Part shown: positions 1 to 44,008 of the stretch, piece by piece | Numbering within the stretch: position 1 is the first letter of the stretch | Layout: every line of letters starts with the position of its first letter | Program-made: the position numbers and the translations under genes | The notes under the pieces: model-generated | Database searches by the model: none | What the model was told of the DNA's origin: nothing | Seen by the model: only the letters and a program-made list of their open reading frames with translations | Origin: Candidatus Synechococcus spongiarum | GTDB taxonomy: Bacteria > Cyanobacteriota > Cyanobacteriia > PCC-6307 > Cyanobiaceae | Length of the DNA: 44,008 nt | Direction: 5' to 3' | Assembly: GCF_900047545.1 (NCBI RefSeq) | Contig: NZ_FITM01000145.1 | Span: forward strand, 1 to 44,008

Positions 1-617
<617 letters not shown>

Positions 618-692
618 TTAGGATCAGAGAAAGGGAAGAGAAGAAGGGTGACTTCGGGGAGGCGGAAACGCTTTCCGGTCACCGTTGCGGGG

Positions 693-3980
<3,288 letters not shown>

Positions 3981-4249
3981 AGGGTGGTGTCCCTGTTGGA
4001 GAAATGACAAAGACGGCTGGGTTGGGGGTTGTCGGGAGAGGGCTTCATGCAAGGCAACAGGAAGAGGCAGGCGATTCTTCAAAGGGGGGAACGCTCGGCC
4101 CTGCTGGGCTGCTCAAAGACCTGTAGTGAAGTTCCTCAACCTTGGACAAGTGCCTTGTGGGGGTAATTGTGACTCAGTTTGCCACAGGGCATCACCAAGT
4201 CCTGTGTGAAAGCTTAGTCTACAGTGGGCCGGAGTGTTTGGGGCCAGCA
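3981..4249. other. Non-coding gap upstream of rpoB
   Basis: No open frame here looks coding. On the minus strand it is the leader of rpoB, downstream of tatD. It is the natural place for an rpoB promoter, but I cannot point to convincing -35 and -10 boxes. Confidence 0.4.
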
Positions 4250-5480
<1,231 letters not shown>

Positions 5481-5498
5481 TCAGCCATCGCCTCTGCA

Positions 5499-6824
5499 AT
5501 GGGTGCCGCAACAATGGCATTGCCCGGTCTGCCGGTTCTGCGGACGGCCCAAGACACCCGCGCCCGTCTGCGGCAGATTGCAGCGCGCCTCCACAGCAAC
5601 CAGCAACACACCCGGCAGGTGGAGACCATCATTGCTGCTGTTCGGGAGCAGGGAGATGCCGCCCTCCTGGACTTTACAGCCCGTTTTGACGGACAGCGCT
5701 TTGCCGCCCAGGAGTTGCTGGTGGCCCCGGAGGCTGGTGCGCGGGCCTTGGACAGTTTGCCAACGGAGTTGCGGCTGGCGTTGGAAGCCGCCCACAGCCG
5801 CATCGAGGCGTTCCACTGCCAACAGCGCCCCCCGGACATTGACATGACCGGTCCCTACGGAGAACGGCTGCAACGCTGTTGGCGGCCCATGACCCGGGCG
5901 GGGCTCTACATTCCCGGTGGCCGAGCCGCCTATCCCAGCACCGTCTTGATGAATGCCATTCCTGCCAAGGTGGCCGGGGTGGAGCAGGTGGTGATGGTGA
6001 CTCCACCGTCCAAGGACGGTTCAGTCAATCCGGTGGTGTTGGCGGCCGCAGCCCTGGCGGGCGTGGACCAGATCTACCGGATTGGAGGGGCCCAGGCCAT
6101 TGCTGCCCTGGCCTATGGCACGGAGACCGTCCCTGCCGTGGACGTAATCACGGGACCCGGGAATGTCTACGTGACCATGGCCAAGAAGGCGGTGTACGGC
6201 ACGGTGGCCATTGATGCCTTGGCCGGTCCCAGCGAGGTGCTGGTCATTGCCGATGAGACGGCAGCCCCGGAGTTGGTGGCAGCTGATCTCCTGGCCCAGG
6301 CCGAGCACGACCCCCTGGCTGCCGCCGTTGTGCTCACCACCAGCGACCATCTGCTGTCCCGTCTCCCCTCCTGTCTGGCTCGGCAACTGGCGGAGCACCC
6401 CAAGCCAGCCACCAGCGCCCGATCACTCCAGGACTGGGGTCTGGCCGCCAAGGTGGCCACCCTGGAGGACGCCGTTGATCTGGCCAACGAATTTGCACCG
6501 GAACACCTGGAACTCCTGGTGGCCCAGCCCGATACATTGTTGCCCCGCATCCGCCATGCCGGAGCCGTCTTCATCGGCCCCGAGACGCCCGAGGCGGTGG
6601 GGGACTACCTGGCTGGTCCCAATCACACCTTACCCACGAGCGGCACGGCTCGCTTTGCCGGCGCCCTTGGCGTGGAAACCTTCATGACCAACATGAGCCT
6701 GATCCACTACACCCATGGGGCACTGGAGGCCACAGGTCAACACGTGATGGCCATGGCGGCCAGCGAGGGTCTCCACAGTCATGGGGAATCCGTACGGCGG
6801 CGGCTCAAGACTCAAAAAGAATAG
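5499..6824 (+). CDS. hisD: Histidinol dehydrogenase
   Basis: Last step of histidine synthesis: zinc-dependent, NAD-linked oxidation of L-histidinol to L-histidine in the cytosol. The 441-residue product contains GLYIPGGRAAYPSTVLMNAIPA, GPGNVYVTMAKK, DALAGPSEVLV, the zinc-site segment LLAQAEHDP, NEFAPEHLE and GPNHTLPTSGTARF, all family hallmarks. An ATG at 5499 and another at 5514 are both possible; neither has a strong ribosome-binding site. The frame is open further upstream, but that part lies antisense to rpsT and is not family-like. The gene stands alone, divergent from rpsT and convergent with rpiA, with only 16 bases between the stops. Confidence 0.96.
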   Translation: MGAATMALPGLPVLRTAQDTRARLRQIAARLHSNQQHTRQVETIIAAVREQGDAALLDFTARFDGQRFAAQELLVAPEAGARALDSLPTELRLALEAAHSRIEAFHCQQRPPDIDMTGPYGERLQRCWRPMTRAGLYIPGGRAAYPSTVLMNAIPAKVAGVEQVVMVTPPSKDGSVNPVVLAAAALAGVDQIYRIGGAQAIAALAYGTETVPAVDVITGPGNVYVTMAKKAVYGTVAIDALAGPSEVLVIADETAAPELVAADLLAQAEHDPLAAAVVLTTSDHLLSRLPSCLARQLAEHPKPATSARSLQDWGLAAKVATLEDAVDLANEFAPEHLELLVAQPDTLLPRIRHAGAVFIGPETPEAVGDYLAGPNHTLPTSGTARFAGALGVETFMTNMSLIHYTHGALEATGQHVMAMAASEGLHSHGESVRRRLKTQKE

Positions 6825-6840
6825 GCGGCAAGCACAAGAA

Positions 6841-7563
6841 TCAGGGGCCGTCAGGGGGCACCAGCGTGCGCACATGAATGCCTTGCTCCGTCGCCTCCCC
6901 CACCAGCACCTGGTCCACCAGGTTGACAAACAGGCCGTTTTCCACCACGCCAGGAATTGAGTTGAGTTGACGCTCCAACTCTGCGCCATCACCAATGCCC
7001 CCGGGGAAGTGGGCATCCAGCACCAGATTGCCTTGATCGGTCACCACCGGTCCGGCCTTCCGTTGTGCGATCCGCAACTCACACTCGGCCCCCATAGCCC
7101 GAAGACGGCGACTCACCAGGGCCCAAGCACCAGGGAGCACCTCCACCGGCAGGAGAAAGTCCAGATTTAGGCGCTCCACCAGCTTGCTGGCATCCACCAC
7201 CACCACGAAGCGGCGCGCCGCCGAGGCCACCAGTTTTTCCTGCACATGGCAGGCGCCCCCTCCTTTGATCAACTGGAAACCGGGATCCACCTCATCGGCG
7301 CCATCGATGGCCAAATCAACGGCCTCCACATGGTTGAGATCCACCAGGGGAATGCCCAGACTGCTGGCCAAAACCTGGCTTTGGAAGGATGTGGGCACCG
7401 CCGTGATGTTGTCCAATTGACCTTGGCTCAACCGCTTCCCCAAAGCTTGAATCATGAGAGCAGCGGTTGATCCCGATCCCAGGCCCAGCACCATGCCACT
7501 CCGGACTTGCTCCACTGCCGCCTCGGCCACAGCCTGCTTGACACGGCTTTCCAGGTCGCTCAT
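6841..7563 (-). CDS. rpiA: Ribose-5-phosphate isomerase A
   Basis: Interconverts ribose 5-phosphate and ribulose 5-phosphate, serving the Calvin cycle and pentose phosphate pathway. The 240-residue protein has the substrate-binding loop GLGSGSTAA at about residues 27-35, the catalytic acid region DGADEVD, the [11 protein letters not shown] segment with the catalytic glutamate, and SKLVERL. The ATG at 7563 gives a family-length N-terminus. It lies downstream of the HtrA-type protease on the same strand (52 bases), which may give co-transcription, although the functions are unrelated. Confidence 0.96.
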
Positions 7564-7615
7564 TCTCCAGAGACAGACGGGTAGATGTTAGCAGGGTACT
7601 AGTGTCTCCTCAGTC

Positions 7616-8896
<1,281 letters not shown>

Positions 8897-9688
8897 CTAG
8901 CCGGGTACACCCTGGGTCAGGGGCTCGTCAGGGGTGACTTGCCCATGGACGATCCGCATCACCCGGGTGTGCAACCGGCCGTCGGCCTCCAACCGCAGAA
9001 GGCGCCAGCCCGGGGCGTCGGGATGGGCACTGGGCTGGATTGGCGCAATCTGCACTGCCGTGGATGGACAGGCCATCAGCGGCAGGGGGACCTGCTGCTG
9101 CCAGGCTTGATGCACATGGCCGAACACCACCCCCTTCACCTGGGGAAAAGCCTGGAGCAGGTCCAGAAGACGCTCCGGCTCCTCCAGGGCGATGGCATCC
9201 ATGCGTGGAGAGCCAATGGCGGTGGGTGGGTGGTGAAGGGCCACCAGGCAGGGGCCCGGATGAGGGCGGAGGATGCCCACAAGCCAGTCCAGTTGCACAG
9301 CGGAGAGACGGCCACCCATGCAGCCGGCCACGTGGGAATCCAGACCGATCACCAGCCAGTTGCCCACAGCCACCCCACAGGGCGCAACCGAGGCGTGTCG
9401 AGCCAGGCAACTTCTCAGCAACTGGGGTTGGTCATGGTTCCCCGCCATCACCAGGGCAGGGATGCCGCAGGTGGCCAACTGATCCCGAAGCAACCCACAG
9501 GCTGCCCAGGTTTCATCATGGCCCAGGTCACCCGTCAGCAGGATGAGGTCGGGATCCGCGCTGCAGACAGCGCGAAGACAGGTCTGGAACTGGACATGAC
9601 TGTTGACGCCGCGATAGTATCCCCCAGGGTCGGCCAGCAGGTGGAGGTCTGTCAGTTGAGCCACTGTCCATGCCGTTGGATGTGCCAA
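8897..9688 (-). CDS. Calcineurin-like metallophosphoesterase, Icc/CpdA-like class III phosphodiesterase
   Basis: A 263-residue two-metal phosphoesterase. All metal motifs are present: DLH at residues 14-16, GDLGHD at 53-58, GNHD at 83-86, HH at 152-153 and GHVH at 190-193. This pattern and length match the Icc/CpdA group, known for cyclic-nucleotide phosphodiesterase activity. Substrate assignment within the superfamily is uncertain, so cAMP hydrolysis is only a likely role. The start ATG at 9688 puts the first metal motif at its usual place. It is the upstream partner of the HtrA-type gene (gap of three bases) and diverges from rimP. Confidence 0.85.
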   Translation of the reverse strand: MAHPTAWTVAQLTDLHLLADPGGYYRGVNSHVQFQTCLRAVCSADPDLILLTGDLGHDETWAACGLLRDQLATCGIPALVMAGNHDQPQLLRSCLARHASVAPCGVAVGNWLVIGLDSHVAGCMGGRLSAVQLDWLVGILRPHPGPCLVALHHPPTAIGSPRMDAIALEEPERLLDLLQAFPQVKGVVFGHVHQAWQQQVPLPLMACPSTAVQIAPIQPSAHPDAPGWRLLRLEADGRLHTRVMRIVHGQVTPDEPLTQGVPG

Positions 9689-9843
9689 TGGTCTGAAAGG
9701 TTGCTAGCTTTTCTTCACATTGCCACTGGGTCCGTTCGATTTTCATGGTGTCCGTGCCCATTGCCGGAGCACGGTGCAGTTGTGGAGATTGGGCCAGGAG
9801 TATCCCCCTCAGTTGGCTTAGGGAGTCTGTCCGGTCCAGTACC

Positions 9844-10311
9844 TTGACTCACGCCTTAATTCCCACAGTCCGCAGTCACGCCGAGACGGCCGCCACCCCC
9901 CTCGCCCTGGTTGTCTCCGACGTGGCCATTCAGGCCCACCGTCAACCGCTGACGGTGGTTGTGGCCATCCGCCGCCTGGATGGAGATGACGTATCCATCG
10001 TTGACTGTGAACAGCTCAGCCATCGCCTGGGGGTTCTCCTTGACGAAGCCGAACTGTTTCCCAAGGCCTTTGTCCTAGAGGTGTCCAGCCCCGGTCTCGG
10101 CGAGGACCTGGTCAGTGATCGTGATTTCCAAAGCTTCCGTGGATTCCCCGTGGAACTCCACCGTCAGCGGCAGGAACGTCATGATGTTGTCCACGGCACC
10201 TTAATGGGCCGGGACGAGACTGTGGTCTGGCTGAACCGCAAGGGCCGCATTACCCGTATTCCCCGTGGTGATGTGCTCCAGGTACGACTCACCACCGGCA
10301 AATTCGGCTAG
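9844..10311 (+). CDS. rimP: Ribosome maturation factor RimP
   Basis: Assembly factor for the 30S subunit, cytosolic. The segment LFPKAFVLEVSSPGLGEDL followed by RDFQSFRGFPVELH is the RimP signature, and the C-terminal part has the Sm-like fold pattern (RKGRITRIPRGDVLQVRL). The frame is open from 9745, but the family begins near LTHALIPTVRSHAE. This suggests a TTG start at 9844 (155 residues); the start is uncertain because no good ribosome-binding site is visible. First gene of the conserved rimP-nusA-ylxR-infB operon. Confidence 0.92.
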   Translation: MTHALIPTVRSHAETAATPLALVVSDVAIQAHRQPLTVVVAIRRLDGDDVSIVDCEQLSHRLGVLLDEAELFPKAFVLEVSSPGLGEDLVSDRDFQSFRGFPVELHRQRQERHDVVHGTLMGRDETVVWLNRKGRITRIPRGDVLQVRLTTGKFG

Positions 10312-10348
10312 GCCAACCACTCTTTTGCTATCCACAACCTGACCATCC

Positions 10349-11680
10349 ATGGCGCTCGTAATGCTTCCGGGCCTGGCGGCCCTGATCGAGAACATCAGCG
10401 AAGAGAAGAAGCTACCCCCCAGTACGGTTGAGCAAGCCCTGCGGGAATCCCTTCTCAAGGGGTATGAGAAGTACCGGCGCACACAGATGCTGGGGAGCGG
10501 TGAAGATCCGTTTGACGGGGATTATTTTGCGAATTTTGACGTCTCCCTCAGCCTTGACGAGGAATGCTTCCGGATTCTGGCCAGCAAGATCATCGTCGAC
10601 CAGGTGGATAGTGAAGACCATCAGATTGCTCTGGCCGACGTGCAGCAGGTGGCGGAGGATGCCCAGATTGGCGACACGGTGGTGTTGGACGTGACGCCAG
10701 AGCGGGACGACTTCGGCCGCATGGCCGCCACACAGACGAAGCAGACGTTGGCCCAGCGGCTACGGGACCACCAGCGTCACATGATCCAGGAGGAGTTCGC
10801 AGACCTGGAGGACCCTGTGCTCACCGCCCGGGTCCTGCGTTTTGAGCGCCAGAGCGTGATCATGGCTGTCAGTTCCGGCCTTGGACGGCCGGAAGTGGAG
10901 GCGGAGCTCCCACGGCGAGATCAGCTTCCCAATGACAACTATCGTGCCAACGCCACCTTCCGGGTGTTCCTCAAGGAGGTGTCTGAGGTGCCGCGGCGCG
11001 GACCCCAGTTGTTTGTCTCTCGCGCCAATGCGGGGCTGGTGGTCTACCTGTTTGAGAATGAGGTCCCGGAAATCCAGGAGGGGTCTGTGCGCATTGTGGC
11101 CGTGGCCCGGGAAGCCAACCCTCCCTCCCGCTGCTCTGTGGGGACACGGACCAAGGTGTCCGTAGACAGCACGGAGCGGGAAGTGGACCCTGTGGGCGCT
11201 TGTATTGGAGCCCGTGGCTCGCGGATCCAGCAGGTGGTTAACGAGTTGCGGGGCGAGAAGATTGACGTGATCCGCTGGTCGGCGGACCCGGCCCAATACA
11301 TTTCCCATTCCTTAAGCCCCGCCAAGGTGGGTCAGGTGCGGCTGGTGGATCCTGAAGCGCACCACGCCCACGTGCTTGTTCCCCCGGACCAGTTGAGCCT
11401 GGCCATTGGCCGCCAGGGCCAAAACGTCCGTCTGGCTGCGCGACTCACGGGTTGGAAGATCGATATTAAAAATTCGGCGGAGTACGACCAGGGGAAAGAG
11501 GAAGCTGTGGTGGCCAAGCTCGTTGCCCAGCGGCAGAAGGAGGAAAAAGCGCAAATTGAAACAGAAGCGCGCATCAAGGCGGAACAGGCCATGCGCGCCG
11601 AGGAGGACGCCCGCCTGCGGGAGCTTTATCCACAGCGGGATGAACTGGATGGTCAAACGCTTTGGCAACAACAGCCATGA
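10349..11680 (+). CDS. nusA: Transcription termination/antitermination factor NusA
   Basis: Binds RNA polymerase and nascent RNA, controlling pausing and termination. The 443-residue protein has an N-terminal polymerase-binding domain (MALVMLPGLAALIENISEEKK), an S1 domain around residues 135-200 and two KH-type regions (VGACIGARGSRIQQVVNEL at about 280-300; LSLAIGRQGQNVRLAARLTGW at about 350-370). The C-terminus is a charged helix rich in Glu, Lys and Ala, without the acidic repeats seen in enterobacteria, as usual for cyanobacteria. It starts 37 bases after rimP, and its stop overlaps the ylxR start (ATGA). Confidence 0.97.
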   Translation: MALVMLPGLAALIENISEEKKLPPSTVEQALRESLLKGYEKYRRTQMLGSGEDPFDGDYFANFDVSLSLDEECFRILASKIIVDQVDSEDHQIALADVQQVAEDAQIGDTVVLDVTPERDDFGRMAATQTKQTLAQRLRDHQRHMIQEEFADLEDPVLTARVLRFERQSVIMAVSSGLGRPEVEAELPRRDQLPNDNYRANATFRVFLKEVSEVPRRGPQLFVSRANAGLVVYLFENEVPEIQEGSVRIVAVAREANPPSRCSVGTRTKVSVDSTEREVDPVGACIGARGSRIQQVVNELRGEKIDVIRWSADPAQYISHSLSPAKVGQVRLVDPEAHHAHVLVPPDQLSLAIGRQGQNVRLAARLTGWKIDIKNSAEYDQGKEEAVVAKLVAQRQKEEKAQIETEARIKAEQAMRAEEDARLRELYPQRDELDGQTLWQQQP

Positions 11681-11979
11681 GCACCACCCAGAAGCCTGTG
11701 GTGAGGCGTTGTGTCAGTTGCACACACCTGAAGGACCGCACCCGGATGCTGCGCCTGGTGCGGTTGGCGGGCGGGAGGATTGGTCTGGGTCAGGGGTTTG
11801 GCCGCTCCGCCTATGTGTGCCGTTCCCAACGTTGCCTGCAAGACGCACGGCAACGAAAACGGATCCAGAAAAGCCTGCGCATCCCCAATCATCCCGCTAT
11901 TGACGCCGCCCTGGCGGCCGAGTTGGACAACGCTGAGTCGGACAACGGGAAACAGGTTCAAGATTCTCCTGTAGAATGA
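11677..11979 (+). CDS. ylxR: YlxR family RNA-binding protein (DUF448)
   Basis: Small basic protein encoded between nusA and infB in many bacteria; family members have been linked to RNA binding and regulation. The 100-residue product has the signature VVRRCVSCTHLKDRTRMLRL followed by GRSAYVCRSQRCL, with paired cysteines, then a basic helix (RQRKRIQKSLR). The ATG at 11677 forms an ATGA overlap with the nusA stop, supporting this start over the in-frame ATG at 11662. The acidic tail ends about 215 bases before infB. Confidence 0.92.
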   Translation: MSTTQKPVVRRCVSCTHLKDRTRMLRLVRLAGGRIGLGQGFGRSAYVCRSQRCLQDARQRKRIQKSLRIPNHPAIDAALAAELDNAESDNGKQVQDSPVE

Positions 11980-12194
11980 CGCTGCCCTCAAGTGCCGCAG
12001 CAGTTTGGTCTTACGCTCACGCTCCAGGCCGATACCACAAGCCCCATGGCTTCTGTCCTGTAGGCCCGAGTGGTCCTCGTCTGCAAGCTTTTCTCAAGGG
12101 AAATCTTGTGGAGCCAAGGTTTTGGTGAGACTCTCAAGGAGTACTCGCCTTTCCTGGGGCAAGATGTCAATGACCCTTGCATAAGGAGGGCTCG
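11980..12194 (+). other. Untranslated spacer between ylxR and infB
   Basis: A 215-base spacer inside an otherwise tight operon, with no plausible gene on either strand. It ends in a strong ribosome-binding site for infB. Its length suggests a leader or internal promoter, but I find no clear hairpin-plus-T-run terminator or known riboswitch pattern. Confidence 0.35.
12183..12189 (+). promoter_or_regulatory. Strong Shine-Dalgarno for infB
   Basis: AAGGAGG, a near-perfect anti-16S match, lies five bases before the ATG at 12195. A second, weaker GGAG at 12222-12225 sits five bases before the in-frame ATG at 12231. Most genes in this window show no such site, so infB is unusual in having two. Confidence 0.75.
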
Positions 12195-15100
12195 ATGGGG
12201 GGCAACCCTCATCGCTCATTTGGAGTACGCATGACCAACAGCGGCAAAAAAGTCCGTATCTATGATCTTTCGCGCGACCTTGGCCTTCCGAACTCGTGCA
12301 TTCTTGACGCTGCCAAGACCCGTTCCATCCCGTTCAAGAGTCACAGCAGCTCAATCAGCGAGGGCCAGGCCAGCACCATCGTTGGCCACCTTGTGGCCGA
12401 AGGTCATCTGACTGAAGATTCGGCAGCCGCCTACAAAACCAAGGCCGCTCAAAAGAAGACGGCTGTTGGATCAGACAAGTCTGGTCCAGTGCAACCAGAC
12501 CCCAGGCACCAGGCCAAACCCACCGGCAAAGCGTTCACGGTCCGGCTGAAATCCAAGGCAGTGCTGACCGCACGACCCACGCCACCACAAGCCACCGCCC
12601 CACGTCAGCTCACCCCTGGCACGACGCCATCGGCCACCCAGAAACTCCATAGAAAGCCCTCCCCACCAGCCAGGGAGACGGCTCCCGGCCCTGTCAGACT
12701 GGCCAACGCCACCGCGACCAATAGCACCACCACGGCCAACAAAGGTCCCCGGCGCCCCAGTGTGGTCAAGCTCAAGGCCAAAACAGCGGACCAGCACACC
12801 ACAGGCAAGACCGCTGGCAAGGGGACGGCAACCAAGGTCAATACAGATCTTGCGATAGCGAAGCCGCCATCTGTGGAACCCAAGCCATCCCGGAAGCCCA
12901 AGCTGGTGCGACCCATTGCACCAAAATCTCCTGGAGTTGCGGCTGCCACCAAGGACAAACCGTCGGCAAAGGCGGTCCCTGCAGCGGTGAAGACACCACC
13001 ATCCGCTGCATCACGTCCGTCCCAGAAGCCCAAGCCAGTGCGGCCCACCGTGATCCAGCCCACGGCGCCCAAGGCTCCCGGAGCCGCAGTTGCTCTGGAG
13101 AGCAAGCCATCCAGGACAAAAGCAACTCCTGTGGTGGTCAGGTCACCATCCGTTGGTGGTAAGCCGTTAGCCGATAAGCCGTTCAAGGGGTCTGCGGCCG
13201 CCACCAAGCAGGCGAAGGTGACCCGACAATCCTCCGCAGCTGGCAATCGCCGTCCCAAGGATGCACACCTATCGGACAAGGTGAGCAAGAAGACGGTCGC
13301 CAAGAAGCCGGTCAAGCAGCCGCCCCAGCTTATGGCGCCACCTAAGCTTGCGTCCGCCAAATCTCCTGTGGCCGAGAAACCTGTTCGCAAGTCCCAGGGT
13401 CCCACCAGTTTCCTATCCGCAACCTCCACACCACGCCCCAGGAAGCCAGTAAAAGGTCAATGGGCTCGACCAGGGAGCAAGTCAGCATCAGTCCCCCCAG
13501 CCAAACCACCCCTGTCTGCCGCCCCTGAGGGCCCCGTTCACCTCCCACTGCCCGCAAAGGCAGTGGATCAACCACCCCGGCGCCCCAGTGCAAGGCCGCC
13601 ACGCTCCGTGGTGGCGTCCGGGATGCCGCGGTCCCGGTCGTCAGCGTTAGCGGGACGTCCTGACGGCGCCCGGTCCATCCAATCTACACCCCAGGCGCAG
13701 CCACCTGTACGGCAACCCCAAATCGTGGCGCGCCGTCCCAGCGCCAGGGCAAGCGACCCTGGCACACCACAGCGCCCCGGAGAGGCGGATGGGCCACCAC
13801 AGCAGAATCGTCCGGAAGTCATGGGGCGACTTCAGCGCACCAGCCCCGCCACTGGCGAGCGTCGCGCCAGGCCCACCACCCCCCGCTCAGCAGAGCTTGT
13901 TGGTCGTCCTCTGCGGCGCAGCTCAGGTGGACCTCCGGGGGTTAGCCGTCCGGGAGGGTCAGGGTCCGAGCGCCTTCAGGGAGGGCTGCCACCAGGGGTG
14001 CGCCGTCCCGCAGCCCCCAGTGAAGTTCTGGGCAAGGAGGCCACCTCGGGATCCACCACAACTGTGGCCCGTCCCAAGACCGAACCCAAAACCACAACAG
14101 CCTCCCCCACGCCACCTCGTCGTCCTGGCCCGCCCCGCAGCGGTGCCCCCGGTGGCCGCTCCCGCAGTGGCGCCGGCGGACGGCGACGCCAGGATTGGGA
14201 TGATTCAGCGCGCCTGGAGCAGTTGCGCCGTGGCGGTGCAGCCAGCAAGCAGCGCACCAAGGTTCACATCATCGGCATCCACGACGAAGATGTGAATGCT
14301 GGCGAAGGCTTTGCCAGTGAAGGGGCTGCTGCGGTGCTGTCTGCGTCCTTGGCGCGCCCTTCCGGCAAACCCCAGGGTGCGACGGACCAGCCCGCAGTCA
14401 AAGCAAAACGGCGCAAGAAGCCCAAGGAGACGGCCCGGCAGCGACAGCGGCGGCGGGCCATGGAACTGCGTCAAGCGCGGGAGGCCAAGCAGCAGCGTCC
14501 CGAAATGCTTGTGGTTCCGGAAGGCAACTTGACGGTCCAGGAGTTGGCCGAGGCCCTTGGCGTGGACAGCTCGGACATCATCAAGTCCTTGTTCTTCAAA
14601 GGCATCTCGGCAACGGTGACTCAATCCCTGGACCTGTCCGCCATCGAAAAGGTGGCCGAGGAATTCGGAGTGCCGGTTGTGGAAGACGACGTCGAGGCGG
14701 CAGCCAAGAAGACCGTGACCATGATTGAGGACGAGGATCTTGAGAACCTCAGCCGGCGCCCGCCCGTGGTGACGGTGATGGGCCATGTGGACCATGGCAA
14801 GACCAGCTTGCTGGATGCCATTCGCAGCACCCGGGTGGCGGCAGGAGAGGCTGGCGGAATTACCCAGCACATTGGCGCCTACCAGGTGGAGGTGGTCCAT
14901 GAGGAGAAGCCTGCCCTCATCACCTTCCTGGACACCCCTGGTCACGAAGCCTTCACCGCCATGCGGGCCCGGGGCACCAAGGTGACCGACATTGCTGTCC
15001 TGGTGGTGGCCGCTGACGACGGGGTACGCCCGCAAACCATTGAGGCCATCAGTCATGCGAGGGCCGCGGAGGTGCCCATCGTGGTGGCGATCAACAAGAT

Positions 15101-16283
15101 GGATAAAGAGGGCGCCAATCCGGACCGCGTGCGCCAGGAGTTGGCTGAGCACGATTTGATGAGTGAGGATTGGGGGGGCGACACGGTCATGGTCCCTGTC
15201 AGCGCGCTCAAGGGCCAGAACATTGACAAATTGCTGGAGATGATCCTTCTGGTCAGTGACGTGGAGGATCTACAAGCCAATCCCGAGCGTCTGGCCAGAG
15301 GAACCGTGGTGGAGGCCCACTTGGACAAGGCCAAGGGCCCGGTGGCCACGTTGCTGGTTCAGAACGGCACCCTGCGACCCGGCGACGTGATCGCTGCCGG
15401 TCCGGTGCTGGGCAAGGTGCGGGCCATGGTCAACGACCGGGGCGAGCGGCTCATGGAGGCCCTTCCCTCTGCCGCCGTGGAAGCCCTTGGCTTTGGTGAG
15501 GTGCCCACTGCAGGGGATGCCTTTGAGGTGTTTGAGGACGAGAAGGCTGCCCGCACTGTGGTGAGTGACAGGGTCAGTGACGCCCGGGCTGCCCGGTTGG
15601 CTCAGCAGATGGCCAATCGTCGCGTCAGCCTCACTGCTTTGTCGGATCAAGCCGCCGAAGGTGAACTCAAGGAACTCAACCTCATTCTCAAGACCGACAT
15701 GCAGGGGTCCCTGGAGGCCATCCTGGGGTCCCTGGAGCAACTCTCCCAGGAAGAAGTGCAGATCCGTGTCCTGCTGTCCTCCCCCGGAGAAATCACGGAA
15801 ACCGACATTGATTTGGCCACAGCCTCCGGCGCCGTTGTCATTGGCTTTAATACCTCCATGGCCACTGGTGCAAGACGGGTGGCGGAAGCCGCATCCGTGG
15901 ACGTGCGCAATTACGACGTGATCTACAAGTTGCTGGAGGATATCCAGGGGGCCATGGAGGGCCTCCTGGAACCGGATTTGGTGGAAGAACCCCTGGGCTG
16001 GGCAGAGGTGCGCGCCGTCTTCTCCGTCGGCCACGGCGCCGTGGCCGGCTGCTACGTCACGGAAGGCAAGTTGCAGCGCAACTGCCGGTTACGGGTGCAT
16101 CGGGGCAGACAAGTGGTCTACGAGGGAGATTTGGACTCTCTCCGGCGTATCAAGGACGGGGTGAAGGAAGTCAATTCCGGCTACGAGTGTGGCGTGGGGG
16201 TGAGCCGCTTCACGGATTGGCGGGAGGGGGACCGACTGGAAACCTTCTCCATGGTCATGGTGAAGCGGACGTTGAATGTGTGA
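12195..16283 (+). CDS. infB: Translation initiation factor IF-2
   Basis: GTPase that brings initiator tRNA to the 30S subunit. The N-terminal IF2 motif [21 protein letters not shown] lies close to the start. A very long Pro/Ala/Lys/Arg-rich linker follows (about residues 75-700), containing imperfect repeats such as [10 protein letters not shown] and [10 protein letters not shown]. The G domain begins near residue 855: GHVDHGKT (G1), GGITQHIGA (G2), DTPGHEAF (G3) and NKMD (G4), then domains II, III and C2 to the end (KRTLNV). At about 1362 residues it is long for the family, owing to the linker. The start at 12195 has the best ribosome-binding site; the ATG at 12231 ([11 protein letters not shown]) matches the usual picocyanobacterial N-terminus and is equally credible. 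Confidence 0.97.
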
Positions 16284-16316
16284 GTTGGCAGGGTGTTTGT
16301 TACCGGGTCTCCAGTG

Positions 16317-16619
16317 TCAGGGCCTTTTCTGGGAACCGCTGTTTCTGGTCTGCCCAGGGCCGGCCTCTGACCTTGGGGAGCGATCCTTCCAGAGCAAGTA
16401 GGCAAACAGCACCACCGCTCCCACTTGAACGACGACGTCATTGGGCTGTACCGTCTCTCCACCAACAAGCCGTAACACCATGATCACCAGCCCCAGGGCT
16501 GCCGAGGCCTCCAGCGCAATCCACAGCGCCCGCCGCAGGCTTTGCCATGGTGTCCTTAATTCTTGTTGAAGCTTGGCTTTCAATTGAGGGTCAAGGGGAT
16601 CTTGCGATGGAGAAGCCAT
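16317..16619 (-). CDS. DUF3493 small membrane protein (Rep27/LPA1-like)
   Basis: A 100-residue protein with KLQQELRTPWQSLRRALWIALEASAALGLVIM, typical of the DUF3493 family, and two predicted membrane spans at about residues 32-53 and 60-77. Plant and algal relatives with this domain (LPA1/Rep27) take part in photosystem II assembly or repair; the role of the stand-alone cyanobacterial form is inferred only. The hydrophilic C-terminal tail is not conserved in appearance. It is convergent with infB and separated by 33 bases. Confidence 0.75.
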   Translation of the reverse strand: MASPSQDPLDPQLKAKLQQELRTPWQSLRRALWIALEASAALGLVIMVLRLVGGETVQPNDVVVQVGAVVLFAYLLWKDRSPRSEAGPGQTRNSGSQKRP

Positions 16620-16677
16620 GGGTGCTTTGGGCTGGCGCCAGACAACTGTTGTTCTAACAACTAGGATTCCATGGTTA

Positions 16678-16750
16678 GCCGCTGTAGCTCAGTTGGTAGA
16701 GCAACGCTTTCGTAAAGCGTGGGTCGTCGGTTCAAGTCCGGCCAGCGGCT
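16678..16750 (+). tRNA. tRNA-Thr (anticodon CGT)
   Basis: A 73-base cloverleaf with a perfect seven-pair acceptor stem (GCCGCTG with CAGCGGC), a D-arm containing AGTTGGTAGA, anticodon stem ACGCT/AGCGT around the loop TTCGTAA, and T-arm GTCGG TTCAAGT CCGGC. Anticodon CGT reads ACG. The discriminator base is T, and CCA is not encoded. Confidence 0.96.
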
Positions 16751-16763
16751 TGATGGGGTAGTA

Positions 16764-16784
16764 ACCAGGAATTGTGTTCCTGGT
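16764..16784 (+). terminator. Hairpin downstream of tRNA-Thr, possible terminator
   Basis: An eight-base-pair perfect stem (ACCAGGAA with TTCCTGGT) around a five-base loop starts 13 bases after the tRNA. A short T-run (TTTT) follows after a few bases. The stem is strong but the T-run is short and offset, so intrinsic termination is likely but not certain. Confidence 0.55.
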
Positions 16785-17027
16785 CACTGTTTTAGGGTGG
16801 GAGCGCTGTTGTTTCCGCTTTGAGACGCAATGGTTCGGATTAGTTGGTCTCTCTCTGGTGATCGAAACCACGAAACCGTGGCTTTCCACGAGGCGCGTCA
16901 CCGCCGCCGTGAGTTGGAGGCCCAGGGTGCGGTTGTCTACTGGAGTGAGCGGGTTCACCACCCTCATCCTTGCTGACGCACATGGGCACACTTGAAGAAA
17001 GCCAGGCCTGGGGCCTGAGAACAGCGT
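16785..17027. other. Gap between tRNA-Thr hairpin and aspartoacylase
   Basis: About 240 bases without a recognisable gene. Short open frames exist on both strands but show no family resemblance and no ribosome-binding site. Confidence 0.4.
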
Positions 17028-17954
17028 CTAGGATCTGAGCAGGGCCAGCAAAGCCTCCAGTCCAGCGGCTGGCGGCGTCATCGTCTCCCGCCTGGTCAAG
17101 CTCAGGGCAATGCCCTTTTCTTCGTAGGAAGCTTCGTTGCAAAACACGGGCCAGACGGGTTCCTCCCCCTGGTAGGCGACGGTCTCACCGGTCTCCATGA
17201 GAAACAGCGGGTCGCCCGGGTACAACAGGGTCCAATCCCACCGGGGACGATCCGGATGCAGACATGCAATCCGGCGGCCGTCCCTGTCCCGTGGCCAGTC
17301 GAGGCTGGCCAGATGGCGGTGAATCACCATGGTCTCCGGCATCCTGGCTTTGCCGGTCAGACAATCCCTCAATACGTCCAGAAGACCGTCCAGGCAAGCC
17401 GTTGTTTTCCGGACGGTTCGCACGTCCACAATGCCTTGCGCCACCGGCCCCACCTCCAGCACCAGGCCGCAGGGCCAACGCCGCACCAAAAAACCACACT
17501 CCTCAGGTTGGTCCTCGTTGATCTGGAAGAGATAGACCGGCATGCCAACGGCCTGGTGCATCAGTGCGGCCAAGGCAAGATCCACAGGACGTTCTCCACA
17601 TGTCACCACTGATGAACCCATGGCTGCTGTGGTGGTATGCATATCCAGCACTAGGCCGTGGGGATCGTTGCCGCCGGGTCCGTAAGCATCCACCAGCTCT
17701 CGGGCACGGATGACCTCGCGGATGGTGCAACTCCGATCCCTCAACAGCGCTTCCGTGAAACAGCGGTTCAGGTCCCGATCTATGTAGCGGCGATTGGCCC
17801 CATAGGCTTCAGGGTTGCCGATACAGGTGGTGGTGGGCAGGGGGGAGGTGAGCAGCGCAGGTTGGGCCTTCCAGCACTGCAAGATCCAGGGTGCCGTGCG
17901 CTCGTTGCCGTGGGTCCCCCCCACTAGCAACAAGCGACCGTGTTGATGGTCCAT
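17028..17954 (-). CDS. Aspartoacylase / succinylglutamate desuccinylase family (AstE/AspA)
   Basis: Zinc-dependent deacylase; the length and motifs match the aspartoacylase branch, which releases acetate from N-acetyl-aspartate. The 308-residue product has GGTHGNE (His15, Glu18) and DMHTTT (His106) as zinc ligands, the substrate arginine region DRDLNRCF, and the catalytic glutamate Glu167 in LVLEVGP. Cyanobacterial genomes often annotate this family as aspartoacylase without proof of substrate. It lies 11 bases downstream of pntB on the same strand, so it may be the distal gene of the pnt operon. The start ATG at 17954 fits the family. Confidence 0.9.
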   Translation of the reverse strand: MDHQHGRLLLVGGTHGNERTAPWILQCWKAQPALLTSPLPTTTCIGNPEAYGANRRYIDRDLNRCFTEALLRDRSCTIREVIRARELVDAYGPGGNDPHGLVLDMHTTTAAMGSSVVTCGERPVDLALAALMHQAVGMPVYLFQINEDQPEECGFLVRRWPCGLVLEVGPVAQGIVDVRTVRKTTACLDGLLDVLRDCLTGKARMPETMVIHRHLASLDWPRDRDGRRIACLHPDRPRWDWTLLYPGDPLFLMETGETVAYQGEEPVWPVFCNEASYEEKGIALSLTRRETMTPPAAGLEALLALLRS

Positions 17955-17965
17955 GGTTGTCCGTG

Positions 17966-19378
17966 TCAGCGTTGCCCAACGCCCAGGATTTTCAGTTCAC
18001 CCAAGATATTGCCGAGCACCTGCTTGGCATCCCCAAAGACCATGGAGGTGTTGGGATGCTCGAAGAGATCGTTTTTGATGCCAGAGTAGCCGGCGCTCAT
18101 GCCCCGTTTCACCACAAACACAGTCCGAGCCTCCTGCACGTCCAGAACCGGCATCCCGTAGAGCGGCGATTCAGGGTCGGTTTTGGCCTGGGGGTTCACC
18201 ACGTCGTTGGCCCCTAACACCAGCACCACGTCCACTGCGGGGAACTCGGGGTTGATGACGTCCATCTCCTTGAGTTGCTCATAGGGCACGTCGGCTTCCG
18301 CCAGCAGCACGTTCATGTGCCCCGGCATGCGCCCAGCCACAGGATGAATGGCGTAGGTAATTGTCACCCCATGCTTTTCCAGGAGGCGGGCCACCTCCCG
18401 CAGGGTGTGTTGAGCCTGGGCCACGGCCAGGCCGTAGCCAGGCACAACCACGACCCGCTCCGCCGCCTCCAGGGTCAAGGCACACTCCTCAGCCGAGCAG
18501 GAGGTGATGTTAGTGTATTCGCCGCTCCCTTTGCTGCCGGTGGATGCCGAACTCAGCGCGCCCCCGAAGAGCACGGCAGGCAAGCTGCGGTTCATGCCGG
18601 CGCACATCACCTGGGTGAGAATCAAGCCCGCGGCCCCCACCATGGCCCCGGCCACAATCAATAACCGTTGACCCACAACAAAGCCGGCCGCTGCTGCCGC
18701 AACACCTGAATAGGAATTCAGGAGCGAGATGACCACGGGCATATCGGCGCCACCAATGGGGAGCGTCAGGCCAATGCCCAGGAGGCTGGCGCTGATGACC
18801 AGAGGCCACAGCGCATCACCGGAGCCACCCACTGTCAGCACGGCGGCCAGAAGTACAACGGTGGCCAGAGCAACGTTGCACCCGTGGCGCCAGCGGCCCA
18901 GCATCCAACCGGGTGTGGGCAACCATCCCTGCAACTTGCCCATGGCCACCACCGAGCCGGTGCAGGTGACGGCCCCCACCACGATGGAAAAACCAATGGA
19001 GACCAGCACCAGCAGGCTGGGGGTGAGGCCGTCCCCGGCGGCGGCCAACAGTACGCCCAGGGCCACCAGGAGGGAAGAGAGGCCCCCACAGCCGTTGAAC
19101 AACGCCACGGTCTCCGGCATGGCGGTCATGGGGACCAGCCGGGCGGTGAGCATCCCCAGTACACCGCCCACGGCAGTGCCTCCCGCAATCCAGACCCAGG
19201 TCACCGCAGTGGGCTGGGCACTGACCAGAAGACCTACCACGGCCATGGCCACGGCGGCGGCCGCCAGTTGGTTGGCGGCCCGGGCAGAGCGGATCTTTGA
19301 CAAGCCCTTGATGCCAAGCGCCAGCAGGGCCACCGCCAGCAGATCCAGGCCACCCTGGAACAGTTCGGCGGAACTCAT
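17966..19378 (-). CDS. pntB: NAD(P) transhydrogenase subunit beta
   Basis: Membrane and NADP(H)-binding subunit of proton-translocating transhydrogenase, which couples hydride transfer between NADH and NADP+ to the proton gradient. The 470-residue chain begins with some eight or nine hydrophobic spans. It ends with the soluble NADP domain: VVPGYGLAVAQAQH, YAIHPVAGRMPGHMNVLLAEA, VLVLGANDVVNPQA and KRGMSAGYSGIKN. The ATG at 19378 overlaps the pntA2 stop (ATGA), so translation is coupled. Confidence 0.97.
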   Translation of the reverse strand: MSSAELFQGGLDLLAVALLALGIKGLSKIRSARAANQLAAAAVAMAVVGLLVSAQPTAVTWVWIAGGTAVGGVLGMLTARLVPMTAMPETVALFNGCGGLSSLLVALGVLLAAAGDGLTPSLLVLVSIGFSIVVGAVTCTGSVVAMGKLQGWLPTPGWMLGRWRHGCNVALATVVLLAAVLTVGGSGDALWPLVISASLLGIGLTLPIGGADMPVVISLLNSYSGVAAAAAGFVVGQRLLIVAGAMVGAAGLILTQVMCAGMNRSLPAVLFGGALSSASTGSKGSGEYTNITSCSAEECALTLEAAERVVVVPGYGLAVAQAQHTLREVARLLEKHGVTITYAIHPVAGRMPGHMNVLLAEADVPYEQLKEMDVINPEFPAVDVVLVLGANDVVNPQAKTDPESPLYGMPVLDVQEARTVFVVKRGMSAGYSGIKNDLFEHPNTSMVFGDAKQVLGNILGELKILGVGQR

Positions 19379-19680
19379 CGGCCCCCTCCAGAGCGTTTGC
19401 GGCCACTGCGGAACATGGTCAGCATTCGATCCGTCACCAGGAAGCCACCCACCACGTTGAAGAGGGCAAATCCCAGGGCCAGCGAGCCCAGGATCAGCAG
19501 GAGGGTGTTATCTCCGGCCCTGGTGATCAGGGTAAGGGCCGCCAGCATGGTGATACCGCTGATGGCGTTGGCGCCGGACATGAGCGGTGTGTGCAAGGTG
19601 GGGGGCACCTTACCAATCAATTCAAGCCCCAACAGGCCACCCAAAAGCAGCACCCAGAGCTGTTCCTGAAAACCGTCCAT
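19375..19680 (-). CDS. pntA2: NAD(P) transhydrogenase subunit alpha part 2
   Basis: A 101-residue membrane part of the alpha subunit. It has three predicted spans; the conserved TPLMSGANAISGI segment contributes to the proton channel, and FNVVGGFLVTDRMLTMF is at the C-terminus. The ATG at 19680 (MDGFQEQ) overlaps the pntA1 stop as TGATG; an ATG nine bases earlier is possible. Separation from PntA1 is the normal three-gene arrangement in cyanobacteria. Confidence 0.95.
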   Translation of the reverse strand: MDGFQEQLWVLLLGGLLGLELIGKVPPTLHTPLMSGANAISGITMLAALTLITRAGDNTLLLILGSLALGFALFNVVGGFLVTDRMLTMFRSGRKRSGGGR

Positions 19681-20834
19681 CACACACACCTTGAAGCGTT
19701 GACAATGTCGTCACGGTGGCACTGACCCCCATGGGTGAGCAGACAGTCCTTGAGCAACGGATCCTGGGGGTCCAATTCCAACACCCCGTCTTGTAGATAC
19801 TGCTCCAGCAGTGCCGCCAGGTTGCGCCCATAGAGGCAACTGGCGTGATAGGGAACCGTGCAGGGGAGATCACTCGCACCAATAAGTTTGACTCCCTTGC
19901 GGTCGATGGTTTGGCCAGGCACGGTTGCGGCGCAATTGCCCCCCTCGTTGACGGCCAGGTCCACCACCACGGCTCCGGGCCGCAGGCGCTCCAGCATGGC
20001 TTCACTAATCAGCAGGGGGGCACGGAGACCCGGCACCTGGGCTGTGCAGATGACCACATCCGCCAAGCCCAGTTGGTCGGAGAGTTGCCGACGTTGAGCC
20101 GCAAGAAAGGCGTCCGAGGCCTGCTTGGCATAGCCACCGGACTCGGCAGGCTGCTCTGTCACCTGGGGTGGCGCAAGGAAGCGGCCCCCCAAAGATTCCA
20201 CCTGTTCCTTCACCGCGGGTCGAATGTCCGAGACATGGACCACAGCCCCCAGCCGCCGCGCCGTAGCCACGGCTTGTAGTCCTGCCACCCCTGCCCCGAG
20301 AACCAGAACCCGGGCCGGCTGCACTGTTCCTGCAGCAGTCATCAGCATGGGGAAGTAGCGGTCCAGCGCGGCAGCCGCCAGGAGAACCGCCTTGTAGCCA
20401 GCGATATTGGCTTGTGAAGACAGGGCATCCATGGCCTGGGCCCGGCTAATGCGCGGCAGCAATTCAAGGCTCAGGGACGACAATTTGCGGCGATTCAACT
20501 GCTGCACCAGGGCCTGGTTGCCGTAGGGCGCCAGCAGGCCAATCACCGTACTGCCCGTGGCCATGGCCTCCAGGCGTCCAGGATCCGGCGCCCCGACACA
20601 GAGGGCCACATGGCAGTGCCCCCAGCCATCCTCCACCAATTCTGCGCCTGCCTGGCGATAATCCTGATCGCTAAACCCGGAGGCCCGACCGGCCCCGGAT
20701 TCCACAAGCACGACGCAGCCCTTGCCCACAAGCCGTCGCGCTGTTTCCGGACTGCCTGCCACGCGGGGCTCATCCGGTCGCCCTTCACGGGGAATCAGCA
20801 CCGTGCAGGTCGAACCCGTTGACTGAAGCGGCAC
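19680..20834 (-). CDS. pntA1: NAD(P) transhydrogenase subunit alpha part 1
   Basis: Soluble NAD(H)-binding subunit. It opens with CTVLIPREGRPDEPRVAGSPET, the usual N-terminus of the family, and has the nucleotide-binding fold VLVLGAGVAGLQAVATARRLGA and the later VVVDLAVNEGGNCAAT. The frame is open to 21080, but the family starts just before the VLIPRE motif, so I choose the GTG at 20834 (384 residues). No ATG lies near the expected start. It diverges from the glutathione-transferase-like gene across about 72 bases and heads the operon pntA1-pntA2-pntB, possibly with the aspartoacylase. Confidence 0.95.
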   Translation of the reverse strand: MPLQSTGSTCTVLIPREGRPDEPRVAGSPETARRLVGKGCVVLVESGAGRASGFSDQDYRQAGAELVEDGWGHCHVALCVGAPDPGRLEAMATGSTVIGLLAPYGNQALVQQLNRRKLSSLSLELLPRISRAQAMDALSSQANIAGYKAVLLAAAALDRYFPMLMTAAGTVQPARVLVLGAGVAGLQAVATARRLGAVVHVSDIRPAVKEQVESLGGRFLAPPQVTEQPAESGGYAKQASDAFLAAQRRQLSDQLGLADVVICTAQVPGLRAPLLISEAMLERLRPGAVVVDLAVNEGGNCAATVPGQTIDRKGVKLIGASDLPCTVPYHASCLYGRNLAALLEQYLQDGVLELDPQDPLLKDCLLTHGGQCHRDDIVNASRCV

Positions 20835-20906
20835 GAAATCGACACACAAAACAGCAAAATAGACTGACTGTGCCCAGATGGCCACCCACTGGCCACCCTT
20901 GCCGCC

Positions 20907-21875
20907 ATGCCCGTTCCCCCAGCGATAGTCTCCATCAGTCGCCAGATTTGGCATGGCCAGTGGCTGGTGCTGATGAACGGCCTGGCTCCGGCGGACGAGA
21001 GGGGCAGCTTTCGGCGCCGGCCCAGCGGTTTTCGCGAGACGCTTCTGGGCAGTGCCCAGGAGCAGGGGATGCCACGCCATGTGCTAGTGATTGGCCAAAG
21101 TTGCCCCTGGGCACACCGCACATGGCTGGTGCGCCAACTCAAGGATCTGGCCACCGTCATTGACATGGCCATGGTTCGGCCCAATTCCGCCACGGGCCGC
21201 TGGGTGTTTCGGGAACCTTTTGAAGGGTTCCAGCAGTTATGGCAGCTCTACAGGCAATCCGGCGCCGGACCAGGTAGGCGCGCCACGGTCCCTGTCCTGT
21301 GGGACCGCCACGAGGGGCGGATCATCAACAACGAAAGCGCCGACATCATTGAACAGTTGGATACCCTGCCCCCAGGACCCAATGCGGTCGCCGCCACACT
21401 CCGACCGTCCGACCTGATCCCGTCCATCCAGACCTGGTCCGCATGGCTTCAGGACGACGTGAACGACGGGGTGTATCGCTGTGGATTCGCCCGCACCCAG
21501 GAGGCCCATGAACGGGCGTTGGGCGATCTGTTTGCCGGGCTGAATGCCGTGGAGCAGGCCCTGGCGGACGGGCGCCCCTGGATCTGCGGGGAATCATTGA
21601 CCATGGTGGACGTGCGCCTCTTCCCCACCATGGCCCGCTGGGAAGCAGCCTACCAGGATCTTTTCGGCTGCGGGCAGCGCCCCCTGTGGAGTTTTCCCTT
21701 CCTGTGGGCATGGCGGCGCCGTTTCTACCAACTGCCCAACGTGGCGGCAACCTGCCCGAGCGAGACCTGGCGGCAAGACTACTTCGGTAGCCTCTTCCCC
21801 TTAAACCCTTCAGGCATTGTTCCCAAGGCGCCATCACTGTCCAGCCTGCTAGACTTGAATCCTCCCATTTCCTGA
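20907..21875 (+). CDS. Glutathione S-transferase family, glutathionyl-hydroquinone reductase-like
   Basis: A 322-residue thioredoxin-fold plus helical C-terminal protein. GQSCPWAHRTWLVRQL (Cys66) is the CPWA motif of Xi-class glutathione transferases (ECM4/YqjG), which reduce glutathionyl-hydroquinones. ATVPVLWDR followed by IINNESADIIEQL is the glutathione-binding cis-proline and NES region, and WICGESLTMVDVRLFPTM is the C-terminal domain motif. Substrate is unknown in cyanobacteria. Its stop overlaps the next start (TGATG), which couples it to the DUF2301 protein. It diverges from pntA1. Confidence 0.88.
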   Translation: MPVPPAIVSISRQIWHGQWLVLMNGLAPADERGSFRRRPSGFRETLLGSAQEQGMPRHVLVIGQSCPWAHRTWLVRQLKDLATVIDMAMVRPNSATGRWVFREPFEGFQQLWQLYRQSGAGPGRRATVPVLWDRHEGRIINNESADIIEQLDTLPPGPNAVAATLRPSDLIPSIQTWSAWLQDDVNDGVYRCGFARTQEAHERALGDLFAGLNAVEQALADGRPWICGESLTMVDVRLFPTMARWEAAYQDLFGCGQRPLWSFPFLWAWRRRFYQLPNVAATCPSETWRQDYFGSLFPLNPSGIVPKAPSLSSLLDLNPPIS

Positions 21876-22546
21876 TGACAACCCCCAATCCGGCCGCCGT
21901 CAGCCCAGCGGACCAGAGTGCAGACCAGCTTCACCAGGGGATGTTCGGGCCTTATCGCATCACGGCCGCTGACCGGCGAGAGGTGACAGCCTACCGGATG
22001 TCCGTACTCACATTGGCCGTGGCGCAACTGGGCTGCCTGGTGCAATGGAGCTGGGCCGGATCCACCTGGATTGGCCCATGGCTTGTGCTCATGGCCATGG
22101 CCTTGGGACTGGCACTGCACTGGATCCACATCTACCTGCGCCCACTCCATCAGGCGTTGCAGTTGTTCTGGCTGGTAGGGGTTGGCGGTGGGGTGGCTCT
22201 GGCTTATCAGGCGGGGCCAGCCCAGATGGGTAACGCCCTGCTGGCGCAACCCCTCTGGATCATGGCCGTCGGCCCCTACTTTGCTGCGTTGACCGGGTTG
22301 GGCTTCAAGGAGTTCTTCTGTTTCCGCCGCCTTGAGGCTGTGGGGGTGACCTTGCTGGTGCCGCTGCTGCTGCTGCTGGCCCTGGTGGGGGTGGTGCCAC
22401 TGGAGCAGCAAGCCCCGTTCTGGTTTCTGGAAGCGATGCTGCTGCTGGTGATGGCTGTGGGGAAGTTCCGGCTGGAGCCCGCAGCCGATATTGGCGACAA
22501 GAGCGTGTTTGAGGAGTTGGAGCGGCGACGCCGCACCGTACCTTGA
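21875..22546 (+). CDS. DUF2301 integral membrane protein
   Basis: A 223-residue membrane protein of the cyanobacterial/plastid DUF2301 family, recognised by GPYRITAADRREVTAYRMSV near the N-terminus and MAVGPYFAALTGLGFKEFFCFRRLEA around residue 135. About six hydrophobic spans lie between residues 45 and 200, with a short basic C-terminus (ELERRRRTVP). Function unknown. It overlaps the preceding transferase gene by one base, so the two are co-translated. Confidence 0.8.
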   Translation: MTTPNPAAVSPADQSADQLHQGMFGPYRITAADRREVTAYRMSVLTLAVAQLGCLVQWSWAGSTWIGPWLVLMAMALGLALHWIHIYLRPLHQALQLFWLVGVGGGVALAYQAGPAQMGNALLAQPLWIMAVGPYFAALTGLGFKEFFCFRRLEAVGVTLLVPLLLLLALVGVVPLEQQAPFWFLEAMLLLVMAVGKFRLEPAADIGDKSVFEELERRRRTVP

Positions 22547-22589
22547 ACCGGCCCCGTTTACCCACCTAGAGTGGCAGGAAACAACTCCC

Positions 22590-22889
22590 ATGGTCGAGAT
22601 GGATTTGCCACAACCTCACAGCATGTCCCCTGACCAGCTCACCCAGGTGTTGATGGACCTGAGCGAGGGGGAAGCCTGGATTCGCTTCAAGCCCAGGCAA
22701 ACCGTCAAGGTTTTGGGAGCCGAGGCGGCTGACGCCATTGAAACCATGCTGGGTGAAGCCGGTCGCCGCAGCAAGGCACCCTACGAGTTGGGGACCAGGG
22801 TTCCACTGCGGGAGTTCAGGCGAGTGGTCTGCCGTGCCCTTGCTGAGTCCCTTCTCAATCAACAGAACGGCGAATCCGAGGATGGGTGA
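22590..22889 (+). CDS. Conserved hypothetical protein, 99 residues
   Basis: Not a family I can name. The soluble product begins MVEMDLPQPHSMSPDQLTQ; it has a mixed alpha/beta pattern with a central basic segment (WIRFKPRQTVKVLG), a helix (AADAIETMLGEAGRRS) and a C-terminal helix (LREFRRVVCRALAESLLNQ). The ATG at 22590 is used; ATG at 22599 is possible, while longer starts run back into the DUF2301 gene. It lies 43 bases after DUF2301 on the same strand and shares local composition, so it looks like a real picocyanobacterial gene. Confidence 0.7.
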   Translation: MVEMDLPQPHSMSPDQLTQVLMDLSEGEAWIRFKPRQTVKVLGAEAADAIETMLGEAGRRSKAPYELGTRVPLREFRRVVCRALAESLLNQQNGESEDG

Positions 22890-23006
22890 TCGTTACGGAT
22901 TTCCGTCCGTCTGTGGAGAGAAGAATTCGGATTTCCTTCCTGAACGGCATGGTCCAATTTGCCTGTTTATCACTAACCTTCAGAAGACTTTGTTGGTCAG
23001 GAACCC

Positions 23007-23225
23007 ATGAAAACCATCGACGACCATATCCGCAAGGATGAGGACGAAATGCTCAAGGCCAAGGCCGAGGGCAGGGATGGCAAAGTCAGGCATCTGGAGG
23101 AAGAGCTTCGTGACCTGAAGGAGTACAAGCAGCATCATCCGGGCGATTCCCACGACCCTTCCACCCTTGAGGTCTATTGCGACAGCAACCCTGAAGCCCC
23201 GGAGTGCCGCATCTATGAAGACTGA
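23007..23225 (+). CDS. cp12: CP12, Calvin-cycle regulatory protein (form lacking N-terminal cysteines)
   Basis: Disordered redox linker that binds GAPDH and phosphoribulokinase in the dark. The C-terminal signature is intact: LEVYCDSNPEAPECRIYED, with the cysteine pair that forms the GAPDH-binding disulphide. The N-terminal half has no cysteines, so the second redox pair of canonical CP12 is missing, and the usual AWD_VEEL core is replaced by VRHLEEEL. At 72 residues it is of normal length. AGGA lies five bases before the ATG. Downstream, proV starts within 42 bases on the same strand. CP12 identity is firm from the C-terminus; the degree of dark inhibition by this form is not readable here. 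Confidence 0.9.
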   Translation: MKTIDDHIRKDEDEMLKAKAEGRDGKVRHLEEELRDLKEYKQHHPGDSHDPSTLEVYCDSNPEAPECRIYED

Positions 23226-23267
23226 CCCGCAGCAGGGAACCCACTGAGCCCTTTCTGAAGAGCACCG

Positions 23268-24329
23268 ATGGCCATGGATGAAGAGCGCCAGGTCATTGAA
23301 GCCCGAGGGGTCTGGAAGATCTTTGGAGAGCGGGCTGAAGAGGTGCTACGGGCCGTACGGCAGAACAGTCTCCATAAGGCCGAGGTTCTGGAGCGGTTTG
23401 GAGCCGTGGTGGCAGTGCGGAACATTGACTTTGCCGTGGAGAGGGGGGAAATCTTTTGCATCATGGGCCTGTCCGGGTCAGGCAAATCCACCCTCGTCCG
23501 CCACATCAACCGCCTGATTCAGCCCACCCATGGGCAGATCCTGGTCAACGGTCAAGACATGGGCGCCCTCTCGGCGGAGGAACTGCGTGCCTTGCGGGCA
23601 AGCCGGATCGGCATGGTGTTCCAGAACATGGCCCTGCTGCCCCACCGCACCGTACGGGACAACATCGCGTTTGCTTTGGAGCTGCGCAACACCGACCCCT
23701 TCACACGCCATCAGTTGGCCAACGGGTTGCTTGAGACCGTGGGACTGGCAGGCTACGGCGATGCCATACCCAGTGAGCTTTCAGGCGGCATGCAGCAGCG
23801 GGTGGGGCTTGCCAGAGCCCTGGCCGCAGACCCGGACATCCTGCTCATGGATGAGCCGTTCTCCGCCCTGGATCCCTTGATTCGTCGTGGGCTACAGGAC
23901 GAGTTCCTGGCCCTTTCCCGCACCATGGACAAGACCACGGTTTTCATCACCCACGATCTGGATGAAGCCATGCGGATGGGATCCCGCATTGGCATCATGC
24001 GAGACGGGGAAATGGTGCAGATTGGCACGCCGGAGGACATTATCCTCCATCCAAAAGACAGCTACGTGGCGGACTTTGTGCAAGGTCTATCGCGTCTGAA
24101 GCTGGTGTTTGCCCACAGGATCATGGAGCGGCCAGAAACCTACAACAAGGCCCACGGCAACCTTACCGATGTGGACACCTGGCCCCAGGCCCACCCCAAG
24201 GCCGACCTCAACTCCCTTGTGAGCCTGATCGTTGGACAACAATGCCCCATTGCCATCCGCGACGATGGAAAGCTGGCTGGCATTGTCACCAAAGACGCTC
24301 TACTGAAGGGGATTCAGGGGCAGTCATGA
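23268..24329 (+). CDS. proV: Glycine betaine/proline ABC transporter, ATP-binding subunit
   Basis: Energises uptake of betaine-type osmolytes. The 353-residue protein has Walker A GLSGSGKST (67-75), Q-loop VFQNMALLPHRTV, ABC signature LSGGMQQR (171-178), Walker B ILLMDEP (191-197) and the switch histidine in FITHDLDEAM. An N-terminal extension (VWKIFGERAEEVL) is typical of ProV/OpuAA. After the nucleotide domain (from about residue 285) comes a short CBS-like module ending IRDDGKLAGIVTKDALLKGI; in other bacteria the CBS part of ProV/OpuA senses ionic strength or c-di-AMP. It overlaps proW by four bases (ATGA). Confidence 0.95.
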   Translation: MAMDEERQVIEARGVWKIFGERAEEVLRAVRQNSLHKAEVLERFGAVVAVRNIDFAVERGEIFCIMGLSGSGKSTLVRHINRLIQPTHGQILVNGQDMGALSAEELRALRASRIGMVFQNMALLPHRTVRDNIAFALELRNTDPFTRHQLANGLLETVGLAGYGDAIPSELSGGMQQRVGLARALAADPDILLMDEPFSALDPLIRRGLQDEFLALSRTMDKTTVFITHDLDEAMRMGSRIGIMRDGEMVQIGTPEDIILHPKDSYVADFVQGLSRLKLVFAHRIMERPETYNKAHGNLTDVDTWPQAHPKADLNSLVSLIVGQQCPIAIRDDGKLAGIVTKDALLKGIQGQS

Positions 24330-25915
24330 CAGTACACGCACCTGGCGAGCAAGACAGCGGGCAAGCAACGGTGCCGCCGGACAACAGCGACTCCCTGGCC
24401 TCCTTCAAGGAGTTTGCCGGCCCCGGGGGCGACCGCTACGGACGAACCTTTCTTCGCATTCAGCAGGCGAAGCTGGCCGGACACCACCTGAACATCTCCG
24501 CTCTGATCGGAGGTTTTCTGTGGGCTGCCCTGCGGGGAAACTGGCCCCTGTTCTGGATCGGCTTCGCCACGGACATGGTGGCGGCGGTCAACGTGGCCCT
24601 GGTCCACAAGTACGACCTGGCGGCGGTGCAGGCCGCCACTGACGGCAAGGACTTTCTGGTCCAGCGCTACGACGGCTGGAGTGACGCCCATCTGCAGGCG
24701 GCATTAATCCTGTTTTTTGCCGGTCGGCTACTGCTGGCATGGCTTGCGGATCGCTTGTACTATCACCACTACACCCAATGGCGCGTCAACCGTTCCCTGC
24801 CTTCGGGCCAGGCAATCAAGCGGTTGGGGATCGGGATGCTGGCGGTGCTGTTGGTGGCCCCCTTGACCATCTACCGCGCCTCCCAGTTCGCCCCCGACCA
24901 GCGAAGCTGCATCAAGCTGGCCCACATGATTCAGGACGGGGAGCAGGTTCCCCTGAAAGACCGCTTCGACTGCTGGACCATCTCCGAGTTCCCCACCTTG
25001 GTTTGGCTTCAGCGTCCACTGCAGTACACCTTTCCCCGCAACGACGACGGCACCCGGAGCATTGTTGTCAAGGAGCCCTCCAGCCAGCGGCCGGTCAACC
25101 TGAACAACTGGCTGTCCGAGCACATTGACCAGGGCATCGACTACGTGAAGGCCTTCTACGGCTGGCTGTTTGACGGCGTGACCCGTTGGATCCGCGTCCT
25201 CCTCAATGCGGTGGAGGCGGTCTTTGTAGGAACACCATGGATTGTCACGTCTCTCATGCTCGTCATGGCGGCGGTGAGGCTGGCTGGCTCCCGGATGGGC
25301 CTCTTCACGGCCGCGGTGCTGATCTATCTAGCGCTCTTCGGCTTCTGGCAAACCGCCATGAGCACCATTTCCCTGACGGTGGCCGCCACGGTCATCTGTG
25401 TGGTTGCCGGTCTGCCCCTGGGGATTTGGGTGGCCAAGTCCAAGGTGGGCGCTGCCGTGGTCACACCCGCGTTGGACATCATGCAAACCATTCCGTCCTT
25501 CGTCTACCTCTTGCCGGCCGTGGCGTTTTTCTCCGTTGGCAAGCCACCGGGGATTCTCGCGACGGTCATCTTCGCCATGCCGCCCATGGTGCGTCTGACC
25601 GCACTGGGGATTCAACACGTGCCGGCCAGCACCAAGGAAGCGGCCCTTGCCTTTGGCGCCAGCCCGAGGCAACTCCTGTTGAAAGTGGAACTCCCCCTGG
25701 CCCTCCCGTCCATTATGGCCGGGGTGAACCAAGTGGTGATGCTCAGCCTCTCCATGGTGGTCATTGCTGCCATCATCGGCGCGGGCGGGATGGGCTTCAT
25801 CGTGGTGGATGCCCTGGCCCGAACGCAAGTAGGCCGTGGCATCCTGGCCGGCATCGGCATTGCTCTCATTGCCATGATGATCGACCGCGTGGTGCAGAAA
25901 GTAAACCGGACGTAA
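24326..25915 (+). CDS. proW: Glycine betaine/proline ABC transporter permease with long N-terminal membrane extension
   Basis: Membrane channel of the transporter, 529 residues, about twice a usual OpuAB. The C-terminal half (about 300-525) is the classical permease: LDIMQTIPSFVYLLPAVAFF, then the EAA loop EAALAFGASPRQLLLKVELP, and GAGGMGFIV near the end. The N-terminal 250 residues are extra. They hold FKEFAGPGGDRYGRTFLRIQ followed by at least three hydrophobic spans (about 55-85, 125-145, 170-190) and a hydrophilic segment with paired cysteines; the first part resembles DUF2628-type small membrane domains. The ATG at 24326 overlaps the proV stop, which fixes the start. Earlier in-frame starts lie inside proV. 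Confidence 0.93.
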   Translation: MTVHAPGEQDSGQATVPPDNSDSLASFKEFAGPGGDRYGRTFLRIQQAKLAGHHLNISALIGGFLWAALRGNWPLFWIGFATDMVAAVNVALVHKYDLAAVQAATDGKDFLVQRYDGWSDAHLQAALILFFAGRLLLAWLADRLYYHHYTQWRVNRSLPSGQAIKRLGIGMLAVLLVAPLTIYRASQFAPDQRSCIKLAHMIQDGEQVPLKDRFDCWTISEFPTLVWLQRPLQYTFPRNDDGTRSIVVKEPSSQRPVNLNNWLSEHIDQGIDYVKAFYGWLFDGVTRWIRVLLNAVEAVFVGTPWIVTSLMLVMAAVRLAGSRMGLFTAAVLIYLALFGFWQTAMSTISLTVAATVICVVAGLPLGIWVAKSKVGAAVVTPALDIMQTIPSFVYLLPAVAFFSVGKPPGILATVIFAMPPMVRLTALGIQHVPASTKEAALAFGASPRQLLLKVELPLALPSIMAGVNQVVMLSLSMVVIAAIIGAGGMGFIVVDALARTQVGRGILAGIGIALIAMMIDRVVQKVNRT

Positions 25916-25982
25916 CCCCCCAAGTCCGGCCTCAACATTGCTCTGCTAGCGTCCTGGATGAAACTTGGCTGAGGTAAGTCTG

Positions 25983-26930
25983 ATGATGCGCTTTGGACCG
26001 GGCCTGCTTGCGGCTGCTTTCCTTTCCGTCACTGGCGTTCATGCCCAAGAGAAAGTCACCCTCTCCGATTTGAACTGGACGGGGGCAAAGGCCATCGCCC
26101 ACGTGATCAAGGCGGTGATTGAAGGCCCACTGGATTCCGAGGCGGAGATCATTCCGGGGCTGAGCGATTTTGCAATTATTGCGACAGGGATGGACAAAGG
26201 GGACGGCTCCATTGACGTGTTCACCGACAGTTGGCTACCCAATCACCAGGACATCTGGGACAAGTTTATTGTGGAATCGCGAACCATTGCCCACAACGAG
26301 CCCTATCGGGCCACCCAGGGAACGTTTGTTCCCCGCTACATGGCGGATCGAATCCAGTCTTTTGAGGACTTGGCCGACCCTGAGATTGCAGCCCTGTTCG
26401 ACAAGGACGGCAACGGCAAAGGCGAGTATTGGCCAGGTGACGCCAATTGGGGTTCCACCAAGCTGCTGCAGATCAAATTTGAGAGCTATGGTCTCAGCGA
26501 ACTCTGGGAGCCGGAGATTTATTCCGATGCAACCTTCAAGGCTCAGTTAAAGGCAGCAATTGTTGCCCAAGAGCCCATTCTTTTCTATTACTGGACACCG
26601 GAATGGATCCACGCAGCCTATGACCTGGTTGCCTTGGAGGAGCCCGACCGTACGGAGGGCTGTGAAGATCTTAAGCTGGATCAGGAGGATTGGTTAGAGG
26701 CATCCACCTTCACTTGCAAGTACGACAATGCAAGGGTCTATGTGGCTTACTCCAAGTCCCTTGAGCAGCGCAATCCCGTTGTCGCAAAATTCTTGTCACA
26801 GATTAAACTGGACCCTGACGTGATCAATGAATGGATTCTCAAAATTGGACGCGACAACGAAGATCCCCAAGATGTTGCCGAGGCCTGGATTGAGGCAAAC
26901 CCGGATACGGTGAATCAATGGATTCGTTAG
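25983..26930 (+). CDS. proX: Glycine betaine/proline ABC transporter, periplasmic substrate-binding protein
   Basis: Binds quaternary-amine osmolytes in the periplasm. The 315-residue chain has a signal peptide (MMRFGPGLLAAAFLSVTGVHA, cleavage likely before QEK) and no lipobox. The OpuAC-type fold is shown by LSDLNWTGAKAIAHVIKAVIE, DVFTDSWLPNHQDIW and ILFYYWTPEWIHAAYDLV; the tryptophans of the last two could form the aromatic cage for a trimethylammonium group. The ATG at 25983 has GAGGT seven bases upstream; a TTG at 25965 is less likely. It lies 67 bases after proW and is the last gene of the cassette. Slightly lower GC than proV and proW is apparent in its 3' half. Confidence 0.94.
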   Translation: MMRFGPGLLAAAFLSVTGVHAQEKVTLSDLNWTGAKAIAHVIKAVIEGPLDSEAEIIPGLSDFAIIATGMDKGDGSIDVFTDSWLPNHQDIWDKFIVESRTIAHNEPYRATQGTFVPRYMADRIQSFEDLADPEIAALFDKDGNGKGEYWPGDANWGSTKLLQIKFESYGLSELWEPEIYSDATFKAQLKAAIVAQEPILFYYWTPEWIHAAYDLVALEEPDRTEGCEDLKLDQEDWLEASTFTCKYDNARVYVAYSKSLEQRNPVVAKFLSQIKLDPDVINEWILKIGRDNEDPQDVAEAWIEANPDTVNQWIR

Positions 26931-26985
26931 AAAAATCTTCACTCCTCTTTGTTGACGCCGAAGGCGCCCAATATTGAACCGAAGG

Positions 26986-27873
26986 TCAGGCTGGAGGCGC
27001 TGTGCATCTCTGCCAGGCCTGCACGGTGTTGCACAGCAGCATGGCAACGGTCATGGGGCCCACCCCGCCCGGAACGGGGGTGATGTGGCTGGCAAGGGGT
27101 TCCACCGCCGCGAAACACACATCTCCCCGCAAGGTTCCCTGTGTACCCTGCTGTTGAGGTGGCACTCGGTGAATGCCCACGTCCACCACCACGGCTCCAG
27201 GCCGTACCCAGTCCGCCCCCACCAGACCCGGCTTCCCTGCAGCAACCACCAGCAATTCCGCCTGACGGCAGTGGTCAACCAGATCCCGGGTGCGGGAGTG
27301 GGCCACAGTGACCGTGGCATTGGCCTGCTGCAACATGATCCCCATGGGTCGTCCCACCAGGATGCTGCGGCCAATCACCAGGGCGCGGATCCCGTCCAGA
27401 GCAATGCCGGCATGGTCCAGCAAGGCCATGACCCCTGCCGGGGTACAGGAGCGTAGTCCCGGCTCACCCCGCATCAGACGGCCCAAGTTGAGGGGATGCA
27501 ATCCATCCACGTCCTTGGCTGGATCCACGGCCAGGAGCAGTTGGCGGGCATTCAGCGTGGAAGGGATCGGAAGCTGCACCAGGATGCCGTTACAGGACGG
27601 ACTCCCGTTGAGCTGGTGAATGCTCTCCAGAACTTGCTGTTGGCTGGCGGTGGCTGGATGGTGGATGATCCGGCTCTCAATACCAACCCGGCCACAGGCC
27701 TGCGCCTTTTTGCGCACGTAGACTCCACTGGCCGGATCATCCCCAACCCGCACCACCGCCAGGCCAGGCGGACAAGTGGTGCAACCAGCGGTGGCCAGGT
27801 GCTGGGCAATGGCTGACCTGAGGCTGGCCTCATGGCGAGCAGCCAGCAACCGGCCATCAAGACGTTTTGCCAT
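26986..27873 (-). CDS. folD: Bifunctional methylenetetrahydrofolate dehydrogenase / methenyltetrahydrofolate cyclohydrolase
   Basis: Interconverts one-carbon folate forms in the cytosol. The 295-residue protein contains the catalytic lysine segment [15 protein letters not shown], the LVQLPIP motif, [13 protein letters not shown], the nucleotide loop [16 protein letters not shown], and [15 protein letters not shown] near the C-terminus. The frame is open to 28293, but the family starts at [11 protein letters not shown], so the ATG at 27873 is used; this also leaves a 132-base divergent spacer to the HD phosphohydrolase gene. It is convergent with proX. Confidence 0.96.
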
Positions 27874-28005
27874 GGGCTCCGAAAGACATGCAGCAAGCTG
27901 CTGGGGCGGGGCTAAAGTTGGGGCATCGATGCCCGATGCAAAATTTATAGAACCATAGTCCGCTGGATCCGCCATCTCTGCAACGGTGGCCTGCCCAGAG
28001 CCCTG

Positions 28006-30081
28006 TTGAACCTTGCCCATCTCTTGCATTGCTTCTGGTGGACGCAACAACCGCGGCCATGGTCGCGACCGTGGCCATGGTCCGGGTGGATGGCTGTTGT
28101 TTTGGCGGCACTGCTGGTGGGCATCCTCTCCAGTTGGCCCCTCTTGCGGGAGCCGGTGTTGGCTGTGGGGGCCATCGCAGAGCAGGACTACCGGGCACCG
28201 GCATCTGCGCAGGTGATTGACCGGGCCGCCCTGCAGGCCAGGCGCAGCGACCTGGGTCTCCGCACGGTGGTCCACGTGACTGACAGCCAGCAAAACCTGC
28301 TCCTGAAGAGCGCCTTGGAGCGAAGTCTTGGAGAACTGGGTCGCAGCATTGCCACGGACGACCTGGCGGTGCCTCCCATTGATCTATCGAGGGAAGAGCT
28401 GGAAGATCAGCAACAACTGCAGGGGGACGACCGGCAGGCCTGGGAGCAGGAGGTTCTTGATGCCCAACAGCGCATGTTGGCTCAAGGGTTGGTGGCGTCC
28501 ATCTCCGAGCAGAGTTTGCGAAGTGCCGCCCAGCAGCAATTATCCGCCCTGTCTGAATCCAAGCTGCAGCAGCAGGTGGGTGCCAAACTCCTGGTTCGCT
28601 CACTCCTGGGCAAGACCAACCTGCGGGCAGATCCTGACCTCACCCGCAAGCTAACCGAGAAGCTCCTGAATCAGAACGCCGAGGTGATCCAGGTCAAAAC
28701 CGGCGACCTCATTGTTAGGCGCGGTGAGCAGATCAGTTCACGGCAGTTTGACGTGCTGGACCACTTCAACTTTGTGCCCCGTCGGCTCCAGTTGGAAAAC
28801 TGGGCCTGGCGCTTTGGTGAAGCCGTTCTGGGATCATGGCTGGTGGTGCAGGTGGCGCGCCGCTGGAACCCCCGACTGCAGCCCCATCACGGGTTGGTGC
28901 TTTTGCTCACCATGGCCCTGGTTCAGGGGGTCAAGCTCTGGTTGAGGGCAGCGGTCAGCCCGCTGGCTGTTCTGGTTCCACCCACCTTTTTGCTGGCGGA
29001 GGTCATGGGCACGGGCACAGCCTTGGGCTGGTTGGCCCTGGCTTCAGCCCTTTGGCCCTTCCCCATGGACAACATGGGCCTGCTCCGGGTGCTGGTTGCC
29101 TTCCTTGTCGCCGCCATCGCCGCACTAACAGCCGGTTATCAGCGGAGTCGTGCCCAACTGTTGCAGACCGCCACCCTGCTGACCCTGGCGGCGCTCCTTC
29201 TGCAGATGCTCACGTTCCGGGTAGCGGAGCAGATGAGGGTGGTGTCTGTGGGATTGCTGAGCAGTGGGGAGCCACTGGGAGAAGGATTGGTCATGGGGGC
29301 AATCCTGCTTCTCGGCCTTAACCTGGCGCCGGCGTTGGAAAATACCTGTGGCCTGGTGAGCCGCAGCCGCTTGTTGGAGTTGGCTGATTTGCAACGTCCG
29401 TTGCTGCGGCGCCTCTCCAGGGAAACGCCGGGCACCTTTGAGCACACGCTCATGATCTGTGGTTTGGCTGAAGAGGGAGCCAGGGCCATTGGGGCGGACG
29501 TGGACCTGGTGCGTACCGGCTCTCTCTATCACGACATCGGCAAGCTCCACCGGCCCCAATGGTTCATCGAGAATCAATCCGATGGGCTCAATCCCCATGA
29601 ACTCTTGAACGATCCGTGGACCAGCGCCAAGGTGTTGCAGGCCCATGTGGACGAGGGCCTGCGCATGGCCCGTCGGGCCCGTCTACCCCAGTCCGTCTGC
29701 GACTTCATTCCGGAGCACCAGGGCACCATGCGCATGGAATACTTCTGGCACGCCGCCCGGAAGCACGATCCCATGGCCCAGGAGAAGGACTTCCGTTATC
29801 GGGGACCCACCCCCCGCTCACGGGAAACCGGAATTCAGATGCTGGCCGATGGTTGTGAAGCAGCGCTGCGCTCCCTGCCGCCCGAGGTGGGCGAGGGGGA
29901 AGCCCACGCCACCGTGCGCCGCATTGTGGACTCCCGCATCCGGGATGGGCAACTGGTCCAGTCGGGGCTCAGCCGCATGGAACTGGAGTTAGTGGTGGAC
30001 GCCTTTGTGAAGGTGTGGAAGCGGATGCACCATCACCGCATTCCCTATCCCATTGCTCCCAAAGACATCATTACCAGCTAA
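28006..30081 (+). CDS. 7TM receptor with intracellular HD hydrolase (PgpH-type, putative c-di-AMP phosphodiesterase)
   Basis: A 691-residue membrane protein. Order: one N-terminal span ([17 protein letters not shown]), an extracytoplasmic 7TMR-HD region (about 50-260, including [16 protein letters not shown] and VRRGEQIS), about seven spans (270-450), and a cytosolic HD domain with [23 protein letters not shown] and [17 protein letters not shown] (HD pair at about 509-510), then [10 protein letters not shown] and EHQGT. Firmicute members (PgpH) degrade c-di-AMP. The start is a TTG at 28006; an ATG at 28090 would leave almost no residues before the first span. A short tandem repeat (GGCCATGGTC, 28055 and 28073) gives the PWSRPWPWS stretch. 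Confidence 0.9.
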
Positions 30082-30104
30082 GGCAGCACCCGCGAGGGAA
30101 CCGC

Positions 30105-30974
30105 TCACCCCTTCACACCACTGGCGGCACTGCTGGGCAGGATCAACCGCTGTACCATGGTGAACAGCGCCAGCACCGGCAGAATCGAGACCACGGCCCC
30201 GGCAGCCACCAGGCGCCAGTCCAGCGAAAAACTGCTGGAGAGTTGCTGCAGGCCCAGGGGCAACGTGTAAAGCCGTGGATCATCCAGAATGACGAGAGGC
30301 CAGAGGAAATCGCTCCAGGTGCCAATAAACACAAATACCGCCAGGGTGATCAGGTCAGCCCTGGCGGCAGGAATCAGCACGTTCCACCAACGCCCCAGGG
30401 CAGTGCAGCCGTCCATCTGGGCAGCCTCTTCCAGTTCCTGAGGGACACCGAGAAAACTCTGGCGCAGAAGAAAAATGCCAAAGGCCGTGGCGGCATTGGG
30501 AAGGATCAAGGCCATGTGGGTGTTGCGCAAGCCCACCTGCACCATCACCAGGTAGAGGGGAATCATCACCACCTGAAACGGAATCAGGATGGTGGCCACC
30601 ACCAGGGCCAGCACCAGGCCACGGCCGGGGAAGTGGAGCCGGGCCAGAGGGAAGGCCGCCAGGCTGCAGAAGAGGAGATTGGCCGTGACCGCAACGGCGC
30701 TCACCACCGCGCTGTTGAGCAGATAGCGCAGAATCAGGGTGTCCTGGAACAGGCGCTTGTAGGCCGCCAGGCTGGGGGTTCGGGGCCACAACTGGGGGGG
30801 TGTCTGGAAAATGTCCTCACCGGGTCCCTTCAGGGACGTACTCACTAGCCAGAGAAGGGGCAGGAGCACCAGCAGGGCCATGGCCAGCAGAAACGCCAAC
30901 TGGAAACCCGGCCCCAAGCGCAGTGGGGGACGGGGGGAAACCTCAGGATTTGACGGAGGAGTTCGTGTCTTCAC
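30105..30974 (-). CDS. Carbohydrate ABC transporter permease, MalG/GgtD type
   Basis: Inner-membrane permease with six predicted spans, 289 residues. The EAA loop EEAAQMDGCTALGRWWNVLIP and the segments WLVSTSLKGPGED and LLRYLLNSAVV-like region (RYLLNSAVVSAVAVTANL) place it in the CUT1 group with MalG, UgpE and GgtD. In picocyanobacteria such permeases take up glucosylglycerol, sucrose or trehalose; the substrate here is not readable. A GTG at 30974 is the preferred start and overlaps the end of the site-2 protease gene by 32 bases. No partner permease, binding protein or ATPase gene is nearby, so it must work with subunits encoded elsewhere. It is convergent with the HD phosphohydrolase gene. 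Confidence 0.88.
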   Translation of the reverse strand: MKTRTPPSNPEVSPRPPLRLGPGFQLAFLLAMALLVLLPLLWLVSTSLKGPGEDIFQTPPQLWPRTPSLAAYKRLFQDTLILRYLLNSAVVSAVAVTANLLFCSLAAFPLARLHFPGRGLVLALVVATILIPFQVVMIPLYLVMVQVGLRNTHMALILPNAATAFGIFLLRQSFLGVPQELEEAAQMDGCTALGRWWNVLIPAARADLITLAVFVFIGTWSDFLWPLVILDDPRLYTLPLGLQQLSSSFSLDWRLVAAGAVVSILPVLALFTMVQRLILPSSAASGVKG

Positions 30975-32202
30975 TGTCTGCCATGGTGCTGGCCACAAGG
31001 CCCAACTGGAGGCCTGGAGGATAGCCGCCAAGGCGTTGGATCTGGCCGAGGAAAGCCTCGGGGAGGCGAATGCCCAAACCTTTGCAGACTGCCTTCACCA
31101 GGTCCACCCGGTCGATGGTGCCACTGGGCAGACCCGCCCCACTGAGCACCAGTAGGCGCGCCTCGGGAGCCTGTTCCAAGGCCAGGGCCGCCTGCCAAAG
31201 GGGGGTGCTGTCCCGGATGCTGGGGATCTCCTCCCTGGGCTGGAGCCGTTGACTCACGCTTTCCCGTGACCAGCATTGCACCGGCAGCGCCTTGAGCGTC
31301 TCGGGCTGGAAACGGCCCAGCCAGCGGTGGCCCTCGTACACCAGCAGCCAGTCTTGAGGTCCCATCTCCGCTGCCTCCCCAGCCAGTTGGCGGCTGACGG
31401 TCCGGAGATCCAACTGGGCATCCAGAACACGGTAGCGCCGCCCCTGCACCTGTTGCACCCGCAGCTGCAGGAGTTGGTCTTGCAGGCGCAGCAGTTGCAA
31501 CTGGGCGCTGGCGGCTTCCAGCCCAAACCATCCCAGCAACCCGAGCCAGAGACCGGAGGAGGTGCGCCACACCAGGACAAGCCAGAGGCCGGAAGCAATG
31601 GCCGTAATGGCCAGAACCAGGCCAGTCGCAGCTGCCACCTGAATGCCCCGACGACGGCTGCCGCTGAAGTGCCACACCAGGGCCTTCACAATCAGGCCCC
31701 CATCCAGGGGGAGACCTGGCATTAGATTGAAGACCCCCAGAACAAGGTTAAGGATCATCAGCCGCTGGCAGACCAGCGCCGCAATGGGCTGGGTCGCCTC
31801 GATGAGGTTGGCCAGCAGGAAGAAGCTCAGGGCCAGGGTAAAGCTGACGGCAGGTCCTGCCGCTGCCACCTGCAGGGCCGCAAGGGCTGAGCGGCACTCC
31901 TTTTCAAGGGTGGCCACGCCACCGAAGAGAAAAAGGGTAATGCTGCGCACCTTGACCCCATGGCGGAGCGCCACCAAAGAATGGCCCAGCTCATGGAGCA
32001 GCACGGAGCCAAACAGCAGCAGCACCGTCAACAAACCCAGCAGCCAGATGCCAAGTGCGGCGACCGCCAACTGACGATCCTGTAGCAACCGGCCGTACTG
32101 CCCCTGAAACAACACCGTGGCCAGGCCCACGATCAACAGCCAACTGGGATGAACCCGTAGGGGAATACCGCAAACGGCACCGATTGTCCAGGCTTTTCCC
32201 AT
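30943..32202 (-). CDS. M50 site-2 protease family membrane metalloprotease with C-terminal CBS-like region
   Basis: Intramembrane zinc protease of the SpoIVFB-like branch, 419 residues. The zinc motif HELGH is at 70-74 within a hydrophobic span, and the third ligand is Asp167 in NLMPGLPLDGG. Five or six spans fill residues 20-225. The C-terminal cytosolic part (about 255-400) has the layout of a CBS pair (LLVYEGHRWLGRF; LVLSGAGLPSGTIDRVDLVKAV), as in related proteases that respond to nucleotides. Natural substrates are unknown. The ATG at 32202 fits the family N-terminus MGKAWTIGAVCGIPLRVHPS. It diverges from trpF and overlaps the downstream permease gene. Confidence 0.9.
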   Translation of the reverse strand: MGKAWTIGAVCGIPLRVHPSWLLIVGLATVLFQGQYGRLLQDRQLAVAALGIWLLGLLTVLLLFGSVLLHELGHSLVALRHGVKVRSITLFLFGGVATLEKECRSALAALQVAAAGPAVSFTLALSFFLLANLIEATQPIAALVCQRLMILNLVLGVFNLMPGLPLDGGLIVKALVWHFSGSRRRGIQVAAATGLVLAITAIASGLWLVLVWRTSSGLWLGLLGWFGLEAASAQLQLLRLQDQLLQLRVQQVQGRRYRVLDAQLDLRTVSRQLAGEAAEMGPQDWLLVYEGHRWLGRFQPETLKALPVQCWSRESVSQRLQPREEIPSIRDSTPLWQAALALEQAPEARLLVLSGAGLPSGTIDRVDLVKAVCKGLGIRLPEAFLGQIQRLGGYPPGLQLGLVASTMADSEDTNSSVKS

Positions 32203-32279
32203 GGAATCCCTCAGCCTTCCCTTATCTTAGAAAGTGGAGCAAACGTGCAGCGCTTTTGGTAATGGGGGAGATCCCAACC

Positions 32280-32963
32280 ATGGGCAGTGTCCCGGTTCAA
32301 GTGAAGATCTGCGGGCTGACCACGCCACGGCAAGCCCAGGCCGTGGTGGCTTGCGGCGTACAGGCCATTGGGGTGATTGCCGTGGCGGGCTCGCCCCGTT
32401 GGGTACCACCATCAGTCAGTCAGGCCATTTGGACCGTTGTCCAGGAACAAAATCCTTCCGTGGAGCGGGTGCTGGTCGTTGCTAATGGGGACGATGATCA
32501 GCTTGATGCCTATTTGGCCACCCAAGACAACCGGCAACGCCCCACGGTTCTTCAACTTCATGGACAGGAACAACCGGAACGCTGCCGTCAGTTGGGCCAA
32601 CGTTGGGGATTGCCCATCTGGAAAGCCCACCGCATTGGCAGTCCCGAGAACTTGCGCACAACCCAGCAGCACCGGGACGGGGCCGCGGCCCGGTTGTTTG
32701 ATGCCCATGTTCCCCGGCAACTGGGGGGAACAGGCCGGCAGCTTCCCCTCACCTGGTTTGGTCACCAGCGGCTTTCCGGTCCATGGTGGCTGGCTGGAGG
32801 CCTGGGACCGGACAACGTGGCTGCCACCCTTCAGCAATTGGCAACCATGGGGGTGCGCCCTGACGGCGTGGATGCATCCAGCGGCCTGGAGTACGCCCCG
32901 GGCCGGAAAGATCTGCGCCGCTGCGCCGCCTTTGTGGCAGCGGTGCGAGGCGCCGGTGTGTGA
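32280..32963 (+). CDS. trpF: Phosphoribosylanthranilate isomerase
   Basis: Third step of tryptophan synthesis after anthranilate: Amadori rearrangement of phosphoribosylanthranilate. The 227-residue barrel has the catalytic cysteine in VKICGLTTPRQA near the N-terminus, AGSPRWVPP, VLQLHGQE, the catalytic aspartate region LFDAHVP, and phosphate loops WWLAGGLGPDNV and GVDASSGLEYAPGRKD. A GGGGGAG stretch ends nine bases before the ATG at 32280, supporting this start over the ATG at 32262. It is convergent with folE, with three bases between the stops. Confidence 0.94.
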   Translation: MGSVPVQVKICGLTTPRQAQAVVACGVQAIGVIAVAGSPRWVPPSVSQAIWTVVQEQNPSVERVLVVANGDDDQLDAYLATQDNRQRPTVLQLHGQEQPERCRQLGQRWGLPIWKAHRIGSPENLRTTQQHRDGAAARLFDAHVPRQLGGTGRQLPLTWFGHQRLSGPWWLAGGLGPDNVAATLQQLATMGVRPDGVDASSGLEYAPGRKDLRRCAAFVAAVRGAGV

Positions 32964-32966
32964 ACC

Positions 32967-33764
32967 TCAGAGCAGGCTCTCCTGTTGGCGAATGAGGTCG
33001 AAGAACTCCTTCTTCATGGAGGCATTGCTGCGGAAACTGCCCCGCACCACACTGTTCACCATGGAGGCCTGGGGTTCTTTCACACCACGCCATTTCATGC
33101 AGTAATGCTGAGCCTTGAGCACAATGCCCAGTCCCCGGGGTTTGCAGAGGGCCTCGATTTCATCAGCCAGGATGATCACGGCCTCCTCCTGGATGTGGGG
33201 CCTGGAAAACACCCAATCGGCGATGCGGCTGAATTTGCTTAAGCCAATGACCCGTTCACCAGGCTGGATGCCAATCCAGCAGTAGCCCAGGATGGGGACC
33301 AGGTGGTGGGAGCAGGCGGAGCGCACCGTGATTGGACCAACGGTGTAAATCTCGTCCAGTTCCCTCACATTGGGGAAAGACGCCACCTTGGGCTGGGGGT
33401 GGTAGCGCCCTTTGAACACCTCGTGGAGGTACATCTTGGCCACCCGCTCCGCAGTTTCCGCAGTGTTGTGGTCGTTGTCCACGTCAATGACCAACGTCTT
33501 AAGCAGGCCACGCACCTGTTCCACCACCTCTTCCTGTAAGTTCTCCAACTCCCCCTCTTCAAGGTAGGCGGCGATATTGTCGTTGGCAAAGAAAGAGGCC
33601 CGCGCCGCCTGGAGGCGTTGGCGGATGCGGGCGCTGGTGGTGGATGGGGTGGCTGGTCTTGTCGCCCTGTCAGCCGTGCCAGTGACAGATAGCGGCAGAT
33701 GGGGCGCCACGTCAAAATCCGCCTCCAGGGACGGCATGGGTTTCAGATCGTCAAGAGTCATCAT
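32967..33764 (-). CDS. folE: GTP cyclohydrolase I
   Basis: First step of folate/tetrahydropterin synthesis, converting GTP to dihydroneopterin triphosphate. The 265-residue protein has a variable N-terminal tail of about 55 residues, then the conserved domain: NTAETAERVAKMYLHEVFKGR, ITVRSACSHHLVPILG with the zinc Cys/His ligands, GLSKFSRIADWVFSRPHIQE, and QHYCMKWRGV with the second zinc cysteine. Two adjacent in-frame ATGs (33764 and 33761) make the start ambiguous by one residue. It is the distal gene of the ado-aar-accA-SDR-folE run, 10 bases after the SDR gene. Confidence 0.96.
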   Translation of the reverse strand: MMTLDDLKPMPSLEADFDVAPHLPLSVTGTADRATRPATPSTTSARIRQRLQAARASFFANDNIAAYLEEGELENLQEEVVEQVRGLLKTLVIDVDNDHNTAETAERVAKMYLHEVFKGRYHPQPKVASFPNVRELDEIYTVGPITVRSACSHHLVPILGYCWIGIQPGERVIGLSKFSRIADWVFSRPHIQEEAVIILADEIEALCKPRGLGIVLKAQHYCMKWRGVKEPQASMVNSVVRGSFRSNASMKKEFFDLIRQQESLL

Positions 33765-33774
33765 TCAAAAGTGA

Positions 33775-34488
33775 TCAAAGCGCTCCAGCGGCCGGGAGCA
33801 AGGTGAGGGTCTCGATGCGCTGCCTTGGGGGCTGTTCTGCCAACTGGAGGAGAGCATGAGCAACATGTTCTGGATCCAGCATGGCACGGCGATCCAGGTC
33901 AACGTGGACGGTTGGGGTGTCCCACAGGGGCGTATTAACCGCACCCAGGGTGACGGTTGTGACGCGAATGTCTCGGGATGCCTCCTCCAGGGCCAGGAAG
34001 CGACTGAAAGCCGCCAGGGCCGCCTTGGTCATGCCGTAGCCTCCCCACTCCGGGAAAGCATGGTCGGCAGCATGGCTGCCAATGTTGATGATCAAGCCAC
34101 CTCCCGCCGAGCGCATCCCCGGCAGCACCACCTGGGTCACCTGCAGCACACTGGTGAGGTTGAGTTGCACCAGCCACTGCCAGTCCTGGAGGGACATGGT
34201 GGCCAGGGGAGCCGTGTAGCCGGCCCCGGCATTATTGATCAACACCCCGGGAGGTCCCCCTGCAGCCAGGAGTGTCTCCACACTGGTCGGGATGTCTTCC
34301 GCCTTGCTCAAATCCACCATGGCCCAGTGAACTACGGCGCCCTGGCTCCGCAACTCGCTGGCCAGGGCGTCCAACGCGGGACCGTCACGGGCCAGGAGTT
34401 GTAATGCCCAACCCCGGGCTGCAAAGCAGCGGGCTGTGGCAGCGCCAATTCCTCGGGAGGCGCCTGTGATCAGGGCAGAGCGGCGCAT
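33775..34488 (-). CDS. Short-chain dehydrogenase/reductase
   Basis: A classical SDR of 237 residues: TGASRGIG cofactor loop, LINNAGAGYTAPL, the active-site serine in INIGSHAADHA, and the catalytic pair in YGMTKAALAAF. Substrate is unknown. The ATG at 34488 (MRRSALITGASRG) is chosen because SDRs start close to the cofactor loop; a further upstream ATG at 34560 would add 24 hydrophobic and serine-rich residues. It lies between accA and folE on the same strand, as in many marine Synechococcus. The position beside fatty-acid genes suggests, without proving, a lipid-related reductase. Confidence 0.9.
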   Translation of the reverse strand: MRRSALITGASRGIGAATARCFAARGWALQLLARDGPALDALASELRSQGAVVHWAMVDLSKAEDIPTSVETLLAAGGPPGVLINNAGAGYTAPLATMSLQDWQWLVQLNLTSVLQVTQVVLPGMRSAGGGLIINIGSHAADHAFPEWGGYGMTKAALAAFSRFLALEEASRDIRVTTVTLGAVNTPLWDTPTVHVDLDRRAMLDPEHVAHALLQLAEQPPRQRIETLTLLPAAGAL

Positions 34489-34569
34489 CGACGACGAGGA
34501 TGAGGTGGGTAATGTCAGAGGGACGCGTGCAAGGGAAGCAATGATCCCCAACAGGATCATTACAAGACT

Positions 34570-35556
34570 TTAAGGGATGGCGTCGTCGCCTGTCTCCAGC
34601 ACCCGGCCCATGCGGCGGAACTTTTCATAGCGACGCTCCAAAAGCTCTTCCGGGCCGAGGGCCTGCAACACCTTGAGGTGGCGGAGAATCACCTCCTTGA
34701 GGGCCGCCACCGCCTGTTTGGGGAAGGCGTGGTTCCCCCCCAGGGGCTCAGGGATCACCTCATCCACCAGTTCCAAGTCTCGCAACTGCCGGGCGGTGAT
34801 CTGCAGGGCCTGGGCGGCGTCAGCAGCCTTTTTTGCATCCTTCCAGAGGATGGCGGCGCAGGCCTCGGGGCTGGCCACGGTGTAGATGCTGTACTCGAAC
34901 ATCATCAGGTGGTCCACAATGCCGATCCCCAAGGCGCCGCCCGAGCCACCCTCACCGATGACGCAGCCGAGGATGGGCACCCGCAGGGCAAACATTTCCC
35001 GCAGGTTGGCCGCAATGGCCTCCCCCTGTCCCTGTTCTTCCGCCTTGAGGCCCGCATAGGCTCCGGAGGTGTCGATGAACATGAGTAGGGGCAACTGAAA
35101 ACGGTTCCCATGGCGCATGAGTCGCAGGGCCTTGCGGTAGCCCCCCGGGGATGCCATGCCAAAGTTGCGGGCCATTTTTTCCTTGGTGTCCCGCCCCTTT
35201 TGATGGCCCATCAGCAACAGGGGGACACCGTCAATGGTGCCGACACCGCCTACCAGGGCGGTGTCGTCGTTGCCGCAGCGATCCCCATGGAGTTCATACC
35301 AAGTGTCGCACAGGGTTTCGATGTAGTTGAGGGTGTTGGGACGCTGGGGATGGCGGGCCACCTGAATCACCTGGGACGGGGTGAGATTGGCGTAGATCTC
35401 CTGCCGTCGCTTGGCCACCAGTTGTTCCAGTTGCTCCACCTGTTGACTCACGTCCAGATCACTGTTTTCCGAGTCGAGGCGAATCTGCTGGATTTTGGCC
35501 TCCAAATCCGCCAGGGGCCGCTCGAAGTCCAGGACATGTTGGCTTGATTTGGCCAT
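34570..35556 (-). CDS. accA: Acetyl-CoA carboxylase carboxyltransferase subunit alpha
   Basis: Half of the carboxyltransferase that makes malonyl-CoA, the entry to fatty-acid synthesis. The 328-residue protein has an N-terminal coiled region ([16 protein letters not shown]), [59 protein letters not shown] and [20 protein letters not shown], all hallmarks. It begins nine bases after the acyl-ACP reductase gene. The pairing of a fatty-acid initiator with the aar/ado alkane genes is a conserved cyanobacterial arrangement. Confidence 0.97.
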
Positions 35557-35564
35557 GACAGCAC

Positions 35565-36617
35565 TCAGGAGATGGAAAGCGCGGGAGCCGTCACCAGATC
35601 ACTCAGGCCCAAGGCCCGGAAGCCATGGCGCACGGATGCCTGACCAATTTTCTCCATGGCCACCAGGCTGATGTTGTTGCGCCCCCAACTGAAGTTGGTG
35701 TGCCAGCCTTCAAACTCCAGCAACATGGCCTCCGCAAAGCAGGCAAACATCTGGCGATTCGGGCGCTCCATTTCGGCAATCTGCATCATGTGCCAGCCAA
35801 TATCGCGCCAGAACTCCACAATGCCTCCTTTCAGCACATGGAGGTGGGGGGCGTGGATGCGGGTGTCCAGATTTTTCGGGTAGCCCCCGTCCACCATCAA
35901 GCAGGGACGCCGCAGGGTGTTGGTGTTGACCTCCACGTTTTTGGGCAGGCTGGCCACCCACACCACCACGTCCGCTTGTGGCAGAGCTTCCTCCAGTTGC
36001 AGGATGTTGCCGCCAGCCAACTCCTGCTGGAGCGTCTCCAGCCGTCCCTGGTGACGGGCCACCAGCAACAACTCCTTCACACCGGTGTGCTGCTTGAGCC
36101 AACGGCAGACGGCGCTGCCGATGTCCCCGGTGGCGCCCACCACGGCCACCACGGCCTTTTCCAGGGCAATGCCCAGGCGCGGCGCATTGTCTTCCACCTG
36201 TCGGCAAATGATCCAAGCGGTGTGGGTGTTGCCGGTGGTAAAGCGTTGCCACTCCAGCATGGTGGAGCGCACCTTCTGAAAGCGGGCCAAGTCGAAGTTT
36301 TCAAAGATAATGGAGGTGAACCCCCCCAGGGCCGTGACACTGAACCCGTTTTTCTGGGCATAGGCCATGGCGTTCTGCACCTTGCGGGCCGCCGTTTTGA
36401 AGCGGGCCGGCAACATCTCCGGCAAGAAGCAGGAGTCGATGTAGCCGCCTGTGATCTCCTTGCCCGTCGGGCTTTTCACGGTGAAGGTCTCCAGCAACTG
36501 TGGGGGGGTGCTGCACCAAGTGTCCAGATCCCCCTTGGCGTGCTCCATATAGCCCAACTCCTCTGCCCGTTTCCTGGCCACAGCAAAGCTGGTGGAGTGA
36601 CCGATCAGTCCAAACAT
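35565..36617 (-). CDS. aar: Long-chain acyl-[acyl-carrier-protein] reductase (AAR)
   Basis: Reduces fatty acyl-ACP to fatty aldehyde with NADPH, the first step of cyanobacterial alkane synthesis. The 350-residue protein begins [11 protein letters not shown], the AAR N-terminus, and has the cofactor loop [16 protein letters not shown]. Further conserved parts are [26 protein letters not shown] and [11 protein letters not shown]. It lies 32 bases downstream of ado. The C-terminal part is close in length to known AARs (about 340 residues), so the gene looks intact. Confidence 0.97.
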
Positions 36618-36649
36618 GTACAGTTTTAATCTGTGGGAAACCTAAAGCC

Positions 36650-37381
36650 TCAGCCGAGCCCCTGGGCGCTCATCCTGATGATCTCCCGGGTGGTGAAGCC
36701 CACATCGCTGAGGGCCTCCTGGTAGCCGATCAAGAAGTCTTCAATCAGGTTTTCCTTCTCCATCCGCAGTTGGGCGGCATCGGTCTCCACGGTGTTGAGC
36801 ATGGTTTTGATGAGGGGAAGGTTGGCCTTATTTGCTGTCATGAGTTCCTCCTTCACCTGGTCGAAGTGGGCCTTGAGCCACGCTTGACCGTAGTTGAGGT
36901 GAAGATATTCGTCCTTCACCACCGCTTCGGTCACCCGGCGGGCAAAAGGGTCGGCCACGGGGATATAGATGTGATAGGCGGAAATGGAGAAGGCCTCAAT
37001 CAGAATGGCTTGAATCAACAGACAGGTGGGCACCTTGCCTTCGGCCAGGGCCGCCTGGAAGTTGTTCCGCAGGGGCGCAAAAAAGTCCTTGGCAAAGTCC
37101 ATATCGGGCGTCACCTTCAAGTTCTTGCCACAGGCCTGGAAGCCGCGCATGTGCTTCAGTTCCATGAGGGCCAACCGCCCCAACTCCTCGGCCTGCTCCG
37201 GCACCAGGGTGCCAAGGGCCTTGTAGTTGTCGCAGGCCTCCTGCTCCCCCTCAATCACGATGCCGTTGATGCGGCTGTAGGCGTCCTTGTAGGCTGCTGA
37301 CGTGAAGTCGGGCAAGGAGGCAACCAGGCCGGTTGTGGGGGCGGAGAGATTAGGACTAGGCGCAGTGGCGGGAGTTGACAT
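36650..37381 (-). CDS. ado: Aldehyde-deformylating oxygenase (ADO)
   Basis: Di-iron ferritin-like enzyme that turns fatty aldehyde into a C(n-1) alkane plus formate. In the 243-residue product the six ligands fit the known spacing: Glu46 in EGEQEA, Glu74 and His77 in ELKHMRGF, Glu129 in [13 protein letters not shown], Glu158 and His161 in DEYLHLNYG. The N-terminus ([18 protein letters not shown]) is a short variable tail. First gene of the ado-aar-accA-SDR-folE run; its promoter should lie in the short gap before the creatininase-family gene. Confidence 0.97.
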
Positions 37382-37405
37382 GAATTGTGGTGCGTTGTGA
37401 TGGGT

Positions 37406-38218
37406 TTATACTCTATCCGAAGACTCAGCCGCTCCCCGGGGCGGCCATGAACTGCCCAGTAGCGTGGTGAATGTTGTGATCCACCCCTGCACCAGCTTTT
37501 GATTCAGGGCAGCCCCCAAGGACGCAGTGGCCCCATGGGGGCTGCCCACGGTCCCTGATCGACTCAGGGCCTTTGTGGTCCAGGCGCTGGGGCAGCGTCC
37601 CTCCAGGGACAGGCCGGCCGGCGGTGGGGGCGGCGGTTCGGCAACGGCTTGGTGAAGCTGCACCAGGTTTGGTGCCATGTAAAGCATCAGGCTGGTTTCC
37701 GCCAGGCCGGCATGGAGATCTTCACGGCGCTCAGGCTCCGGAACCAGGTCCATCACCCCGTCCACATCCCAGAGAAACCAGGCATGGACACCCAGTTGGG
37801 GATGGCGTCCGTGGACCTGCCGCGCCGCCACGTCCAGAAGACTGATCTGGCCCCCATGGCCGTTGAAGAGCACCAGCCGCTGGAAGCCTGAGCGGGCTAA
37901 CGGTTCCGCAATGGCCTCCACCTGGGCCAGCATCACCTCTGCCGGCTGGGTGAAGCTCACCCCAAAGCGCCGGTGCTCCGGCGCAAAGCCCAGACTTTGC
38001 AGCGGCAGGGACCAAATGGGCAGCTGGTGAGGTAGAGCTTGCAGCACCTGGTGGAGCACCTGCTCCGCAAAAAAGCCGTCGGTCCCCAACGGCAAATGGG
38101 GACCGTGTTGCTCCAGGCTACCCCAGGGCACCACGACGGTGCTGCCGTCACAGGCAGCGGCTCGCTTCGCCTCCGGCCAACTCAGGTGGTGGAGACCACG
38201 GTGCTGCTCAGGATTCAT
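37406..38218 (-). CDS. Creatininase family metalloamidase
   Basis: A 270-residue protein of the creatininase/FAPy-deformylase-type amidase family. Metal and catalytic motifs are WGSLEQHGPHLPLGTDGFFA (glutamate, histidine, aspartate), FAPEHRRFGVSF, LFNGHGGQISLLD and the later GLAETSLML. A proline run (PPPPPPAG) occurs in the C-terminal third, a local oddity. In-frame ATGs at 38251 and 38218 are possible; the one at 38218 gives the usual N-terminus MNPEQHRGLHHLSWPEA and avoids touching the oppositely oriented S1 gene. Substrate unknown. Confidence 0.86.
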   Translation of the reverse strand: MNPEQHRGLHHLSWPEAKRAAACDGSTVVVPWGSLEQHGPHLPLGTDGFFAEQVLHQVLQALPHQLPIWSLPLQSLGFAPEHRRFGVSFTQPAEVMLAQVEAIAEPLARSGFQRLVLFNGHGGQISLLDVAARQVHGRHPQLGVHAWFLWDVDGVMDLVPEPERREDLHAGLAETSLMLYMAPNLVQLHQAVAEPPPPPPAGLSLEGRCPSAWTTKALSRSGTVGSPHGATASLGAALNQKLVQGWITTFTTLLGSSWPPRGAAESSDRV

Positions 38219-38276
38219 GGGCAGACTAACGATCAGGGGTAATCGGTCCATAATGCCCCCAGCCCACCCATTGCCG

Positions 38277-39413
38277 ATGAAGGCGAAAGACGTCAAACGC
38301 CCCACCGACAGAGACATCGGTCTCTCAATCCTCAAAATCAACAAATCCGAGGTGCGGCAGCGGACTAAGGACGGCTCACCACCAACAGAAGGGCCGCCCC
38401 CGTCGCCTGTGGGTCTTGATGGGCCGCTGGATCCGGTGTTGGAAAGCGCTGCGGGCCTGCCGTCCTACACGCCCCGCAGCGTGGATGATGTTGACTTTGA
38501 TGAAGAAGCCTTCCAATCGGCCCTGGCTGACAGCGCCAGCGGCGGCGCCAAAGGGGAGGAGGTATGTGGCACGGTGATTAGCCACGAAAGTGACGGTGTC
38601 TATGTGGATATCGAGGGCAAGGCCCCTGGCTGGCTGCCCAGGCAGGAGTGTGGTTTCGGAGTCATCACCGACATGGCGGCCCAGTTCCCCCAAGGGAAGC
38701 AACTGAAGGTGCTGGTGACGGGTGAGCAGAACGCCGAAGGCATGGTCACCGTCAGTTGCCGGGCCCTCATGGTGCGGGACAGTTGGACAACCGTGACGCG
38801 GCTCGCCCAGGAGGCTGCCGTGGTGCAAGTCGTCATCAGCGGCTTCAACCGTGGTGGCTGCACCTGCACCGTGGAGGGTCTACGGGGGTTTATTCCCCGC
38901 TCGCAACTGGTGGACGGGGACAACCACAATGCACTGGTGGGCAAAACCCTTGGGGTCACCGTTCTTGAGGCCAACCCCAAGACCTCCAAGCTGGTGCTCT
39001 CGGAGAAGCAGGCATCCCGTACCCGGCGCTTTGCCCAGTTGAACGTGGGGGATTTGGTGACGGGTCAAATCAGTGGTCTGAAGCGGTTTGGCTATTTCGT
39101 GGACCTGGGACCCATCAGTGGCCTGCTGCATCAGCGCTGCATCAGTGCCGGCCATATCCGCGATTTACGGGAGGTGTTCAGCATGGGGGAGACCATCTCC
39201 GCCCTGGTGACGGACATTGACGCTGCCCGTGGTCGCATCGCCCTCAATACGGCGCTGCTGGAAAACCTGCCCGGTGAACTGCTGGTGGCCAAAGCTGAGG
39301 TGATGGGCCAGGCGGAGCAGCGGGCCGAGCGGGCGCGGGCTGCCCTGTTTCAGGAGCAGGAGCGTCAGCAGAAGCCACAGGCACCGTTATCCGGAGATGA
39401 CAGCAGACCATGA
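38277..39413 (+). CDS. S1 RNA-binding domain protein (ribosomal protein S1 homologue)
   Basis: A 378-residue protein with three S1 motifs: GTVISHESDGVYVDIEGKAPG (first), VQVVISGFNRGGCTCTVEGLRGFIP (second) and GDLVTGQISGLKRFGYFVDLGPISG (third). A low-complexity charged N-terminus of about 80 residues and a Glu/Gln-rich tail flank them. Picocyanobacteria carry a second S1-like protein of this size (often called Rps1b or Nbp1) besides the main S1, so this is probably that paralogue. Start uncertain: ATGs at 38253 and 38277, both before the RPTDRDIGLS stretch. It overlaps the next gene as ATGA. Confidence 0.85.
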   Translation: MKAKDVKRPTDRDIGLSILKINKSEVRQRTKDGSPPTEGPPPSPVGLDGPLDPVLESAAGLPSYTPRSVDDVDFDEEAFQSALADSASGGAKGEEVCGTVISHESDGVYVDIEGKAPGWLPRQECGFGVITDMAAQFPQGKQLKVLVTGEQNAEGMVTVSCRALMVRDSWTTVTRLAQEAAVVQVVISGFNRGGCTCTVEGLRGFIPRSQLVDGDNHNALVGKTLGVTVLEANPKTSKLVLSEKQASRTRRFAQLNVGDLVTGQISGLKRFGYFVDLGPISGLLHQRCISAGHIRDLREVFSMGETISALVTDIDAARGRIALNTALLENLPGELLVAKAEVMGQAEQRAERARAALFQEQERQQKPQAPLSGDDSRP

Positions 39414-40273
39414 GTGACTGGGAGGTGGATTTTTACAGCCGTCCACTGTTGGATCCGGACGGCCGCAAGCGCTGGGAACTGCTGGTGTGTGACACGCCGG
39501 CAATGGACACCCCACCCCAAACGGGTTTTCGTTTCCGTAGAGCCTGCCCGGCGGACCAGGTGAACTCCCTTTGGCTGGGAGAGGCCCTGGAGCAGGCTCT
39601 GGACGAGGCGGAAGCTGGCGGCCACAGCCGCCCACGGCGATTGCGATGTTGGCGCCAGGCCATGGTGGCCATGGTGCAGCGGGCCTCCGAACCCCTTGGT
39701 GTGGCGGTGGTGCCAAGCCGCCGTTGCTACGCCTTGATTGACTGGCTCCAGGAACGGCAGCGCACGGTCTATCCCCGGCAGGACGGCTATCTGGCCGGCC
39801 CAAGGGCTGCCCCCATGCCAACAACACCTGCACCCACCAAGCCCCTGCCCGATGCCGCCAGAGGCGACGCTTGGGAATGGGCATCCTTGCCGTTGACCAG
39901 CTTGAGGGAGGCTGGTGGCTGGCCGGTGGACTTTTCGGGTCTCATGTCTTTGCCCGCCCCAGTGGAACCGGGGGCCACCATACCCGGTGTGCGCCTCTTC
40001 GCCGGAGACCGGGCCCTGGCCGTGGCGGGATGGGTGGCAGGGTTGGAGCCCCTGAAGTTAGCCGTCAGCGACAACTGCCTGCTGCTGGAGGCCGGTCTGG
40101 ATCAACGCTGGCTCCTGGGCCGCCTGGACCCCGGCGAGGCCAAAGCCGCTGCCACCACGCTGGCAGAGTCCTGTCAGTCCACGGCCGGCCTACAGTTTCT
40201 GTCCGTGCAAAATACCTCCCAAACGCAGCACCTTGCCGGCTTTTGGCTTCTCCGCGACCAGATCCTGCCCTGA
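39410..40273 (+). CDS. Tab2/Atab2 family RNA-binding protein
   Basis: A 287-residue protein of the cyanobacteria/chloroplast Tab2 family, seen in WEVDFYSRPLLDPDGRKRWELLVCD at the N-terminus, ERQRTVYPRQDGY in the middle and the C-terminal LLRDQILP. In Chlamydomonas TAB2 binds the psaB leader and is needed for its translation; in plants ATAB2 supports both photosystems. The cyanobacterial role is inferred from these. It is translationally coupled to the S1-domain gene upstream (ATGA) and to pgeF downstream (TGATG), an arrangement that fits a translation-related unit. Confidence 0.88.
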   Translation: MSDWEVDFYSRPLLDPDGRKRWELLVCDTPAMDTPPQTGFRFRRACPADQVNSLWLGEALEQALDEAEAGGHSRPRRLRCWRQAMVAMVQRASEPLGVAVVPSRRCYALIDWLQERQRTVYPRQDGYLAGPRAAPMPTTPAPTKPLPDAARGDAWEWASLPLTSLREAGGWPVDFSGLMSLPAPVEPGATIPGVRLFAGDRALAVAGWVAGLEPLKLAVSDNCLLLEAGLDQRWLLGRLDPGEAKAAATTLAESCQSTAGLQFLSVQNTSQTQHLAGFWLLRDQILP

Positions 40274-41100
40274 TGGCTGATCCCCCCTCTGCGCCCTTTG
40301 CAGACTGGCCAGATTCCACCTTCAACACTCTCAGTGGTTGGACCTGGGTGGGCTGCTACGGGGGCTATCTACTGCAATGCGATGCCCTGAAAGACTTTGC
40401 CCATGGGTTCTTTACGCGCCATTGGTCAGGCCGCGGACCGGCGGAGTTGGCGGGCTACCTGAGCCCCGGCCTCACGGTTCATCGCCTGCGCCAGGTGCAT
40501 GGCGGCGCAGTGGTGACGGCCCGTGATGCGGTGGCTCCCCCCTGGCCGGAGGCGGATGGGCTCATCAGTACTGCAGGGGGGCAAAGCCTCTGGGTGTGCG
40601 GGGCGGATTGCACACCGGTGCTGCTGGCGGATCCCAGGACAGGGCATGTGGCGGTCTGTCATGGGGGTTGGCGCAGCCTAGCCGCCGGGGTGCTGGCCGC
40701 TGCCGTGGAACGGCTCATGGTCCAGGGGATGGAGCCTGCCACGCTGCAGGTGGCCCTGGGTCCAGCCGTTTCCGGCCCCTGCTATCAGGTGGAGCGCTCC
40801 GTGAGCAGCAAGGTGGCTGCCCCACTCCACGGGGATGGATGGCAACGGCTCCTGGCGGCTGGCCATGTGACGCCCGACCCCCAGCACAGTGACCAACAAC
40901 CCCTGCAGGATCACCTGGATATTCGCGGAGCAGCTGCCTTGCAGCTTCAGGATTCAGGCATTCTGGCCAGCGCCATTCACACCTGCCCCTACTGCACCTT
41001 CCGTGAGGCAAAGCTGTTCCACAGTTGGCGACGGGATCAACGCAAGGCGGTGCAATGGAGCGGCATTGCGGGTCAGGCCATGGCCGGAGGGACCGGCTAG
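40273..41100 (+). CDS. pgeF: PgeF/YfiH family polyphenol oxidase (laccase domain, COG1496)
   Basis: A 275-residue protein of the YfiH group. Family members act as purine nucleoside phosphorylase/adenosine deaminase-like enzymes, and the E. coli member edits peptidoglycan precursors. Motifs: FFTRHWSG, RLRQVHGG, GADCTPVLLADP, CHGGWRSLAAGV, GPAVSGPCYQV and HTCPYCTFREAKLFHSWRRD; the histidines and cysteine of the second to fourth motifs form the zinc site. The ATG at 40273 overlaps the Tab2 stop, which fixes the start. Confidence 0.9.
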   Translation: MADPPSAPFADWPDSTFNTLSGWTWVGCYGGYLLQCDALKDFAHGFFTRHWSGRGPAELAGYLSPGLTVHRLRQVHGGAVVTARDAVAPPWPEADGLISTAGGQSLWVCGADCTPVLLADPRTGHVAVCHGGWRSLAAGVLAAAVERLMVQGMEPATLQVALGPAVSGPCYQVERSVSSKVAAPLHGDGWQRLLAAGHVTPDPQHSDQQPLQDHLDIRGAAALQLQDSGILASAIHTCPYCTFREAKLFHSWRRDQRKAVQWSGIAGQAMAGGTG

Positions 41101-41125
41101 GCTCAACCGGAACAACCAGCCGCCG

Positions 41126-41407
41126 TCAGGGGCTGGGGAAGGGGATGGCATCGGTCCAGGGATAGATGTCCACCTGGGTCCAAATGCCCTGTGCCCAGTA
41201 GATATCCCCCTTCACCAGGGCCTCCACCTCTTCCTGGGACGGGGCCTCATAGACGCCAAACACATGGGTGCTCCCTGCGGTGGGACCCAGGGTCAGCAGC
41301 ACCCCCCTGGCGTACTGCTCCCGTAGCCCCGCCAAGTGCTGCTCCCGATAGGGGGTCCGTTTGGTGAGGGCATCTGCACAGTAGCGGCCCCAGAGCACGA
41401 ATTTCAT
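41126..41407 (-). CDS. YciI family protein
   Basis: Small ferredoxin-fold protein of 93 residues. It has the YciI pattern: REQHLAGLREQYARGVLLTLGP, FGVYEAPSQEEVEALVKGD and PFPSP at the end. The histidine in REQHLAGL matches the conserved active-site-like His of the family. Function unknown; some relatives are dehalogenase- or isomerase-like. It lies 48 bases downstream of trpA on the same strand and is convergent with pgeF. Confidence 0.85.
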   Translation of the reverse strand: MKFVLWGRYCADALTKRTPYREQHLAGLREQYARGVLLTLGPTAGSTHVFGVYEAPSQEEVEALVKGDIYWAQGIWTQVDIYPWTDAIPFPSP

Positions 41408-41455
41408 GGCCCATGACGGATACGCCTCCTCCCATTCTTTACGTGTACTGGCCCC

Positions 41456-42298
41456 TCAGGTGATGGACACAGGGGAATCCAACCCCCGGCGCAACTCGGC
41501 GCAGAACGCCCCCACCACCGTGGCTGGAGGGTCGGATGGGCCGGCCGCAGCAATGCGCTTTACAAAAGCGCTGCCCACAATGGCCCCGTCACTGCCCCAG
41601 AGGCGCACCTGCCATGCCTGGGCGGCAGTGGAAATTCCGAAGCCCACGGCCACTGGTTGTCGGGCCAGGGATTTGAGTTGGCCAACCAGGGATGCCACCC
41701 GCTGGTCCATCTGCTCGCGGGTCCCTGTCACCCCTGTCACGCTCACCAGATAGATAAAGCCGCGGCTGGTCCGGGCAATCCGGGCCATGCGTTGGGGGGA
41801 CGTGGTGGGCGCCACCAACAGCACCATGTCCAGCCCGGCAGCCGCCACCATGGGGGACAGGCGTTGCGCCTCCTCAAGGGGGAGATCCGGCACCACCAAC
41901 CCCGCTGCGCCCACGGCGGCTGCACGGTCACAGAAGGTGTCTACCCCCATGTTGAGCAAGGGGTTGGCATAGGTGAACAGCACCACGGGCATGTGTAACT
42001 GCCCACGCAGACCCGCCAGCATGTCCAGCACACCCCCACAGGTGGCGCCCGCTGCCAAGGCCCGTCCAGCCGCGGCCTGAATCACCGGACCATCCGCCAG
42101 GGGATCGCTGTAGGGAATGCCCAATTCCACCAGATCAGCCCCCTGGTCCTGCAAGGCCAGCAGGCAGGCCGCTGTGGTGTCCAGGTCCGGATCACCAGCC
42201 ATCAAAAAGGGCATCAAGGCGCAACGCCCCTGTTGGGCCAGGGTGGCAAAGCGGGCGCCGATGGCACTGGGTTCAGGCGAAGCGGGATTGCAGACCAT
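41456..42298 (-). CDS. trpA: Tryptophan synthase alpha subunit
   Basis: Cleaves indole-3-glycerol phosphate to indole and glyceraldehyde 3-phosphate. The 280-residue barrel has [14 protein letters not shown], the catalytic glutamate in [21 protein letters not shown], the catalytic aspartate in [20 protein letters not shown] and the phosphate loop [12 protein letters not shown] followed by GAIVGSAFV. The ATG at 42298 is used; a GTG one codon upstream is possible. It follows ndhL and the DUF3007 gene on the same strand, a familiar cyanobacterial order. Confidence 0.97.
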
Positions 42299-42310
42299 CA
42301 CTTAACTCAT

Positions 42311-42661
42311 TCACTCAGCCGTTTGCCGGCTCGACGCGTCGCCAGACTCAGGGGCGGTGGAGGACAACAACTCCTGCTGCTCCGTTTCACTCAGGGCTTC
42401 AAAGCGTCGCAGCAATTCCTCGTCCGTGGCCTGATCGTAGCGCTGGCGGTAGTGCCTGCGCATTTGCATGAAGGTCATGTCGCCCCGCACAACCCGCCAG
42501 CCATAGCTGGCCACCCAGAGGATCACCACCAGCACCAGCAGGGCGGTGGACACCAATCCTGCGTTGAGTTCACCAAAGCCCGCCCATTGCAACACCTGGG
42601 GAAGCATCCCGCCAACAGCCAACAAGGCCAGGCCCAGCAGAAGCACGTGCCCTTTGGTCAT
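42311..42661 (-). CDS. DUF3007 family membrane protein
   Basis: A 116-residue protein with two predicted spans (about 5-25 and 35-55) and a hydrophilic C-terminus that includes MTFMQMRRHYRQRYDQATDEELLRRFEALS, characteristic of the DUF3007 family of cyanobacteria and chloroplasts. Function unknown. Its ATG overlaps the ndhL stop (ATGA), which implies co-translation with the NDH-1 subunit and hints at a link to that complex. Confidence 0.82.
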   Translation of the reverse strand: MTKGHVLLLGLALLAVGGMLPQVLQWAGFGELNAGLVSTALLVLVVILWVASYGWRVVRGDMTFMQMRRHYRQRYDQATDEELLRRFEALSETEQQELLSSTAPESGDASSRQTAE

Positions 42662-42894
42662 GGCTTGTCATAGCGTCCCGCAGGACGTAAATTCACGAAG
42701 GGGGACAGCAGAATCAACCCCGGAAACAAAAGAAACACCAGTCCATAGCTTAGCAACCGCTCCACTTTGCCCATCCCGTGCCAACGTCGGTGGAGCCAGG
42801 CCATCAAGGCGCCAGGGGCCAGGACCAGATAGGTCACCCCCAGAACGCCAACCAGTCCCAGAAGCAGCAGGGTGTTGAATGATGGCATGGGCAT
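42658..42894 (-). CDS. ndhL: NAD(P)H-quinone oxidoreductase subunit L
   Basis: Small membrane subunit of cyanobacterial NDH-1 that helps ferredoxin-driven electron entry in cyclic electron flow and CO2 uptake. The 78-residue product has two spans (TLLLLGLVGVLGVTYLVLAP and LLSYGLVFLLFPGLILLSPF), with WLHRRWHGMGKVERLL between them and the typical ending FVNLRPAGRYDKP. ATGs at 42894 and 42888 both fit; longer starts run into the tRNA-like gene and are unlikely. Confidence 0.9.
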   Translation of the reverse strand: MPMPSFNTLLLLGLVGVLGVTYLVLAPGALMAWLHRRWHGMGKVERLLSYGLVFLLFPGLILLSPFVNLRPAGRYDKP

Positions 42895-42951
42895 GGGTCT
42901 ACCAGCGGAGGGGTCACAGAGATTCAAAATACCGTACGTGGCGGGAAACCA

Positions 42952-43026
42952 TGCCCGTGGTGGGATTTGAACCCGCACTGAGGCGATTTTTAAGTCGCCT
43001 GTCTCTGCCAGTTGGACTACACGCGC
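42952..43026 (-). tRNA. tRNA-like gene with TAA anticodon and eight-base anticodon loop
   Basis: Read leftward, the 75 bases fold as a class I cloverleaf. The acceptor is GCGCGTG with CACGGGC (one G-G mismatch), the D-arm has GTC/GAC with AACTGGCAGA, the anticodon stem is GGCGA/TCGCC around an eight-base loop CTTAAAAA, the variable loop is TCAGT, and the T-arm is GCGGG TTCAAAT CCCAC (one mismatch). The discriminator is A. TAA would read UUA (leucine), but leucine tRNAs have a long variable arm and this one does not. So it is either a degenerate tRNA or a tRNA-like RNA; canonical tRNA-Leu is unlikely. Confidence 0.65.
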
Positions 43027-43244
43027 CGGCGTTGGGCTGAGGTCTTCAACCCAGGACAGACCGTCAAGGGGACTGCATGAATTGCATGCAGCAGGTTGCT
43101 AATCTGCATCAAGACGCAACTGGCTTCATGATCTCTTATGTCATTCTGCAACAATTTATTACATTCCCGCAAGAGATTCGGCGATTCTTCACCACTGAAT
43201 TTCAGAGGGAAAGATAGTTATTCTAGACACATATAATTACAATT
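43027..43244. other. AT-richer intergenic region with a small hairpin
   Basis: About 220 bases without a gene, upstream of both the tRNA-like gene (minus) and the haloperoxidase-like remnant (plus). Positions 43073-43091 form a perfect seven-pair hairpin (CTGCATG with CATGCAG, loop AATTG). The base composition is visibly lower in GC than the core region to the left. Confidence 0.5.
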
Positions 43245-44008
43245 ATGGAAATCAATCTTTCCAGGCGAAAATTTCTACTGGCCACCGCTGGCGCACCAGC
43301 GTCGCCACTTTGATCACAGGCTGCCCTTCTCCCCGTATGGCGCCCTTTATCACTGATCTTCCTATGGGGCACAGATCATCAAACCACAGCACTAGAAGAC
43401 CGTCTTTCAGTCTGTGGATGCGGCCTTGCAGAGGTGCGGGACCAAGGGATTTCTCCACGCCAGGCGGCCTATAATTACAGCGTGGCCACGGCCGCCGGTT
43501 TTCTTGCCGCCAACGGGATTGTTCAGGCCTATGGAGAACCTTTTGGAATTGGCGCCGGACCACGTGATGCCAACTCGGAAGTTACCTACAGGATTGCTTT
43601 TGCAGAGACGGCGGCTGAAGTCTTCCAACAACCTTTCCTGTTTGAGCGCATTGCCTTCCTGAACCAGTTTCCCAACAACGAGGCCAAGGCCTTGGGGGTC
43701 CAATGGGGCAAGGCAGTGGGGCGGCGAATCTGTGAAACTCGCACCAATGACGGCTCCGAGCCCAGCGAAGTCAATTATTATCTTGGCCGTTACAGGCCGA
43801 CGGTCCGATGTGTTGTGCTGGCACCCGACCGGTTCGTTCTACGGCGCCACACTGGGTCCGGCATTTGCATCGTTTGATCGGGGTTTACGTCCAGGATAGG
43901 GAAAAATGAAGTCCTGGATGATGACAAGCAGTTCACAGTTTCTTGGGAAAGTCTGGGAAATTGGATCTTTACAGCAGCGCGGGAGTCAGATTGAGCCTAT
44001 TTTGAGCC
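43245..44008 (+). pseudogene. Decayed Tat-exported protein, resembling vanadium-dependent haloperoxidase / PAP2 superfamily
   Basis: Frame starts at the ATG at 43245 with MEINLSRRKFLLATAGA, a twin-arginine signal, but a TGA interrupts it at 43311. The same frame then runs to about 43800, including DQGISPRQAAYNYSVATAAG and ALGVQWGKAVGRRICETRTN followed by DGSEPSEVNYYLGRYRPT. This layout (GKAV..I...R.NDGS, then GRYRPT) resembles the helical N-terminal half of vanadium haloperoxidases. The likeness then continues in another frame (WHPTGSFYGATLGPAF, RPG). A TAG at 43897 stands where a GWG motif would be expected, and SSSQF with GKVWEIGSLQQRGSQIEP follows to the window edge. So at least two stops and one frameshift are visible. 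The family call rests on pattern memory only. Confidence 0.5.

What the first reader, a model, noticed from the sequence alone, without database searches (positions are those of the whole stretch)
42952..43026. tRNA-like gene with an eight-base anticodon loop and UUA-reading triplet on a class I body
The cloverleaf is recognisable, but three features are abnormal: loop CTTAAAAA has eight bases, acceptor and T-stem each carry one mismatch, and the TAA anticodon is not matched by the long variable arm of leucine tRNAs. Enlarged anticodon loops occur in frameshift-suppressor tRNAs, and tRNA-like RNAs may have other roles. Decay of an old gene is the simplest alternative.
Basis: partly seen in the sequence, partly recalled or inferred. 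Interest (0 to 1): 0.55.

Follow-up and report, generated by a model that had tools for sequence, protein, structure and literature searches.

The report
Decayed copy of short-arm leucine tRNA
The odd gene looks like a decaying spare copy, but its intact twin belongs to a compact kind of leucine tRNA, lacking the long arm that textbooks describe, which appears to have taken over the reading of the UUA codon in several groups of bacteria and is also carried by viruses.

Summary
The tRNA-like gene at 42952-43026 (-) is real: tRNA model 38.3 bits, eight-base loop. Loop and both stem mismatches are peculiar to this copy. An intact sister copy (7-base loop CUUAAAA, 60.3 bits) lies elsewhere in the same genome. 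The window copy is best read as a decayed duplicate, not a frameshift suppressor.

The class I body is not decay. It marks a family of tRNALeu(UAA) with a short variable loop, found in sponge-symbiont Synechococcus, RCC307, Cyanobium, Actinobacteria, Planctomycetes, phages and a plasmid. In 27 of 28 picocyanobacterial genomes with the typical form, the canonical long-arm tRNALeu(UAA) was not detected; 244 of the other 272 match it. The exception is a fragment at a contig end. UUA still aligns with leucine in orthologues. All 51 distinct members fetched keep the leucine identity bases tested, and stems covary.

Best reading: the ordinary LeuRS charges this short-arm tRNA, which alone reads UUA in these hosts. 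[quoted passage not shown] Expression and charging were not testable here.

The parts
42952..43026 (-). Decayed second copy (copy a) of the class I tRNALeu(UAA)
   Evidence: ARAGORN 'taaa'; Rfam tRNA 38.3 bits; orthologue of G008 copy a, 84% over 1353 bases of window 42600-43940
42987..42994 (-). Eight-base anticodon loop CTTAAAAA; relatives have seven bases CTTAAAA
   Evidence: Sequence; the extra A is absent from all 10 aligned relatives
43024..43024 (-). G3, unpaired against G70 (42955), in the acceptor stem
   Evidence: Marked as a non-standard pair in the cmscan alignment; picocyanobacterial relatives in the alignment pair here
42961..42961 (-). A64, unpaired against C50 (42975), in the T-stem
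   Evidence: G in all 10 aligned relatives
42658..42894 (-). ndhL, the gene downstream of and co-directional with the tRNA; the start at 42894 is my choice
   Evidence: Pfam NdhL, E 8.6e-26
42311..42661 (-). DUF3007 gene, conserved neighbour
   Evidence: Pfam DUF3007, E 1.8e-23
41456..42301 (-). trpA, conserved neighbour
   Evidence: Pfam Trp_syntA, E 3.8e-85

Best explanation
The window gene is a decayed second copy of a genuine leucine tRNA with anticodon UAA and a class I (short variable loop) body. The intact copy in the same genome, like its relatives elsewhere, is charged with leucine by the ordinary LeuRS, because it keeps the leucine identity set (A14, A15-U48, G18G19, A20a, A73), and it is the only tRNA that reads UUA. 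In picocyanobacteria it stands upstream of ndhL, where relatives carry the canonical long-arm tRNALeu(UAA) in the opposite orientation, so it has replaced that gene. Shown by computation: the two copies, the family, near-complete mutual exclusion, the shared locus, the unchanged meaning of UUA, conserved identity bases, covarying stems. Inferred: expression, leucylation, sole decoding of UUA, and arrival by horizontal transfer, perhaps through phages.
For: Intact copy in the same genome. Window copy and C57 copy match copies a and b of G008, which are identical over the tRNA. Class II pattern in 1 of 28 genomes with class I against 244 of the other 272 (Fisher p 4.6e-22). 5' half of the class II gene, which an intron would not hide, absent from all 28 and from G048, found in 14 of 17 class II controls. 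Class I gene upstream of and co-directional with ndhL in 14 of 14 fetched picocyanobacterial loci that hold ndhL; class II gene divergent from ndhL in G012 and G102. UUA aligned with Leu in 45 of 55 and 48 of 58 well-conserved positions. Six identity features in 51 of 51, against 3 of 76 other class I tRNAs. 14 of 20 pairs change on both sides. In E. coli the sequence and folding of the long arm do not follow leucylation (PMC9976931, passages).
Against: No expression or charging data. Many genomes are drafts; 28 of the other 272 family genomes have no class II match, and 3 of 10 genomes of the window's genus match neither form. G215 shows a class II-like fragment too. The class II counts may hold some chance matches: the reversed-pattern control scored in a minority of genomes. 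In the window's own genome few UUA codons could be judged (4 of 5 to Leu), and the small first test was mixed (59 of 99 alignments to Leu, 15 to Ser). Direction of transfer between phage and host is not shown.
Confidence: 0.78

Rival explanations
1. The window copy is a working +1 frameshift suppressor: its eight-base loop reads UUUA as four bases, or slips, on particular mRNAs.
For: Eight-base loop with an intact anticodon stem; the six leucine identity features are kept in this copy.
Against: Found in one genome only of the 300; acceptor and T-stem mismatches; minimum-energy fold is not a cloverleaf; orthologue in G008 is intact. Target mRNAs were not searched for.
Confidence: 0.05
2. The oddities are sequencing or assembly errors in a draft genome.
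For: G000 is a draft of 179 contigs, 72% complete; one base removed from the loop would give seven.
Against: Five private differences in 75 bases plus the unpaired G3, with flanks that align normally to the G008 orthologue at 84%.
Confidence: 0.08
3. The class I UAA tRNA is not a leucine tRNA: UUA has been reassigned, or the tRNA serves something other than translation.
For: The body is class I, unlike the other bacterial leucine tRNAs fetched, bar three in one array.
Against: UUA faces Leu like the other leucine codons in two class I genomes; leucine identity bases in 51 of 51; no other UAA tRNA detected in those genomes.
Confidence: 0.04
4. The canonical class II tRNALeu(UAA) is still present in these genomes but was missed, and the class I gene is an extra.
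For: Pattern searches can miss variants: 3 of 17 class II controls failed the 5'-half search, and 28 of the other 272 family genomes lack a class II match. G215 holds a class II-like fragment.
Against: Patterns for the two halves of the gene both fail in the closed genomes RCC307 (G032) and G167. The class I gene stands where the class II gene stands in relatives. In 119 genomes of an actinobacterial order, none of 14 with a class II-like UAA match had a class I one.
Confidence: 0.07

Closest known systems
Canonical bacterial tRNALeu(UAA), class II (cyanobacterial trnL-UAA, often with a group I intron)
   Same: Anticodon UAA, loop CUUAAAA, A14, A15-U48, G18G19, A20a, A73, three-pair D-stem with a long D-loop; same ndhL locus in picocyanobacteria.
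   Different: Variable loop of five bases instead of a long arm; different acceptor, D and T stem sequences; opposite orientation at the locus.
Phage and plasmid tRNA-Leu(UAA) genes (S-CREM1, Sf-FR1, P-SSM7, mycobacteriophage Kykar, Curtobacterium plasmid G54a)
   Same: Same class I architecture; S-CREM1 is 87.5% identical over 97% of the intact gene.
   Different: Carried on phages or a plasmid, often beside other tRNAs, rather than as the chromosome's UUA reader.
Animal mitochondrial tRNALeu(UUR)
   Same: A leucine tRNA without a long arm that rests on A73 and A14 (PMC9976931, passages).
   Different: Organellar and charged by a mitochondrial LeuRS; here a bacterial tRNA with the full bacterial elbow set.
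[quoted passage not shown]
   Same: Leu anticodon on a body without a long arm (PMC8450103, passages).
   Different: A recent anticodon change of a tRNAMet gene, barely expressed and perhaps a pseudogene; here a conserved family with leucine identity bases.
Frameshift-suppressor tRNAs with enlarged loops (recalled)
   Same: Eight-base anticodon loop in the window copy.
   Different: The window copy is found in one genome only and its stems are damaged.

Membership tests
Canonical class II tRNALeu(UAA) | Long variable arm (10 bases or more) | tested here: not met
   Five-base variable loop in the window copy and in its relatives
Canonical class II tRNALeu(UAA) | Leucine identity elements A14, A15-U48, G18G19, A20a, A73 | tested here: met
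   51 of 51 distinct class I UAA tRNAs and the window copy; U48 was part of the pattern that fetched the named loci
Canonical class II tRNALeu(UAA) | Charged with leucine | not testable with these tools
   Indirect only: UUA aligns with Leu
Short-arm (class I) tRNALeu(UAA), the family described here | Seven-base loop CUUAAAA and complete acceptor and T stems | tested here: not met
   Window copy: eight-base loop, G3.G70, C50.A64; met by the intact copy at C57
Short-arm (class I) tRNALeu(UAA), the family described here | Homology and locus | tested here: met
   Orthologous to G008 copy a beside ndhL
Frameshift-suppressor tRNA | Enlarged anticodon loop | tested here: met
   Eight bases
Frameshift-suppressor tRNA | Functional, conserved molecule that shifts frame | tested here: inconclusive
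   Eight-base form found in one of 300 genomes only and with damaged stems; frameshifting cannot be assayed here
Allo-tRNA (8/4 or 9/3 cloverleaf) | 8/4 or 9/3 acceptor/T-stem lengths | tested here: not met
   The family fits a 7/5 cloverleaf: both helices paired in 100% of cells

The most novel reading that the evidence does not exclude
A short-arm leucine tRNA that circulates on phages and plasmids has repeatedly taken over the UUA slot of bacterial chromosomes, displacing the essential long-arm tRNALeu(UAA), in picocyanobacteria at the same ndhL locus, without a change in LeuRS or in the code. One possible driver, untested, is escape from nucleases that recognise the long-arm tRNA.
Probability: 0.4. 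Interest if true: 0.8.

Novelty: new variant of a known kind. Interest (0 to 1): 0.62.

Why it matters
[quoted passage not shown] The sequences here indicate that many bacteria decode UUA with a leucine tRNA that lacks it, and that genomes within one genus differ in which form they carry. This is a natural test of what LeuRS needs from its tRNA, of how an essential tRNA gene is replaced, and of whether phage tRNAs can become host tRNAs. It also bears on annotation: a class I body with a Leu anticodon should not be set aside as an isotype conflict.

Tried and rejected
Reassignment of UUA: tested by aligning orthologues and rejected. A first, smaller test (23 distinct codons, 99 alignments: 59 Leu, 15 Ser, 10 Met) pooled several genomes against short loci and was too thin.

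Relic of the class II gene beside the class I gene: blastn with 7-base words in ten class I regions found its best hits in the stretch that the two tRNAs share (D-loop to anticodon loop) and elsewhere only short matches with E above 1, so no relic was recognised.

LeuRS adaptation: no column separates 15 LeuRS of class I genomes from 13 of class II genomes; 30 columns split within genus g53, none of them consistent over all genomes. A first attempt took wrong frames for some rows and was discarded. On the LeuRS tree the label needs five changes, of which strongly supported branches force two; some branches are long.

The promoter and terminator scan of 42800-43400 found nothing. The query meant for ndhH was only three residues long and tested nothing; one search repeated it: ndhH lies next to the tRNA in G000 (C57), G003 and G008 only, of the 20 fetched loci, so the shared mark of the locus is ndhL, not ndhH.

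Dropped before counting: four pattern hits without a tRNA by ARAGORN (G119, G166, G292, G177); G088, in a group of four tRNAs, kept apart. Hits and 48 other than G215 are serine tRNAs or stretches where ARAGORN finds no tRNA. For the covariation count I took 28 members of exactly 74 bases and left out shorter and longer ones.

Literature: nine searches. Nothing I saw in the listings or passages describes a bacterial tRNALeu(UAA) without a long arm. PMC2474678 (passages) says in legends that several Sec, Ser, Tyr and Leu tRNAs of its set have short arms; which ones is in a supplement that I did not see, so a bacterial or viral example may be among them. PMC5733544 on cyanobacterial tRNAs (abstract, outline, passages), PMC7609411 (passages), PMC4524478 (passages), PMC8007984 (passages) and PMC8450103 (passages) do not mention it in what I read. 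Subscription papers are mostly not held.

Full report
Observation. The feature is at the stated place. ARAGORN reports a tRNA with a four-base anticodon 'taaa' at 42952-43026 on the minus strand, and the Rfam tRNA model gives 38.3 bits. The loop CTTAAAAA has eight bases, the acceptor has G3.G70, the T-stem C50.A64, and the variable loop has five bases.

An intact copy exists. A search of 60 genomes with 136 bases around the gene matched 10, among them a second place in the window's own genome, G000:C57:355-451. That copy has a seven-base loop CUUAAAA and 60.3 bits. Against ten aligned relatives the window copy has five private differences: the extra A, two bases at the foot of the anticodon stem and variable loop, one in the T-loop and A64; G3 stands unpaired besides. 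Window 42600-43940 aligns at 84% with copy a of G008, and the C57 copy with copy b; in G008 the two copies are identical over the tRNA. The pair therefore probably predates the split of the two lineages and the window copy decayed later (inference).

The class I body is a family trait. In 300 genomes of the family the short-variable-loop UAA pattern matched 33. Four have no tRNA there by ARAGORN and one, G088, lies in a group of four tRNAs; 28 are the typical form. The long-arm UAA pattern matched 245 of the same 300: 1 of the 28 and 244 of the other 272 (Fisher p 4.6e-22). The exception, G215, is a stretch near the end of a 3,464-base contig in which ARAGORN finds no tRNA. A search for the 5' half of the class II gene, which an intron would not hide, at up to one mismatch matched none of the 28 and not G048, and matched 14 of 17 class II controls; the three missed controls are the three from genus g70. 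Three of ten genomes of the window's genus match neither form.

Same locus. In 14 of 14 fetched picocyanobacterial loci that hold ndhL and a class I gene, the tRNA lies upstream of ndhL and co-directional with it; in the window as well. In G012 and G102 the class II tRNALeu(UAA) lies at the same place but divergent from ndhL. ndhH is the other neighbour only in G000, G003 and G008. The distant G048 locus has no ndhL match. Genus g53 holds both forms in the sample: nine genomes with class I (G215 among them) and four others with class II. No relic of the class II gene was recognised beside the class I gene.

Meaning of UUA. ORFs of two class I genomes, in the stretches fetched, were aligned with about half of the class II genome G012. 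At well-conserved positions UUA faced Leu in 45 of 55 (G001) and 48 of 58 (G032), against 183 of 249 and 669 of 837 for UUG; over all aligned positions it was 87 of 127 and 95 of 133. In the window's own genome only 5 UUA codons could be judged (4 Leu), and in six other genomes of its genus 9 (5 Leu). A smaller first test gave 59 of 99 Leu and 15 Ser. The code looks unchanged, so a tRNA carrying leucine must read UUA; that only a UAA anticodon does so in bacteria is recalled.

Why LeuRS should accept it. In E. coli, leucine identity rests on A73, A15-U48, G18G19, A20a and elbow contacts; sequence and folding of the long arm did not follow activity, and variants without it stayed active (PMC9976931, passages). 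All 51 distinct class I UAA tRNAs among the loci held have the six features tested, against 3 of 76 other class I tRNAs, 21 of 22 class II leucine tRNAs and 0 of 14 other long-arm tRNAs. U48 was part of the pattern that fetched the named loci, so it is not independent. One LeuRS scores over the cut-off in 28 of 29 genomes (G034 had none over it), and no column of 28 aligned LeuRS separates the groups.

Structure under selection. On 28 members of 74 bases (27 distinct), 99.8% of 540 cells are standard pairs, 14 of 20 pairs show changes on both sides, and the covariation score is 0.561 against 0.185 in shuffles. Relatedness is not removed by those shuffles.

Distribution. A scan of genomes of 84,980 species for an anticodon-loop and T-arm pattern gave 55 loci; ARAGORN reads a UAA tRNA of class I size in 54 of them and none in L235. 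They include picocyanobacteria, Actinobacteria such as Ornithinimicrobium and Demequina, Planctomycetes, Verrucomicrobia and a Coriobacteriia bin. In 24 genomes behind named loci (RCC307 among them; L240 was not held) the class II searches found no class II leucine tRNA. In 119 genomes of the order of Ornithinimicrobium I read 14 with a class II-like UAA match and none of these had a class I one; at least 54 had a class I one in a list that was cut short, one of the 54 doubtful (few of these were checked with ARAGORN). 126 phage and 8 plasmid records match the intact gene by blastn; the anticodon was checked in four phages and one plasmid, all UAA and class I. G048 is probably Gloeobacter violaceus (recalled from its genome length).

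Conclusion. The finding itself is a decayed gene copy. What it belongs to is unusual: a bacterial leucine tRNA without the long arm, apparently the sole UUA reader of its hosts, standing where the canonical gene used to be. Expression, charging and direction of transfer are untested. I found no description in the searches named, but sequence databases must hold many of these genes under the plain name tRNA-Leu (inference from the phage records).

Noticed in passing
L099:6608-9402 (G008); window 43027-43940: In G008 the two tRNA copies are direct repeats on either side of about 2.8 kb that holds a gene with PAP2 and weak vanadium-chloroperoxidase matches and another long reading frame. The repeat ends sharply at the tRNA's last base, as at the end of an element inserted in a tRNA gene. 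The window holds the same stretch beside its copy.
   Followed up: partly
L010 (G050): A dense group of 20 tRNA genes contains three class I tRNAs with leucine anticodons CAA, CAA and UAG that carry the same leucine identity bases, so the short-arm form is not limited to UAA.
   Followed up: partly
L113:6678-7766 (G088): Four tRNAs (Arg UCU, class I Leu UAA, Asn, Ile UAU) close together, with a short-arm Leu tRNA of a different sequence type; perhaps phage-derived.
   Followed up: no
L227, L233, L243: In three Planctomycetota contigs the short-arm tRNALeu(UAA) lies near a tRNACys(GCA) gene.
   Followed up: no
L254 (phage Sf-FR1): A cyanophage whose source is given as the sponge Petrosia ficiformis carries a short-arm tRNALeu(UAA) and also a long-arm tRNALeu(UAG).
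   Followed up: no
window 16677-16751: An ordinary tRNA-Thr(CGU), 69.1 bits, the only other tRNA found in the window.
   Followed up: no
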